Positions 1 to 64,000 of a DNA stretch of 64,000 nucleotides are shown here, piece by piece. Every line of letters starts with the position of its first letter. Within the stretch, counting starts at the first letter, position 1. A model generated the notes under the pieces. It did no database searches. It was not told the DNA's origin and saw only the letters and a list, made by a program, of their open reading frames with translations. The stretch lies in the NCBI GenBank assembly GCA_002937505.1, contig PTJY01000003.1, positions 316,060 to 380,059 of the forward strand. The letters are read 5' to 3'. Made by a program: the position numbers and the translations under genes. The DNA comes from Alphaproteobacteria bacterium MarineAlpha12_Bin1. GTDB taxonomy: Bacteria; Pseudomonadota; Alphaproteobacteria; UBA6615.

Positions 1-195
1 ATCGAGGAGTTTCATAAAGCGGGGACTAAAATCATCATGACAACTCACGATCTGAGGCAGGCCCAACGTTTGTCAAACGAAATACTTTTTTTTCATCGTG
101 GAAAATTATTAGAGCAAACAGATAGTGATACATTCTTTTCTAATCCAAAAACCCAGGCTGGTAGAGCGTTTATTAAAGGAGAATTGTTTTGGTGA
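1..195 (+). CDS. ABC transporter ATP-binding protein, C-terminal fragment (tungstate-type importer)
   Basis: Frame 1 is open from the left edge to TGA at 193-195, giving about 64 residues of the end of an ABC ATPase. Visible is the H-loop region TTHDLRQAQRLS, with the switch histidine that follows Walker B, then a strand like those that close the nucleotide-binding domain (FFHRGKLLEQ). The Walker motifs lie outside the window. The stop overlaps the GTG start of the next gene (GTGA), so the two are translationally coupled. Because the next gene is a TupA-like binding protein, this is probably the TupC ATPase of a tungstate importer; that assignment is inferred from the neighbour, not from the fragment. 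Confidence 0.85.
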   Translation: MEEFHKAGTKIIMTTHDLRQAQRLSNEILFFHRGKLLEQTDSDTFFSNPKTQAGRAFIKGELFW

Positions 196-1016
196 GACCG
201 ATTCAAGTTTTTTTTATATATTTAACCGTCTTAATCATTCTTCCTGCTGAGGCAAAAAGTAGAGACCTAATACTAGCTACCACTACATCTATCGATAGTT
301 CTGGCTTGCTGGAGTATTTATTACCAAAAGTCTATAAAAAATTAAATATCAAAATAAAAACTTTAGTTCGTGGAACAGGCGCAGTATTAAAAATTGGTAT
401 AAATGGGGACGCCGATATACTGCTAGTTCATGATAAAGATTCAGAAATTTCTTTTGTTGAAAAAGGATATGGTTCTTTTAGAAAAGAAGTAATGACAAGT
501 CATTTTATTTTAATAGGACCGAGCAAAAATCCTGCTGACATCCCTACTAATGAAAATACAGTTAACGCCCTTAATCAAATTGCTAAATCTAAAAGTTTGT
601 TTATTTCACGAGGAGATGAAAGTGGAACACATAAAGCTGAACTTAGATTATGGAGATTAGCAGGAATAACACCAAATGAGACATTAAAAAGACGTTACCT
701 AGAAACAGGTTCAGGCATGGGGGCCACCCTGAATATGGCCTCTGCTCTTAATGCTTATACAATCACTGAAAGCGGCTCATGGGCAAAATTTAATAACAGA
801 GGTAATCTAGTCACTCTAATAAATCATACCTCTGATAATACGTATGGCATCATTCTCGTTAACCCAAAACGGCACAAACATATCTTGGAAATTAACGGAC
901 GTAAGTTTATTAATTGGATTACTGGTTTAGAAGGACAAAAAGCTATAAATTCATATAAAATCAATGGCAAACGTCCATTTAAAGGCACCAGTTTAATAGA
1001 AGAAAAGAATAAATAA
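192..1016 (+). CDS. tupA: Tungstate-type ABC transporter substrate-binding protein (TupA family)
   Basis: A periplasmic oxyanion-binding protein that would deliver tungstate (possibly molybdate) to its ABC permease. It has a signal peptide (residues 1-21, ending A-E-A), the TTTS motif near residues 30-33 followed by SGL, the segment TGAVLKIGINGDAD, the segment SRGDESGTHKAEL and the segment ETGSGMGATLNMA, all typical of TupA. At 274 residues the length is normal. I choose GTG at 192 over TTG at 189 because GTG forms a GTGA overlap with the upstream stop and has GGAG at 179-182 at good spacing. No permease gene follows, so it is probably upstream of the window. TupA rather than ModA/WtpA is likely from the motif set; metal preference cannot be read from sequence. 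Confidence 0.88.
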   Translation: MRPIQVFFIYLTVLIILPAEAKSRDLILATTTSIDSSGLLEYLLPKVYKKLNIKIKTLVRGTGAVLKIGINGDADILLVHDKDSEISFVEKGYGSFRKEVMTSHFILIGPSKNPADIPTNENTVNALNQIAKSKSLFISRGDESGTHKAELRLWRLAGITPNETLKRRYLETGSGMGATLNMASALNAYTITESGSWAKFNNRGNLVTLINHTSDNTYGIILVNPKRHKHILEINGRKFINWITGLEGQKAINSYKINGKRPFKGTSLIEEKNK

Positions 1017-1018
1017 AT

Positions 1019-2125
1019 ATGAGCTGGGACCGTTTTTTTATAAACTACAAGTTAGTAAAAACGTTTACTTTTTTATGTTGGCCAAAATTTATAATTATTT
1101 TAATTATTATATTCTGCACTAGCCTTCCGATCGCAAATTCATTTGCCAAGCAAAAAAGTGGAAATAAAATTCCCTACATAGCAATTACTTCTATAGACAA
1201 GAGCACCCCTATAGATTCAATTTTTAGAGGGATGGTCGATTATATGAGTGAGCACGGTTATGTTGAAGGAAAATCAATTCGATATAATTTCGAAGAGGCA
1301 AAGAATGATCAGGATAAAGCTGCACAATTAATTAATAAATTTAAGAATGATAATGCCAGTATTATAGTTGCCCTAACCTATCCTTCGGCCCTTATCGCTC
1401 TCAAAAAGAATTTATCTATTCCTATAGTTTTTGCAGGTGTTGACTTAGATAATATGGTGAAACTACTTCGCCATAATAATGCTAAGTCAGTATACGGAGT
1501 TACCAAAACAGAAGACTATTCTTCTCTGTTAGAGTTAATCCTTGAAATAACTCCTGAAATTAAAACTATTTTGTTACCGTATAAGCCAAATAATGACGAA
1601 AAGATTAGGGAAGCGATTAGTCGCCTTAAAATTATCACATCAAGAAAAAATCTGGATTTAGAAAAATTCACTGTAAAGTCTAATTATGTTATCGGGACAA
1701 AAAACAAAATAACATCACCCACTAAAAATTCTGTTTTTTTAATAGACAAAAAGCTCTACCCAGAAGTTTCAATCGAACAGATTATTAATATAGCTAAAAA
1801 AAATAAAACTCTTGTGTTCGCTAGCGACGAACAAACTGTTTTGTATGGAGCTTTGGCAACAATAATAATTGATCCATATGCGATAGGCCTAGAAATTGGA
1901 CATATTATCAAGAGAGTTTTAGAAAACCCGTCTTCGTTAAATAAAAGAATATACTCAGCAAAAAGAAATTTTATTGTAATAAATAATGAAACCGCGCTAC
2001 AAACAGGAATTGATATCCCAGAAACAATCTTGAATAAAAGGGTTCGAGTAGTCGAGTGGGCAAATAAAAAAAGCGGAGTACCTAAGGAAAAGCCTATAGC
2101 TCCTCATGAAACAACTAGTAGGTAA
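1019..2125 (+). CDS. ABC transporter substrate-binding protein (PF04392-like family)
   Basis: A 368-residue exported protein with a hydrophobic N-terminal segment (about residues 22-43, ending A-N-S-F-A) consistent with a signal peptide or anchor. The body matches the ABC_sub_bind family (the group annotated as TrpX/YtrF-like): an early ITSIDKSTPIDSIFRGM segment, a long-name search for GYVEGKSIRYNFEEAK, then ALTYPSALIALKK and a late SDEQTVLYGALATI segment. It starts 2 bases after tupA and is likely in the same transcript. No permease or ATPase of its own is next to it, so its partner is unknown; in this family some members serve as sensor inputs rather than transporters. Ligand not predictable. 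Confidence 0.7.
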   Translation: MSWDRFFINYKLVKTFTFLCWPKFIIILIIIFCTSLPIANSFAKQKSGNKIPYIAITSIDKSTPIDSIFRGMVDYMSEHGYVEGKSIRYNFEEAKNDQDKAAQLINKFKNDNASIIVALTYPSALIALKKNLSIPIVFAGVDLDNMVKLLRHNNAKSVYGVTKTEDYSSLLELILEITPEIKTILLPYKPNNDEKIREAISRLKIITSRKNLDLEKFTVKSNYVIGTKNKITSPTKNSVFLIDKKLYPEVSIEQIINIAKKNKTLVFASDEQTVLYGALATIIIDPYAIGLEIGHIIKRVLENPSSLNKRIYSAKRNFIVINNETALQTGIDIPETILNKRVRVVEWANKKSGVPKEKPIAPHETTSR

Positions 2126-2280
2126 TGATTAAATCGACTAGAAATCAAAAAACACCTATAGAAACTGAGATTTTTTTATCATTTTTGAAAAAAAATCAGG
2201 TAAATGTGATTTTAATCCTGATATTTAGTATTATTATTGGCCTTAATCACATTAGACACTATCTATTTAATCCAGGATGA
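2125..2280 (+). CDS. Small single-pass membrane protein, unrecognised
   Basis: A 51-residue frame starting at ATG 2125, which overlaps the stop of the preceding gene in a TAATG arrangement, suggesting translational coupling. The first half is polar and basic, then one hydrophobic stretch (VNVILILIFSIIIGLNHI) forms a probable membrane helix, followed by a short tail ending at TGA 2278-2280. No family recognised. The tight coupling to a binding-protein gene suggests an accessory or anchoring role, but that is inference; it could also be a chance open frame in AT-rich DNA. Confidence 0.5.
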   Translation: MIKSTRNQKTPIETEIFLSFLKKNQVNVILILIFSIIIGLNHIRHYLFNPG

Positions 2281-2335
2281 TATTAAAAAAATCGTTTAAA
2301 CTATTTTTACTGATTAGTATGGGCCCACATAAACA

Positions 2336-3340
2336 ATGAATGACACCCGATTAATTGATCCGTTCAAACGCCAAATTGACTATCTTAGAGTCTCTGTTAC
2401 AGATCGCTGTGACCTAAGATGTGTATACTGCATGGCAGAGGACATGACATTTCTACCCAAGTCAGATGTGCTTTCACTAGAAGAGCTTGATCGTATATGC
2501 AGCATATTTGTAAGTCTGGGTGTTAAAAAACTTCGACTGACAGGCGGAGAGCCATTAGTCAGAAAAAACATTATGTGGCTTATAAACCGTCTTAGTAGGC
2601 ATCTCCGCACCGGAGACCTTGAAGAGTTAACTTTGACTTCAAACGGAACCCAGTTAGAAAAGTACGCTCAAGACCTGGCTAGAGCAGGTATAAAAAGAAT
2701 AAATGTCTCACTCGATACACTCGACGCTCTTAAGTTTAGTAAAATCACTCGATGGGGTAATTTGGATCAAGTGCTCAATGGATTAGCAGCTGCAAAAAAT
2801 GCTGGACTTAAAGTAAAAATTAATACAGTTGCTTTAAAGGGCGTTAATGACGATGAACTTGATAGTTTGCTTATATGGTGCGGGGAAAAAGGATTCGACA
2901 TTACTTTTATTGAAGTCATGCCTATGGGAGAGATTGGAGAGGAGCGTATTGACCAATATCTACCACTATCCATGGTGCGTGCCAAATTAGCAGAAAACTG
3001 GACTTTGAAAAACACGAACTATCGAACTGGCGGTCCAGCTAGATATTTCGATGTAGTGGAAACTGGTCAAAGGCTAGGGTTTATCACCCCTCTAACTCAC
3101 AATTTCTGCGAAATGTGTAACAGAGTTAGACTAACTTGTACTGGCACTTTATTCATGTGTTTAGGGCAAGAAGACGCAGCTGACCTTCGAGTGCATATTC
3201 GTAACTCAGATGATGATGAAACATTAATAGAAGCTATAAAAGAAGCTATAAGTCGAAAACCCAAAGGGCATGATTTTATCATAAACAGAACAAACAACCA
3301 GCCCTCTGTTAGTCGGCATATGAGCGTTACAGGCGGGTAG
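2336..3340 (+). CDS. moaA: GTP 3',8-cyclase MoaA (molybdenum cofactor biosynthesis)
   Basis: Radical SAM enzyme that, with MoaC, converts GTP to cyclic pyranopterin monophosphate, the first step of molybdenum cofactor synthesis. The SAM cluster motif CxxxCxxC is at C25, C29, C32; the second cluster ligands C258, C261 and C275 are spaced C-x2-C-x13-C as in MoaA. The GGEP SAM-binding motif follows TG near residue 70. The protein ends in Gly-Gly, the conserved MoaA tail needed in catalysis. Length 334 residues is normal. Its position just after a tungstate-type importer fits joint supply of metal and pterin, although a 55-base gap separates them. Confidence 0.97.
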
Positions 3341-3374
3341 TTCAAATTATAAGATCGTAGACTAAAGGAAAACC

Positions 3375-4157
3375 ATGTCAGTAAACGAATTCAACGCAGA
3401 TCGGATAGCCATTGTTGCTGCTGATTTTGATGACGCTCAAATTGCTCTTAATCATTTAAAAAAGATTTATAAAACAACAGACCCAGCAGATGCTGATGTC
3501 ATTGTAGCTCTGGGTGGTGATGGCTTCGTTCTCCAAACCTTACATCGCTATATTGAAAATAAGGTTCCTGTTTTTGGAATGAACCGCGGCTCCGTAGGTT
3601 TCTTGATGAACGATTATTCAACTGAAAATTTACTTATACGATTAAATAAGTCCCAACCAATGAAACTTTACCCTTTACAGATGTCAGCAAAGACAGCCGA
3701 TGGAGTAACCCATGAATCATTAGCAATCAATGAAGTTTCATTGCTCAGACAGACATATCAAGCTGCCAAACTTGAAATAAAAGTCGACGACGTAGTTAGG
3801 ATGTCAGAATTGATTTGTGACGGAGCTTTAGTTTCAACTCCTGCCGGTAGCACTGCATATAATCTATCAGCCAATGGGCCAATTATACCTCTTAGCGCTG
3901 AGATAATGGCCTTAACACCCATAAGTGCATTTCGTCCTCGTAGATGGAGAGGTGCCCTACTACCTCATACATCAAATGTGAATTTTAAAATACTAGATCA
4001 CGTGAAAAGACCAGTCAGTGCCACAGCTGATGACAAAGAAGTACGTAATATCATTGAGGTCAATATTAGCGAGAACCGAATGTATAGCTTTCAACTGCTA
4101 TTTGACCCAGAAACTAATCTTGAAGAGCGCATACTTAAGGAGCAGTTTGAAGTCTAG
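3375..4157 (+). CDS. nadK: NAD kinase
   Basis: Phosphorylates NAD to NADP. Residues 47-50 are the GGDG phosphate-binding motif, followed by [10 protein letters not shown], the region that contacts NAD, and [17 protein letters not shown], the second conserved NAD kinase block. The length (260 residues) matches the short alphaproteobacterial form. It starts 34 bases after moaA with AAAGGA just upstream of ATG 3375 and may be co-transcribed with it. Confidence 0.96.
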
Positions 4158-4249
4158 AAATTACCTTTTAAATTTGGAAAAATGCACCTTTTAGCCTGTC
4201 TAAAGAAAATATAAATCGTCCGAAACCAATTTGATTCTGTAATAGATTA

Positions 4250-5362
4250 ATGAGTAATAAGATAACCGAAGTAAAAGCTTCGAACTCACCAGTGCATGCC
4301 CTTCGTAAGGCTGATATCGGAAAGTTTTCTTTAGCTATTTTAATAGGAACCCTCGGAGGTGCAATTTTTAGCTATTTGGACCTTCCTTTACCTTGGATGA
4401 TGGGAGCCATGTTTGCCACTGGCTTTTCTACAATTAGTGGAGTTGAGTTGAAAATGGATTCTCGACTACGCACACTTATGATTCTAGTAATTGGAGTTCT
4501 TCTCGGTGGGGCTTTTTCCCCAGAAATACTTGATCGAATACCCCGATGGCCAATCACACTATTATCATTGTTTGTTTATGTCATGGTGGCTACATTTGCT
4601 ACTTTTCTTTATTATCACTACATGGCCAAGTTTGACAAACGTACAGCTTTCTTTGCAGCTGTGCCAGGTGGCTTAAATGAAATGATAATTTTAGGAGAAT
4701 CCCAGGGGGCAGATGAAAGAAAAATAAGTGTGGCTCACAGCACAAGAATATTTTTTGTCGTTATGATATTGCCATTCTTTTTTCGAGTATTCGGTGACTT
4801 GGGCACTACAGTTCGCACCTTTTCGATAGATGGTTCAGGCGCGATTGGTTTTATTGATATATCCATACTTGCTGGATGTGCTATTTTAGGTTTCTATTGT
4901 GCTAAGTTGGCTAAGATACCTGCACCACATATTACTGGCCCAATGACATTTAGCGCTGTAGTCCATTTGCTTGGATTAACATCTGCATCGCCCCCTGAAA
5001 TAGTTATAGCCATTGCGCAAATAGTACTTGGCTCAGCTGTTGGAATTAGGTTTTCCGGACTTACCTACAAAGACTTAGGTCATATTGTTCGGCTTGGAGG
5101 TATTGCAACAGGGATATTACTATCTGTCACACTGGTTTTTGGTTTTTTTCTTGCGCTGGTCGCCGGTTTTCCCATTTCCTCCCTAATACTTGCTTTTTCA
5201 CCTGGGGGATTAACAGAAATGAGTCTGATCGCATTAACTTTAAATATCGATACAGCTTTTGTGGCCACTCATCATATTGCCCGAATAGCTATTGTTGTTA
5301 TCGTTATTCCAATTATATTTCGTTTACTATTAAACCTCGGTTTAATGGGAAAAAAACCATAA
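4250..5362 (+). CDS. AbrB-family integral membrane protein (PF05145)
   Basis: A 370-residue polytopic membrane protein with about ten hydrophobic segments arranged as two similar halves. Each half carries the family signature PxxxGGLxEM: near residue 140 as PGGLNEMIILGES and near residue 322 as PGGLTEMSLIALT. This is the AbrB duplicated family (often mislabelled ammonia monooxygenase; AbrB of E. coli is a regulator-linked membrane protein). The repeated halves and PWMMGAMFATG near residue 47 suggest a transporter-like fold. Substrate unknown. Confidence 0.85.
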   Translation: MSNKITEVKASNSPVHALRKADIGKFSLAILIGTLGGAIFSYLDLPLPWMMGAMFATGFSTISGVELKMDSRLRTLMILVIGVLLGGAFSPEILDRIPRWPITLLSLFVYVMVATFATFLYYHYMAKFDKRTAFFAAVPGGLNEMIILGESQGADERKISVAHSTRIFFVVMILPFFFRVFGDLGTTVRTFSIDGSGAIGFIDISILAGCAILGFYCAKLAKIPAPHITGPMTFSAVVHLLGLTSASPPEIVIAIAQIVLGSAVGIRFSGLTYKDLGHIVRLGGIATGILLSVTLVFGFFLALVAGFPISSLILAFSPGGLTEMSLIALTLNIDTAFVATHHIARIAIVVIVIPIIFRLLLNLGLMGKKP

Positions 5363-5421
5363 CCTGATTAACCAGTGAATATTACAATTATGAGATTAAC
5401 CTCAAACTGAAAAGGGTCTTT

Positions 5422-6213
5422 ATGATGATAATAGAACAATTATGGACTGGAAATAGCGCTAGAAACTTCTTCTATTTAGTGGCTTGTTCAAATAGTGGGG
5501 AAGCATTAGCGATAGACCCAATCGATCCAGAAATGTGCCTTTCTACAGCTAAGAAAAACGGATGGGATATAACGCGAGTACTAAACACTCACGAACATAA
5601 AGATCATACAGGAGGCAACGAAGCCATCATAAATTCAACAAATGCAAAGCTTTTAGGTCCAGCTAATGCAGATGGCAAAATAGCTAACATACAAGAGGAA
5701 CTGCACGAAGGAGACATGATAGATATAGGTAGTAGTGGACAGTTGAATGTCCTAAAAACCCCTGGACACACGCCCATTCATATATCTCTATTTGGCCATA
5801 CCGATAGACCTCATTTATTTTGCGGCGATACGTTATTTAACGCTGGGGTAGGAAATTGCCATTCTGGTGATCCAGAGGTTTTATATGAAACATTTATGAA
5901 GAAGATAGCGCCCCTTCCAGATGACACTTTAGTGTACCCTGGACATGATTATATGATTAACAATCTAGGATTTACCTTGGACAGAGAGCCGGACAATCAA
6001 ACAGCTAAAGGCTTAAAAGAGAAATTGAAAGATCAGGATCCCAGCAATGCTTTAATTACAGATCTTGGCTTAGAAAGAAATATTAACACCTTTCTTCGCC
6101 TTGACAGTCCTACGATAATTTCTGTTTTAAAAGAAGAGTTCTCTGATCTACCAAGTCATCCAGAAACAAAAACTGTTTTTCTAAAACTAAGAGAACTCAG
6201 AAACAGCTGGTAA
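5422..6213 (+). CDS. gloB: Hydroxyacylglutathione hydrolase (glyoxalase II)
   Basis: Metallo-beta-lactamase-fold enzyme that hydrolyses S-D-lactoylglutathione to D-lactate and glutathione. The metal motif HEHKDH is at residues 57-62, followed by KTPGHTPIH (third histidine), FCGDTLFNAGVGNC (bridging aspartate) and YPGHDY (last histidine). The C-terminal part has the helical glutathione-binding domain and the total of 263 residues is normal. It ends 5 bases from the convergent haloalkane dehalogenase gene. A glutathione reductase gene is at 37462 in the same window, consistent with a glutathione-using organism. Confidence 0.93.
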   Translation: MMIIEQLWTGNSARNFFYLVACSNSGEALAIDPIDPEMCLSTAKKNGWDITRVLNTHEHKDHTGGNEAIINSTNAKLLGPANADGKIANIQEELHEGDMIDIGSSGQLNVLKTPGHTPIHISLFGHTDRPHLFCGDTLFNAGVGNCHSGDPEVLYETFMKKIAPLPDDTLVYPGHDYMINNLGFTLDREPDNQTAKGLKEKLKDQDPSNALITDLGLERNINTFLRLDSPTIISVLKEEFSDLPSHPETKTVFLKLRELRNSW

Positions 6214-6218
6214 GAAAA

Positions 6219-7094
6219 TTAATTTAAATTTTCTAGCCATTCTGAGATGGCTTTCCCTATTTCTACAGGTGAATCCTCTTGAACAAAATGAGATCCATTT
6301 ACGATAACCTCAGTTTGATTTTTCCATTCACGACAATAATCCCGGCTCGTTCCTGTAAGTATTGCTCCAGGTTTTGCATCAATAAATAACTTGGGTACTT
6401 CCGATTGGGCCAACCACTCAGAATAGTTATTAACTATTTTTGTAACGTCTTCTGGCTCACCTTCAATAGGAATCTGTCGTGGCCAAGTAAGAGTTGGCCT
6501 TCTTGTTTCACCATTTACTATAAAAGGGCGCCTATATTCATACATCTCTTCATCCGTTAAATCTCGAAGAATAGACCCAGGAAGCATTCTTTCCACAAAA
6601 AAATTATCCTCTAAAATCATTTTTTCTCCTGCAGATGATCTAAGCGCTTGAAAGGCTGGTCGTGCTCGTTCGGGCCATTCCTCCCATAGTAAAGACTTAA
6701 CAATTGCTTCCATATAGACAATTCCTTTAACGCGCTCACGGTGTTGGTTTGCCCAATCAAAACCTAAAGCGCTACCCCAATCATGAACCACTAGTGTAAC
6801 CTCATTAACAACCCCTAGTTCATCTAACAAAGGAAAAAGGTAATCTCTATGTTCTACATAGGTATAGCTCTCTGAACCACTTTGCTTAAGTTTATCGGAA
6901 TCTCCCATACCTAATAGATCTGGTGCAATACATCTGCCTAAATGAGTTACGGAGGGAATAACATTACGCCAAAGATAGCTTGAGGTTGGATTACCATGAA
7001 TGAAAACAATAGGATCCCCATCCAGGTCACCCGTTTCCACATACGCCATTTGTAGTCCGTTAATGCTAGCAAATTTTTTCTCTGCCCAAGACAT
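6219..7094 (-). CDS. Haloalkane dehalogenase, LinB/DhaA-like
   Basis: Alpha/beta hydrolase that cleaves carbon-halogen bonds in haloalkanes to alcohol plus halide. The full HLD-II residue set is visible: nucleophile D105 and halide-binding W106 in VVHDWGSALG, halide-binding N35 in HGNPTSSYLW, acid E129 in YMEAI, and catalytic H269 in GSHFVQEDSP. Cap-domain segments such as RPTLTWPRQIPI and KLFIDAKPGAI are also LinB-like, so this is much more than a general hydrolase match. Length 291 is right. It is the last gene of a minus-strand trio (VOC protein, quinone oxidoreductase, this gene) with gaps of 28 and 23 bases. Natural substrate is unknown; the family is often found in bacteria with no known haloalkane use. 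Confidence 0.92.
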   Translation of the reverse strand: MSWAEKKFASINGLQMAYVETGDLDGDPIVFIHGNPTSSYLWRNVIPSVTHLGRCIAPDLLGMGDSDKLKQSGSESYTYVEHRDYLFPLLDELGVVNEVTLVVHDWGSALGFDWANQHRERVKGIVYMEAIVKSLLWEEWPERARPAFQALRSSAGEKMILEDNFFVERMLPGSILRDLTDEEMYEYRRPFIVNGETRRPTLTWPRQIPIEGEPEDVTKIVNNYSEWLAQSEVPKLFIDAKPGAILTGTSRDYCREWKNQTEVIVNGSHFVQEDSPVEIGKAISEWLENLN

Positions 7095-7117
7095 GCTCAG
7101 AACTCCTTCAAAAAATA

Positions 7118-8098
7118 TCAGGGAATAAGGATTGTTGAACCGGTCGTTTTACGCGACTCCATATCTTTCTGTGCTTGAGGTGCTTCGGCAAGGGGATAGC
7201 GTTGCTTAATACTTATTTTAACAACATTACTTTCTATAACGGTAAATAAAGAACGCGCTCGATCTAATAGTTCTCTTCGACTGGTTGTATAATTAACCAA
7301 AGCGCACCGAGCCATAAAGGGTGATCCCAACGCCCCCGTAGCTGCAATATTTACACTCGGGGGCTCACCTGAAGCACTTCCAAAGCTAATCATCGTGCCC
7401 CGCAAACAAAGGCTAGCTATAGACTCATCCCATGTTAATTTTCCAACTGAGTCATATACAACATTCACTCCTTTGTTATTTGTAATTTCTTTAATATGCT
7501 TAGAGAAGGATGGCTTTCGAGTGACAATTGTATGATGACATCCGTTTCGCCTTGCAAATTTAGCTTTGTCTTCGCTACTAACTATGCCAATCACTTTAGC
7601 ACCTATATGTCCAGCCCACTGACACATGATGGAACCAACTCCTCCTGCTGCAGCGTGAACAAGGATTGTATCACTCTTTTTCACCCTATAAGCATCAGTC
7701 AAAAGATATTGTGCGGTTATTCCCTTCAGTAATGATGCAGCGGCAACACGGTCCGAAACTGAATCAGGTAATAAAATTAGATTATCTGCTCTTGCTATTC
7801 TTCTCTGAGAATACGCATCAAAAGGACTTCCTCCAATATACCCAACCCTATCACCAACCTTAAAGCCACGAACACCCTTACCTATTTGTTCTATCACTCC
7901 AACAGCCTCATTCCCCAACCCATTGGGCATTGGCATTTTATAAATTCCTCTTCGCCTGTAAATATCAGCTAGGTTAAGACCTATAATCTTATGTCTAATT
8001 AAAACTTCTCTTTCTCCTGGAGGAGGCACATCCACGGTTTCCCATTTTAAAACGCTTGGACCACCTATCTTATAAATTCTAAAAGCCTTAGTCTCCAT
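7118..8098 (-). CDS. NADPH:quinone oxidoreductase, zinc-free MDR family
   Basis: A 326-residue medium-chain reductase. The N-terminal GroES-like half runs to about residue 120; the nucleotide-binding half has HAAAGGVGSIMCQWA near residue 150, the AxxGxxG motif of quinone oxidoreductases. Zinc-ligand cysteines of alcohol dehydrogenases are absent. The family uses NADPH to reduce quinones or activated alkenes. It sits between a VOC gene and a haloalkane dehalogenase gene on the same strand with short gaps, so the three are probably one operon. The GAGG-type ribosome site TAGGAGG lies just upstream of the start. Confidence 0.9.
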   Translation of the reverse strand: METKAFRIYKIGGPSVLKWETVDVPPPGEREVLIRHKIIGLNLADIYRRRGIYKMPMPNGLGNEAVGVIEQIGKGVRGFKVGDRVGYIGGSPFDAYSQRRIARADNLILLPDSVSDRVAAASLLKGITAQYLLTDAYRVKKSDTILVHAAAGGVGSIMCQWAGHIGAKVIGIVSSEDKAKFARRNGCHHTIVTRKPSFSKHIKEITNNKGVNVVYDSVGKLTWDESIASLCLRGTMISFGSASGEPPSVNIAATGALGSPFMARCALVNYTTSRRELLDRARSLFTVIESNVVKISIKQRYPLAEAPQAQKDMESRKTTGSTILIP

Positions 8099-8126
8099 TG
8101 ATTACCTCCTAATAAAAGTAATTTAT

Positions 8127-8495
8127 TTATTTTTTACGCTGAAAAAGCTGCACTATATTTTCATCAGGATCCCTAAAAGTCAGAACCTTACCATGGTCTC
8201 CCATATCTCTTATCTCTATTATACTTCCCTGGCTTTTTTCAATTTTCTTTTCAAATTGGTCAATGCTTTCAACCTCAAATATAATTACTCCACCAGAAGC
8301 TCCGAAGGCACCTTCATCTGGAGAACTAAGAGAAAAATTAGACTCCCCAGCCTTGAACTGCGCCCATTTATTACCATCCTGGAAAGCAATAGAAAGCCCG
8401 AGTGTGTCCCTATAAAAAGAAACAGCTCGTTCCATATTTTTAGTTATGTAATAAGCGTTTTGAAGTTTTTTAACGATATCTAACCCCCTAAGCAT
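8127..8495 (-). CDS. VOC (glyoxalase/bleomycin-resistance/dioxygenase) family protein
   Basis: A 122-residue single VOC module: AYYITKNMERAVSFYRDTLGL opens the first beta-alpha-beta unit, and HGKVLTFRDPDENIVQLFQ closes the domain with the FxDPDxN motif and a probable metal ligand. Members include glyoxalase I-like isomerases, antibiotic-binding proteins and dioxygenases, so the reaction cannot be named. First gene of a minus-strand set with the quinone oxidoreductase and haloalkane dehalogenase. The start could be a few residues later than ATG 8495. Confidence 0.85.
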   Translation of the reverse strand: MLRGLDIVKKLQNAYYITKNMERAVSFYRDTLGLSIAFQDGNKWAQFKAGESNFSLSSPDEGAFGASGGVIIFEVESIDQFEKKIEKSQGSIIEIRDMGDHGKVLTFRDPDENIVQLFQRKK

Positions 8496-8707
8496 TTGGA
8501 TGATTCTAGTCTTAATGCATAATTTAAATTAAACAGTTAGAATTATAAAAGATGTTCAAAAATTTGAAAAATGGTCAATATCTTTATATCAGTCTAGTTT
8601 ATATATAACCTATATTACTATGTACTTTCATATAGTATCGAACAAAACACCACTCTAAATGTTGATAAACGAGAAAAACAATTTTTTTATGTATCGGGAG
8701 AAGAAAT

Positions 8708-9634
8708 ATGGTCGATGAAAACCTCAAGTCACTAACCATTGGATGGGTTGGAACTGGCAAAATGGGATTTCCAATGGCAGCAAGGTTAATAGAAGCAGGA
8801 ATAGATGTTACAGTATATAACCGTACAGCTTCTAAAGCGGAACCTTTAGGAGTAAGATTAGTAGAAAAACCTGTAGACCTCGCGAACAGAGATATTGTTT
8901 ATACAATAGTCACAGATGATAAAGCGCTACTTGAAACGACCATGGGCCCTAATGGTATTCTATCAAGCGATACTAAACCAAAAATACTGATTGACTCCTC
9001 CACAGTTTCTTTAGAGGTATCAGAAAAAATACGCAGTAAAGCTAACGAACAAGGTGTAATATTTTTAGCGGCACCAATCAGCGGCAATGGCAACGCTGTT
9101 AAAGCTGGACAGGCAACTTTAGGCGTTTCTGGGCCGCGTTCTGGCTATGATCTTGTTGAGCCTTATTTATTAAAGCTAGGAAGAGGAGTAACTTATTTAG
9201 GTGAGGGTGATGCAAGTCGTATTGCAAAATTGGCTCATAATGTAATGCTTGGAATAATCGCACAATGCTTGGCTGAGATAACCGTCTTTTCTGAGAAGGG
9301 TGGAGTTAAACGTCATGCATTTCTTGAGTATCTAAATAAAAGTGTAATGGGGTCAACATTCACATCTTATAAAACCCCTGCATTGGTTAATCTTGATTTC
9401 ACGGCAACTCATACTTCTGAGATGTTAAGAAAAGATATGGAACTAGCTTTAGTTGCCGCTAGAAACATGGAAGTACCAATGCCCATAACTAATATGACCA
9501 GAGATATCATTCAAAAACTAATAGGCCTAGGTTATGGTAATGATGATTTTGCAGCCCTAATTGAAATGCAAGCAAGATTCTCCGGCTATGAAATAAAATC
9601 TGAAGAAATATCAGTCTCAGATGGCTTAGCCTGA
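8708..9634 (+). CDS. NAD(P)-dependent beta-hydroxyacid dehydrogenase (3-hydroxyisobutyrate dehydrogenase family)
   Basis: A 308-residue oxidoreductase of the 3-hydroxyisobutyrate/tartronate semialdehyde reductase family. GWVGTGKMG at residues 12-20 is the dinucleotide-binding loop, APISGNGNAVKAGQAT is the substrate-binding segment, and K174 in AKLAHNVMLG is the catalytic lysine. The family interconverts 3-hydroxyacids and semialdehydes. GGGAGAAG lies just upstream of ATG 8708. The aminotransferase gene starts 41 bases downstream, so a semialdehyde made by transamination may be the substrate (inference). Confidence 0.9.
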   Translation: MVDENLKSLTIGWVGTGKMGFPMAARLIEAGIDVTVYNRTASKAEPLGVRLVEKPVDLANRDIVYTIVTDDKALLETTMGPNGILSSDTKPKILIDSSTVSLEVSEKIRSKANEQGVIFLAAPISGNGNAVKAGQATLGVSGPRSGYDLVEPYLLKLGRGVTYLGEGDASRIAKLAHNVMLGIIAQCLAEITVFSEKGGVKRHAFLEYLNKSVMGSTFTSYKTPALVNLDFTATHTSEMLRKDMELALVAARNMEVPMPITNMTRDIIQKLIGLGYGNDDFAALIEMQARFSGYEIKSEEISVSDGLA

Positions 9635-9675
9635 TCTTATGATCAAAAATAGACTATAAGAATTGGAATACATAA

Positions 9676-11070
9676 ATGAATTATAACTCCAAGCACCTTA
9701 CAAACTCGCCAGAAGGCAGAGATATTGCCTCAATAATACACCCGTTAACAAACCTTAAATCACACTTAGAGAAAGGTCCTGTAATTATTGACAGTGGAGA
9801 AGGAGTATGGGTCACAGATATATATGGAAATAAATATATCGAAGGAATGTCTGGCTTATGGTGTGTTTCCCTCGGTTATGGACAAGAGCGCTTGGTTAAT
9901 GCAGCGGCAAACCAGATGCGAAAAATGCCATATTATCATCTTACCAATCATAAAAGTCATAACCCTATTATAAACCTAGCCGAGACTCTTCTTAATATGG
10001 CACCAGTTCCAATGTCAAAAGTCTGGTTTGCAAATTCTGGCTCCGAGGGAAATGATAGTGCAGCAAGGATCGTTTGGTATTACTGGTCTGCTACGGGTAA
10101 ACCCCAAAAAAGAAAAATTATATCGCATCGACAGGCTTATCACGGAAACACTATTGCCTCTGCTAGTCTTTCTGGAATGTATTACAACCATGCTTCATTC
10201 GGTCTACCACTAGAGGGTTTCCTTCATACAACCCCCCCGCACCACTATCGTTTTGCAAAACCAGAAGAAGGCGAAGAAGAATTTGCAACTAGACTTGCTG
10301 GGGAATTAGAAACTCTTATAGAGAAAGAAGGATCTGACACTATCGGTGCTTTTTTTACTGAACCTATTATGGGTTCCGGTGGCGTTATAGTACCACCTCC
10401 CACATATTATGAAAAAATACAGAAGATCCTAACCAAACATGATATACTCCTTATTGCCGATGAGGTGATCACAGGGTTTGGTCGGACTGGCAATATGTTT
10501 GGCACCACAACTATGGGGCTTAATCCAGACATGATTGTATGTGCAAAGGGTCTATCTAGCGCATATATTCCTATCTCCGCATTATTTGTAAATGATAAAA
10601 TTTTTGAGGCAATCAGTAATGAAAGTGATCGAGTGGGTGTATTTGGGCTCAGCTTTACATACTCTGGTCATCCAGTTTCCGCAGCAGTAGCTAGCGAAGC
10701 ACTTAAAATTTATGAAGAAGAAGAAATAGTTGAACACGTTAAGCGTGTAACACCCGTTTTTCAAGAAGGGCTTAGAGATCTAATTGATCATCCCCTAGTC
10801 GGAGAAGTCCGTGGCGTGGGATTGTTAGCAGGTGTCGAATTTGTAAAAAACAAAATAAATCATGAACCATTTTCTAATGAGCTAGGTGTTGGTGCTTTTT
10901 GTAATCAAAGAGCCGAGGAACACGGGCTAATTGTTCGTGCCATTGGTGATACAATCTCTTTTTGTCCACCACTTATAATCGATATAAATGAAGTCGAGGA
11001 AATGATATCTAGGTTTAGACTAGCTTTGGATGATACCTGGAAACAATTTAAAAATATTTCTGAGCACTAA
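9676..11070 (+). CDS. Class III (omega) aminotransferase, PLP-dependent
   Basis: A 464-residue fold-type I aminotransferase. SGSEGNDSAARI contacts the cofactor phosphate, IADEVITGFGRTGNMFG has the aspartate that binds the pyridine nitrogen, and K291 in CAKGLSSAYIPIS is the Schiff-base lysine. The N-terminal WVTDIYGNKYIEGMSGLWCVSLGYG is typical of omega-amino acid:pyruvate aminotransferases. Probable substrates are omega-amino acids or amines, giving semialdehydes. It lies between a hydroxyacid dehydrogenase and an amidase with gaps of 41 and 34 bases. Confidence 0.92.
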   Translation: MNYNSKHLTNSPEGRDIASIIHPLTNLKSHLEKGPVIIDSGEGVWVTDIYGNKYIEGMSGLWCVSLGYGQERLVNAAANQMRKMPYYHLTNHKSHNPIINLAETLLNMAPVPMSKVWFANSGSEGNDSAARIVWYYWSATGKPQKRKIISHRQAYHGNTIASASLSGMYYNHASFGLPLEGFLHTTPPHHYRFAKPEEGEEEFATRLAGELETLIEKEGSDTIGAFFTEPIMGSGGVIVPPPTYYEKIQKILTKHDILLIADEVITGFGRTGNMFGTTTMGLNPDMIVCAKGLSSAYIPISALFVNDKIFEAISNESDRVGVFGLSFTYSGHPVSAAVASEALKIYEEEEIVEHVKRVTPVFQEGLRDLIDHPLVGEVRGVGLLAGVEFVKNKINHEPFSNELGVGAFCNQRAEEHGLIVRAIGDTISFCPPLIIDINEVEEMISRFRLALDDTWKQFKNISEH

Positions 11071-11104
11071 ACCAAATAAATATATCTAGAAAAAGGAAGC
11101 AAAC

Positions 11105-12511
11105 ATGACATCAAACCTTATGGCAATGAGTGCTGTTGAACTTGCTAAGCATTACGAAAGCGGTGATGCCTCACCAGTCGAAGTAGCTGAATTAACATTG
11201 AATCAAATCAATGATCACAATGATAACTTAAATTGTGTTTGCCTAACTGATGATACGACAACCCTGAACATGGCAAAGGCATCAGAGAAAAGATGGCTAG
11301 GTAACGAACCTAATAGCCCAATAGACGGAGTTCCTGTAACTATCAAGGATCTTACCTTAACCAAAGGCTGGCCTACTCTTAGAGGCTCAAAAACAGTTGA
11401 TCCATCAGGTCCCTGGGAAGAAGACGCACCTGTCACAGCACGACTTAGAGAAGCGGGAGCTGTATTGGTAGGGAAAACAACCACACCAGAGTTTGGCTGG
11501 AAAGGAATAACAGATAGTCCACTAACAGGGATTACAAGAAACGCATGGGATAAGAGCAAAACGCCAGGCGGCTCAAGCGGCGGAGCAGCATCAGCTGCAG
11601 CTTCATTTATGGGACCTCTGCATCAAGGTTCTGATGCTGCTGGGTCAATAAGAATACCAGCGGCATTTAGCGGAATATTTGGACACAAACCTACTTTTGG
11701 TCTAGTGCCGAATTATCCTTTACCTGGACACATAGGTACATTAGCAAATATGGGTCCCATGACGCGCAATGTAACTGACGCAGCCGAAATGTTGAATATA
11801 ATGGCCCAACCAGACATTCGTGATTACATGGCACCACCTATCGAAAAACAGGATTTCACGGCCAGATTAGACGACGGTGTTTCCGGTGTAAAAATTGCTT
11901 TTAGTCCCACCTTAGGTACAAATGGGTGGGCAGATAAGTCTGTCTCTGATGCAGTTGCAAATGCTGCAAAAGCATTCGAAGAACTAGGAGCTATAGTTGA
12001 GCAAGTTGATCCTGACCTCCCAAACTGCCGGCCTATAATAGACACTTTTTGGTCAGCAGCTGATGCTTGGCTTGTTGATCAAATGCCTAAAGAAAAATCC
12101 AGATTAATGGATCCTGGCTTACTTGCGATAGCCGAATCCGGGCGAAACCTTTCTATATTAGATCTTGTTGAGGCAAATGCCCTAAAAATAGAATTGGGGG
12201 TTAGTATGGCCCGATTTCATGAAAAATATGACTTACTTCTTACACCTCAAATGCCATTAGAGGCATTTGAAGCCGGCAAAAACTTTCCCGAAGGGCGAGA
12301 TATGGAAGGATTTTTAGACTGGTGCCCATTTACTTATCCTTTTAATCTCACAATGCAACCAGCCGCATCAGTTCCTTGTGGCTTCGGTGATGAAGGAATG
12401 CCCATTGCTTTTCAATTAGTTGCCGCTCGTTACAATGACGCAACAGTTCTTCGTGCTGCTCGGTCTTATGAAAAAAACTTTCCTTTTAAAATGCCTGAGG
12501 GGTATATATAG
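11105..12511 (+). CDS. Amidase (amidase-signature family)
   Basis: A 468-residue amidase-signature enzyme that hydrolyses an amide bond. The Ser-cisSer-Lys triad is complete: K81 in PVTIKDL, cis-Ser S157 in TPGGSSGG and nucleophile S181 in SDAAGSIRIPA; the 24-residue spacing between the serines is exact for the family. AAAGGAAGC precedes ATG 11105. It is third in the plus-strand set with the hydroxyacid dehydrogenase and aminotransferase, so it may free an amino acid for transamination (inference). There is no GatB or GatC nearby, so it is not the tRNA amidotransferase subunit. Confidence 0.92.
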   Translation: MTSNLMAMSAVELAKHYESGDASPVEVAELTLNQINDHNDNLNCVCLTDDTTTLNMAKASEKRWLGNEPNSPIDGVPVTIKDLTLTKGWPTLRGSKTVDPSGPWEEDAPVTARLREAGAVLVGKTTTPEFGWKGITDSPLTGITRNAWDKSKTPGGSSGGAASAAASFMGPLHQGSDAAGSIRIPAAFSGIFGHKPTFGLVPNYPLPGHIGTLANMGPMTRNVTDAAEMLNIMAQPDIRDYMAPPIEKQDFTARLDDGVSGVKIAFSPTLGTNGWADKSVSDAVANAAKAFEELGAIVEQVDPDLPNCRPIIDTFWSAADAWLVDQMPKEKSRLMDPGLLAIAESGRNLSILDLVEANALKIELGVSMARFHEKYDLLLTPQMPLEAFEAGKNFPEGRDMEGFLDWCPFTYPFNLTMQPAASVPCGFGDEGMPIAFQLVAARYNDATVLRAARSYEKNFPFKMPEGYI

Positions 12512-12558
12512 AAAACTTTACCTAAACTTATTTAGAGAGAAAATAAATTAACTTATTG

Positions 12559-13989
12559 TTATTTAACAATTATTGGCTTTCTTTTATGCCAGGCATATAC
12601 GTCTTCTAGCTGCGCTGAAACTCTGAATAAAGTGGCCTCATCTGCAAATCTAGAAACTAACTGAACAGATACTGGAAAACCACTCTCCGTTTGCCCAATC
12701 GGCAAACTAATAGCTGGTTGACCGGTCTGATTAAACCAGACTGTGAAAGGAGAAAAATCGGCAACTCTATCCCAATATTCAGTAGCGTTGTCTAGCATCA
12801 TATCGATCCATCCAAGCTTCGGAGGAAGATGACCTAATCCTGGAGTTAATAATAAATCATATTTTTTATGAAATTGAGCCATTCGCCTGCCCATAGCATG
12901 CATTTGAGCTTGTCTTAAGAAAATATCATGACCTAAAATTTTTTCTCCCATTTGGGCTGTCGCGGCAACTACGTTTTCAACTTCTCCTACTTCTGGCAGT
13001 CTACCTCCAGGATGAGATCTTATTATTTGTGCTGCATTGGCTGCCATTAAGTCCCTAAAAATTTCTTGACTTTCTTCATTAGAAATTGGCGGGTCCACTT
13101 CTTCTAGCTGATGACCAAGATCAATTAGAGTAGTAACAGTTTGATCCAAAATAGTTTTATGGTCGATATCTGTTTTAGCCCCTGTTTTGCCTCCATAGGA
13201 GTAAGCTATCTTTAGGTTACCCGGATCAGCACTTACTTCCTCCAAAAATGGACGACAGGGTGGAGGTGCATAATAAGGATCACCTAAAGCGGGAAAGGAA
13301 CCTGTTATATCAAGGACAACTGCTTGATCACGAACAGTTCTAGACACTGCATGCTCAGCTACAGTTCCCCCTATTCTTTCCCCCAAAAAAGGACTAAAGC
13401 TATTTCTCCCTCGAGTGGGCTTTAAACCCACCAGTCCGCAACATGAAGCAGGAACCCGTATCGAACCAAAACCGTCACTTGCATGTGCAGCTGGAACTAT
13501 TCTTGAAGCAACTGCTGCGGCTGCCCCTCCACTCGACCCCCCTGGGGTTACACTTTCATCCCAAGGATTTTTGGTCGGCCCATAAAGCTGTGGTTCACAG
13601 GTTATAGACATCCCAAATTCACAAGTGTTTGATTTGCCAAATATAACAAATCCCGCATCTATTAACCTCTTTACAGTTTCACTATCCTGATCCGGAATAA
13701 CGTCCTTCATAAAACGACTTCCGCCTGTTGTCGGCGTACCAGCTAAAGTAGCTCCTAAATCTTTGATCAAATAAGGAACCCCTGATAAAATCCCTTCAGG
13801 CAAACCCTTAGAAATGGTTTTATGAGCCATTTTATGAAGATCCAGAATAATCGCGTTTAAACCTGGATTCAGTTTTTCAGACCGATCGATTGCTGCTTCT
13901 AAAACCTCAGTAGGAGTTACTTCTCCTTTTCTCAAAATTTCAGCTAGACCTAGGGCGTCATATTCCTCATATTGCTCGAAATTTTTCAC
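12559..13989 (-). CDS. Amidase (amidase-signature family), second copy
   Basis: A 476-residue amidase convergent with the one at 11105. Triad K76 (PYLIKDL), S152 (TPGGSSGG) and S176 ([11 protein letters not shown]), again with a 24-residue serine spacing. Outside the signature it differs clearly from its neighbour, so it is not a recent duplicate and probably has another substrate. The start is GTG 13989, chosen because AGGAGG sits 7 bases before it. Divergent from the CinA-like gene at 14084 across a 94-base gap. Confidence 0.92.
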
Positions 13990-14083
13990 TTTCTTCCCTC
14001 CTAAATATTTTAGGCAATATTCTGCCTTTTTTTGGGGGTTAAAGGAAAGATGAAATATAGGATAGTTAGGTGAAAGGAAAAGA

Positions 14084-14572
14084 GTGATGGAAGAGCTAAC
14101 CTTAATCTCTAAAGAAGTTGCCGAAATGCTAGTGGAAAGAGGCGATACAATCGCGGTTGCAGAAACTTCTGCTGGAGGGCTTTTGTCGGCTTCTCTTCTA
14201 GCCGTCCCAGGAGCATCAGCTTACTATCTGGGTGGAGGAGTTTTATACACTCACCAATCAAGGGAGCTCCTACTTGGAATACCTGATACTGAAATGAAAG
14301 GAATTCGTTCATCCAGTGAGCCATATGCCCAACTACTCGCTATTAGCATAAGAACTAAATTTAATACTACATGGGGAATATCAGAGACGGGAGCAGCTGG
14401 TCCCACAGGGAACAGATATGGAGACAATCCAGGTCACACATGTGTTTCAGTTTCTGGTCCAATTAATGAAGTAAAAACAGTAGAAACAAATTCTCAAAAT
14501 CGAACAAAAAATATGATGACTTTCAGTTCAGAAGCCCTGAATCTTTTAAAAGAGTGTCTTTTAAGAGCCTAA
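14084..14572 (+). CDS. CinA C-terminal-domain protein (PncC-like)
   Basis: A 162-residue stand-alone CinA C-terminal domain. Conserved blocks are AVAETSAGGLLSASLL near residue 24, VPGASAYYLGGGVLYT and ETGAAGPTGNRYG. PncC enzymes deamidate nicotinamide mononucleotide, but their usual motif is AESCTGG, while here it reads AETSAGG, so activity on NMN is doubtful. The companion N-terminal domain is a separate gene at 16220. Followed after 41 bases by a MetE-like gene on the same strand. Confidence 0.82.
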   Translation: MMEELTLISKEVAEMLVERGDTIAVAETSAGGLLSASLLAVPGASAYYLGGGVLYTHQSRELLLGIPDTEMKGIRSSSEPYAQLLAISIRTKFNTTWGISETGAAGPTGNRYGDNPGHTCVSVSGPINEVKTVETNSQNRTKNMMTFSSEALNLLKECLLRA

Positions 14573-14613
14573 AAGAATTTATAATAAGATTTTAATTAAT
14601 GGAGTAGTTTGTT

Positions 14614-15759
14614 ATGGAAAGAAGCAATGAACGAGTTCTTACAACACACACTGGTAGCCTTCCCAGACCACAAAATGTTGTAGATCTTTTGTTAGATGAG
14701 GAAGAACATCCGGGAGATAATACTGCAGAATTAGATAAAGCCGCTAGAGCTGCAATTTCAGATGTGATTAATAGTCAAGTTAAAGCAGGACTAGATATAA
14801 TAAACGACGGAGAACAAGCCCGGCCTGATTACACTTCACATGTCAAGGATAGACTAGCTGGTTATGATGGACCAAGCTCACCACCCATAGTAGGCACTGG
14901 AGAAGAAGGTTTTCCTGAGCTAAATGAGCTACTTGGCTTTTTATTTGCATCAACTCCTCAGCATAGGCCAACCTGCAGCGGGCCTATTGGATGGAAAAAT
15001 TGGGATGCCGTGGAAGAAGATATCAGTCGTGCAAGCGCTTTACTGAAAAATACCAATACAAAAGAAACATTTATGACGTCCCCTTCTCCTGGACAAATCT
15101 CACGTTATTTAAGAAATGTTTATTACCCAACGGAAGAGGAATATATTTTTGCCTTAGCTCAAGCTATGTCACGAGAGTACGAAGCAATAGTAGAAGCTGG
15201 ATTTGTACTGCAACTTGATTGCCCTGATTTAGCATTAAGTAGGCACACCGTCTTTCGACATTTAAACCTAACCGATTTTCGCAAAGAAATCGGAATGCAT
15301 GTTTCAGCGCTCAATGAGGCAGTTAAAAACATTCCCTCTGAAAGAATGAGAATGCACGTTTGTTGGTCCAGTACTTTAGGGCCGCATCATGAAGACGTCC
15401 CATTAATAGATATTTTGGATATAGTTCTTAAAGGCAAACCAGGTGCTGTATCTTTTCCGGGCGCAAATCCTAGGCACGCGCATGAATGGAAGGTTTGGAA
15501 AGATGTTAATTTACCAGACGGAAAAGTAATAATACCTGGAGTAATTGACTCAACCTCTAATTTTGTTGAACACCCCGAGCTAGTCGCAGATAGAATAATT
15601 CAATATTCCGAAATGGTAGGCGCAGAAAACGTTATAGCTGGCGTAGATTGCGGATTCGGGACTTTTGCTGGTCGTCTACAGGTTGACCGCAACATTGTCT
15701 GGATGAAATTAGAATCATTAAGCAAGGGAGCAAAACTCGCGTCCGAGAAATTATTCTAG
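14614..15759 (+). CDS. MetE-like cobalamin-independent methionine synthase family protein
   Basis: A 381-residue protein equal to the catalytic C-terminal half of MetE, with TTHTGSLPRP at the start and NDGEQARPDY near residue 64. The zinc-ligand set is present: H248 and C250 (MHVCW), E291 and C346 (VDCGFGTF). Full MetE is about 750 residues; short forms like this transfer methyl or alkyl groups between a thiol and an unknown partner, and may not be methionine synthases. A purine/amidase context gives no clear donor. Good start with GTTATG and no better upstream choice. Confidence 0.85.
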   Translation: MERSNERVLTTHTGSLPRPQNVVDLLLDEEEHPGDNTAELDKAARAAISDVINSQVKAGLDIINDGEQARPDYTSHVKDRLAGYDGPSSPPIVGTGEEGFPELNELLGFLFASTPQHRPTCSGPIGWKNWDAVEEDISRASALLKNTNTKETFMTSPSPGQISRYLRNVYYPTEEEYIFALAQAMSREYEAIVEAGFVLQLDCPDLALSRHTVFRHLNLTDFRKEIGMHVSALNEAVKNIPSERMRMHVCWSSTLGPHHEDVPLIDILDIVLKGKPGAVSFPGANPRHAHEWKVWKDVNLPDGKVIIPGVIDSTSNFVEHPELVADRIIQYSEMVGAENVIAGVDCGFGTFAGRLQVDRNIVWMKLESLSKGAKLASEKLF

Positions 15760-15826
15760 GTGTTAATAAACTAATTTTAATATTTGACAGTATTTGTAGT
15801 TTTTTAGTCTAACTTTACTGAGTTGT

Positions 15827-15913
15827 TGGTGCGGGCGGTGGGACTCGAACCCACAAGCCTTTTACGGCACGGGATTTTAAGTCCCGCGTGTTTACCAGTT
15901 TCACCACGCCCGC
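15827..15913 (-). tRNA. tRNA-Leu (anticodon UAA)
   Basis: On the minus strand the RNA starts GCGGGCG and ends with the matching CGCCCGC, discriminator A and an encoded CCA (15829-15827). The anticodon stem-loop is CGGGA-CTTAAAA-TCCCG, giving anticodon UAA. The T arm carries GGTTCGAGTCC. A long variable arm (CGTGCCGTAAAAGGCTTG region) and 87-base length fit the class II leucine tRNA. No clear terminator found after it. Confidence 0.96.
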
Positions 15914-16031
15914 AATTAACGAACTTTAATTCTAAGAAGCTAGTCTCCGAGATTAATTAGCGCAACTAGCTTTGCATTTTTATTTTCATTGGTTATACCA
16001 AGGTCATATCATATAGAGAAAGGAATCAATA

Positions 16032-16202
16032 TTGGATAGTACTGAGTTACTCCGTTTTGTTGGATTTATAGCTGTGATGATTATGATCATTCCTGGGCTG
16101 ATTTATGGATTACGTAAACGAAAGGCCGCAATTCGTAATATATTTATTTGGTTTTCTATATTCGGAATAGGGTTTTTTCTTTATTGGTTACAAATAAGAT
16201 AA
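16032..16202 (+). CDS. Small two-helix membrane protein, unrecognised
   Basis: A 56-residue frame with a TTG start at 16032 and AAGGA at 16019-16023, 8 bases before it. Two hydrophobic segments (LLRFVGFIAVMIMIIPGLI and NIFIWFSIFGIGFFLYW) flank a basic loop (GLRKRKAAIRN), so a hairpin of two membrane helices is likely. It lies between tRNA-Leu and a CinA-type gene, both on the other strand. I do not recognise a family. The good ribosome site and balanced helix-loop-helix pattern argue for a real gene. Confidence 0.6.
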   Translation: MDSTELLRFVGFIAVMIMIIPGLIYGLRKRKAAIRNIFIWFSIFGIGFFLYWLQIR

Positions 16203-16219
16203 CACATTCATTTCTAAAA

Positions 16220-17005
16220 TCAGTTACCTTTATCTTCTGGAACAACTACACCTCCATCTATTGGATCTCCACCAAGTTTACTGATAATTACTCTTAATTT
16301 TCCTGCAGCTTCATCTATCCGACCCAGACTGGGCCCACGTAAAACAAAGTTACTACCAGGTCGTCCCCCAAAATAAAATGGATAACTTCCAATATCTAAG
16401 TCCTTATAATTATTTTGTAATGACTCCAGCTCTATCGCTATAGCACCCTCCGCAACGTAACCACCTATAGTATGAGACAGCATTGTGACCCCTCTTTCAA
16501 GAAATGGTATAGCTGCCTGAAACATGGCTTGCATCACTCTGGGAATACCGGCCATAACAAAGACATTATCAACTTTGAATCCTGGGGCACCACTAACTTC
16601 GTTTATCAAAAGATCCGCATTCTCAGGGGTGCGCGCCATACGCAACCGAGCCTCCGTTACTTCGTTACCCATCTTAATTATTCTTTCTCTGAGTAACTTT
16701 TCAGCAACCGGATGATGAATGAGTTTCTGTCCAAATGCTTTGGCAATACAATCGGCAGTTATGTCGTCATGAGTTGGTCCAATACCACCAGTAGTAAAAA
16801 CATAACTATATTTTTTTCGACACTGATTTACCGCTTCTATTATCTCATTTTCATCATCGGGCACTACTCGAGCTTCTCGAACTTGTATGCCCAATTTATT
16901 TAGCTCTACACCTAAAAACTTTAAATTTACATCATGAGTACGACCAGACAATATTTCATTTCCGATTATCAATGCCGCCGCTGTAACCAAGCGCGTTTCG
17001 CTCAT
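16220..17005 (-). CDS. CinA N-terminal-domain protein (MoaB/MogA-like, COG1058)
   Basis: A 261-residue protein with the molybdopterin-binding-fold domain of CinA: AALIIGNEILSGRTHDVN near residue 10, REARVVPDDENEI and TTGGIGPTHDDITADCIAKAFG near residue 72. In CinA this part is an ADP-ribose pyrophosphatase-like domain. The C-terminal amidase domain is missing, as usual for this alphaproteobacterial form; a separate copy of it is at 14084. Start ATG 17005 faces map across a divergent gap. Confidence 0.88.
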   Translation of the reverse strand: MSETRLVTAAALIIGNEILSGRTHDVNLKFLGVELNKLGIQVREARVVPDDENEIIEAVNQCRKKYSYVFTTGGIGPTHDDITADCIAKAFGQKLIHHPVAEKLLRERIIKMGNEVTEARLRMARTPENADLLINEVSGAPGFKVDNVFVMAGIPRVMQAMFQAAIPFLERGVTMLSHTIGGYVAEGAIAIELESLQNNYKDLDIGSYPFYFGGRPGSNFVLRGPSLGRIDEAAGKLRVIISKLGGDPIDGGVVVPEDKGN

Positions 17006-17321
17006 ATTAAATCACCCATACTTTTAGCTCTCCCTAAATAAAGCTCAATATATATAATATTGTAGATTTCTATATATTTTTTTGACTGGAACTAATTTAA
17101 TTATAAACCCTTTCGTGATATGTTTATGTAACGTTTTGAAGCCCTATCACGCAGCCAGTAAATGGTCAAAGTTATTGATTAATTATCTTGTGTCGGAAAA
17201 AACAATTAACTTTATGATAAATGCAAATTATATAAAATTTATATCTCGAGCACCTTTTTAAAATGTTATATTTATTTCAAGAATTAGTATTGATAATGAT
17301 ATATTCTATTTATAGAAAATA
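17006..17321. other. Divergent intergenic region between cinA-type gene and map
   Basis: A 316-base AT-rich gap. It must hold the promoters of both outward genes. I see TTGATA at about 17291 before map and several TATAAT-like runs, but no pair with good spacing on either strand, no open frame with a ribosome site and no strong hairpin. Confidence 0.5.
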
Positions 17322-18143
17322 ATGAATGAATCCCAAAATGAATCTTGGCATAGAGAACCAAGAAAAATCAGAATACACGATGAATCGTGCTTTGAATATA
17401 TGCGCAAAGCAGGGCTCTTGGCCGCTCAAACACTCGATTTTATTACTCCGTATGTGCTTCCAGGTGTTACTACCGAAGAACTTGATCGTCTCTGTCACGA
17501 GTACATAAGCGATAATGGGGCAGTTGCTGCTCCTTTAAACTATAAAGGATTCCCCAAGTCTATTTGTACCTCCATTAATCATGTGGTCTGTCACGGGATT
17601 CCTGGCGAGAGACGTCTATCCAATGGGGACACTCTTAATATCGACGTTACGGTAATACTTGAAGGATGGTACGGTGACACCAGTCGAATGTTTGTAGTGG
17701 GTGATAAGGTCAAAAGGCTGGCGGAGCGACTAATTTCTGTAACTTATGAAGCAATGTGGAAAGGTATAGAGGCGGTAAAGCCTGGAGCTACTCTTGGGGA
17801 TATTGGATATGCCATTCAATCTTATGCTGAAAATGAACGTTTTTCGGTAGTTAGAGATTTCTGTGGCCACGGACTAGGACAAGTTTTCCATGATGCTCCG
17901 TCAATTTTACATTATGGAGCTCCTGGGGTCGGCTCAGAGTTAAGAGAGGGCATGTTTTTCACAATCGAACCAATGATAAATGCTGGTAAATTTGATGTAA
18001 AAATTTTAGCTGATGGATGGACTGCAGTTACTAAAGATCGATCCCTATCCGCTCAGTTTGAGCACTCATTAGGTGTTACTGCCGATGGATATGAGGTTTT
18101 TACTCTTTCTCCAAAAAACTGGCATAAACCACCTTATGTCTAA
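17322..18143 (+). CDS. map: Methionine aminopeptidase, type I
   Basis: Removes the N-terminal methionine from new proteins. All five metal ligands are visible: D108, D119, H183 (CGHGLG), E216 (FTIEPMI) and E247 (QFEHSLGV), with the additional catalytic H91 (HGIP) and H190. Length 273 residues is normal; the first 16 residues are a short extension. Its ATG 17322 overlaps no other gene. Followed by a 169-base gap to purB. Confidence 0.97.
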   Translation: MNESQNESWHREPRKIRIHDESCFEYMRKAGLLAAQTLDFITPYVLPGVTTEELDRLCHEYISDNGAVAAPLNYKGFPKSICTSINHVVCHGIPGERRLSNGDTLNIDVTVILEGWYGDTSRMFVVGDKVKRLAERLISVTYEAMWKGIEAVKPGATLGDIGYAIQSYAENERFSVVRDFCGHGLGQVFHDAPSILHYGAPGVGSELREGMFFTIEPMINAGKFDVKILADGWTAVTKDRSLSAQFEHSLGVTADGYEVFTLSPKNWHKPPYV

Positions 18144-18312
18144 TATTTTTTTATAATAAAATCGTGAAAACTAAACTGAGAGATTTAACGAAGAATTAAA
18201 AATTAAACTTTATTTAATTTAAAAATATAGAAAATTGAATCCTTTTATACGTTTAAAGACGCCAAAACACTTACCGATTATAAAACTTTAACTTTTAATA
18301 TCGGAAAAAAAA

Positions 18313-19626
18313 ATGATACCGCGATATTCAAGACAAGAAATGAAAGAAATTTGGGAGCCTGAAAACAAATTTCGTATTTGGTTTAGTATTGAAGCGCACG
18401 CATGTGATGCAATGGCAGAACTGGGTGTTATCCCCAAGGAAGCAGCTCAAGCTGTCTGGGAAAATGGGAAATGGGATATCGCCCGTATAGATGAGCTCGA
18501 GGCGGAAACCAAACATGACGTAATCGCATTTTTAACAAACCTTGCTGAAAATGTAGGACCTGAAGCAAGGTTCATTCACCAAGGAATGACCTCATCGGAT
18601 GTTCTTGACACCTGCCTTTCTGTGCAAATGTCGCAAGCGGCTGATTTAATTATCTCTGATTTAGATTCCTTAATGAAATCTATTGAGATAAAAGCACAAG
18701 AACATAAGCACACCATATGCATTGGCCGTAGTCACGGAATTCATGCTGAACCAACGACATTTGGATTAAAGCTTGCTGGACATTATGCTGAATTCGACCG
18801 CTGCAAAAAAAGGATGACTAAAGCTCGAAAAGAAATATCTACCTGCGCTATCTCAGGAGCTGTGGGAACTTATTCAAGTATTGACCCGAGTGTAGAGACA
18901 TATGTAGCTTCAAAACTTGATCTTTCTGTCGAACCTATATCAACCCAAATCATCCCAAGAGATAGACACGCTGAATTTTTCTCGACATTAGGAATTATTT
19001 CTGGAGCAATTGAGCGTCTATCTACCGAAGTTCGCCACTTACAAAGAACTGAAGTTCGCGAAGTAGAAGAGTATTTTTCTCCAGGTCAAAAAGGTTCAAG
19101 CGCCATGCCTCATAAACGTAATCCAGTTTTGACAGAAAATTTAACTGGCATAGCTAGATTAATAAGGGGAATGGTTCTTCCCGCTCTAGAAAACATTACA
19201 TTATGGCACGAGCGCGACATCTCACATTCTTCTGTAGAAAGGGTGACTGCTCCAGATGCAACTATTTTAGTGGATTTCGCCTTAAATCGACTTAATACAG
19301 TAGTTACTAATTTAGTCGTTTACCCTGATGAAATGATGAAAAACCTTAACCGTTTAGGAGGCTTGATCTATTCACAAAGAGTTTTGTTAGCTCTTACTCA
19401 AAATGGAATGGACCGTGAAGAGGCATATTCACTCGTCCAACGAAATGCAATGGAGGTCTGGGAGTTAGAAGAAGATAAACGCCCTGGAGCTTTTTATAGA
19501 CTTTTAGAAAATGATCCATCTATCTCCAAAATGCTTCAGAAAAAAACTCTTGAAGAACTTTTTGACATCAAGCATTACACAAAACACATTGATTTAATTT
19601 TTTCACGGGTTTTCGAAGAATCATGA
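18313..19626 (+). CDS. purB: Adenylosuccinate lyase
   Basis: Acts twice in purine synthesis, splitting fumarate from SAICAR and from adenylosuccinate. Signature SSAMPHKRNP is near residues 262-271, with GMTSSDVLDTC and GRSHGIHAEPTTFG before it, the conserved lyase blocks. Length 437 residues is typical. The stop TGA overlaps ATG of the DUF1491 gene (ATGA), so the two are coupled. The rest of the pathway (purC-S-Q-L) follows from 23048. Confidence 0.97.
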   Translation: MIPRYSRQEMKEIWEPENKFRIWFSIEAHACDAMAELGVIPKEAAQAVWENGKWDIARIDELEAETKHDVIAFLTNLAENVGPEARFIHQGMTSSDVLDTCLSVQMSQAADLIISDLDSLMKSIEIKAQEHKHTICIGRSHGIHAEPTTFGLKLAGHYAEFDRCKKRMTKARKEISTCAISGAVGTYSSIDPSVETYVASKLDLSVEPISTQIIPRDRHAEFFSTLGIISGAIERLSTEVRHLQRTEVREVEEYFSPGQKGSSAMPHKRNPVLTENLTGIARLIRGMVLPALENITLWHERDISHSSVERVTAPDATILVDFALNRLNTVVTNLVVYPDEMMKNLNRLGGLIYSQRVLLALTQNGMDREEAYSLVQRNAMEVWELEEDKRPGAFYRLLENDPSISKMLQKKTLEELFDIKHYTKHIDLIFSRVFEES

Positions 19627-19964
19627 TTGAGGATCGACTACCCACAGAATTGTGGGTAACTGCAGGATTAAGACGCTGTAACAATGAAGGAATTCCTGCG
19701 ACTGTGGTGAAAAAAGGAGAAAAACAAAGCGGAACTGTCATCCTAAAAATCAACCAATTGGATAAAAATTTCAAAGTTTTTACGCAAGGACGCAATGTTG
19801 CAGGTAAGCTAATGTGGTATCCTGCCTTGAACGATAAAAGTGTTGAGGAATCAGAGGCAGACTCATACCTAGAGCGTACTGCTAGCTTAGACCCTGATGT
19901 GTGGATAATAGAAATTGAGCATCGAGACGGTTGGCATCCGTTCGAAAAAGGGATCTTTACGTAG
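19623..19964 (+). CDS. DUF1491 family protein
   Basis: A 113-residue protein, largely alphaproteobacterial, with the family's N-terminal ELWVTAGLRRCNNEGIPATVV and C-terminal DPDVWIIEIEHRDGWHPF. Function is not known. Coupled to purB by a 4-base overlap, and convergent 2 bases before the DUF1476 gene; this order is often seen in alphaproteobacteria and supports the family assignment. Confidence 0.85.
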   Translation: MIEDRLPTELWVTAGLRRCNNEGIPATVVKKGEKQSGTVILKINQLDKNFKVFTQGRNVAGKLMWYPALNDKSVEESEADSYLERTASLDPDVWIIEIEHRDGWHPFEKGIFT

Positions 19965-19966
19965 AA

Positions 19967-20290
19967 TTAGTCTTCGGTTTGAACCTGCCCTATAGCAACT
20001 TCTAATAAATCATCCATTTTTTGGCGAAGTTCTTTTTCGGAAATATCTATCTCTTTGCCCTGTAAGTCTGTCAATACTTTTTGCAGAACATCATCATCAC
20101 CAGGCTTTTCAAAATCAGATTTTATTACCTCTTTAGAGTATGACTCACTCTCTAATTCATTTAGACCCATCATTTGAGCTGCCCAGACTCCTAATAGTTT
20201 GTTACGGCGTGCGGTAGCTTTAAAACGAAGCTCTTGATCAAGTTTAAATTTTGCTTCAAATGCTTTTTCTCGTTCATTAAAATCAGCCAT
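19967..20290 (-). CDS. ATPase inhibitor zeta subunit (DUF1476)
   Basis: A 107-residue all-helical protein: FNEREKAFEAKFKLDQELRF at the start, ARRNKLLGVWAAQMMGL next and a C-terminal LRQKMDDLLEVA. These match the DUF1476/zeta family. In Paracoccus denitrificans zeta binds F1-ATPase and blocks reverse rotation, and the family is confined mainly to Alphaproteobacteria, so this is also a lineage marker. The ATP synthase operon is not in the window. Confidence 0.93.
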   Translation of the reverse strand: MADFNEREKAFEAKFKLDQELRFKATARRNKLLGVWAAQMMGLNELESESYSKEVIKSDFEKPGDDDVLQKVLTDLQGKEIDISEKELRQKMDDLLEVAIGQVQTED

Positions 20291-20423
20291 CAGCCTTCTC
20301 TCCTATATTGTATAACCAGTTATATAGTTTGGACCTTTAGATAAACAAGATATAATAACGCTTTAATACATTTTTAGCGTTTTTTTTTAAATCTATCGAA
20401 TTTTATTAAGGTTATAGTTAGTA

Positions 20424-21173
20424 ATGTGTACTCTCTTAATACTTCGTCGACCTGGGCATGAATGGCCTTTAATCCTCGCTGCAAACCGAGATGAAATTAT
20501 TTCCAGACCATGGTTACCTCCTGGTCGCCACTGGCCCGATCGTCCCCATGTAGTAGCGGGAAAAGATGAAGAGGCGGGAGGAACCTGGCTCGGCGTAAAT
20601 GACCATGGCGTCGGAGCCGCTATTCTTAATAGAGAAGGCTCTCTTGGCCCCATGGATGAAAAAAGAACAAGAGGTGAACTGGTCTTGGAAGCTCTTGATC
20701 ACTCGGACGCAGAAACCGCAGCATATTACTTGCGTGAAATTGATTGCGAATCCTATCGTTCGTTTAATTTAATAATTTCAGATAATAATAATGGCTTTTG
20801 GCTCAAGAATACTGGGTCTGGAAATATTACTTCTACCTCATTACCAATCGGTTTAAGTATGATTACATCAGGAGAACTGAATGATAGACAGAGTCCACGT
20901 TTAGACTTTTATTTTGATAAGTTCCTGTCCGCAAAAGAGCCTGATATTGACAAAAATAATTGGACGACTTGGCAAAATCTTCTAGCCTCTCGGAGAAAAG
21001 AGATGGAATTAGACCCGAATCAAAGCATGTGTATAGTAACTGAAACTGGTTATGGAACAGTTTCAAGCTCTATTATCGCCTTCCCCTCACAAGAATTACT
21101 CAACGCAAAGTGCGAGTGGCGGTTCTGTTCTGGTCGACCTGATAAGAATCCGTTTGAAGTAGTTGATTTATAG
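20424..21173 (+). CDS. NRDE (TANGO2-like) family protein
   Basis: A 249-residue protein with the N-terminal MCTLLILRR and NRDE box (AANRDE), then GKDEEAGGTWLGVNDHGVGAAILNR, the hallmark of the NRDE/TANGO2 family. The catalytic-type Cys2 would be the N-terminal nucleophile after Met removal. Function in bacteria is not established; eukaryotic TANGO2 affects secretion and haem or lipid handling. Its last 6 bases overlap the convergent hydrolase gene. Confidence 0.88.
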   Translation: MCTLLILRRPGHEWPLILAANRDEIISRPWLPPGRHWPDRPHVVAGKDEEAGGTWLGVNDHGVGAAILNREGSLGPMDEKRTRGELVLEALDHSDAETAAYYLREIDCESYRSFNLIISDNNNGFWLKNTGSGNITSTSLPIGLSMITSGELNDRQSPRLDFYFDKFLSAKEPDIDKNNWTTWQNLLASRRKEMELDPNQSMCIVTETGYGTVSSSIIAFPSQELLNAKCEWRFCSGRPDKNPFEVVDL

Positions 21174-22076
21174 ATATTTCTCAAACCATAGAACTGCCTC
21201 AGACATTCCCAATTCATGCATTTCAGGATTGCAAAAATAGTAAGATTCATAATGTTGAGCCTTAGGCAACTTAACTAGTTTTTTTGGTTCACCTAATTGA
21301 GAATAACAGCCAAATTGTTCTTCAGGCGGAACAGTACAGTCATCTTCTGCATAAATAACCAAAACTGGACGGGGTGAAATTAAATGAGCGACCTTCTCAG
21401 GTTTAAATCGCATGCAAGCCTCAGCGCTTTCGAGATCATAGTCGGAAACATAATGGCCGTGTTTTTGATGGTGTTGTTCAATCACGCCAAGAGTATGAGG
21501 GTCTGTAAGCATTATATCCAACAGTGGCATTTTAGTTATTTCTCCTGTTTTCACTCTTTTGTATGCTGCCTCAGTAACCTGCTCCTGAAAACTCAACCAC
21601 TCGTGCGGACGGCGAGCATTCGCCAACCACCTTTCCCCATCAGAAACTCCCACTGAGTTCACAACAACTTTAATTCTTTCATCAAAAGCTGCACACCAAA
21701 TGGCAGAAGCGCCACCCCAACTAGTTCCGTATAACCCCATTCTATTCTTATCGACTCCTTCAATTGTTTCTAAGAAAGTGAATGCATCATGTACGTCTTG
21801 TGCCTGCTCCAAAGGTCGGTGGCGCCCCCTAAGTCCTTCGCTTTCACCAAAACCTCGATGATCTGGTGCAATTACAAAATATCCCTCTTCCCAAAGTCTA
21901 CGAGGTACATCCATCCCATAAACTTCTTTCATGCCACTGTAACCATGCAGGCAAACAATTGCAGGACGCAACGGGTCTCCGGGAGACCAATTATCTGGCG
22001 TGTATAAATGTGCAGCTATTGAGAGGGTATCACTATAATAGTTAACCTCCTGCCAATTTTTTTTTCTTTCACTCAT
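21168..22076 (-). CDS. Alpha/beta hydrolase (Xaa-Pro peptidase/esterase-like)
   Basis: A 302-residue alpha/beta hydrolase. HGYSGMKEVYG is the oxyanion-hole loop, GTSWGGAS near residue 119 is the GxSxG nucleophile elbow, D near YAEDDCTVP is the acid and H in AQHYESYY the base. No signal peptide. Substrate unclear: the fold covers esterases, peptidases and lactonases. It converges with the NRDE gene and diverges from the SDR gene across an 81-base gap. Confidence 0.88.
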   Translation of the reverse strand: MSERKKNWQEVNYYSDTLSIAAHLYTPDNWSPGDPLRPAIVCLHGYSGMKEVYGMDVPRRLWEEGYFVIAPDHRGFGESEGLRGRHRPLEQAQDVHDAFTFLETIEGVDKNRMGLYGTSWGGASAIWCAAFDERIKVVVNSVGVSDGERWLANARRPHEWLSFQEQVTEAAYKRVKTGEITKMPLLDIMLTDPHTLGVIEQHHQKHGHYVSDYDLESAEACMRFKPEKVAHLISPRPVLVIYAEDDCTVPPEEQFGCYSQLGEPKKLVKLPKAQHYESYYFCNPEMHELGMSEAVLWFEKYL

Positions 22077-22157
22077 TATTATTTTCCCTAATTATGACTA
22101 CGCTACGCTTTTTATATATATAATAAAGAAATCTAAAAATTAAGAAATGAGCTAGCA

Positions 22158-22910
22158 ATGAATAAATTAGACTTAATTGGGCGGACGGCAATTGTTACGG
22201 GCGGAGCGAAGGGTATAGGTTTAGCAATAGCTACTCGCTTTATTCACTCAGGCGCCAATGTGACTATTTGGGACATAGATGAAGATCGTCTTAAGCAGAG
22301 CATCGATTTATTGGAAAACAAGGGAGCAGTTAAGACAGAAGTTGTTGACGTCACCAATAAGAAAAGCATAGAGGCTGCAACCAATAAGGTGCTGGAATCT
22401 GAGAATAAAATTGATATTCTTGTTAACAATGCAGGTGCTGTTGGCACTCTAGCCCCAGTATGGGAACAACCCATAGAGAATTGGGAAAAAATGCTCCGAC
22501 TTAATCTTACCAGTGCCTTTATGTGTTGTCAGATTATAGTCCCATCAATGATTTCTAAAAAATATGGGAGAGTAGTCAATATCGCTTCCAACGGTGGTAA
22601 AATAGGAATAAAAAATAATTCAGGATATGCAGCTGCCAAAGCAGGATTGATTAGTTTAACAAAATCTCTATCGAAGGAAGTAGCTAAAACCGGGGTTTTA
22701 GTTAACTGTATAACTCCTGGCGGAGCTAACACTGAGCTTTTCGATAAACTTTCAAACGAATATCGCACAACAATAGAAGAGGGTATGGAGCTAGGACGGC
22801 TTGTTGAACCGGCAGAAATAGCTGCACTAGCTGCCTGGCTAGCTTCCGAAGAATGCTCTTTCAGCACAGGGGCAGCATTTGATATTTCAGGAGGAAGAGC
22901 GGACTACTGA
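22158..22910 (+). CDS. Short-chain dehydrogenase/reductase (SDR)
   Basis: A 250-residue classical SDR: TGGAKGIGLA near residue 14 binds the dinucleotide, NNAG follows, and the triad runs SNGG serine, then Y and K of YAAAKAG (YxxxK). The D-rich DIDED after the first fold suggests NAD rather than NADP preference. C-terminal PAEIAALAAWLASEECSF and FDISGG are typical of 3-oxoacyl-ACP reductase-like SDRs, but the true substrate is unknown. Divergent from the hydrolase at 21168. Confidence 0.92.
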   Translation: MNKLDLIGRTAIVTGGAKGIGLAIATRFIHSGANVTIWDIDEDRLKQSIDLLENKGAVKTEVVDVTNKKSIEAATNKVLESENKIDILVNNAGAVGTLAPVWEQPIENWEKMLRLNLTSAFMCCQIIVPSMISKKYGRVVNIASNGGKIGIKNNSGYAAAKAGLISLTKSLSKEVAKTGVLVNCITPGGANTELFDKLSNEYRTTIEEGMELGRLVEPAEIAALAAWLASEECSFSTGAAFDISGGRADY

Positions 22911-23047
22911 CCAATTCTGTTAAATTTAAAGTCTGAAAACGTTTGATTAAATTTCATAGAGTCAGATAGAATTTGCAAGTGATCGGGCAAAGAATGTCTG
23001 ACTGCTATGTATAACAATTTTTTCACAACCCCCCGGAAACTAATTTA

Positions 23048-23812
23048 ATGCCACAACGAAGAAAAGTTTACGAAGGCAAGGCTAAAGTCCTTTTTGAAGG
23101 CCCAGAACCCGGTACATTGGTGCAACATTTTAAGGATGACGCAACAGCTTATAATAATCAAAAAAAAGGAATAATAACAGGTAAAGGTGTTATCAATAAT
23201 CGAATATCTGAGCACCTTATGTTACAACTTTCCCGAGCAGGAATTCCAACGCATTTTTTACGTAGATTGAATATGCGTGAACAATTGGTCAAACAGGTAG
23301 AGATAATTCCTATAGAGGTCATCGTTAGAAATGTTGCCGCTGGATCAATTTGCAAAAGATTGGGTCTTGAAGAGGGCTCTGAGTTACCACGATCTATTGT
23401 CGAATACTGCTATAAGTCAGATGAACTAAACGATCCACTAATCTCTGAAGACCATATAACTGCTTTTTCTTGGGCGACCCCACAAGAAATAGATGAAATG
23501 TTTACAATGAGTTTACGTATTAATGATTTTTTAACAGGCTTATTTATTGGAGTTAACCTCAAGTTAGTCGACTTTAAAATTGAATTTGGGAGACACTACC
23601 AGGATGACCTAGTAAGGGTTATTTTAGCTGATGAAATAACTCCCGATAGTTGTCGTTTGTGGGACACTATTACTAATGAAAAGTTGGACAAAGATAGATT
23701 TCGTCGTGATTTAGGCGGAGTGGAAGAAGCGTATCAAGAAGTAGCTCGTCGGCTCGGGATAACACCCGAGTCAGCAAATCAAGAAAATGAGTCGACCATA
23801 AAACTACGGTAA
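23048..23812 (+). CDS. purC: Phosphoribosylaminoimidazole-succinocarboxamide synthase (SAICAR synthetase)
   Basis: Joins CAIR and aspartate in purine synthesis. The start [16 protein letters not shown], the early [14 protein letters not shown] (ATP-binding) and [17 protein letters not shown] with [29 protein letters not shown] are conserved purC blocks. Length 254 residues is normal. First gene of the purC-purS-purQ-purL series; purS follows after 18 bases. Confidence 0.97.
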
Positions 23813-23830
23813 TAACGGTGAAAAATCTCG

Positions 23831-24073
23831 ATGAAACTAAATATCCACATAACACTTAAAAATGGAGTACTTGACCCCCAAGGGAGGGCAATCAAGCAGT
23901 CTCTTAACGAATTAGGCTTTCATGAGGCAGAGGAAGTTCGTCAAGGTAAGTATCTAGAAATAGAATTAGATGAATTAGACCCTAACAAAGCAATAATTAA
24001 AGCCAACGATATGTGTGAGAAGCTGCTCGCCAACACAGTTATTGAGAATTACCACGTTGAGATAGACGAGTGA
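23831..24073 (+). CDS. purS: Phosphoribosylformylglycinamidine synthase subunit PurS
   Basis: A small 80-residue subunit that holds PurQ and PurL together in the FGAM synthase complex. The pattern LKNGVLDPQGRAIKQSLNELGF near the start and VENYHVEIDE at the end are typical. Its presence matches the short PurL (726 residues), which needs PurS and PurQ, unlike the large enterobacterial enzyme. Confidence 0.96.
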   Translation: MKLNIHITLKNGVLDPQGRAIKQSLNELGFHEAEEVRQGKYLEIELDELDPNKAIIKANDMCEKLLANTVIENYHVEIDE

Positions 24074-24156
24074 TCTGTTTTTATTAACTTAATGCTATCA
24101 AAATATTCTCACTCCTGTATTTTTCACCATTGTTAGCCATAGCTAGAGTATAGAAA

Positions 24157-24849
24157 ATGTCAGTAGCCGTCATAGTGTTTCCTGGATCAAATTGTGATAG
24201 GGATATAGCAGTTGCCATAGAAGCAGCAACAAATATCTCTCCTACAATGATTTGGCACCAAGAAACGAGCTTACCTAAATGTGAATTTATTGTAATTCCC
24301 GGAGGGTTTTCATATGGCGACTATTTGAGATCTGGTGCCATAGCAGCATTAAGCCCCGTGATGCACTCGGTAGTCGACCAGGCTAAAAAAGGCACACCAG
24401 TTCTTGGTATTTGTAACGGATTCCAAATTCTTACTGAAACAGGTCTTTTACCAGGTACACTAATGCGTAATGCAAATCTGAAATTTATATGTCGAGATAT
24501 AACTCTGAAAGTCGAACAAAACACAAACTTATTTACTAGTGAATACAAAAGTGGTGAAATTTTAACTATTCCTATAGCTCATCATGATGGAAATTATTTT
24601 GCCGACCCTGAAACTATTAATTTTTTAGAAAATGATGAGCGAGTGGCCTTTCGTTACTGCGACTCTGAAGGTCAAATAACTAAAAGCTCAAATCCAAATG
24701 GTTCGATAAATAATATTGCGGGCATACTTAATCGGGAGGGAAATGTTTTGGGAATGATGCCTCACCCCGAACGGCTAACAGAAAAACTATTAGGTGGGAT
24801 AGATGGCAAACCTTTTTTTTCTGCTATTGCTAAGGCAATTAACTTATGA
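24157..24849 (+). CDS. purQ: Phosphoribosylformylglycinamidine synthase subunit PurQ
   Basis: Glutaminase subunit of FGAM synthase. Class I amidotransferase fold: nucleophile C86 in LGICNGFQ, with PHPER near the end giving the His-Glu pair. [14 protein letters not shown] at the start is also typical. ATG of purL at 24846 overlaps its TGA by 4 bases (ATGA), indicating coupled translation. Confidence 0.97.
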
Positions 24850-27026
24850 CCATTCAAAGCACTAATACTAGAGATCTCATGGGTCTCAGCAAAAAAGAAT
24901 ATGATTTAATTTTACATTTATTAGGCCGTAACCCTAATGATACTGAACTTGGAATCTTTTCAGTCATGTGGTCAGAGCACTGCTCTTATAAGTCTTCAAA
25001 AAAATGGCTCAAAAAACTGCCGGTTGAAGGGTCACATGTAATACAAGGCCCCGGAGAAAACGCAGGTGTAGTTGATATAGGGGATGGATTAGCCGTGGTT
25101 TTTAAAATTGAAAGTCATAATCATCCAAGCTTTATAGAGCCTTTTCAGGGAGCTGCTACTGGAGTGGGTGGCATCTTACGCGATGTATTCACAATGGGTG
25201 CACGGCCAATTGCAAATCTAAACGCTCTACGTTTTGGAAGCATAGAAAATGAAAAAACTCGTCATTTATTAGGTGGTGTTGTCGCTGGGATTGGAGGATA
25301 TGGCAACTGCGTTGGAGTACCCACAGTTGGCGGAGAGATCAACTTTGATCCCTCGTATAATGGAAACATCCTCGTGAATGCAATGACAGTCGGAGTAGCT
25401 AAAAAAGATAAAATTTTCTATTCTGCTGCAGCTGGAATAGACTTACCCGTGGTCTATGTTGGTTCTAAAACAGGAAGAGATGGAATTCATGGGGCAACCA
25501 TGGCTTCAGCTGAATTCGCAGACGATTCGAGTGAAAAGAGGCCCACTGTACAAGTCGGAGATCCATTTACAGAAAAATTGTTGTTGGAAGCTTGCTTAGA
25601 GTTAATGGAAACGGATGCCATAATCGCTATTCAAGATATGGGTGCGGCGGGATTAACCTCCTCTTCAGTTGAAATGGCAAGCAAAGGAGGTGTAGGAATT
25701 CAACTTAACATGAATCTAGTACCACGACGTGAAGCAAGTATGACAACCTACGAAATCATGTTATCGGAAAGCCAAGAGCGGATGCTCATGGTACTAAAGC
25801 CAGATCAAGAAGAAACAGCACGTAAAATATTTAAAAAATGGGATCTAGATTTTTCGGTGATTGGATCAACAAATAACACCGGCTACTTGACTTTACTTGA
25901 GAATGGAAAAACAACAGCACATATTCCTATAGATCCACTCGTTAGTGCTGCTCCAGAATACGATCGTGATTGGACTATCGCCAGTTCTACAAAAATTGGC
26001 AATAAGGTTAGTCCTCCTAGCAGCATCAATGAAGCCTTATTGACATTAATTGGAAGTCCAGATTTGTGCTCACGACATTGGGTGTGGGAACAATATGACC
26101 ATATGGTTATGGCAGACACAATTATACGACCAGGCGCTGATGCGGCTCTCGTTCGAGTTCATGGCACAAAAAAGGGAATTGCCATGACAACTGATTGCAC
26201 GCCAAGGTATGTGAAATCCAATCCCATAGAAGGAGGGAAGCAAGCGGTTGCCGAAGCGTGGCGAAATATAACCTCTGTGGGCGCCAAACCGCTAGCCATT
26301 ACCAATAACTTAAACTTCGGCAATCCGGAAAAGCCATCAATTATGGGTCAGTTAGTTGGCTCCATAAAAGGCATGAGCGAGGCCTGTAAGGCCTTCAATT
26401 GTCCAGTAGTTTCCGGTAATGTTTCTCTCTACAACGAAACAAACAATGAAGCCATTTTACCAACTCCTGTAATTGGTTGTGTAGGGCTAATAGAAGATAT
26501 TGAAAAATCCATAACCTTGGACTTTAAGGCTACTGAAGAAACAATTTTTGTTATCGGAAAAACATATGGTTGGTTAGGTTGCTCAGCTTATCAGAAATTG
26601 TTTTCAAATATAAGCGATGTACAACCTCCGCCTGTAGACTTAATAAAAGAGAAAAAAAATGGCGAATTCGTAAGATTTCTTATAGACAACTATCTATTAA
26701 CTTCTTGTCATGATATCAGCGATGGCGGAATTGGGGTTGCTCTAGCCGAGATGTCTATAGCCGGCGGGATAGGGGCTATAATTAATACTTCGGAAAACAT
26801 ACCAATACACAATTGGCTTTTCGGAGAAGATCAGGGTCGTTATATCATTGCTTCGAATGATCCCAATTCTATTATTACCTTTGCTGAACAATATGATATA
26901 GAGATAGAACTAATAGGAAAAACAGTTGAGACCACGTTGACACTACCAGGAGACGGACCTATACCCGTATCGGAACTCAAAGCAGCTCATGAGCGTTGGC
27001 TCCCAGAGTATATGGGAACAGTATAA
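24846..27026 (+). CDS. purL: Phosphoribosylformylglycinamidine synthase subunit PurL
   Basis: ATP-dependent synthase subunit turning FGAR to FGAM with ammonia from Pur[18 protein letters not shown] near residue 38 and the [15 protein letters not shown] block, then [10 protein letters not shown]-like and [15 protein letters not shown] motifs, then [16 protein letters not shown], are all conserved. Length 726 residues is the short type. The 4-base overlap with purQ supports the chosen ATG. Confidence 0.97.
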
Positions 27027-27071
27027 TGAAAAAATGCATTGATGAACTGAGAGGTGGGCTAGGATAAACTA

Positions 27072-27311
27072 ATGCCTATGCAAGCAAATGAAATAGAGCG
27101 CCTAATTAAGCTGGCTTTACCAGATGCTGAAGTGCGCATAGATGATTTGAGGGGGGATGGAGACCATTACCTCGCACATGTTGCATCGAATGAATTTGAA
27201 GGCAAGACACGAGTGCAGCAACATCAACTTGTTTATCAAGCCCTTCAAGGTAAAATGGGTGGTGATCTACACGCATTGGCTTTACAAACAACCTTAAAAA
27301 ACAAAATTTAG
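27072..27311 (+). CDS. BolA family protein
   Basis: A 79-residue BolA-like protein with the LVYQALQGKMGGDLHALAL C-terminal helix. BolA proteins bind [2Fe-2S] clusters with monothiol glutaredoxins, and the CGFS glutaredoxin gene lies 39 bases downstream, a classic pairing. The conserved histidines H57 and H75 or so can ligate the shared cluster. Role is iron-sulfur handling or iron sensing. Follows purL, as usual in alphaproteobacteria. Confidence 0.92.
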   Translation: MPMQANEIERLIKLALPDAEVRIDDLRGDGDHYLAHVASNEFEGKTRVQQHQLVYQALQGKMGGDLHALALQTTLKNKI

Positions 27312-27350
27312 AAAATTTAAGAGCAATAAACCGAATAGGGTCAAAAAATA

Positions 27351-27686
27351 ATGACAGAAAATCTTGCTATGGACCGTATAAAACATCAGGTTTTGGAAAA
27401 TGATGTTATGTTATTTATGAAAGGCTCACCCGTATTTCCACAATGTGGCTTCTCAGCTGCGGTAGTCCAAATTCTTAACCATATGGGAGTAAAGTACAGC
27501 TCTACGGATGTACTAGAAGACCCAGAAGTTCGCCAAGGAATCAAAGATTTCTCAAACTGGCCAACAATTCCCCAGCTTTATGTGAAAGGTGAATTTGTAG
27601 GTGGATGTGATATTCTTCGAGAAATGTTTGAGGCAGGAGAATTAGAGGATTACTTTGATAAAGCGGGCGTTTTAAGAGAATCTTAA
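27351..27686 (+). CDS. grxD: Monothiol glutaredoxin Grx4 (CGFS type)
   Basis: A 111-residue glutaredoxin with active site C32-G-F-S. FMKGSP near residue 22 and [20 protein letters not shown] provide the glutathione site. CGFS proteins carry [2Fe-2S] clusters with BolA and transfer them. Directly downstream of the BolA gene, 39 bases apart. Confidence 0.96.
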
Positions 27687-27852
27687 TATAGTTCAGTAAT
27701 ATGAAATACCTGTTTTATTCCGAACGACGCTCTCCTTCTCACACGCCCAGAATCACAATTTCGTCTGAGACAATACTCTGACTAACAATCATACTTCAAA
27801 CCCCATTAAGCGCGACCTGAGCAGAGAAGAGCTTTCTGGAATTTGTTACGCT

Positions 27853-28695
27853 TTGATAGCTTTCTTAATCTGGGGGTTTACGCCTTTCTATTTTCGCTTG
27901 CTATCGGACTTAGGTGCTGTCGAAATTGTATCTCACCGGGTTCTTTGGTGTGTCGTTTTTATGTCTCTATTACTAACTATAAACCGTGAATGGTTATCAG
28001 TTAGAGATGCGTTATGCCATAGACATACCCTGATGGCTCTTTTTTCTAGCTCTGTTTTGGTCAGCATCAACTGGAGCATGTACGTCTATTCAGTAATCAG
28101 CAACCAACTAATTGCTTCAAGTTTAGGATACTTTTTGAGTCCACTAGTTAGTGTATTTCTTGGATTTATATTTTTGAGAGAAAGACTAAGCTGGATGCAA
28201 TGGCTTGCAGTGTTTCTAGCTGCATGTGCTGTTTCAAACCAATTCATCTCATACGGAGATGTGCCATGGATAGCTGTAACAATTGCCTTCACCTTTGGCC
28301 TTTATGGATTGATCCGCAAAACCGTTCACGCAAATAGTGGTGTGGGATTATTTATAGAATGTCTTTTACTTGCCCCATTTTGTTTGTCTTACTTACTGTG
28401 GTTAGAGTGGCAAGGAATAGGATCATTTCCTTCTGAAGAAACTAAGCTAAACCTTCTTTTAATTTCAGCCGGCATAATCACGGGATTTCCTTTGCTTATG
28501 TATGCTGCTGGAGCAAGAAGAATTCGTCTCACTACAATTGGTTTATTTCAGTATTTTACTCCGTCCACCTATTTGGTAATTGCTGTTTACTTTTTTGGAG
28601 AAAGTTTTACCCTTAACGAATGGATAACCTTTGGACTTTTATGGATTGGATTATTTATTTATTCAGTTGAGGTCTGGAGAACCAGATTAGTTTGA
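27853..28695 (+). CDS. rarD: RarD-like EamA-family transporter
   Basis: A 280-residue (from TTG 27853) or longer membrane protein with about ten helices in two EamA halves; FLIWGFTPFYFRLL in the first helix, SSLGYFLSPLVSVFLGFIFLRERL and SPSTYLVIAVYFFGESF-like segments fit RarD. The start is uncertain: the conserved RxGxxYAL lead-in of RarD lies upstream in the same frame (27838-27852) and the frame stays open back to TGA 27766, but no ATG, GTG or TTG is available there; only rare CTG 27817 or ATT 27805. So the real start may be a rare codon. Transport substrate unknown. Confidence 0.85.
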   Translation: MIAFLIWGFTPFYFRLLSDLGAVEIVSHRVLWCVVFMSLLLTINREWLSVRDALCHRHTLMALFSSSVLVSINWSMYVYSVISNQLIASSLGYFLSPLVSVFLGFIFLRERLSWMQWLAVFLAACAVSNQFISYGDVPWIAVTIAFTFGLYGLIRKTVHANSGVGLFIECLLLAPFCLSYLLWLEWQGIGSFPSEETKLNLLLISAGIITGFPLLMYAAGARRIRLTTIGLFQYFTPSTYLVIAVYFFGESFTLNEWITFGLLWIGLFIYSVEVWRTRLV

Positions 28696-28768
28696 AAAAA
28701 CAGTCTTGAAAGCAAGATACAACTCCAATATATAAACCATTATATAATCTAGGAATGGGGCTAATATT

Positions 28769-29302
28769 ATGACTATGAACTGGCTTGATCACGTAAATAT
28801 CCGGACTGCGCGCCTAGACGAAATGAGTGAGTTTTACGAGAAAGTTCTTGGCCTAAAACGCGGGAAACGTCCACCTTTTGAATTTGGTGGAGCTTGGCAC
28901 TATTGCAAAGGTAGGGCCATAGTTCACTTAGTGGAATCAACAAAACATATACCGGCTAACGAAGCACAAGTAGAACACTTTGCTTTGAGAAGCACTGGCT
29001 CCATAAAACGATTTCAAAGCAAATTACGAAAACATGATGCACCTCATTACATGGTACCAATTGAAAGTATTAATATGTGTCAAGTAAATGTTTTCGATCC
29101 TGATGGTAATAAAATTGAAGTTCAATTTCACTCAGATGGCAAAGAAAGCCTAGAACCGTTTTATGGGTCAGCAAAAGCTAAAAAGCGGTTACAAAAAGGA
29201 GAGAAATTAAATGCAACCCCTCCTCTAAGATTGAGTAAATCTAAATCAAAAATAGCCAAATCAAATAATAAACTTGGAAACCCGAAGCCGATTAAACTCT
29301 GA
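28769..29302 (+). CDS. VOC family protein with basic C-terminal tail
   Basis: A 177-residue protein. Residues 1-125 are a VOC domain: LDHVNIRTARLDEMSEFYEKVLGL, GAWHYCKGRAIVHLVE, and a closing FDPDGNKIEVQFH motif with a possible metal ligand. The last 45 or so residues are low complexity and lysine-rich (KAKKRLQKG, SKSKSKIAKSN), an unusual addition. Reaction unknown. An alternative ATG is at 28775. Confidence 0.85.
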   Translation: MTMNWLDHVNIRTARLDEMSEFYEKVLGLKRGKRPPFEFGGAWHYCKGRAIVHLVESTKHIPANEAQVEHFALRSTGSIKRFQSKLRKHDAPHYMVPIESINMCQVNVFDPDGNKIEVQFHSDGKESLEPFYGSAKAKKRLQKGEKLNATPPLRLSKSKSKIAKSNNKLGNPKPIKL

Positions 29303-29391
29303 CAAGATCCCCTTATAATCTACTATATAGATACTCAAACTAAAGATCTTAGGGTGCAATGAGCTTTTAATTTCACTTACTGATTTTTTAT

Positions 29392-30006
29392 TTAAAGTGA
29401 GTAATACTCGATAACCAGGTTTGGCTCCATCTGAACGGGATAAGGAACATCAGCTAATCCTGGTCCCCGTGTGTAAGTGCCTCTCAACCGGTCTAAATCT
29501 ACTTCCATATAGTCTGGCAGATCTCTTTCAGTAGATGAACTGGCCTCCAGAACTAATGGCAGCTCCCGTGATTTTTCTTTAACCTCGATAACATCTCCAT
29601 CCTTAACGTTATAGGAAGGTATATTAACTTTCTTACCATTAACCAAAATATGACCGTGGCTAACGAATTGTCTAGCGGCAAATACAGTGGGCACAAATTT
29701 CATTCTATACACCACGGCATCAAGTCGCCTTTCAAGCAACTCTATAAGATTTTGTCCAGTATCACCACGACGACGAACCGCCTCCTCGTAATAGCGATGA
29801 AATTGCTTTTCCCCAATACTTCCGTAATATCCTTTTAGCTTTTGTTTAGCTGCTAGATGCAACCCATAATCAGAAGGTTTTTTTCGCCTACGACCTTGTT
29901 CTCCAGGGCCATACTCTCGACGGTTAAAAGGAGACTTAGGTCTTCCCCACAAGTTAACACCATATCTACGGTCTATTTTATGCTTAGAGCTATGACGTTT
30001 TGTCAT
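29392..30006 (-). CDS. rpsD: 30S ribosomal protein S4
   Basis: Primary 16S rRNA binding protein of the small subunit. N-terminal [14 protein letters not shown] and NLWGR, then the S4 RNA-binding domain [16 protein letters not shown] and [27 protein letters not shown], and a tail [22 protein letters not shown]. Length 204 residues is normal and the N-terminus is the alphaproteobacterial zinc-free type. Confidence 0.97.
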
Positions 30007-30121
30007 TTATTTAATACCTTTTTATCAAATTTATTGTCCCGGTAGGCGTATAATCACAAATTAATCGTGATTTGGCGGGATTCGATATATTAGCGGATCC
30101 ACTTTCCCGGGAATTTTGAGC

Positions 30122-30150
30122 ATTTACTAGAATCATTAATCACTTGTCAA
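30122..30150 (-). promoter_or_regulatory. Candidate sigma-70 promoter for rpsD
   Basis: On the minus strand TTGACA (30150-30145) is a perfect -35 box 139 bases upstream of rpsD. The -10 is weak: with 15 to 18 bases of spacing the options are TAGTAA, AGTAAA, GTAAAT or TAAATG. Only the -35 is convincing. Confidence 0.35.
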
Positions 30151-30242
30151 ATCGAACTTTAGAATAAAAAGCTCCCAGTTTGTCTATTTTTGTTTTTAAC
30201 TATTGATTACATTCTCTGTTCTATACCATTTAACGGTCAAAT

Positions 30243-31049
30243 TTAACCATTTGTTTTCTTGATGTCTTTTTTAGTCAGTTGATTATTTGTTTCTTTCCAA
30301 CTCCCCGAAAGGCTAGAAACAACACCATGTAAAGTTCTAATTTCTTGCTCTGTTAGATTTGCTCTCTGCAACATTGCTCGTAAATTCTTTATCATGGATG
30401 GACGCATATCGTTAGAACGAAAAAAACCACTCTTGTCTAAAGCTGTTTCAAATCTATTGAAAAAATCGACTAGTTCAATTTTATTAGCAGGCCTAGCACT
30501 AAAGTCATCATTCTTTGACTCTTTCACGTTAAGGCTTGAGGTAAACCACTCGTAAGCAATTATAAGAACAGCTTGACCTAGATTTAGAGAAGAGAACTCT
30601 GGATTTAGGGGTACTGTAATAATAGTGTCAGCTAAAGATATATGTTCATTAGTCAGCCCTGATGCTTCGGGGCCGAACATAACACCGACTTTTTCACCAT
30701 CTTTAGAAACATTTCTTATTTCCTGAACAGCCAACCGTGGATTTAGAGACCGCATGGTTATCTCTCTTTTACGAGCTGTTGTGGCATAAACTCTATTCAA
30801 GTCTGCAACGGCATCTTCTAAATATTTAAACACTTTCGCATTATTTAGGACACTAGTCGCTCCTGCGGACATAGCGTCCGCTCTTTGATTAGGCAAGCTT
30901 TCTCTGGGATTCACTATTATCAAATCAGTCAAGCCACAATTTAGCATTGCTCTTGCAACAGCGCCAACATTCTCCGAGAGTTGTGGCTCGACAAGTATAA
31001 CTCTTAGCCCACTATTGTTTTTGATATCTGAAAAGCCCATATCAGACAT
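30243..31049 (-). CDS. trmJ: tRNA/rRNA 2'-O-methyltransferase, TrmJ-like SpoU family
   Basis: A 268-residue SPOUT methyltransferase: VILVEPQLSENVGAVARAMLNCG starts the domain (motif 1), FGPEASGLTNEHISL is motif 2 and VPLNPEFSSLNLGQAVLIIAYEW motif 3. In TrmJ this modifies position 32 of tRNAs. The C-terminal 90 or so residues form the helical extension typical of TrmJ. Last gene of the nadE-cysS-cimA series, 63 bases after cimA. Confidence 0.9.
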   Translation of the reverse strand: MSDMGFSDIKNNSGLRVILVEPQLSENVGAVARAMLNCGLTDLIIVNPRESLPNQRADAMSAGATSVLNNAKVFKYLEDAVADLNRVYATTARKREITMRSLNPRLAVQEIRNVSKDGEKVGVMFGPEASGLTNEHISLADTIITVPLNPEFSSLNLGQAVLIIAYEWFTSSLNVKESKNDDFSARPANKIELVDFFNRFETALDKSGFFRSNDMRPSMIKNLRAMLQRANLTEQEIRTLHGVVSSLSGSWKETNNQLTKKDIKKTNG

Positions 31050-31112
31050 TTTTTCTCCCCATAGAAATAGAGGTTTGATTATGACATTTTAGTGCCTGGT
31101 TCAGATCTCAAT

Positions 31113-32711
31113 TTACATTTTGTCCGATTGAGACTTCAAAAGTTTAAATATAATTGCATCATTTAGAGCCTCAAAAGCTGCATCGATTATATTAGGAGAT
31201 ATTCCGACTGTACCCCACCTATCTCCTTTTTCATCTGTAGATTCTATCATTACTCTAGTTACAGCTGCTGTTGCCTGCTGAGGGGTTAATATACGAACTT
31301 TAAAATCAACTAGCCTCATTGGTTTTAGGGCTGGAAACATCGGTAAAAGAGATTCTCTCAAGGCAGCATCTAATGCGTTAACAGGTCCATTCCCTTCTGC
31401 AACTTGCATGGTCAAACTCCCCAAAATATCGATCTTAATAACTGCTTGACTAACTGTTGTTAATTCACCACGCGCATTGTACCTGCGTTCAACTTCTGTA
31501 CGAAAGCTTTTCACATCAAAAAAGTTTGGAAAATTGCCAATTGCCCGTCTAGCTAATAGTTCGAAACTCGCTTCGGCACCATCATACGAGTATCCCTGAT
31601 ATTCTCTTTCCTTAACGTTTTCTACTATTCTAGCTACTCTTTTATCATTAGAATCTATATCAATTCCTGCTTCTAACAAACGTGCCATAATATTTGACCG
31701 GCCGGCCTGATCAGAAACTACTATTCGACGGTTATTTCCTACAGTCTCGGGCTGTATGTGCTCGTAAGTTCTTGGATCCTTTTGAACTGCAGATACATGC
31801 AATCCCCCTTTATGAGAGAAAGCTGCTTCTCCAACATACGGAGCATGACGGTCCGGCGCTCTATTCAGTAATTCATCTAACAAACGCGAAACACGAGTAA
31901 ATTGCGATAGTTCACTCTCTGCTATACCTGTTTCATAAATACCATCATATTTAGAAATCAAAGTTGGAACAACACTGATGAGATTAGCATTACCACAACG
32001 CTCTCCCAGACCATTGATTGTACCTTGAACCTGCGTGACGCCTGCCTCAACTGCAGCTAACGTGTTAGCTACAGCGTTACCTGTGTCGTTATGAGCATGT
32101 ATTCCCAGTTTTTCTTCAGGAAAATAAGTGCAGATATCGCTAACAATTGATTTTATTTCATGCGGCAGGGTTCCCCCATTGGTATCACATAAAACCAACC
32201 AACTTGCACCAGCCTCTAATGCCGCCATCAAACATGATAAGGCATACTTAGGATTCGATTTGTAACCATCAAAGAAATGCTCGGCATCAAATAGAACTTC
32301 ATTAGTGTTTCTGGCGATATGGGAAATACTATCAGAAATCATAGCTATATTCTCATCATGACTTATTTCAAGCGCAACATCGACATGGAAGTCCCATGAT
32401 TTACCCACCAAGCAAATTGCTTGAGCTCCGCTATTCAATAACGCATTTAACCCTGGATCATTAGCTGCACTGTGATCAGGTCGACGTGTCATCCCAAATG
32501 CAGTAAATTTTGAATTTCTCAATTTAGGAGCCTTGGTAAAGAAATCATCGTCAACTGGATTACCTCCAGGCCATCCTCCTTCAATATAATCTATATTCAG
32601 ATTATCGAGAGCACGTGCAATAGTTCTTTTATCATTTACGGAAAAATCGACCCCTTGTGTCTGAGCGCCATCACGTAAAGTAGTGTCAAAGATCGAAATA
32701 CGTTTAACCAT
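31113..32711 (-). CDS. cimA: Citramalate synthase
   Basis: Condenses pyruvate and acetyl-CoA to citramalate, the first step of the threonine-independent isoleucine route. ISIFDTTLRDGAQTQGVDFS starts the catalytic HMGL-like domain, with HAHNDTGNAVANTLAAV carrying metal ligands and GEAAFSHKGGLHVSA closing it; the C-terminal regulatory domain follows. 532 residues fits CimA rather than LeuA. The start is 2 bases after the stop of cysS. Confidence 0.93.
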   Translation of the reverse strand: MVKRISIFDTTLRDGAQTQGVDFSVNDKRTIARALDNLNIDYIEGGWPGGNPVDDDFFTKAPKLRNSKFTAFGMTRRPDHSAANDPGLNALLNSGAQAICLVGKSWDFHVDVALEISHDENIAMISDSISHIARNTNEVLFDAEHFFDGYKSNPKYALSCLMAALEAGASWLVLCDTNGGTLPHEIKSIVSDICTYFPEEKLGIHAHNDTGNAVANTLAAVEAGVTQVQGTINGLGERCGNANLISVVPTLISKYDGIYETGIAESELSQFTRVSRLLDELLNRAPDRHAPYVGEAAFSHKGGLHVSAVQKDPRTYEHIQPETVGNNRRIVVSDQAGRSNIMARLLEAGIDIDSNDKRVARIVENVKEREYQGYSYDGAEASFELLARRAIGNFPNFFDVKSFRTEVERRYNARGELTTVSQAVIKIDILGSLTMQVAEGNGPVNALDAALRESLLPMFPALKPMRLVDFKVRILTPQQATAAVTRVMIESTDEKGDRWGTVGISPNIIDAAFEALNDAIIFKLLKSQSDKM

Positions 32712-32713
32712 AA

Positions 32714-34099
32714 TTAATAACTACGTCTCCAACTAGTGCCTTCATTATTATCTTCTAATATTATTCCCCTATCAGATAACTCTTCTCTTATTCTATCTGC
32801 TTCAGAAAAATCTTTCTTTTCTCTTGCAATATTTCGATTTTTTATAAGCTCTTCGATTAATTTTAGCTCACTTTGGCTTATGCCATGTGTCCTCCACTCA
32901 TTGTACGTCTTGCACAGCAAACCAAGATGTTTGGCATTCTTCAAAAAGGAAAAACCCACTTTACTTTGTTTTGAAACATCGGATTGAATTATGTGATTGG
33001 CCTGCTTATCAAGGACACTTAATGCAGCTGGTGTATTCAAATCGTCGTATAGATACTCATCAAACTCATTGTTTGCGTCTTCACTAGTTTCATATTGATC
33101 AACAAACTCCAGCTTTTTTAGAGCCATATAATATTTATCTAAACGAGCTAGCGCTTCTTGGACTCCTGTTTTTGTAAAATCAATTGGCTGTCGGTAATGA
33201 GTAGCTAAAAGTGCTAATCTTAACGCTTCACCTGGAAAATCTTTAAGTAAATCTTTTACTGTGTAAAAATTACCAAGTGATTTAGACATTTTAACGCCCT
33301 CACTCATCAAATAACCGTTATGCACCCATGTATTGGCAAAAGCTTTTTCAGGATGAAAGCATTCTGACTGAGCTATCTCGTTTTCATGATGAGGAAAAAC
33401 GAGATCAATACCTCCACCATGAATATCAAAATTAGAACCAAGATAGTATTCACTCATAGCTGAGCATTCTATATGCCAACCTGGTCTTCCTCTTCCCCAC
33501 TCACTTTCCCATCCTGGTTGAGATACAGATGATGGTTTCCACAAAATAAAATCAGCGGGGTCACGTTTATTGGCCGAAACCTCGACCCTAGCCCCAGCTA
33601 TCATTTCTTCTCTATTTCTCCCTGATAGCTTTCCATAATCTTTAGCTGATTGGACACAAAAAAGAACTTCGCCTTCTTTGGTTACATACGCATGTCCTTT
33701 TTTGATCAGAGCAGTGATGATGTTAATCATCTCACCTATATGATCAGTTGCTTTAGGCTCGACATTAGGTTTCAGACAATTAAGTGTGTCGGTTATATAA
33801 TGAAAACTATCGATAGTCTCATTAGTTAAATTTTGAATCGGAATACCTAATTCTTCAGCCTTCTCAATTATTTTATCATCAACGTCAGTTATGTTTCGTA
33901 CGTAGGTAACTTTTGAATCTGAATAATATTTAGTCAAAACTCTATAAAGCACATCAAAAACAACCAACGGTCTTGCGTTACCTATATGAATTTCATCGTA
34001 AACAGTTGGTCCGCAGACATACATACGAATATGTTTTTCATCGACTGGATTAAACTCGTTTTTTTTGTTTGTTAAAGTATTATGTAGCTTAAGTGGCAT
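32714..34099 (-). CDS. cysS: Cysteinyl-tRNA synthetase
   Basis: Charges tRNA-Cys. Class I signatures: HIGN at residues 38-41 (HIGH motif) with zinc-site C29 (YVCGPTVYD), and KMSKSLGN near residue 270. Length 461 residues. I use ATG 34099 rather than GTG 34114 because GGAG is 9 bases before the ATG and the family starts MPLKLYNTL. 17 bases after nadE and 2 before cimA, so one transcript is likely. Confidence 0.96.
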   Translation of the reverse strand: MPLKLHNTLTNKKNEFNPVDEKHIRMYVCGPTVYDEIHIGNARPLVVFDVLYRVLTKYYSDSKVTYVRNITDVDDKIIEKAEELGIPIQNLTNETIDSFHYITDTLNCLKPNVEPKATDHIGEMINIITALIKKGHAYVTKEGEVLFCVQSAKDYGKLSGRNREEMIAGARVEVSANKRDPADFILWKPSSVSQPGWESEWGRGRPGWHIECSAMSEYYLGSNFDIHGGGIDLVFPHHENEIAQSECFHPEKAFANTWVHNGYLMSEGVKMSKSLGNFYTVKDLLKDFPGEALRLALLATHYRQPIDFTKTGVQEALARLDKYYMALKKLEFVDQYETSEDANNEFDEYLYDDLNTPAALSVLDKQANHIIQSDVSKQSKVGFSFLKNAKHLGLLCKTYNEWRTHGISQSELKLIEELIKNRNIAREKKDFSEADRIREELSDRGIILEDNNEGTSWRRSY

Positions 34100-34116
34100 C
34101 CAAACTATCTCCACTT

Positions 34117-35778
34117 TTATTTAAAAGCATTTGTAATTGGATACCGACGATCCCTGCCAAAGGCTCGACTAGTAAGTTTGACTCCAGGTGGAGCTTGTCT
34201 CCTCTTGTACTCCGCCATCTCTAATAAACGCCAGATTCTTTGAGTAACCACTTCATCAAACCCTTGATGAATAAGATCTTCGGGGCCAAGGTCTTCCTCA
34301 ATGAGAGCATGTAGAATTTTGTCCAGTTCATCATATGGAGGGAGTGAATCCTCATCTTTTTGATCAGGTCTTAATTCTGCTGATGGCGGTTTGGTTATCA
34401 TTCTATGTGGAATGACTTGCCCTTCAGGACCAAACACCCCAGAGGGAAAATGCTCATTCCTCCATGAAGATAAACTAAAAACATCAGTTTTATAAACATC
34501 TTTCAAAATCGAATAACCTCCAGCCATATCACCGTAAATGGTAGCATAGCCAACTGACATTTCGGACTTGTTCCCTGTAGTAAGAAGCATTGATCCACTA
34601 GTATTACTAATAGCCATTAATATGAGTCCGCGTGATCGACTTTGAATATTTTCTTTCGTGGTACCTGAAGAGGGCTCTTTTATCCCCTGCAGAAGCATTT
34701 TATCAAATGCCTGCATCGCAGGTTCAATATTAATATTGTCAAGACGCACCCCCAGACGCTTTGCGAGTTCTTCAGCATCTTCCAAGCTATCTTGACTAGT
34801 AAAGGGTGAAGGCATCATCACACAATGAACTCTTTCGGCCCCCAATGCATCTACAGCAACCACAGCGGTAATCCCTGAGTCAATTCCCCCCGAGAGACCT
34901 ATCACAACTCCAGGGAATTTATTCTTATTTACATAATCACGCAGCCCCAGAACCATGGCCTGATATATACGCTCTACACCCTCAATTTGTTTGGTTAACG
35001 AGCCCTCCAAACAGTTCCACAAACCAGATTTATCATCTCTAGCCCATTTGGTAATTGAAACATCTTCAATAAATTGTGGCAAAGAGGCTAACATTTTTTG
35101 ATTACTATTTAAAACAAAAGAACCGCCATCAAAAACCAACTCATCCTGACCACCTACCTGATTAACGTAAATAAGGGGTAGCCCGGTTTCACGGACCCTT
35201 GCTACCGCCAGATTAAGACGCATGTCTACTTTATCACGCTCATAAGGACTACCATTAATGAAAACTAGTATTTCAGAGCCAGATTCTTGGAGAGTTTCTG
35301 AAACTTCTGTATTCCACATATCTTCGCATACAGCTAACCCCAATCTTACACCTCGGTAATTTATAGGACCGGATAATAATCCCGGGTTAAATATTCTCTT
35401 CTCATCAAATACTCCGTAATTTGGTAGATCGTACTTATCCCTTCGGGTCAATATTTTCCCCTGATCAAGAACTAAGGCTGAGTTGTAACATTCACCTCTA
35501 TCGTTAAACCAAGGAGCACCTACTATTAAGCCCGGCCCACCATCAGCTGTTTCTTTGGCTAGCTCTTCAACTCCATCCTTTACTACTTCAAGAAAGGATC
35601 TTTTAAGAACAAGATCCTCGGGGGGATAACCTGAAATACAGAGCTCAGTCGCGATCACCAGATCGGCTCCTTTTTCAGCAGCCAAAGACCTCGCCTCTCT
35701 CATCTTGGCAAGATTGCTTTTTACATCACCAACAATGGGGTTTTTTTGAGCCAGTGCAATAGTTAAAAAATCAGTCAT
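34117..35778 (-). CDS. nadE: NAD(+) synthase, glutamine-hydrolysing
   Basis: Makes NAD from deamido-NAD using glutamine. N-terminal nitrilase-type glutaminase: E45, K115 and C151 form the triad. C-terminal synthetase domain carries SGGIDSGITAVV near residue 296. 553 residues matches the two-domain enzyme. Head of the nadE-cysS-cimA(-trmJ) series. A possible TTGACA -35 is at 35835-35830, 52 bases upstream, but no good -10. Confidence 0.95.
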   Translation of the reverse strand: MTDFLTIALAQKNPIVGDVKSNLAKMREARSLAAEKGADLVIATELCISGYPPEDLVLKRSFLEVVKDGVEELAKETADGGPGLIVGAPWFNDRGECYNSALVLDQGKILTRRDKYDLPNYGVFDEKRIFNPGLLSGPINYRGVRLGLAVCEDMWNTEVSETLQESGSEILVFINGSPYERDKVDMRLNLAVARVRETGLPLIYVNQVGGQDELVFDGGSFVLNSNQKMLASLPQFIEDVSITKWARDDKSGLWNCLEGSLTKQIEGVERIYQAMVLGLRDYVNKNKFPGVVIGLSGGIDSGITAVVAVDALGAERVHCVMMPSPFTSQDSLEDAEELAKRLGVRLDNINIEPAMQAFDKMLLQGIKEPSSGTTKENIQSRSRGLILMAISNTSGSMLLTTGNKSEMSVGYATIYGDMAGGYSILKDVYKTDVFSLSSWRNEHFPSGVFGPEGQVIPHRMITKPPSAELRPDQKDEDSLPPYDELDKILHALIEEDLGPEDLIHQGFDEVVTQRIWRLLEMAEYKRRQAPPGVKLTSRAFGRDRRYPITNAFK

Positions 35779-35897
35779 CAGTAAAATTATCTCCGACTGG
35801 TGTGAAACCTATGTCTCACCATAAAGAAATGTCAACAATCCTCAGTAAAAATCATTAATCAACCAACGTTCATTAGTAGATTAATTAGTTAAAATTC

Positions 35898-37292
35898 CTA
35901 AGCAACAGCTTCACCAGAATTACGATTTTCACTTTCTTCAGAATCTCTTTGGCTTTTCAAGCGGTGGGCAATTTGAAAAGCCAATTCTAGTGACTGGTTT
36001 GCATTCAAACGAGGGTCGCAATGCGTATGGTAGCGATCAGAGAGCGACTCTTCCGTAATAGCTTGAGCGCCACCTATACATTCGGTCACATCTTGACCTG
36101 TCATTTCAAAATGCACACCTCCTGCATAAGTCCCCTCCGACCGATGTATCTGAAAAAATGAGTCCACTTCAGATAAGATTAGATCAAAAGGACGAGTCTT
36201 AAACCCGTTAGACGCCTTTACAGTATTACCGTGCATCGGATCACAAGACCATACTACCTTACATCCTTCACTTTGAACGGCTCGTATTAAAGGTGGCAAA
36301 CTTTCTGAAACCTTTTCTGCACCCATACGACATATAAGCGTTAAGCGACCAGCCTCATTTTTTGGATTCAATACATTAATTAGTTTTAGTAATTCATCAG
36401 AGTTCAACGAGGGACCACACTTTATACCAATGGGGTTTTCAACGCCTCTAAGAAACTCTACATGGGCAGAATCTAATTGACGAGTCCTATCGCCAATCCA
36501 AAGCATGTGAGCGGAACAATCGTACCAACGCCCAGTCAGACTATCTTGACGGGTCAGTGCCTGCTCATAAATTAGTAGCAAAGCCTCATGGCTAGTATAA
36601 AAATCTGTTTCACGTAATTGAGGAATAGTATCGCTAGTCAAGCCACAAGCAGCCATAAAACTAAGGCTTTCATCTATCCTTTTTGCCATTTCGTCATATT
36701 GTTCACCTTGTTGACTCTCTTTAACGAAATCTAAATTCCAACGATGCAACTGATGCAGATCAGCAAAGCCGCCCTGCGAAAAGGCCCTAAGTAAATTCAG
36801 TGTGGCAGCTGATTGATTGTATGCCCTTAACATTCGTGAGGGATCAGGGTTTCGATTTATGGCATCAAAAGACATATCATTAATAATATCCCCCCGATAA
36901 CTGGGAAGCTCAACTCCATCTATGGTTTCTGTTGATGACGAACGTGGTTTTGCAAATTGTCCAGCTAAACGACCAACTTTAACGATAGGACAGGATGCCC
37001 CAAATGTCAGTGCTACTGCCATCTGTAAGAGCACTTTAAAAGTATCGCGGATATTATCTGCATGAAATTCCGCAAAACTCTCTGCGCAATCGCCACCTTG
37101 TAATAGAAAAGCATCGCCTTCAGAAACTCTTGCAAGCTGTTTCCTTAGAGTTCTAGCTTCACCAGCAAAAACTAAAGGAGGTGATGAGCGTAAATTTTTC
37201 TCAACTTCCTCTACATGGTTCAAATCATCGTATAAAGGAACCTGACGTATTTGTTTTTCTCGCCAGCTATCCAATTGCCAGGTGTCAGACAT
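35898..37292 (-). CDS. aroG: 3-deoxy-7-phosphoheptulonate synthase, class II
   Basis: First enzyme of the shikimate pathway, joining phosphoenolpyruvate and erythrose 4-phosphate. The class II (plant-type) fold is seen from [14 protein letters not shown] (metal-ligand cysteine), [14 protein letters not shown] (metal histidine), [18 protein letters not shown] and [14 protein letters not shown] start at ATG 37292 (MSDTWQLD) because GGAGGAG is 6 bases upstream. 464 residues is normal. The gene stands alone with 119 bases before nadE. Confidence 0.95.
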
Positions 37293-37368
37293 ATTAATCT
37301 CCTCCAAACCTCACTAAAAAAACACAAACTTTACTAATGTTGATCCGCCTAATTAATCTAAGGGAGCA

Positions 37369-37378
37369 GCGTATACGC
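37369..37378. promoter_or_regulatory. Ten-base perfect palindrome upstream of aroG
   Basis: GCGTATACGC is a perfect ten-base palindrome 77 bases upstream of the aroG start in an otherwise AT-rich gap. Could be an operator; no regulator assigned. Confidence 0.3.
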
Positions 37379-37461
37379 CGATTACTCAAAAGGTTCCACT
37401 AAAAAACCAAAAAAAAAACAAAGATGTTTAAAGAAAAATTATTAAACTTGTTAAGTCAAAC

Positions 37462-38829
37462 CTATTTTTCAATAGATTCTGGCACCGGTTCACGCATGGT
37501 AACTAACTCCTCAGCCGAAGTTGGATGAATTCCAATTGTGGTATCGAATACCGACTTTGTTGCCCCCGCTCTTAACGCAACCGCCACACCTTGAAGTATT
37601 TCGCCTGCATGGGCGCCTACCATATGGACACCTAAAACTCGATCAGACTTTTTATCAACTACCATTTTCATTAATGTTTTTTCATCACTGTCTGTCAAGG
37701 TGTGTTTTAGAGTTCTAAATGAACTCTTATATATGGCTACTTCATCATAAAGTTTTCTCGCCTCTTCCTCAGTTAGACCCACTGTTCCTAGCTCAGGCTG
37801 GCTGAAAACTGCAGTGGGTATATACTCATAGTCTGCTGAAGATGGTTGATTACGAAACAGGGTCTTAGCAACCGCCATACCCTCAGCTAAAGCAACAGGT
37901 GTTAACTGTATGCGATCTATTACGTCGCCTATAGCGTAAATTGAATCAACAGTTGTCTTATAATAATCATCAACAATTATTTCTCCGTTCTCACCTGTTT
38001 TAACCCCTAAATCTTCTAAGCCTAAACCAGATACTTTAGGATTCCGTCCAATTGCATACATGATTTCATCTGCATAAATTAAAGAGCCATCTTCACAGAC
38101 TCCAACTAATTCATCATTAGTTTTTTCAATGGATGAAATATTTGTAGAAAACTTGATATCTACCCCTTTTTTGAGCATCTCTTCCGCCAAATGTGATCTT
38201 ACGTCGTTATCAAAACCACGCATAAACATCTCACCCCGGTAGATTAATGTTGTTTCAACTCCTAATGCATTGAATATTCCTGCAAATTCAACAGCTATAT
38301 ATCCTCCTCCAACTATTATTATCCTGTTAGGTAAACTTTCTAGATAGAAGGCTTCATTAGAGGTTATTGAATATTCTTTTCCAGGAATGTTAGGAACTAC
38401 AGGCCATCCTCCTGTGGCGACCAGAATATAATTAGCAGTTATCTTCCTACCTGAAATGACGACTGTATTTGGGCCAACTAATGTCGCTCGTCCACTAAAT
38501 ACGTCCGCACCCGAGTTTTCAAGTAAACTTTCATATATTCCGTTAAGTCTTTTTATTTCTTGGTCTTTATTGTCGATCAATGTCCGCCAATTAAACTCTC
38601 TCGATTTCGTTTTCCAGCCGTAAAAAGCAGAGTTTATGTAGTCTTCATTGTATAGTGCAGCATAAACAAAAAGCTTTTTTGGTATACATCCAACATTTAC
38701 GCAGGTACCTCCCATATAAAGATCTTCCGCAATTGCTACACGAGCACCGTAATTAGCTGAAAATCGGGCAGCTCGTACTCCCGCCGAACCAGCACCGATT
38801 ACAAAAAGATCATAATCATTATCTGACAT
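37462..38829 (-). CDS. gor: Glutathione reductase
   Basis: NADPH-dependent flavoprotein that reduces glutathione disulfide. [13 protein letters not shown] binds FAD, the redox pair is C43 and C48 in [24 protein letters not shown] binds the dinucleotide and [12 protein letters not shown] near the end carries the catalytic His. 455 residues is normal. GAGGAG sits before the start. It follows rmlA by 26 bases and may be the last gene of the rml operon, an odd place for it. Confidence 0.94.
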
Positions 38830-38855
38830 TTAGTGCTCCTCAATAATTTAATAGA

Positions 38856-39719
38856 TTATGAAAGTAAGCTCATCAGATAAATCGAGTATTCATTCTGAGG
38901 CGCCGACTGTGCTAGCTTCTCTAACTCGCCATCAGATATATATCCCTTTCTAAAGGCAATTTCCTCTGGACAAGCTATCTTAAGGCCTAGACGTCTTTCT
39001 ATCGACTGAACAAACTGAGCTGATTCCATTAAACTGTCATGCGTTCCAGCGTCAAACCATGCCACATCTGTGCTTAGGGAATGTACGATGAGCTCTCCTC
39101 TATCAAGGTAAACACGATTCACATCTGTTATTTCGAGTTCGCCTCTATTAGATGGACGTACGTTAGCCGCAATTTCTAAAACACTGTTATCATAAAAATA
39201 AAGACCTGTTACAGCTAGATTTGAACGAGGCTTCCTAGGTTTTTCCTCTATGTTCAAAGCTTTCCCTTTATTATCTACTTCTATTACCCCATAACGATTG
39301 GGGTCTTTAACGGGATAACCGAACACTATAGCCCCTTCTTTAAGCTCTGCTGCACTTTTCAACAGCAACTCAAGGCCATTCCCATAAAAAATATTGTCAC
39401 CAAGAACTAGAGCACAATTATCATTTCCTACGAATGACTCACCAATTATGAACGCTTGTGCTAGTCCTTCTGGACGAGGCTGGACAGCGTATTCGATGTT
39501 TATTCCCCATTGATTTCCGTTACCTAGTGTCCTCTGAAATACAAAAGAATCATCAGGGGTAGAGATTAACAGAATATCTTTAATCTCAGCGCTCATTAAA
39601 ACTGATAAGGGGTAGTATATTAATGGCTTATCATAGACCGGTAAAAGCTGCTTGCTTACTGCTTTTGTAAGCGGATAAAGTCTGGTACCGGCACCTCCTG
39701 CTAGAATTATTCCCTTCAT
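38856..39719 (-). CDS. rmlA: Glucose-1-phosphate thymidylyltransferase
   Basis: First step of dTDP-L-rhamnose synthesis (dTTP plus glucose-1-phosphate). [11 protein letters not shown] near residue 8 and [19 protein letters not shown] are the nucleotidyltransferase signature, then [10 protein letters not shown] and [10 protein letters not shown]. 287 residues is normal. Starts 2 bases after rmlD; gene order on the minus strand is rmlB, rmlD, rmlA, gor. Confidence 0.96.
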
Positions 39720-39721
39720 AA

Positions 39722-40636
39722 CTAACTTTTCTGTATCTCTATATTATTTAATGTTTTAAGCTCACCAATTACCTGGGATAGACTGCTTAAAAATGGCGCG
39801 GGATAAACATCAAAAACTCGACCGATACGTGAACAATCTAATACAGAGTAGCTAGGTCGTCTTGCAGTCGTCGGATACTCATTCGTCGAAACAGGATATA
39901 ATCTAGGTGTTTTAATACCTAATCGATCTTCAGCCAATCTAAAAACCTCACATGCAAACTCATACCAGGATAGCTCCGTGTCGCCACAATAGTGAAATGT
40001 ACCCCACTCAACTTTTGGTCCTTGCAAGAAAATCTTATCCCCTAATTCTAATAGAGTTTTAGCAATGTCATAAGCTGCCGTGGGACAGCCTATTTGATCA
40101 TTAATAATTTTCAATTCTTCTCTTTTTTGGCCTAGATTTAGCATTGTTTTGACAAAGTTATTACCGCTAGAGCTATATACCCATGATGTGCGTAGAATAA
40201 TATGTTTTTCGAGAAGCTCTCTAACAGCTTTTTCCCCTGCTAGCTTACTATCGCCATATACACCCAGAGGAGCATTTGCATCATCCTCAATAAAACCACA
40301 GTCTTTCGTACCATCAAAAACATAATCGGTAGATATATGGATTAATGGGATATCCACTTCACAGCAAGCCTGAGCCAATATTGCTGGTCCGTCAGAGTTA
40401 ATTCTAAAAGCTTTTTCTTTTTCTACTTCCGCACCATCTACATTTGTATAAGCCGCAGCATTGATGATTAAATCACAATCATAGTCCTTCATAACAGCCG
40501 TCACATCTGTTTCCTTAGTTATGTCTAAATCTCTGTGAGAAAAACCAATAATTAAAAAATTCTGTTCTGAACCAAAAGACATAAGCTTTTGACCAACTTG
40601 TCCCCTACTCCCAAATACAATAATTTTCCTGGTCAT
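39722..40636 (-). CDS. rmlD: dTDP-4-dehydrorhamnose reductase
   Basis: Last step of dTDP-L-rhamnose synthesis. [10 protein letters not shown] binds [13 protein letters not shown] and [12 protein letters not shown] carry the catalytic Y and K. 304 residues. Starts 18 bases after rmlB and ends 2 bases before rmlA. Confidence 0.95.
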
Positions 40637-40654
40637 TAGACAGCTAACTCTTAA

Positions 40655-41725
40655 TTAACACGTGTTTCTATCGTTACTTAACCCGAGACGTCCACCGTCA
40701 TATGAGTTATCTAATATTTGCTTCCACCAGTCATCATTTTTAACATACCATCTGACAGTCTTTTCTAAACCGGTTTTAAAAGTCTCCTGCGGAGACCAAT
40801 TTAATTCATTTTTTATCTTCGTAATGTCTATTCCATATCGGTAGTCATGTCCCGGTCGGTCTTGTACAAAAGAAATTAGCTCTCTTCTAGGTTTATGATT
40901 ATCTGAAGAAAAAGATTCGTCTAAAATATCGCAAATCATATTTACAACAGAAATATTCTTCATTTCTGTTCCTCCACCTATGTTATAGGTTTGACCTACT
41001 TTTCCCCTGCACAAAACTGACCAAAGAGCTCTTGCATGATCATCTACGTGAAGCCAATCTCGAACATTTTCTCCGGTTCCATAAACAGGTAAAGGCTTGT
41101 ATAAAACTCCGTTTATAATCATCAGTGGAATAAGCTTTTCTGGAAATTGAAAAGGACCGTAATTATTTGAACAGTTGGTTATAATAGTTGGCAAATTGTA
41201 GGTTTCATTCCATGCCCTAACGAAGTGGTCAGAGGAAGCCTTGCTAGCTGAGTAAGGCGAATTCGGTTTATAAGGAGAATTTTCGTTAAATAAACCTTCG
41301 ACTCCCAAAGATCCATATACTTCATCGGTTGAAACATGAAGAAATTTAAATTCTTTGTTTTTTGATTTACCAACATTAGACCAATACTCCAGAGCCACCT
41401 CAAGTAGATTGCAGGTGCCAATAACATTGGTGCCAATAAACGCAGACGGACTATCAATAGAACGATCCACATGAGATTCTGCCGCCAAATGTATAACCGC
41501 ATCTGGAGAAACATCAAAGAATATTTGTCTTAGCTTATCTTTCTCACAAATATTTGCTCTGATGAAGTTATAATGACCGTTTTCTTCTACACTATCTAAA
41601 GCACCTGGAGCTGCTGCATAAGTCAAAGCATCCAAATTGAAAATAGTGGAATCCGTCTCACTAATCAAAAAACGTATTAAGGCTGAACCAATAAATCCAG
41701 CACCTCCGGTAACAAGAACTTTCAT
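40655..41725 (-). CDS. rmlB: dTDP-glucose 4,6-dehydratase
   Basis: Second step of dTDP-L-rhamnose synthesis. TGGAGFIGSAL at residues 7-17 binds NAD, STDEVYG carries the catalytic Thr-Asp-Glu, YSASKAS has the YxxxK pair and the HVDRSID substrate loop is present. 356 residues. Head of the rmlB-D-A operon; divergent from the ABC exporter operon. rmlC is separate at 50616. Confidence 0.96.
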   Translation of the reverse strand: MKVLVTGGAGFIGSALIRFLISETDSTIFNLDALTYAAAPGALDSVEENGHYNFIRANICEKDKLRQIFFDVSPDAVIHLAAESHVDRSIDSPSAFIGTNVIGTCNLLEVALEYWSNVGKSKNKEFKFLHVSTDEVYGSLGVEGLFNENSPYKPNSPYSASKASSDHFVRAWNETYNLPTIITNCSNNYGPFQFPEKLIPLMIINGVLYKPLPVYGTGENVRDWLHVDDHARALWSVLCRGKVGQTYNIGGGTEMKNISVVNMICDILDESFSSDNHKPRRELISFVQDRPGHDYRYGIDITKIKNELNWSPQETFKTGLEKTVRWYVKNDDWWKQILDNSYDGGRLGLSNDRNTC

Positions 41726-41872
41726 AGACCCACTCTTTATGTCTCTTTAATAAAAAAATCCTAATTCTCTAATTTTCAAAGCAACTAAAACAAAAAGAAC
41801 TTACCTATAACCCAAGTGTTAATACGATGACAGCTATACTTATAAAGTCGAGTTTTGATAAATACTAAGAGT

Positions 41873-41894
41873 TTTATGAAGAAAATTTCATAAA
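41873..41894. repeat. Inverted repeat 8-6-8 (TTTATGAA/TTCATAAA)
   Basis: Arms 41873-41880 and 41887-41894, loop GAAAAT. Perfect complement. Could be an operator or chance in AT-rich sequence. Confidence 0.5.
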
Positions 41895-41955
41895 CTATAA
41901 ATAACTAAATTAGATCTTTATTGTAATAGGATGTTTCTTATTTAGTTGAATTTTA

Positions 41956-41977
41956 AAAACTAGCTAGGTCTAGTTTT
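41956..41977. repeat. Inverted repeat 8-6-8 (AAAACTAG/CTAGTTTT)
   Basis: Arms 41956-41963 and 41970-41977, loop CTAGGT. Perfect complement. It includes CTAG tetramers that are usually rare in bacteria. Confidence 0.5.
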
Positions 41978-42141
41978 ACTTTCCAGTGAATTGTTAAAAA
42001 TTATTGTAAAAAATTCTATATATAATAGGTTTAAAATCCTCTTGCCAAACTGTTGCCTGTTTTTTAAACCATATATATTCTTTATGATGAAACATCACTT
42101 TTAAATGTCTAGCTCGACTACCAATTTTGAAACGTGTCTCT

Positions 42142-43026
42142 ATGGAAAATAATGAGGGAAAAGAATCCCACTCCTCAACAGAAGTTGCGGCACAAGATGG
42201 ACTTGGACTACTAGACAAAGATATGAGTAATGGATCACAAACATCAGTCAAGCTGGCATTGTGTGATTTGTGGTTGGGCATTAGTCAATGGCGTCTGTGG
42301 ATTCTACTTGGTTGGCAGGATATAAGACAGCGTTACCGTCGGTCACTTCTTGGCCCGTTCTGGTTAACACTGAGCATGGCAATAATGGTGGGTGCACTAA
42401 GCTTTCTTTATGGAGCCTTATTCTCACTTGATCTTGATGATTACTTACCTTTTCTTTGTCTTGGTTTTATTGTTTGGGGATTAATTTCTGGAATAGTGAC
42501 TGATGGCTGTGTTGTTTTTATTGGATCCGAGGCCTTTATTAAACAAATCAGTTTACCACTATCGGTTTATGTCTATAGGTTAATTTGGAGAAACCTGATA
42601 ATTTTTGGCCATAACATGGTCGTTTTTGTAGTTGTTGCTTGTATCTTCTCGATTTGGCCCGGCTGGTCAGGATTACTCCTATTGCCTGGTCTTATTTTAA
42701 TCTGTGCTACGGGGGGCTGGGTTTGTCTGCTTTTAGGTTTAATTAGTGCCAGGTTTAGGGACGTTCCTCAGTTAGTAGCAAGTTTCATTCAAGTCGCATT
42801 CTTTTTAACACCTATCATATGGAAGCCTGAATTACTCGGAGACAGGTTTGGAATTGTTGATTTTAACCCTTTCTATCATTTTGTAGAGATAATCAGACAA
42901 CCAATGCTTGGTAATATGCCTGACAATACATCTTGGTTGGTTACCATTGGCTTTACAGCACTAGGATGGATCCTAACTTTTCTCATTTTTTCGCGCTTTC
43001 GCGGTCGCATAGCTTACTGGGTATAA
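42142..43026 (+). CDS. wzm: ABC-2 type polysaccharide export permease
   Basis: Inner membrane permease for ABC-dependent O-polysaccharide export. After a polar N-terminus it has [22 protein letters not shown], a classic start for the family, then six or so membrane helices including FFLTPIIW and the C-terminal [12 protein letters not shown] 42142 is chosen over TTG 42127; 294 residues. The ATPase follows after 5 bases. Confidence 0.9.
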
Positions 43027-43031
43027 TAAAT

Positions 43032-43778
43032 ATGGCCTCTATTCACTTACGCAATGTCGATGTTGATTTTCCCTTATATAGTGGAGCCAGCCGCTCTCTT
43101 AAAACAAGCCTACTGCATCTAGGCAGTGGTGGACGAATTGGCCGAACTGTTAGCGATCGTATGTGTGTCCAAGCTCTAACTAAAGTATCTCTTCAACTAA
43201 AGGATGGAGACCGGCTCGGCATAATAGGGCCAAATGGGTCAGGAAAAACTACACTTTTAAGAGTTCTTTCCAGTATTTATGAGCCTTCAGCGGGACAGGT
43301 TTTTATTGAAGGGTCAGTTGCCTCCCTTTTCGATGTAGCTCTTGGGATGGATACAGAAGGCACAGGCTATGAAAATATCACCTTACGAGGAATGTTACTC
43401 GGACTTAGCCGCTCTGAAATTGAAAAAAAAGTTCATGATATAGCTGAATTTACCGAACTTGGTGACTACCTTAGCATCCCTGTTAGAACCTACTCCAGCG
43501 GAATGCTTTTAAGGCTTGCGTTTGCGGTTTGCACCTCCGTAGAGCCGGAAATTTTACTTATGGATGAATGGATAGGTGTAGGTGATGCACGTTTTCTCGA
43601 AAAAGCAAGAGTTAGGCTTGACGATTTTGTACACGGATCGAGTATATTAGCGTTAGCCTCACATTCAAACGATTTGATTCGACAAGTCTGCAACAAAGCG
43701 GTTCTAATGGACAAAGGCAGCGTGTCAGCCTTTGGTGAAGTCAAAGAAATAATCGAATATTATGAACAAAATTACTAA
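43032..43778 (+). CDS. wzt: ABC polysaccharide exporter ATPase
   Basis: ATPase that pairs with the permease. Walker A is GPNGSGKTT at residues 66-74, the C-loop is [12 protein letters not shown] in the family's altered form, Walker B is ILLMDEWIG, and the switch is LASHSND. I start at MASIHLRNV (ATG 43032), which follows the permease stop at 5 bases; the frame is open further up but overlaps wzm. Only 248 residues, so it lacks the C-terminal carbohydrate-binding domain found in WbdD-coupled Wzt proteins. Confidence 0.92.
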
Positions 43779-43891
43779 AAAGAAAAAATTATTTTAAGGT
43801 CTATACATTTTTATATTACCAACCCAAGAAAAATAAATTTTTTAATTTATTTTATTCAAGTCTTAACATAGTAGGCCGAAAGAAAAGCCTA

Positions 43892-46800
43892 ATGAGTGAT
43901 CTAAAAGAGCCAAAAAGTAGCGAGAGTTTAAACGAGCTTTCTCTTTTGTATGATGAGAATTATTATCAAAACGGCTGCGGTATACCTTATGAAAGAAATA
44001 AACATTGGTTAAATTTTTTTGGTGCAATAGCTGATGAAATAATCAGAAGCCTAAACCCACAAAAAGTACTTGATGCCGGATGTGCATGGGGATTCTTGGT
44101 CGAATCTCTTTGGGATAGAGGAGTTGAATCTTGGGGAATTGATATATCAGACTATGCAATTGATAAAGTCCGACCAGATATGAAGAAATACTGTTCTGTG
44201 AGATCCCTTACACAACCTATCGATAGTAAATTTGATCTTATTACTTGCATTGAAGTACTTGAGCATATCCCTGAGAACGATGCTCGCAAAGCAGTCGAAA
44301 TACTTACTAATGCTACAGAAACAATTTTATTTTCATCTACTCCAAGAGATTTTGATGAACCCACTCACTGTAATGTCAGGCCTATTAAATATTGGTTGAA
44401 ATTATTCTCTGATTTCAACTTCTGGCCAGAAATAAATTATAATGCATCATTTATTGCTCCTCACGCTATTTTGCTAAGAAAAAGCTCAACACCCATATCT
44501 GATGAGGTTTTAATACTTTTTAGCGAGAAGATAAGGCATGCAATGGATGTATATGACCGTGACACAGAAATAGGAAAATATCATCATAAGATTAACAGCC
44601 AATTTACTGAGCTTTCCAAAGATATCTCCGATAAAAACAAAGAAATCCTAGCCTTAAATGAACACATCAATTTACAAGAAGAAAGAATAGAAAAGCGCGA
44701 TATATTATTATCTAGGAAAGAAAATTATTTAACTGAAAAAGAGAATTTAATTGATGACTTAAACAGTCGACTAAATCTTACTAAACAAGCATTAGAAGCA
44801 GTTCTTGTTTCAACCTCATGGCGCCTTACATCTCCTTTGAGAACTATTAAAAAAATTGGTTTATTTGCTAAAGATTGTATTCGTAGAAGAAATAAAATTT
44901 ATTTACATGGATCAGACTATGATTCAGATTCATCAAAAAAAGAGACGCCACTAGTTAATCTTGTCCCTGAAAAAGAACAATATCCAAATGGGTGGTGCTT
45001 ATTTAGTTATAAGCTCACCGATAAATCAGTTCTCAATCGAGTTTATATTCATGTTCAGGTTAACAACGAGTTAATTCCACAAAACTGGATAACCTTATCA
45101 GGTGATAACTCAGAAATTAGTAAAGGTGTTTTATGCTTTCCAGATAAAGTTAATAAAATATTTTTGGAAATGTCTAACCCTGATTACCACACTAAAGTTC
45201 ATTCAATAAAGCTTACAGAAATAAGTAAAGCAGAGGCCACGGCTAGACTGATTTGGTATCGTCTTTTGCCAAAATTAAGAAATCCTGTTTCTTTTACAAA
45301 ATTACTTTTGCAAGCTGTTTATGTCCTAAGAAAAGAAGGATTTAATGGAATAAAAAGATCCTTATTAGACTGGCAGAATAATCATCTAGCTGAAAATGAT
45401 TACAATAGATGGATTTCAAAAAATGATTCTCTTACGGATAATGACAGGGGAAATATTAAAGACCGGATAAACAAAATGGCTGAAAGTCCAACTATCAGCG
45501 TAATTCTGCCTATCTATAATCCACCAATAAAATTTCTTAAAGAAGCAATAGAATCAGTACTATTTCAGCTTTATCCTAATTGGGAACTATGCATTGCTGA
45601 TGACGCCTCAACTAATAAAGAGATAAAAAAAATTATTGAGGAATATCGGAGTTTAGACGATCGAATAAAGGTCGTTTATCGAGAAACAAATGGTCATATT
45701 TCGCTTGCTTCAAATAGCGCTATTGAAATAGCAAATGGTCAATACATAGCCCTTCTTGATCACGATGACCTACTAGCCGAGCATGCTTTGTATTTGATTG
45801 CCGAAACTATTAATAAAAACCCCAATTCAGCAATTATATATAGTGATGAAGATAAAATTGACGATGAAGGTAATCGTTTTTCTCCTTACTTTAAATCTGA
45901 ATGGAACCCCGACCTTTTTTTAGCCCAAAATATGATAAATCATTTAGGAGTGTATCGACTAGATATTGTCAACCAAGTCGGAAGATTTAGAGTAGGATTT
46001 GAAGGAAGCCAAGATTATGACCTTGCACTGCGAGTTACTGAGGTTACTGAACCAGAGCAGATCCATCACATACCCCATATTTTATACCACTGGAGAGCTA
46101 TTGAGGGTTCTATCGCCTTAAATAGAAACGAAAAAAAATATGCACACGAGAAAGCAAATAATGCCATCAAAGAACATTTAGTTAGAAGAAATATAAAAGC
46201 TGATGTTCTTTCTAGCCCAAGTGGAGCTTATCACAGAGTAAAATATCACCTGCCAAAAACTCTTCCAAAGGTAAGTTTTATTATACCAACAAGAGATAGA
46301 CCTGATTTACTAGAGGTGTGTGTAAACGGAATATTGAACGAGACAAATTACCCAAACTTAGAAATAATTATTGTCAATAATCGGAGTTCTGATCCTGATG
46401 CTTTAGTCTACCTTAAAAATATTGATAAGAACCCTAAAGTGTCCGTTCTGGATTACAATAAGTCTTTTAATTATTCAGCCATAAATAATTATGCGATTGA
46501 ACATGTTACAGGGTCCTTAATTGTGCTTTTGAACAATGATATAGAAGTGATTGATCCAGAATGGCTGAATGAAATGGTCTCTCATGCAATTCGTGCAGAA
46601 ATAGGTGCTGTTGGAGCCTTGCTGTATTACCCAGATAATACAATTCAGCATGCTGGGGTAGCCCTTGGAATTGGAGGAGTGGCTGGCCATCTGCATATTA
46701 ATAAACCTAGAGGAACTACAGGATATTTTGGACGTGCGGAAATAAGTCAGAATATTTCTGCCGTTACTGGCGCCTGCATGGTAATGAGAAAAGAGGTTTT

Positions 46801-47116
46801 TCAAAAGGTTGGGGGACTAAACGCTGATAATCTATCGGTGGCGTTTAACGATATTGACCTTTGCATACGAATTCGGGAAGAAGGCCTTAAATTAATTTGG
46901 ACTCCTTTTGCAGAATTATATCATCATGAATCAGCTAGTAGAGGAAGCGACCAAACAGCAGATAAAGTTGGAAGATTTAATAGAGAAATTGAATATATGA
47001 AGGAAGCCTGGGGTGAGATCCTACTCACTGATCCATTCTACAGCCCGAATTTATCTTTAAAAAACGGTAACTTCACTCTGGCAGATAACCCACGGACTAA
47101 AAAACCATGGAAATAA
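43892..47116 (+). CDS. Multidomain methyltransferase / coiled-coil / tandem GT2 glycosyltransferase
   Basis: A 1074-residue chain in four parts. Residues 1-220: class I SAM methyltransferase, with DAGCAWGFLVE near 60 and CIEVLEHIPENDA. About 235-300: strongly charged heptad-like coiled coil. 307-317: STSWRLTSPLR module, also in the next gene. About 340-480: beta-rich linker of unknown fold. About 533-760: GT2 domain with SVILPIYNPP, LLDHDDLLAEHALY and the LYHWRAIEGS box. About 793-1060: second GT2, with FIIPTRDRPDLLE, LLNNDIEVIDPEWL and GACMVMRKEVF. The tandem GT2 part resembles bifunctional polysaccharide polymerases; the methyltransferase plus coiled coil resembles the terminating and ruler parts of WbdD. 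That combination is inference. Cytoplasmic. Confidence 0.88.
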   Translation: MSDLKEPKSSESLNELSLLYDENYYQNGCGIPYERNKHWLNFFGAIADEIIRSLNPQKVLDAGCAWGFLVESLWDRGVESWGIDISDYAIDKVRPDMKKYCSVRSLTQPIDSKFDLITCIEVLEHIPENDARKAVEILTNATETILFSSTPRDFDEPTHCNVRPIKYWLKLFSDFNFWPEINYNASFIAPHAILLRKSSTPISDEVLILFSEKIRHAMDVYDRDTEIGKYHHKINSQFTELSKDISDKNKEILALNEHINLQEERIEKRDILLSRKENYLTEKENLIDDLNSRLNLTKQALEAVLVSTSWRLTSPLRTIKKIGLFAKDCIRRRNKIYLHGSDYDSDSSKKETPLVNLVPEKEQYPNGWCLFSYKLTDKSVLNRVYIHVQVNNELIPQNWITLSGDNSEISKGVLCFPDKVNKIFLEMSNPDYHTKVHSIKLTEISKAEATARLIWYRLLPKLRNPVSFTKLLLQAVYVLRKEGFNGIKRSLLDWQNNHLAENDYNRWISKNDSLTDNDRGNIKDRINKMAESPTISVILPIYNPPIKFLKEAIESVLFQLYPNWELCIADDASTNKEIKKIIEEYRSLDDRIKVVYRETNGHISLASNSAIEIANGQYIALLDHDDLLAEHALYLIAETINKNPNSAIIYSDEDKIDDEGNRFSPYFKSEWNPDLFLAQNMINHLGVYRLDIVNQVGRFRVGFEGSQDYDLALRVTEVTEPEQIHHIPHILYHWRAIEGSIALNRNEKKYAHEKANNAIKEHLVRRNIKADVLSSPSGAYHRVKYHLPKTLPKVSFIIPTRDRPDLLEVCVNGILNETNYPNLEIIIVNNRSSDPDALVYLKNIDKNPKVSVLDYNKSFNYSAINNYAIEHVTGSLIVLLNNDIEVIDPEWLNEMVSHAIRAEIGAVGALLYYPDNTIQHAGVALGIGGVAGHLHINKPRGTTGYFGRAEISQNISAVTGACMVMRKEVFQKVGGLNADNLSVAFNDIDLCIRIREEGLKLIWTPFAELYHHESASRGSDQTADKVGRFNREIEYMKEAWGEILLTDPFYSPNLSLKNGNFTLADNPRTKKPWK

Positions 47117-47176
47117 AGAATATTTTTAAATTAACCTGTAAAAGGTTGCATATATATTGAAAACAGGACAAAACAA

Positions 47177-48277
47177 ATGAGTCGAAAGGACAAAATCCTT
47201 AAGAACATAGATGTCCAATCGATGAAAGGTATTGAGATTGGAGCGCTTGATCGCCCAACAATAAGCCCTAATGAGGGGTCAATTCTTTATGCCGATCATG
47301 CATCGACTGATGACCTTCGCAGGAAATACAAAGATGATAGTAACGTTAATCTTCCGGAGATTGTTGATGTTGACTTTGTACTGGGTGATAGAAATTTAAC
47401 TCATTCTGTAGGCGAAAAAAACAAGTTTGATTATGTAATAGCAAGCCATGTGATTGAGCACGTCCCTGACGTTATAAGCTGGTTACAAGATATATCTAAT
47501 GTATTACAAGATGGAGGCATACTATCTTTAGTAATCCCTGATAAAAGATTTACATTTGACTATTTTCGAGCAACTACTACTGCTGGTGAACTGATTGAGT
47601 CATACTTAAGTAGATCAACTAGGCCTTCTACAAAACAAATATTTGATTTTTTTTCAACCTCGATAAAACTCGATGCCGTCCAAAGGTGGAACGGAAAACT
47701 AGATGAGGCTCAACTTGCTAAGCTTCATTCCCTATCGCTCGCAGAAAAAAAATCAAAAGAAAACCTTGAGAATAATGAATATGTGGACATCCATTGTACT
47801 GTTTATACTCCAAAATCATTTTTTCAATTAATTGAAGTATTATTTGAACTAGATCTAATAAGTTTTAAGGTCGTAAGCTTCTTTGATACATCAGAAAATG
47901 AATTAGAGTTTTTTGTTTCATTTCAAAAAATTCCTTCGAGCACTAATAAGGAGCAGGCTCGTTTCTTGAAACAACAAAGTGTTCCTAAAATAGAAAGAGA
48001 TAGTTTGGAGCTCGCTCAACAAAAACGAACTCAAAAATTAGAAGACACCATAAACTCCTTATCCCGGCAAAATGAAAAACTTATGGCTATTCAAGATTCG
48101 TTGTCTAAAAGACTGGTTGAAGCTTCTGAAGAAATATTATTGGCCAACAAAAGAGAAAATGAGGCTAGAGAAGGTTTAAAAGTAATACATGCATCAACTT
48201 CATGGCAGATGACTGCTCCAATCAGATCTCTAAAAAGGTTTTACACTTCTCTGATGGGTCGAAAAAACCATAATTAA
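47177..48277 (+). CDS. SAM-dependent methyltransferase with coiled-coil tail
   Basis: A 366-residue protein. Residues 15-140 hold the methyltransferase: GIEIGALDRPTISP, then FDYVIASHVIEHVPD and DGGILSLVIPDKRFTFDYF. Residues 270-335 form a likely coiled coil (QQKRTQKLEDTINSLSRQN, then EASEEILLANKRENE), and residues 340-350 are STSWQMTAPIR, matching the STSWRLTSPLR module in the preceding gene at a similar position after its coiled coil. This suggests the two proteins share a partner or localisation (inference). Acceptor unknown; a sugar of the O-polysaccharide is likely. Confidence 0.85.
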   Translation: MSRKDKILKNIDVQSMKGIEIGALDRPTISPNEGSILYADHASTDDLRRKYKDDSNVNLPEIVDVDFVLGDRNLTHSVGEKNKFDYVIASHVIEHVPDVISWLQDISNVLQDGGILSLVIPDKRFTFDYFRATTTAGELIESYLSRSTRPSTKQIFDFFSTSIKLDAVQRWNGKLDEAQLAKLHSLSLAEKKSKENLENNEYVDIHCTVYTPKSFFQLIEVLFELDLISFKVVSFFDTSENELEFFVSFQKIPSSTNKEQARFLKQQSVPKIERDSLELAQQKRTQKLEDTINSLSRQNEKLMAIQDSLSKRLVEASEEILLANKRENEAREGLKVIHASTSWQMTAPIRSLKRFYTSLMGRKNHN

Positions 48278-48319
48278 AAAGGGCTTGTTTTAAAAAACAT
48301 AATGAAAAGAGTCTAAAAG

Positions 48320-49588
48320 TTGTTCGAAGAAAGAAACATTACGGGCAGTGTTTTCTGGCCATTTACTTTAGCCTTAGCAATAATGTTGCCAGTCAGCATG
48401 ATTGACTATCATGGACTAGTCCCTCTGGCTGCTGCTCTAGGAGTATTAGCCTTTATTAAAGAGCTAAGAAAAGGAATTAAGCTTACTATTTACTCGATTC
48501 AGCCTATTTTAATCTTTTCTGGTCTTTTATTAATAGGAGCCTTTTCATTAATATGGAGCTATAATGCAAGTGTTTCCCTTGATCGACTTTACCATCTTTT
48601 AGCTGTGTTTTTTATAGGTTGTATGGTTCTTGGGTCCGCACATCTGCAAATATCTAGATCAGCCAACTTGCGCACATCGTCTATTGCCTACCTTATAGGG
48701 ATCTTCCCTTGTCTACTATTTGTTTTATTGGAAGCCATTATTGGGAATTCAAGTTTTAATATCTCCAGCTTTTTAGATATTACTCTCTCTCTTTCAAACC
48801 CAACAGTAACCATAATTGCAGTTTTTGCGCTTCCTGGATGCCTATTGTTATGGAAAGGGATAGGGCCTAAATCAGCTATAATAGTTTTCATTACTAGTTG
48901 TATAGTAATCTTTTCTTCTAATAGCCTAGCTGCCAATATTGGTCTTATTGTGGGTTCTCTGGTGACAATAATTATTCTCTTAGGAGGTAAGAAAGCTTTT
49001 GATTTTACATCAATTTCAATGATTTTGATTGTACTTTTTTTACCTATCACAAGATTAATTCATGATTCTCCATTCTCATTTTTGCGCAAATTATTAGAAA
49101 ATACAGGTATTTCTATTCCTCCATCTGCTCTCCATAGAACATATATATATGACTTCGTCCTAGATAAAATTATCGATAACCCATTTGTTGGCTGGGGATT
49201 AGGCGTATCGCGGTACTTGCCCGGAAGTCAAAATAAAATCTTAGACCTGAATCGTGAGCTGATCCCCCTTCATCCTCATAACGGCGTTCTTGAAGTATGG
49301 GTTGAGTTAGGTGTTATAGGCGCATTAGGTCTTTCTTTAGTTATTTGGATACTGATGAGAGGAATCAAGAACAGAGTTCAGGACAGAGCATCAGCAGCCG
49401 TATTAGCCGGAGCTTCTACTGGATATATGACAATTGGACTAGCATCTTACAGTATTTGGTCCAGCTGGTGGATGACCACTGGAATATTAGCTGCTAGCCT
49501 ATGCACTACCTTATTTGCGCATCGGAAAGTTCCAAATACTGGTTCGTTTTCTTCCGAAGATATTAGCAATATATTCAAAAAAAACTAA
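48320..49588 (+). CDS. O-antigen ligase family protein
   Basis: A 422-residue polytopic protein with about ten membrane helices. NPFVGWGLGVSRY followed by HPHNGVLEVWVELGVIGALGL is the Wzy_C/O-antigen ligase signature; the H in HPHN is the likely catalytic residue. In an ABC-dependent system with no Wzy elsewhere, ligation of the polymer to lipid A-core is the best role; a polymerase role is possible. TTG 48320 gives a normal first helix; ATG 48381 would remove part of it. Last 78 bases overlap the opposite GT2 gene. Confidence 0.85.
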   Translation: MFEERNITGSVFWPFTLALAIMLPVSMIDYHGLVPLAAALGVLAFIKELRKGIKLTIYSIQPILIFSGLLLIGAFSLIWSYNASVSLDRLYHLLAVFFIGCMVLGSAHLQISRSANLRTSSIAYLIGIFPCLLFVLLEAIIGNSSFNISSFLDITLSLSNPTVTIIAVFALPGCLLLWKGIGPKSAIIVFITSCIVIFSSNSLAANIGLIVGSLVTIIILLGGKKAFDFTSISMILIVLFLPITRLIHDSPFSFLRKLLENTGISIPPSALHRTYIYDFVLDKIIDNPFVGWGLGVSRYLPGSQNKILDLNRELIPLHPHNGVLEVWVELGVIGALGLSLVIWILMRGIKNRVQDRASAAVLAGASTGYMTIGLASYSIWSSWWMTTGILAASLCTTLFAHRKVPNTGSFSSEDISNIFKKN

Positions 49589-50494
49589 CTTCAGTGCTTT
49601 TAACAAGAAGCGTATTAATATTCCCAGTTTAATAAGCATTACAATAAAAGAATTCAAACTTGAAAAGTTCTTATTAAAGTAAATCATAAACCCTCGTGCT
49701 TTGTTCCACTCTATAAATATTTGAGAAGCACGGCTTGTACTTAAAGCATGTGTTACTCTTACGCTAGGAACGTAAAAAATTTCTCCTTTATTACGACGAA
49801 ACCTATGACAAAAATCAATGTCCTCTACATGAATAAAAAACTCTTCGTCCATTCCATTTAGAGACCAGTAATCGGCAGTCGGAAGAATCATACAAGCCCC
49901 GCTAATAGTCAGAACTTTCTCAGTATCAACGGCAATAGGATTCGAGTTAAAATTAAGCGCGTTTAATTTTGGTAACAAACGAAAAACCCAATCTGGGGAA
50001 AAAACAGTAATGAATGCAGTAAGCGGCGTTAAAGCTCTTCTTCTACTTCCACTTTGCTCTTTCCCATCAGAACCAACTAGTCGACAACCTAGCATCCATG
50101 GGCGAATCTTTTTTCGCCCAATATTTATAAGTTTTACAAGTGTTTCCGAAGCCATAATGCAGTCGGGGTTAAATAGCATTAGACATGATCCTCTAGCTGA
50201 CTTCGCACCAAGGTTACAACCAGCTGAAAAGCCAATGTTTCCGTGACCAGATAAAACTTTTACTCGCTCATCTTTACTTTCGATAGTTTCTAGCCGTTCT
50301 AAATCTTCGACAGGATTACCATTGTTTACAATAATAAGGTCGGCTAAAGCATCTTGAGACAAAACACTTTCTATAGATCTGAATAGTATAGGCCCTGTAT
50401 TATAAGTTACCAATACTACACTCACTGTTATATCTAGATAAGAAGAGGCAGTGTCAGACAACCCCGCTTTGTCACTCATTTTACCTGCTTCCAT
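49511..50494 (-). CDS. GT2 glycosyltransferase (rhamnosyltransferase-like)
   Basis: A 327-residue GT2 enzyme: VVLVTYNTGPILFRSIESVL, then MLFNPDCIM (DxD-like), SGACMILPTADYW and VEDIDFCHRFRRN, the WbbL-like pattern. One or two hydrophobic segments near the end suggest membrane attachment. It likely uses dTDP-rhamnose, since the complete rml set is in this region. Its C-terminal end overlaps the convergent ligase gene by 78 bases. Confidence 0.85.
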   Translation of the reverse strand: MEAGKMSDKAGLSDTASSYLDITVSVVLVTYNTGPILFRSIESVLSQDALADLIIVNNGNPVEDLERLETIESKDERVKVLSGHGNIGFSAGCNLGAKSARGSCLMLFNPDCIMASETLVKLINIGRKKIRPWMLGCRLVGSDGKEQSGSRRRALTPLTAFITVFSPDWVFRLLPKLNALNFNSNPIAVDTEKVLTISGACMILPTADYWSLNGMDEEFFIHVEDIDFCHRFRRNKGEIFYVPSVRVTHALSTSRASQIFIEWNKARGFMIYFNKNFSSLNSFIVMLIKLGILIRFLLKALKLVFFEYIANIFGRKRTSIWNFPMRK

Positions 50495-50615
50495 TTGATT
50501 AATCTTAAACTGGTTATAGATGAAACTAACACAAAATTTGAAATAATTTTTGTATGCGCTTTTAATTAGTAGCCGTGGCTAATAATCAATAATTTTTTAT
50601 CATAAAATATTAAAA

Positions 50616-51179
50616 TTATTCTATATATTTAAAATATGAGGGTAGGTCAGAAAACTTGGGCAGGTTGAGATCTTTGCTGGAGAGAAGTGCCTTCTCTTTA
50701 GACACCGGCCATTTTATACCAATGGATTCATCATCCCAGACAATTCCTTTGTCGTGATCAGGTGAATAATAATTACTTACTTTGTAAATAACTTCAGTAT
50801 TTGGTTCCAATGTACAAAGGCCATGTGCAAATCCTGCCGGCACTAATATTTGATTCCAATTATGGGTATCAATTACGGCAGATACATATTGTCCATAAGT
50901 AGCTGAGCCAACTCTCAGGTCCACAGCAACATCAAATATTGCTCCAGCGACAACTCGTACTAACTTATCTTGTTGAAAAGGAGGAATTTGAAAATGCAAA
51001 CCTCTGACAGTCCCCTTTAAAACAGAAAATGCATGATTATCCTGATTAAAATTTATGTTTATACCAGCCTCAGATAAATCTTTCTGGTTGTAGGTTTCAG
51101 AAAAAAACCCCCTATCATCTTCGTGCTTAATAATCTTAATAACGATAACTTCCGGTATAGCTAAACGTTCAATTTCCAT
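50616..51179 (-). CDS. rmlC: dTDP-4-dehydrorhamnose 3,5-epimerase
   Basis: Third step of dTDP-L-rhamnose synthesis. HEDDRGFFSETYN binds the nucleotide, TVRGLHFQ carries the catalytic H, and DVAVDLRVGS and FAHGLCTLEPNTEV follow. 187 residues. It is separated from rmlB-D-A by about 9 kb of exporter and transferase genes, on the same strand as them. Confidence 0.95.
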   Translation of the reverse strand: MEIERLAIPEVIVIKIIKHEDDRGFFSETYNQKDLSEAGININFNQDNHAFSVLKGTVRGLHFQIPPFQQDKLVRVVAGAIFDVAVDLRVGSATYGQYVSAVIDTHNWNQILVPAGFAHGLCTLEPNTEVIYKVSNYYSPDHDKGIVWDDESIGIKWPVSKEKALLSSKDLNLPKFSDLPSYFKYIE

Positions 51180-51290
51180 GGCCCACCAGCCTTATCTAAA
51201 CAATGAAAAATAGATTAAGGACAATAATTATTTAATTTATCTCTAATTCATTTATTCATTATTATAAAAAAATTTAACTCTTACCTATTA

Positions 51291-52289
51291 TTATACATTT
51301 CCTATTTTAGTAGAAACATCAAACTCCCTAAAAATAGGCGAGAATGGTTTAAAGTTAATTATTTTAAGAAAACACCACCAGGGAACAGTCCTTTGCGACT
51401 GTATTGAGCGTCGTATAGACCAAAAATAAGCTATTCCTTTAAAACCATCGAAAAGACCTCGTAGAGCAGATAACCCGACTTTGTTTTTTGAAGCAAAAAT
51501 TACTAAAGCGCCTAATGCTAAAACGTGAATAGGAATTAGAAATATTAATAGAGGTCCAGGTACATTTTTAGAAAAAGTCCAAATAATATTTCGAGTACTA
51601 TGATAGGCTGTAAAAGAGCTATGTCTTCCTGTAATTGCCGATCCAACATGCCTTACAAAAGAATCTGACACCAGCAGGCATTTGCCTCCTCGTAACCTCA
51701 TCCGAAAACCTAGATCTACGTCTTCAATATAGCAAAAAAAATGTTCATCGAATCCACCCACTTCTTCAAAGATATCTTTTCTATAAAGGGCGGCAGCAGA
51801 ACACGCTGAGAAAACTTCACCACTAGAGGGCAACTCATCAATTGATCGTCCATGCCCCCCACGCCAGACTAGACCGCTTAAGTGATAAACATCTCCAGCA
51901 CCATCCAATCTGGATGGATCTTTATCGCTTATTAGAACGGAAGCAAATGAAATATAACTAGGATGGCTTACAGATGCAGAAACAAGTTTTTGTAGCCAAT
52001 CTGGATCTGGGATAGCGTCAGGGTTAAGAGTAGCAATCCAGGTTGATTCTGTGTTTCTGACTGCAATATTATTTGCCGCTGCAAAACCCAAGTTTTCATC
52101 GTTTTTTATAATTTTATAATTACTTGGAAGATTTCCTAATTTACTCAGTGAATCATCTTTAGAGGCATTATCAACAATAATAACCTCATAATTTTCATAA
52201 GTCTGAAGCCTCAACGCAGAAATGCACCTATTGAGATGATCCCTTGCATTATAATTGACGACTATTACGCAGACATCTGGAGAGTCCAT
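51291..52289 (-). CDS. GT2 glycosyltransferase
   Basis: A 332-residue GT2: VIVVNYNARDHLNRCIS, VIIVDNASKDDS, LNPDAIPDPDWLQ and FFCYIEDVDLGFRMRLRGG. A C-terminal hydrophobic span (LLIFLIPIHVLALGALVIFA) suggests a membrane anchor. I start at ATG 52289 (MDSPDVCV) because the frame upstream does not resemble the family. Similar in type to the enzyme at 49511; together they may build a rhamnose-containing repeat. Confidence 0.85.
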   Translation of the reverse strand: MDSPDVCVIVVNYNARDHLNRCISALRLQTYENYEVIIVDNASKDDSLSKLGNLPSNYKIIKNDENLGFAAANNIAVRNTESTWIATLNPDAIPDPDWLQKLVSASVSHPSYISFASVLISDKDPSRLDGAGDVYHLSGLVWRGGHGRSIDELPSSGEVFSACSAAALYRKDIFEEVGGFDEHFFCYIEDVDLGFRMRLRGGKCLLVSDSFVRHVGSAITGRHSSFTAYHSTRNIIWTFSKNVPGPLLIFLIPIHVLALGALVIFASKNKVGLSALRGLFDGFKGIAYFWSIRRSIQSQRTVPWWCFLKIINFKPFSPIFREFDVSTKIGNV

Positions 52290-52519
52290 ATCTCTATTTG
52301 CCACACAGCAGACTCTCCTACAAGTAACTAATAAAAAAATCAGAGAAAAACTTTTGTGAATTATAAAAATTTTTTTCATGTCAAGATGATCACATAGCTA
52401 AATAATAAAACTGAAACTTATGCCTCAATTAATTAAATTAGTTTTAAATATCATTTAGTAAATTTTTGTAAATCCAAACATCCCTGTAGTTATGAGTGGC
52501 CTAAAAAGTAGAATTGCAG

Positions 52520-52546
52520 AAAAAAAAAGGAGGGAAAATTCCCTCC
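52520..52546 (-). terminator. Rho-independent terminator of the solute-binding protein gene
   Basis: On the minus strand AGGAGGGAATTTTCCCTCCT forms a G+C-rich stem (GGAGGG/CCCTCC, extendable by AA/TT) followed directly by nine T. It lies 33 bases after the stop of the gene at 52579. The clearest terminator in the window. Confidence 0.9.
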
Positions 52547-52578
52547 TATAGTAACTACTTAAAACTAAACTATTATAA

Positions 52579-54171
52579 TTATTCTTCTATCCAAACTCCT
52601 CTCCAATCGGTATTTAAGACCAATGAAGGAGCAATTTTATACCCTTTGACTCTTTTATCGAGGGCTATTGTACGATTCATAAAGGACATAGGTATTGTCC
52701 AAGCTAGATCGGTAGTGTGCTTAATAAACTCATGTATTAAAGCTTTTCTCTTTTGAGGGTCAGGTTCTTTCTTTTGGGCCTCATAAAGATCATCCAGCTT
52801 TCGGTCTGTATAACCAGAATAGTTCTGTGGATTTCTGTCCTTAGATACATGTTTTGCAAGTAAAACCGTTGGGTCAGGGAGAAATCCACTGACGAAATCA
52901 ATAGTAACATCAAAAGCCCCTGACCTTCTCATTTTGACCCACTTTGGCGTGGGACTAGATATCTGTTCTACAGTAACACCACATTTTTTCCATTGATCAA
53001 TCAAAAATATAGCAATTTGTTCATAGGGATGCGCCACAGCACGATTACTATATTTAAACTTTAAGTTTTGATGACCGGCTTCTTTCAAAAGAGCCCTTGC
53101 TTTTGCCCTATTAGCAGCCATGTCACGACCGAATCCTGTTAACTTTTCAAGTTCATTACTTGGTAAAGCAAACTCGCTTCCAGGCATCAGGGCAGCTGCC
53201 GGCTGTGGAGCTGTCCAAGTTAACCTAGCGAGTGTTGGTAAACCTTTATATCTATCAACACAAAGTGTAAGTGCATGTCTTACCCTTTTGTCCTTAAAGG
53301 GCTCAAATTTTGTATTCAAAGATATCATTATAAAAGAGAGCATTGGCATGGTCTGAAAAGCAACCTTATCTCCCATCTTTTCTTTAAGCACCTTAACCAC
53401 AGGTGGAACGGCTGCCCTCCATTCGGCCATTATCTGCCCACCCAACATAGGGTTAACGATTTTTTTTATAGCAAAGCCAACTGTCCCATCAAGATAGTTA
53501 TCATCAAAATGATAGCCTTCATATCTTTTGGCTACCCACTTCTTTCCTTGGATGTGTTCTACAAAACGAAATGGGCCTGTTCCATTAATATTCTCGGCAT
53601 GCCATCTGGGTCCTTTGGCAATATCTTTAGCCGAATATATAGAATTCCAAGGAGACCCAAACCCCGTAAGTAGAGCTCCATCAACGCTCTTAAGTTTAAA
53701 CACAACTGTAAAATCATCTGGTGTTTCTATGCTTCCAATACTGCTAAAAAGGTTTTTACGTGCTGACCGAACACCTTCAGGAGGATTATATAAACGGTCA
53801 TAGGTTGCCTTCACATCTTTTGCTGTAAGGGGCGTCCCATCATGAAATTTGATACCTTTCCTAATCTTGAATGTATAAGTAAGACCATCTTTAGAGACAT
53901 TCCAACTTTCTGCTACATCACCCTTTAGTTCAGGAAAATTATCCCAGTTGAAAGTCACCAGTGTTGAATAGTGCTGAGGGATATAATGCATTACACCATA
54001 TGCGTTAGCACCATGCGCATCATAGGATTCGATTTTAGACTTTACGCCATAGGTAAGCGTTCCACCTTTTGAACCAGCACTGGCTTCCATATTCAACAGA
54101 ATACTTGAAACTAAAAACAAAGACGCCAAACCAGCCAAAAGACACTTAAATAAATTTTTTCGTTTAAACAT
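52579..54171 (-). CDS. ABC transporter substrate-binding protein, family 5 (peptide/nickel type)
   Basis: A 530-residue periplasmic protein. Signal peptide at residues 1-32 (basic start, LLAGLASLFLVSSILL core, ending at A-S-A). GTLTYGVKSKIESYDAHG near 36 and SWNVSKDGLTYTFKIRKGIKFHDGTPLTAKDV near 90 are the SBP_bac_5 signature. Ligand may be a peptide, sugar or other solute. No permease or ATPase genes flank it, so it is an orphan that must share a permease encoded elsewhere. Followed by a strong terminator. Confidence 0.9.
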   Translation of the reverse strand: MFKRKNLFKCLLAGLASLFLVSSILLNMEASAGSKGGTLTYGVKSKIESYDAHGANAYGVMHYIPQHYSTLVTFNWDNFPELKGDVAESWNVSKDGLTYTFKIRKGIKFHDGTPLTAKDVKATYDRLYNPPEGVRSARKNLFSSIGSIETPDDFTVVFKLKSVDGALLTGFGSPWNSIYSAKDIAKGPRWHAENINGTGPFRFVEHIQGKKWVAKRYEGYHFDDNYLDGTVGFAIKKIVNPMLGGQIMAEWRAAVPPVVKVLKEKMGDKVAFQTMPMLSFIMISLNTKFEPFKDKRVRHALTLCVDRYKGLPTLARLTWTAPQPAAALMPGSEFALPSNELEKLTGFGRDMAANRAKARALLKEAGHQNLKFKYSNRAVAHPYEQIAIFLIDQWKKCGVTVEQISSPTPKWVKMRRSGAFDVTIDFVSGFLPDPTVLLAKHVSKDRNPQNYSGYTDRKLDDLYEAQKKEPDPQKRKALIHEFIKHTTDLAWTIPMSFMNRTIALDKRVKGYKIAPSLVLNTDWRGVWIEE

Positions 54172-54247
54172 CTAATTCTCCCTTTGTTATTATAAATTTA
54201 CATTCTAACGAAAAACAGTGATTTAATTGTTTCTGGTAAAATCTAAT

Positions 54248-54262
54248 AACTAAAATTTAGTT
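54248..54262. repeat. Perfect 7-1-7 inverted repeat (AACTAAA/TTTAGTT)
   Basis: A 15-base palindrome between the reductase stop and the binding protein start, both on the minus strand. It could be an operator for the gene at 52579 or a weak terminator of the gene at 54290; AT-only stem. Confidence 0.35.
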
Positions 54263-54289
54263 TGAGAAATAATGTAGTTTTCTTATCAA

Positions 54290-55312
54290 TCAATTCTGAA
54301 TTAATTCTTTAACTAATTCGAATGTTTCTGGGCCAGGGGTAAGCTCTCCAGAGTGTATACGGTCGCTGATCTCAACTACTGCAGCATTAACCGCAGTGTC
54401 CAGACCAAGTTTTTTTCCTGTTTTTATTACCAAGCCATTTATTTCTTGTGCTTCACTCCTTCTGCCCTTGAGATGGTCTTGAAGTATACAATCACGAGCT
54501 GCAGGTCCCACATCAGCAATCATTTTATCAAAAAGAGTTTCAAGGAATCTGTTCGTGTCCTTCACATCATCTTCACTAAGACCAAATAATGGAACTGGTT
54601 TATGGCCCATGCCTTGAGATACATTTAGCGCCTCCCCAGTTACCCTCATTAAAACATCTCGCATCCCTTCAGTTTTCAACCCCTCCACTCCATTGAGGCC
54701 TGAAGTCGCCACCACTGCCATGGTTGTGTTTATTACGAGCTTTATCCATTTGGCAGAAATAATGTCGTCAATAAGAGATACGTTGCCAACATTTCTTAAA
54801 ACCTCTGCTGTTTTTTCTACACTTTCATCCCTGGAACCTTCTATAGGCCCCAAACCAAACCAGGTTTTTTCTCGGGGCGTATTTCTTTGTACAATTCCAG
54901 GAGTAAAAATTTCTGAAGAGCATTCCACCACGCAACCAATGGTGCGCTCTGCCCCAACTATATCCACTATATCCTCAACTGTCATAGAGTTTTGCATGCC
55001 AACTAATAACCCATCAGCACGTAAGTAAGGCTTAATCAACTCACACGACCATCTAGTATCATAGGCTTTGGTGTATAGGAGGACCATATCATACTGCACG
55101 TTATTAGAGGCTAACTCGCACAGGTGAAAGGCGGAAACTGGAACGTTCAACTCTTCATCCGGCAAACAGATGGTTAATCCATTTTGGCGCATAGCCTCAA
55201 TGTGATCTGGCCACTGATCAATAAGATCAACATCAAACCCTGCTTTCGCAATATCGGCTGCGGCACAACTACCATTGGCTCCTGTGCCCAAGATTCCAAT
55301 TTTCAGGTTCAC
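54290..55312 (-). CDS. Ketopantoate reductase family protein (ApbA/PanE)
   Basis: A 340-residue oxidoreductase. KIGILGTGANGSCAAADIA at the start binds NADP, and AKWIKLVINTTMAVVATSGLNG carries the catalytic lysine. I start at GTG 55312 because GGAGG sits 6 bases before it, and this places the Rossmann fold at the N-terminus; ATG 55369 would add an unrelated 19 residues. The family includes true PanE (pantothenate) and many catabolic relatives; genomic context with a CoA-transferase suggests the latter. Confidence 0.88.
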   Translation of the reverse strand: MNLKIGILGTGANGSCAAADIAKAGFDVDLIDQWPDHIEAMRQNGLTICLPDEELNVPVSAFHLCELASNNVQYDMVLLYTKAYDTRWSCELIKPYLRADGLLVGMQNSMTVEDIVDIVGAERTIGCVVECSSEIFTPGIVQRNTPREKTWFGLGPIEGSRDESVEKTAEVLRNVGNVSLIDDIISAKWIKLVINTTMAVVATSGLNGVEGLKTEGMRDVLMRVTGEALNVSQGMGHKPVPLFGLSEDDVKDTNRFLETLFDKMIADVGPAARDCILQDHLKGRRSEAQEINGLVIKTGKKLGLDTAVNAAVVEISDRIHSGELTPGPETFELVKELIQN

Positions 55313-55465
55313 GTATAGCCTCCAAGGCATAAGTCCCCTACATTGTGACGGATTTACAAATACTTTCAAGTCTAGTGATCATCTATTTTATGCCAGTTAA
55401 TTCGTTGCACAATTTACGATTGGGTCTATTAGGCCTATTATAAGTCTGTGTCTGGGAGAACAATA

Positions 55466-56710
55466 ATGAGAAAACAACAAAATCAGTCACCTAATACCGG
55501 CATAAAAAAAGGTGCCCTAGACGGCGTAAGGGTAGTAGATCTCAGCCAATTTGAAGCTGGTCCATCTTGTACTGAGACACTTGCATGGCTTGGGGCCGAA
55601 GTAATAAAAGTAGAAAACCCTAATGGAGGAGAACAAGGACGAACCCCCCCTACTCAGGGAGGAGATTCATATTACTTTCTATTATTTAACGCCAATAAGA
55701 AAAGCGTAACTTGTAATCTAAAATCGAAAATTGGCTGTGATCTTTTAGACAAACTAATAGAAACGGCTGATGTATTTGTTGAAAACTTTGGTCCAGGCGT
55801 CATTGAACGACTTGGGTACGGTTACGAAAAAGTTAAGGAAAAAAATCAATCTATTATTTACGCAAGTATTAAAGGGTTTGGCCAGGGTAGCCCTTATGAA
55901 AACTTTCTTGCTTTTGATATGATAGCGCAAGCTACTGGTGGAGTAATGAGTATTACTGGTGAGCCTGGGGGTAGACCTATTAAGCCAGGAACAACTATAG
56001 GTGATACTGGCACTGGTCTACATTGTGCTATAGGTATTCTTGCAGCTTTATATCAACGTTTTACCACTGGAGAAGGTCAATTAGTTGAAGTTGCGATGCA
56101 AGACGCGATGACAAATTTTTGTCGCGTTGCCTATGCCACCCAAGCAAATACGGGAAAAGCAGCTGAAAGACGAGGCAATCAGGTTATATTGGGTTCGGTT
56201 GCTCCAAGCGAAGCTTACCAATGCAAAGGAGACGGACCAAATGACTTTTGCTATATCTATTCGACAAGAGCACATAATCGTCATTGGGAAAGAATCGTCT
56301 CAGTTATTGGCCGTAAAGACATGTTGCAAGACCCCAGATTCGACTCACCAGAAAATAGGGCACTAAATATTGAGGCTGTAGATGAAGCTATCGGAAGCTG
56401 GGTTAAAAAGCATGACAAAATTGAGGTCATGCGTATTTTAGGAGAGGCGGGAGTAGCTGCTGGAGCCGTATTTGACACCATGGAATTACAGAATGATCCC
56501 AGCTTACGAGAAAGAGGAATTTTCACTACAATAAACCACCCGATTCACGGAAAGTTCACGATGCCAGCTTTTCCAATCAGATTATCCCACTCTAACGTTC
56601 CCATCCAGCCAGCTCCTTTACTAGGAGCAGATAATAAAGCTATTTATGGGGACATGCTGGGGTTTTCGGATGATGAAATCATGGAATTTTCTGAGGCAGG
56701 TTGTATATAG
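55466..56710 (+). CDS. CaiB/BaiF family CoA-transferase
   Basis: A 414-residue class III CoA-transferase. GVRVVDLSQFEAGPSC near residue 20, then VENPNGGEQGR, FVENFGPGVIERLGYGYE, and D151 in AFDMIAQATGG, the catalytic aspartate, and MSITGEPGGRPIKPG are typical. I choose ATG 55466 (after GGGAG) over GTG 55448. The acyl substrate is unknown. Divergent from the ketopantoate-reductase-like gene and 82 bases before the isomerase gene. Confidence 0.92.
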   Translation: MRKQQNQSPNTGIKKGALDGVRVVDLSQFEAGPSCTETLAWLGAEVIKVENPNGGEQGRTPPTQGGDSYYFLLFNANKKSVTCNLKSKIGCDLLDKLIETADVFVENFGPGVIERLGYGYEKVKEKNQSIIYASIKGFGQGSPYENFLAFDMIAQATGGVMSITGEPGGRPIKPGTTIGDTGTGLHCAIGILAALYQRFTTGEGQLVEVAMQDAMTNFCRVAYATQANTGKAAERRGNQVILGSVAPSEAYQCKGDGPNDFCYIYSTRAHNRHWERIVSVIGRKDMLQDPRFDSPENRALNIEAVDEAIGSWVKKHDKIEVMRILGEAGVAAGAVFDTMELQNDPSLRERGIFTTINHPIHGKFTMPAFPIRLSHSNVPIQPAPLLGADNKAIYGDMLGFSDDEIMEFSEAGCI

Positions 56711-56792
56711 AGATACTCCACAACTTTTCATAAGCGAAAAATACTTTTAAAGTGTTAAAATTGCCTAAAAAATTTTATAGATAGGATTAAAA

Positions 56793-57602
56793 ATGAAAAT
56801 AGGTTTTAGCGTTGCAACTTCAGACGTAAATACTCCTCAATTACCGGCCCAACAAGGTGAATTTACTAAAAGTTTGGACATTCTCTCTGAGTTTGGTTAC
56901 GACGGCGTAGAAGTGTCTATCAGACAACCAAAATCTCTAAACCTAGATGAACTTCGCAAAGACGTTGATTCAAGAGGATTAGAAGTTGCCTCTATTCACA
57001 CTGCTGCTATGGGGTTTCAAGATAAAGTTTGGCTTTGTCATTCGGATAAATCAATTCGCGACGAGGCCATGACCAGGCTTAAAGGGGCCCTAGATGCAGC
57101 TGCTTTTTTTGGGGTAGAAGTAATTATAGGATCTTTTAGAGGACAGTTACTTGATGGTGATGGAAGGAAAGAATCATTAGTGTGGATGTACGATGCTTTC
57201 AGAGAAGGAGCTGATTATGCTGAAAAAGTAGGGTCAAAAGTTTTATTTGAACCACAAACACGTTTCTACATCAATTTTGGACTTACCACACAAGACGGAG
57301 TTGAGTTTGCTAGAGAAATTGATAGTCCAGGAATGGGATTGATGCTGGACACTTTCCATATGAACATCGAAGATGTATCGTTTGCAGAAAGCATTTATGA
57401 TTCAAAAGAATACCTTAGATATCTTCAAATCAGCGATAGCAATAGACGTTACCCTGGCGGGGGACATATTCCTTACAGAGAAATAATTAGTGCGTTAAAA
57501 GCCATTAATTTCGAAGGTTATTTATCTCTTCAGTGTATTATGGAACCGGATTTCAGAACTGCGGCAAGACTGGGCATTAACCATCTTCGAAGTTTGCTAT
57601 AG
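56793..57602 (+). CDS. Sugar phosphate isomerase/epimerase (xylose isomerase-like TIM barrel)
   Basis: A 269-residue AP-endonuclease-2-type TIM barrel. YDGVEVSIRQP near residue 37, FEPQTRF, MLDTFHMNIED and QISDSNRRYPGGGHIPYREI carry the metal-binding Glu, His and Asp residues of the family. Members include hydroxypyruvate isomerase and inosose dehydratase; substrate not predictable. Followed by a probable terminator. Confidence 0.85.
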   Translation: MKIGFSVATSDVNTPQLPAQQGEFTKSLDILSEFGYDGVEVSIRQPKSLNLDELRKDVDSRGLEVASIHTAAMGFQDKVWLCHSDKSIRDEAMTRLKGALDAAAFFGVEVIIGSFRGQLLDGDGRKESLVWMYDAFREGADYAEKVGSKVLFEPQTRFYINFGLTTQDGVEFAREIDSPGMGLMLDTFHMNIEDVSFAESIYDSKEYLRYLQISDSNRRYPGGGHIPYREIISALKAINFEGYLSLQCIMEPDFRTAARLGINHLRSLL

Positions 57603-57648
57603 ACTAAAATTTGTTTGGATCCTCTCTATGTCGTTGTATTCTATATAA

Positions 57649-57680
57649 AAAACCCCAAGCGATTTCACAGCTTGGTTTAT
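57649..57680 (+). terminator. Weak candidate terminator after the isomerase gene
   Basis: CCAAGC (57655-57660) pairs with GCTTGG (57670-57675) across a 9-base loop, with AAA/TTT flanking pairs and a short T run (TTTAT). It sits about 50 bases after the gene at 56793. The A run on its left side also makes it bidirectional-looking. Confidence 0.45.
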
Positions 57681-57716
57681 AGAATTAATGATGACTAAAT
57701 GTAGTCTGACCTAATT

Positions 57717-58805
57717 GTGAAAACTGTAAATTCAATAATATTACTTATTTCTCTTCTGCTTCCAACAAATGCCTCTACGGAGAACTTTAAACTCACTGAA
57801 GAGCTAAAAGGGCTAAACCTACCTTGGAGTTTATCATTCGTTAAGTCAGACAAGTTATTATTAACGGAAAAATCTGGGAAACTTCTTCTCGCTAATTTAA
57901 AAAACAAAACCGTAACTGAAATTAAGCACAATTTATCAGTAGTTTCCACTGGGCAAGGTGGCTTGTTGGACGTTTTATACCAAGAAAAAACAGTTTGGGT
58001 TAGTTATTCAGAGTTTAGAGGGTTTGCCGGGTACAATAAAGTTTACACAAGTACTTCGATTGCAAAGGGAAAATTCGACGATAGTAAAATTATCTTTAAT
58101 AATATATTCAGAGCTGAACCACCAATAAACTCAAATTTTCACTTTGGCTCGCGATTGGTTAAAAAAGGCAAATATTTATTTGCCAGCGTTGGAGAACGCG
58201 GCAAGGGAATGGTAGCACAAGATCCAAAAAATCATTTGGGAAGCATTATTAGAATTGGTCTAGATGGTAGCATTCCTAAAGACAATCCTAAATATTTAAG
58301 TAATAAAGAATGGCTACCAGAAATATATCAAATAGGCGTCAGGAACCCTCAAGGCATGAGCTTATCTCCAGTAGATGGAAATATTTTTATTAGCAACCAT
58401 GGAGCAAGAGGTGGTGATTGGTTTGGCAAAGTTATTAAGGGTGGAAACTACGGTTGGAAAATATTGGGGTGGGGAGGAACTAATTATAATGGATCTAAAA
58501 TTGGGCCCCAATGGAAAGCTGGCTTCGACAAAGCAATCCATTATTGGGTGCCTTCAATAGCTGTAAGCGCAATAAATATATATAGTGGTGATGAGTTTAA
58601 AAGTTGGAGAGGACATGCTCTTATTACTTCACTAAAAGATAAGTCTCTAAGAAAATTAATTTTTAAAGACAAATCTCGTTTACAGGAAGATATTTTGTTT
58701 AAAGGAAAAATTGGCAGAATAAGAGACATAAAGATACAAAAGGAAACTGGAAAAATTTTTCTCCTGAGTGACAGTGGCTCTTTGTGGAAAATGGAAAAAA
58801 TTTAG
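57717..58805 (+). CDS. PQQ-dependent sugar dehydrogenase family protein (Asd/YliI-like)
   Basis: A 362-residue exported beta-propeller protein. Signal peptide at residues 1-20 (SIILLISLLLPTNAS). LPWSLSFVKSDKLLLTEKSG near 30, HFGSRLVKKGKYLFASVGERG, and VRNPQGMSLSPVDGNIFISNHGARGGDW with GGNYGW are conserved PQQ-site segments of soluble glucose/sorbosone dehydrogenases. It oxidises sugars in the periplasm; whether PQQ is made by this organism cannot be seen here. GTG start at 57717. Confidence 0.88.
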   Translation: MKTVNSIILLISLLLPTNASTENFKLTEELKGLNLPWSLSFVKSDKLLLTEKSGKLLLANLKNKTVTEIKHNLSVVSTGQGGLLDVLYQEKTVWVSYSEFRGFAGYNKVYTSTSIAKGKFDDSKIIFNNIFRAEPPINSNFHFGSRLVKKGKYLFASVGERGKGMVAQDPKNHLGSIIRIGLDGSIPKDNPKYLSNKEWLPEIYQIGVRNPQGMSLSPVDGNIFISNHGARGGDWFGKVIKGGNYGWKILGWGGTNYNGSKIGPQWKAGFDKAIHYWVPSIAVSAINIYSGDEFKSWRGHALITSLKDKSLRKLIFKDKSRLQEDILFKGKIGRIRDIKIQKETGKIFLLSDSGSLWKMEKI

Positions 58806-58894
58806 GCAAGAGAAATTAGCCCACTTTAATTCTAATATTTCAACAAATCTTTTTTATATAATGTTAGCTTAAATATTTCTAAATAATTTAAAAA

Positions 58895-58914
58895 AATAAA
58901 AAAGGCGTTTTATT
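58895..58914. repeat. AT-rich inverted repeat in a convergent gap
   Basis: AATAAAA (58895-58901) pairs with TTTTATT (58908-58914) around AAGGCG. It lies between convergent genes at 58805 and 58922 and might terminate both; stem has no G or C, so weak. Confidence 0.3.
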
Positions 58915-58921
58915 GAAATTA

Positions 58922-59998
58922 TTAAATTTCATTTTCAAAAGCAGCAAAACGCGGATAGGTTCTACTCATCAGATCAGTATGAAAATGCCACCAAGTTTTT
59001 TCAGCCCACAAATTATCCGATTCTCCTACCGAGTTAGGAAGTCGACTCATAGAAGCCTCAAGATTTGGAGCCATAAAAAATGCTAATGAATAGCGCGATT
59101 TATTTGTCGGCGGAATTACTCTGTGTTCAGTGGCACAAACCGTACCATTAGTAATCTCTTCTAGAAACATTCCTGGATACACCAATATACTATCTTCCGG
59201 ATAGACTGGCCAAACCCATTCACCGTCCATATTAATAAGCTGTAGCCCAGGTTCATTTTCAGCTGGCTGGAGAGTGACGAATGATGTGTCTTCGTGAGGT
59301 CGAATACCCAAATCGTCATCTTCGAGGTCCACCTTCACAGGATAGTGAATGGTTCTCACATAGGAATGAGGTCTATCAAAATATGGAATAAGAAAATTGG
59401 CAGGTAAACCTAGAGCCTTGGCCCAAAGAGGTAACATAAGTTTGCTAGCCTTCTCCATAGCACTTAAATACTCTAATGAGCCCTCTTCAAATCCTTTAAT
59501 TTCTCTAGGCCAATTATTTTTAGCATATAAACGGCGACCAGAAATTCTATTTGGGTCGTTTTCTGGATAGCTGACACCAAAATTAAACGCCTCATTTAAG
59601 TCATTCCGTCTTTTAGATCCTTCAGTCAAGTCGTTGACCTCAACATTTAGGCCCGAATACCCTCTTTCATGTCTATCTACTGGATTCTTCATTTTATCTT
59701 CAAGAGACAAATTAAAGTATTCTAAACTAAGAGATCGCATATTTATAAGCACTTCTGGCAAAACCCCATGATTGGTAATTGCAAAAAACCCCAAATCATT
59801 TAAATAACTTTTTAGCTCGCTCCCAAGTACATCTAATTCGCCATCACTTGCATTTTCAACTTCACCGAGATCAATCAATGGTAATTTGACCTGAGGTACA
59901 TTTCTCAACCTCTGCACATAGTCATTCTCACCTATAGCTTCATTATCGGCCAATCCTATATTTGAGATAGTCTCACTAGGTTTACGGTATTCATTCAT
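58922..59998 (-). CDS. 2OG-Fe(II)/isopenicillin N synthase-like oxygenase
   Basis: A 358-residue non-haem iron enzyme. The facial triad is H235, D237 (PHEDTSF) and H292 (CATEHRV), with R302-x-S304 for 2-oxoglutarate carboxylate. PLIDLGEVENA near residue 40 and FFAITNHGV near 70 are the N-terminal DIOX_N part. The family oxidises small molecules; product unknown. Next to an unknown gene at 60051 on the same strand, 52 bases away, and near a PhyH-type oxygenase at 61260. Confidence 0.88.
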   Translation of the reverse strand: MNEYRKPSETISNIGLADNEAIGENDYVQRLRNVPQVKLPLIDLGEVENASDGELDVLGSELKSYLNDLGFFAITNHGVLPEVLINMRSLSLEYFNLSLEDKMKNPVDRHERGYSGLNVEVNDLTEGSKRRNDLNEAFNFGVSYPENDPNRISGRRLYAKNNWPREIKGFEEGSLEYLSAMEKASKLMLPLWAKALGLPANFLIPYFDRPHSYVRTIHYPVKVDLEDDDLGIRPHEDTSFVTLQPAENEPGLQLINMDGEWVWPVYPEDSILVYPGMFLEEITNGTVCATEHRVIPPTNKSRYSLAFFMAPNLEASMSRLPNSVGESDNLWAEKTWWHFHTDLMSRTYPRFAAFENEI

Positions 59999-60050
59999 TA
60001 AAAACGGACTCCTACATATTTTCGGTCATTATTATACTAAAATTTAAAAA

Positions 60051-60545
60051 TTATCTATTTGCATTAACCCAAATTTTATAATCATTTTCATTTACAATAT
60101 AAGACCAATGCAATAGAGACTGCTGCACCCGCCGGCTAATAGCTTCGCTATCATCAATTTCACATTTAGCCTCATAAATTTTTTTATATATAATATTTCT
60201 CCAACGTCCTTTGGGGCCGCAGAAGGAAAGCCATCTATTTATTTGTCTCTGATCATCCTCATGTCGCCTTCCCATGAAATATTTACAATACCACTCAAAC
60301 CAACCTCTAGGATCATCTTTGTGCATCCAGCCTTTTTCCTCCCACTCTTTCTGGCTTTGTCCAGATTTCACCTTAAAATAGTTAACTTCTGGGCGATATT
60401 TAGAAGATCGATAGTAAATCTCATCTAATCCCTTAAACCAATCTTGAGGAAAAGCACTGAGATCAATTAATTCACTAAAATAGGTCCCTCCGAAAATGCC
60501 TTTATTGAGCATTTCTCTAGGACTTAACATTGGATTAAAAGACAT
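60051..60545 (-). CDS. Hypothetical protein, 164 residues
   Basis: A soluble protein of unrecognised family. It is rich in aromatic and charged residues: WFKGLDEIYYRSSKYRPEVNYF, then WEEKGWMHKDDPRGWFEWYCKYFMGRRHEDDQRQINRW and a GPKGRWRN loop. The W/Y-rich and R-rich segments look like a conserved globular fold, not random. Two cysteines only. Same strand and close to the 2OG oxygenase gene, so a functional link is possible. No signal peptide or membrane helix. Confidence 0.75.
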   Translation of the reverse strand: MSFNPMLSPREMLNKGIFGGTYFSELIDLSAFPQDWFKGLDEIYYRSSKYRPEVNYFKVKSGQSQKEWEEKGWMHKDDPRGWFEWYCKYFMGRRHEDDQRQINRWLSFCGPKGRWRNIIYKKIYEAKCEIDDSEAISRRVQQSLLHWSYIVNENDYKIWVNANR

Positions 60546-60619
60546 TTCACAACTCTTGTTTTTATATTTGGAAAAGGTATATAAGAGTCTTAGTTAACAC
60601 AAACCTTAAGGAGGCTTAA

Positions 60620-60811
60620 GTGGCTACATATGAGTGTTCCCAGTGCGGCATGGCGGTAAACGCCACCTGCGCAAAATGTGATACCCCTCTTGTCGATGAT
60701 CTGCTTAAACTGGATGATGGAAGAGAAGTGCAAATTTCAAAGTGTCCTAACGAACACGGGAAAATTAAATCACCGATGTGCTGTGGACAGGATATGTCTT
60801 GCCCAGCCTAA
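60620..60811 (+). CDS. Small eight-cysteine, zinc-ribbon-like protein
   Basis: A 63-residue protein starting at GTG 60620 with AAGGAGG 5 bases before it, one of the best ribosome sites in the window. Cysteines are C6, C9, C17, C20, C42, C54, C55 and C61, plus H46: CxxC-x7-CxxC, then CPNEHG and a late MCCGQDM box. The first half looks like a zinc ribbon or rubredoxin-like knuckle; the late CC box is unusual. Metal carrier or redox role is a guess. Not a secreted toxin-like cysteine peptide: no signal. Confidence 0.8.
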   Translation: MATYECSQCGMAVNATCAKCDTPLVDDLLKLDDGREVQISKCPNEHGKIKSPMCCGQDMSCPA

Positions 60812-61259
60812 ATCACTAATCAACTAATCTGACTGCTAACTTAAGTTGTAAAACTAATTCTACTTAACTTGGTCAGTTAGCCTAGACTGCTTTATACTAA
60901 TTAGTATCTAACGTACAAGAGCTGTATAATGGTTAGATGTTTGCTTGCATCCTTTTCGCGTCACTCGATAGTGATAAGGTGATACAAGCAGCAATAGACT
61001 GGACCCAGTGAAAACTCTAAATTATCTGGACTAATAAAGTTTGATTTGTCTTTTAGTTTTGTGGATATCTTTGTTGAAAAAAGCTGAACAAGCTGTCTGT
61101 AGAGTTAACCCCTGCAAGCACAAAGCCACTAATGGAAGAGAATTTAAGACTGGTTTCTAAAAAGAGCGCCGTAGAATATCCACATATACTTAATAATATG
61201 GAAAACAGGTTGATTTCAATCTTACTCTAATAAAATTATTAGCGTTAAAAAATTCATAA
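60812..61259. other. Long non-coding region with a structured hairpin; possible small RNA
   Basis: 448 bases between the cysteine-rich protein gene and the convergent PhyH gene. No frame above 40 residues with a good ribosome site; the best are 32 residues (61132-61230) and 39 residues. It contains TATAAT at 60925-60930 and, directly after it, an irregular hairpin at 60943-60989: GCTTG/CAAGC base, ATC/GAT and CTT/AAG next, and TCACT/AGTGA tip with loop CGAT. A small RNA is possible. Confidence 0.4.
60943..60989 (+). ncRNA. Candidate small RNA hairpin
   Basis: Imperfect stem of 47 bases: GCTTG-ATC-CTT-TCACT pairs with AGTGA-AAG-GAT-CAAGC, with a short internal loop and bulge, tetraloop CGAT. 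It starts 13 bases after TATAAT (60925-60930). No -35 box of quality was seen and no known family matched by eye; confidence is low. Confidence 0.25.
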
Positions 61260-62111
61260 TTAATCTAATAAACGTGCTGGACTTGCATCGTTAAGGTACC
61301 CTAGAAAATTGTTGGATACCCAATAACCGATCAGCTTTTGCATGTTTTTTGGCAAAGTTTTCGCGATTTCTGGTGGAACCCCAAGGAACTGGTTTTCCTG
61401 CTGACGCAACCAAGAACGACTATAAACAACTGAGAAGCCGAGCCGACTAGTATTTGTGTTATTAGCTCCACCTGCATGAAACAATGACCCATCATATAGC
61501 AATAATGAGCCAGCAGGCATAACCGCAGATATAACACTCCCCTTTTCTGGTTTTTCATCATCTCCTAATAAATGCGATCCTGGAGATAATAAAGTGGACC
61601 CATTTTTTTCAGTAAAATCATCCAACGCCCACATGGCATTCAAAGTCAGAGGTTTGCGCGGACGCTCCAAAGGATAAAGGTTATCATCGCGGTGCAAGGG
61701 TTGTGCTTTCTGGCTAGAACCGATTTGAATTAGACTAGCAACAGATAATTGAATCTGATCTTCTAAATAGGATTCTATGATAGATATTACGGTGGGGTGA
61801 AGGAGCAAGTGATCCAGCTTTCTCGTACGAGCCACCATATTAAATAACCTTTTGGTTTGGAAACCCCCAAAACTGGTTGCTCCCGTAGACGCTTTTTTCA
61901 TCAATGACTCACAGTGTATTTTTATCTCCTTAGTATCAGAATTTCCAATCACACCTTCTAAAATTAAATATCCATTCGCATTAAGTTTTTTCAGAAATTT
62001 TTTTGAATCATCCCTGTCTATCTTGCTAGAAAGAAGTTTCGTCTTAGCTAATTTCATAGCCTCGACTGAAAAAGGGTCTCTCTCAATTAACTTAGCTTTA
62101 TCTTTCGACAC
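61260..62111 (-). CDS. Phytanoyl-CoA dioxygenase (PhyH) family protein
   Basis: A 283-residue Fe(II)/2-oxoglutarate oxygenase. Facial triad H140 and D142 (LHRDDNLYP) and H212 (LFHAGG), with R223 for 2-oxoglutarate. NGYLILEGVIG near residue 46 is the usual family opening. PhyH enzymes hydroxylate acyl-CoAs or other small molecules; substrate unknown. One of two such oxygenases in this 4 kb stretch. Confidence 0.88.
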   Translation of the reverse strand: MSKDKAKLIERDPFSVEAMKLAKTKLLSSKIDRDDSKKFLKKLNANGYLILEGVIGNSDTKEIKIHCESLMKKASTGATSFGGFQTKRLFNMVARTRKLDHLLLHPTVISIIESYLEDQIQLSVASLIQIGSSQKAQPLHRDDNLYPLERPRKPLTLNAMWALDDFTEKNGSTLLSPGSHLLGDDEKPEKGSVISAVMPAGSLLLYDGSLFHAGGANNTNTSRLGFSVVYSRSWLRQQENQFLGVPPEIAKTLPKNMQKLIGYWVSNNFLGYLNDASPARLLD

Positions 62112-62159
62112 AATAAAACACTCTTGTTAAGCAGATTCATGGTTAAGTAATTTTATAAC

Positions 62160-62804
62160 CTATGAAACAGATCCACCCCAGAAAAACCAGCCTAGACCAA
62201 TAAAAAAAAGCGTATTTCCATATAGCGCATGCTCGAAACTAACCAATAGAAGCGAGTTAGTCCTTCTGTAAGTATTAGCAAACATTAATCCGCCAACAGC
62301 ACTTAATAAAGGCGCAACCCAATTTATGAAAAAAACATGAGCTAAACAAAAAATCACTGCGCTCATAAAAACTATACTGTATTCAGTTTTAAACAAGCTT
62401 TGGTATCTATTAAAAAAGAAAGTACAAAAAATAAATTCCTGAGGAAACGCAGATAAAATAGGATAGAAGATTAGCACCAGATACATGAGTGCTGGATCCC
62501 TTTTGAAAAGCGCGAACAGATTCTGGGGAAAAAAGTATAGTGTTAATAAATAGAGAAAAACACTTAAAACAAGCCATCTAAATGTAACAGTGTAAAATTC
62601 TTTTTTGCTGAAATTAAATTGTAGAGAAAAAAGATCTATCAGCTTTATTTTTTCTTTGTAGAATACGAAATAAACCAGCAATGCATAAATAAAAGCTCCC
62701 CAGATAAAAAAAAGAAGATATTTTGCTAGTTCAAAATATATTACGCAAATCGGGAAAATAATTCCTATAAGAACTAGTTCAGATATTTTTATATACCTAA
62801 TCAA
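62160..62804 (-). CDS. CPBP family intramembrane protease, variant motif
   Basis: A 214-residue protein with about six membrane helices. Motif 1 reads PQEFIFCTFFFNRY (Q122, E123, C127), where the usual EExxxR has Q in place of the first E and C in place of R; motif 2 has H156 (CLAHVFF) and motif 3 H192 with N196 (EHALYGN). CPBP proteases cut prenylated or other membrane substrates; the altered first motif may reduce or change activity. No bacteriocin genes are adjacent. Confidence 0.8.
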   Translation of the reverse strand: MIRYIKISELVLIGIIFPICVIYFELAKYLLFFIWGAFIYALLVYFVFYKEKIKLIDLFSLQFNFSKKEFYTVTFRWLVLSVFLYLLTLYFFPQNLFALFKRDPALMYLVLIFYPILSAFPQEFIFCTFFFNRYQSLFKTEYSIVFMSAVIFCLAHVFFINWVAPLLSAVGGLMFANTYRRTNSLLLVSFEHALYGNTLFFIGLGWFFWGGSVS

Positions 62805-62851
62805 CTTCCAGAGCCTAACGATTAAAGATGCTTAGTGACTATATTTTAACA

Positions 62852-64000
62852 TTAAATCGAATTATAAGTGCTTTCTATCAATGGCGTAGCGAAGGGCCCT
62901 AAGTTTGCAATTGGTGCCATGCGATTACAGCAATAACTGAAACCCAGTCTCTGGTGCGGATCTCCAAAACCAACAGCGCCACCAATACCTGTGTGACCAA
63001 AATTGTCGCGTCTTCCTCCAAACGGAAATGGAGGACAAGACAACATAAAACCACAACCAAAACGAAAATGACGATTGGTCATACGATCCATCTCATTCCA
63101 GTGCTCCCTAATCGCATCAACAATAATCTCTTTCGACAACAATTGCTTACCATCTATCTGGCCATTATTAGATAAACCACCAAACAAGGTCGCAATAGCA
63201 CGGGCATTTCCATGACCATTAGCTGAGGCAAACTCCTTTTCTAACCAATTTTGTGAATTAAAATCCTCTTCTTTAGGCATTGGATTCCAAGCTCGGTATA
63301 ATGGAGAATCCTTATTTATTTTGATGCCATCTCTGGAAGGTGTTCCTGGTGTTTCAATGAACTCTGCACAGCGGGCCACCTCTGATTCTTTTAAACCTAT
63401 ATTAAAGTCAAGGTTAAAGGGCTTTGAAATTTCCTCACGCCAAAAACGTCCTACTGAACGACCATCTACATGTCTAATAAGGCCGCTTATCAGCGGACCA
63501 TAGGTAAATGAGTGATACGAACCCGCGGTGCCCGGGTCCCATTGTGGTATATCATCTTCTAGCGCCCGTTCCACAGTCCCTTCATCCCATAATGAGCCAG
63601 CGGGCGCCCCATCAGAGTAAATAACACCAGACTGATGAGAAATTAATGTACGAACACTAATATTTTCTTTGCCATTTTTTCCAAATTCAGGCCAGTAATG
63701 CGAAACTGTTTCTTCAAGGTCAATGAGGCCTCTATCGACTAGTGTAAGTAAGCATATAGCTGCACATGCCTTTGTTACAGACATCATGCAAGTAATTGTG
63801 TTTTTATCCCATGGTTGTGTTCTTTTTAAATCTTTATACCCTCCCCACAGATCAACTACAGTTTCGCCCTCGATTACAATTGAGACGCAGGCGCCGACTT
63901 CATCTCCACACTCAGAATCTCCGTTCAACATATTGCTTCGAAATAATTCTTCAACCTCGTTAAATTGAGGTAAACTATAACCATTTATCGGTATCTCAAC
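62852..64000 (-). CDS. Beta-lactamase-fold serine hydrolase (EstB-like), N-terminus beyond the edge
   Basis: The frame stays open to the right edge, so at least 382 residues are encoded, with the true start outside; ATG 63931 would cut into the conserved GYSLPQFNEVEELFRS start region. SVTKA (SxxK motif) is in TCMMSVTKACAAI, the tyrosine of YxN is in SFTYGPLISG, and a late HTGIGGAVGFGD matches the third box. EstB-type esterases and peptidases of this fold hydrolyse esters or small beta-lactams. No signal peptide in view. Confidence 0.85.
   Translation of the reverse strand, partial: VEIPINGYSLPQFNEVEELFRSNMLNGDSECGDEVGACVSIVIEGETVVDLWGGYKDLKRTQPWDKNTITCMMSVTKACAAICLLTLVDRGLIDLEETVSHYWPEFGKNGKENISVRTLISHQSGVIYSDGAPAGSLWDEGTVERALEDDIPQWDPGTAGSYHSFTYGPLISGLIRHVDGRSVGRFWREEISKPFNLDFNIGLKESEVARCAEFIETPGTPSRDGIKINKDSPLYRAWNPMPKEEDFNSQNWLEKEFASANGHGNARAIATLFGGLSNNGQIDGKQLLSKEIIVDAIREHWNEMDRMTNRHFRFGCGFMLSCPPFPFGGRRDNFGHTGIGGAVGFGDPHQRLGFSYCCNRMAPIANLGPFATPLIESTYNSI

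Follow-up and report, generated by a model that had tools for sequence, protein, structure and literature searches.

Two strategies have been described for O-antigens that follow the ABC transporter-dependent pathway: either capped chains, measured by a coiled coil, are read by a binding module of the exporter, or a pump that lacks this module exports chains in step with their synthesis. Wherever an O-polysaccharide is terminated, the Wzt carries a carbohydrate-binding module, or CBM, in every example (PMC11231755). The exporter of Klebsiella O1/O2 has no such module, and extension and export are obligatorily coupled there (PMC11231755); in V. cholerae O1, whose exporter is also CBM-less, the terminal methyl group is not needed for export (PMC10629545).

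Several proteins have been characterised in which the ending of a chain is joined to other functions. WsaE of Geobacillus stearothermophilus NRS 2004/3a is trifunctional, combining a methyltransferase at its N-terminus with two rhamnosyltransferase domains (PMC2943079, PMC3898925): it methylates alpha-1,3-linked rhamnose, and growth of the chain has been proposed to stop at the resulting 2-O-methyl cap (PMC2943079). In Klebsiella pneumoniae O7, the chain is terminated by ORF6, which unites a methyltransferase and a kinase with a coil and two dTDP-Rha GT2 modules, while WbbB of K. pneumoniae O12 unites a Kdo-transferring terminator, a coil and two glycosyltransferases in one chain (PMC11231755). 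Moreover, the WbdD of E. coli O8 methylates directly, without a kinase (PMC3482155).

The locus described here lies in a window (the whole stretch of DNA analysed) of 64,000 nucleotides from Alphaproteobacteria bacterium MarineAlpha12_Bin1. The genes rmlA, rmlD and rmlB are found upstream of Wzm and Wzt and divergent from them; downstream of a large fused protein are the genes for a second methyltransferase (MT2) and a ligase-like protein, two GT2 genes and rmlC:

38856..39719 (-), RmlA-like nucleotidyltransferase, matching rfbA of relatives
39722..40636 (-), RmlD (RmlD_sub_bind, E 3e-99)
40655..41725 (-), RmlB-like dehydratase, matching rfbB of relatives
42127..43026 (+), Wzm-type ABC-2 permease, start codon uncertain (ABC2_membrane, E 2e-12)
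43026..43778 (+), Wzt-type ABC ATPase, 250 aa (Pfam ABC_tran only)
43892..47116 (+), fused protein, a single ORF of 1074 aa
47177..48277 (+), MT2, second class I methyltransferase, with a C-terminal coil, an STSWQMTAPIR motif and a basic tail
48320..49588 (+), membrane protein of the Wzy_C / O-antigen ligase family, start uncertain (PF04932, E 6e-17)
49511..50494 (-), GT2 glycosyltransferase (Pfam)
50616..51179 (-), RmlC-like protein, from matches to rfbC/RmlC of relatives and synteny
51291..52379 (-), GT2 glycosyltransferase (Pfam)

With rmlABCD, Wzm/Wzt and a ligase-like protein together, this is, judging by sequence, probably an L-rhamnan O-polysaccharide locus. A rhamnan is the likely product because the sugar-nucleotide pathway encoded in the cluster is that for dTDP-L-rhamnose.

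The fused protein runs from a methyltransferase through a long helix, a basic helix and a strand-rich segment to two successive GT2 domains:

43946..44485 (+), class I SAM methyltransferase domain, residues about 19-198 (Pfam Methyltransf_23, AlphaFold2 model, PDB matches)
44501..44824 (+), long helix 204-311, predicted coiled coil (AlphaFold2, heptad-type heuristic)
44810..44842 (+), STSWRLTSPLR motif at the end of the coil
44828..44890 (+), basic amphipathic helix 313-333 (AlphaFold2 helix at low pLDDT)
44990..45220 (+), strand-rich segment 367-443 (low confidence in both AlphaFold2 models)
45467..46231 (+), first GT2 domain, about residues 526-780 (Pfam, AlphaFold2)
46247..47071 (+), second GT2 domain, about residues 786-1060 (Pfam, AlphaFold2)

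Pfam and AlphaFold2 thus agree with a preliminary description, made from the DNA letters, in placing a methyltransferase, a coiled coil and two GT2 domains in one 1074-aa chain beside an ABC exporter. The Methyltransf_23 match covers residues 53-152 (E 7e-10), and the DAGCA, CIEVLEH and DEPTH motifs of this domain are conserved. Two AlphaFold2 models were used: the glycosyltransferase domains were taken from the first, in which the methyltransferase was poor owing to too few relatives, and the methyltransferase and the helices from the second, in which the 10-residue blocks from residue 41 to 200 are mostly at pLDDT 84-98, a confident prediction. The long helix is modelled as uninterrupted, with pLDDT of about 88-96 to residue 300 and 71 near its end; it starts at residue 204, directly after the methyltransferase, and no kinase match was found in the fused protein with Pfam or in the AlphaFold2 model. 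The following helix has the highest hydrophobic moment of the protein (0.68) and a net charge of +5, and is a possible membrane contact. As regards the glycosyltransferases, both domains are mostly above pLDDT 90. Glycos_transf_2 matches two stretches (family E 3e-47, best at 536-680), and Glyco_tranf_2_3 also matches the second domain at 792-1012; the first has the chondroitin polymerase K4CP (2z87, Z 26.8) as a structural match, and the second has structural matches of the GT2/GT27 type.

The beta-rich linker of the preliminary description fared less well. Its strand-rich character is found in the models at low confidence, but it lies outside the conserved design: among the relatives collected, segment 367-443 is matched only by the same-genus protein, and the fused protein of Rhizobium tumorigenes is without it.

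A second genome of the same genus (L093) encodes a protein 56% identical over nearly its full length, and there too the order is Wzm, Wzt, fused protein and second methyltransferase, as in the window, with rml, GT2 and ligase-like genes around. The fused ORF and its gene order are therefore far beyond chance, and, as a homologue of nearly full length exists, an artefact arising from a wrongly chosen ORF can be ruled out. At that level, no match came from G002, the third genome of the genus.

When set against the described systems, WsaE is, as far as descriptions can be compared, alike in having a methyltransferase and two glycosyltransferases in one chain beside wzm/wzt and rml genes, with no kinase reported; it differs in serving a Gram-positive S-layer glycan, whose third linkage is made by a separate glycosyltransferase, WsaF. 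The O7 ORF6 shares the methyltransferase, the coil and the two GT2 modules in one chain, with wzm/wzt and rml genes in the cluster, but ahead of the coil it has in addition a kinase domain and a predicted CBM of Ig-like type, and it produces a methylphosphate end. The O12 WbbB, too, is a single-chain polymerase-terminator whose ruler is a coil, although its terminator is a Kdo glycosyltransferase and its transporter reads the cap with a CBM. The preliminary description had taken the design to be undescribed, which the characterised equivalents WsaE (PMC2943079) and O7 ORF6 (PMC11231755) contradict, with O12 WbbB (PMC11231755) as a further single-chain polymerase-terminator. Its proposal that one chain may polymerise, measure and terminate stands, by analogy, as a reading of the protein; what falls is its novelty, WsaE and O7 ORF6 having been characterised already.

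WbdD of E. coli O9a/O8, the model first invoked, shares with the fused protein the methyltransferase and the coil, and its O8 form is kinase-less; unlike in the fused protein, the polymerase WbdA is a separate protein, and in the O9a form the methyltransferase is followed by a kinase, of which the fused protein has none. When the methyltransferase was compared with WbdD, phmmer gave E 0.08-0.12, and Foldseek placed WbdD at ranks 49-50 among many class I methyltransferases. The candidacy of WbdD as the nearest methyltransferase is therefore unsupported, given these Foldseek ranks and its absence among the 50 VIA matches listed. As modelled, the domain is a generic class I fold which WbdD matches without being the closest.

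The exporter departs from that of the terminated systems. The Wzt of the window has an ABC ATPase match only and, as had been noted from its letters, no carbohydrate-binding domain: Pfam finds no Wzt_C/PF14524. A six-frame search for Wzt_C was likewise negative for the window's genome, its same-genus relative and G377, but gave matches in two genomes used for comparison; a Wzt_C encoded elsewhere in the genome was thus rejected. The best NCBIfam matches are to the galactan exporter, NF050109 for the permease (313 bits, under the cut-off of 380) and NF050108 for the ATPase (300 bits, under the cut-off of 400). The likeness to the Klebsiella O1/O2 galactan exporter lies in these best matches and in the lack of a CBM; the differences are that the window's proteins score under the curated cut-offs and that O1/O2 has no coupling to a coil-type terminator. 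The joining of a coil-type terminator, belonging to one strategy, to an exporter like that of the other is the unusual part of the locus. It has a partial precedent in V. cholerae O1, with its terminal methyl group and CBM-less exporter. The same mix is found in R. tumorigenes and one other bacterium, and systems already studied, such as that of WsaE, may include further cases of the variant.

Among related loci, the Wzts beside the fused proteins in L093, L043 (R. tumorigenes), L111 and L117 are without Wzt_C, which is present at every fused Methyltransf_24-type locus whose fetched stretch includes a Wzt, at the Methyltransf_25 loci L033 and L035, and at L098. The Methyltransf_23 and Methyltransf_11 loci thus differ from the Methyltransf_24 loci, but L033 and L035 do have the domain; with hand-made groups, the Fisher test of N-terminal type against Wzt_C gave p 0.018 without these two loci and 0.17 with them, and the idea that the N-terminal type predicts the exporter was dropped.

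The domain order was sought in other genomes, as the preliminary description had advised, and was found there with N-termini that are methyltransferases of several types or a sulfotransferase. Tandem GT2 pairs are common, with matches at E 1e-70 in 43 of 398 genomes from the phylum. A Methyltransf_23 N-terminus occurs in the window, L093 and R. tumorigenes (L043); Methyltransf_24 was assigned by Pfam in L041, L006, L007 and NGR234 (L047), and by sequence match in Azospirillum (L044 and L045) and others. Other N-terminal modules are Methyltransf_11 (L111) and Methyltransf_25 (L033, L035), and in some proteins none was found. The fused Methyltransf_23 form is rare, being seen among the genome samples only in the window's genus, and otherwise in R. 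tumorigenes (plasmid set) and one IMG/VR contig. In R. tumorigenes and Azospirillum, too, rhamnose genes adjoin the fused plan.

At L117:8156-11593 (-) and, with a weaker match, at L098:8765-12352 (-), the N-terminus of the plan is sulfotransferase-like, which would possibly mean sulfate capping. On the IMG/VR contig, of 77 kb (L123:2965-6003), the Methyltransf_23-type protein has a much longer coil, then GT2-GT2, and is followed by an MT2-like gene; the record holding it, which may be a fragment, gave no Wzt match. In Nocardioides (L040:7974-10708), the fusion is split, the methyltransferase and the tandem GT2 protein being encoded by neighbouring genes. Furthermore, on the conjugative E. coli plasmid pEC81-2 (L046:4519-9686), ABC polysaccharide export genes are accompanied by a Methyltransf_24 protein with a tandem GT2 protein directly after it.

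A motif of the type S-T-S-W-R-x-T-x-P-[LVIY]-R stands at the end of the coil, before the basic helix, at 44810-44842 and again at 48194-48226 in the window. It is also present in L041, L043, L044, L045, L094, L095, L097, L098, L104, L105, L111 and L119, and occurs at this position in many relatives regardless of the N-terminal module; these modules are unrelated, and the motif is perhaps a membrane or assembly element that the proteins have in common. A literature search for the motif found nothing. The second methyltransferase type (IEIGALDRP type) was seen in the window (47177-48277), L093, L104, L119 and L123, and carries a coil and a basic tail wherever the full protein was read.

The reading put forward, to which we give an even chance of being right, is that of a fused polymerase-terminator for an L-rhamnan O-polysaccharide of the ABC-transporter pathway, with a coil ruler, end methylation and cap-independent export. 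By analogy with characterised relatives, the two GT2 domains would add rhamnose, the presumed donor sugar, to a lipid-linked chain at the membrane, while the long helix, ending in the basic amphipathic helix, would keep the methyltransferase a fixed distance away from these domains. When the chain has reached sufficient length, its non-reducing end would be O-methylated and growth would stop. The lipid-linked chain would then be exported through coupling to synthesis, as in Klebsiella O2a; export is probably not gated by the cap because the Wzt is without a carbohydrate-binding domain. It counts against this polymerase-terminator reading that every published ruler system has, on its Wzt, the carbohydrate-binding module that is absent here, and that the chain could instead be ended by MT2, the other methyltransferase with a coil.

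The main rival, which we consider rather unlikely, is that the methyltransferase only decorates the glycan with terminal or internal O-methyl groups and does not stop its growth; chain length would then depend on how synthesis and export balance, and the fusion would just keep the enzyme near its substrate. A CBM-less exporter fits such a role, given that neither the terminal pyruvate of Klebsiella O1 nor the terminal 2-O-methyl of V. cholerae O1 is needed for export, and tandem GT2 proteins in which no N-terminal modifying domain was detected adjoin short Wzts in L108 and L109. However, a long helix still separates the modifying domain from the polymerase, as it does in known terminators, and the position of the coil differs among relatives, as expected of a ruler.

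The presence of MT2 suggests another solution, improbable in our estimate, in which this protein, like a kinase-less WbdD, terminates the chain or acts jointly with the fused protein, giving for instance a doubly methylated terminal rhamnose. MT2 does combine a methyltransferase, a coil and the same STSW-type motif, and it adjoins the fused protein in L093, L104 and L123 and the tandem GT2 protein in L119; yet there are fused methyltransferase-coil-GT2 proteins with no adjacent MT2, as in L043 and L045. It is very improbable, finally, that the cap is read for export by another module, such as segment 367-443 acting in cis: this segment is strand-rich and the O7 ORF6 has its Ig-like predicted CBM, but the segment is modelled at low confidence, and R. 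tumorigenes, where it is missing, also combines a fused protein with a short Wzt.

If the polymerase-terminator reading holds, the locus might represent, as we suggest tentatively, a third ABC-dependent mode, in which a fused terminator with a coil ruler would set chain length by a methyl cap that a CBM-less exporter would ignore, so that length control and export would be separate. The fused protein on its own adds one more case to a design already described, and it is its pairing with this exporter that is unusual: from a locus with a coil-type terminator and a pump lacking the module, one can learn whether cap recognition is required for length control.
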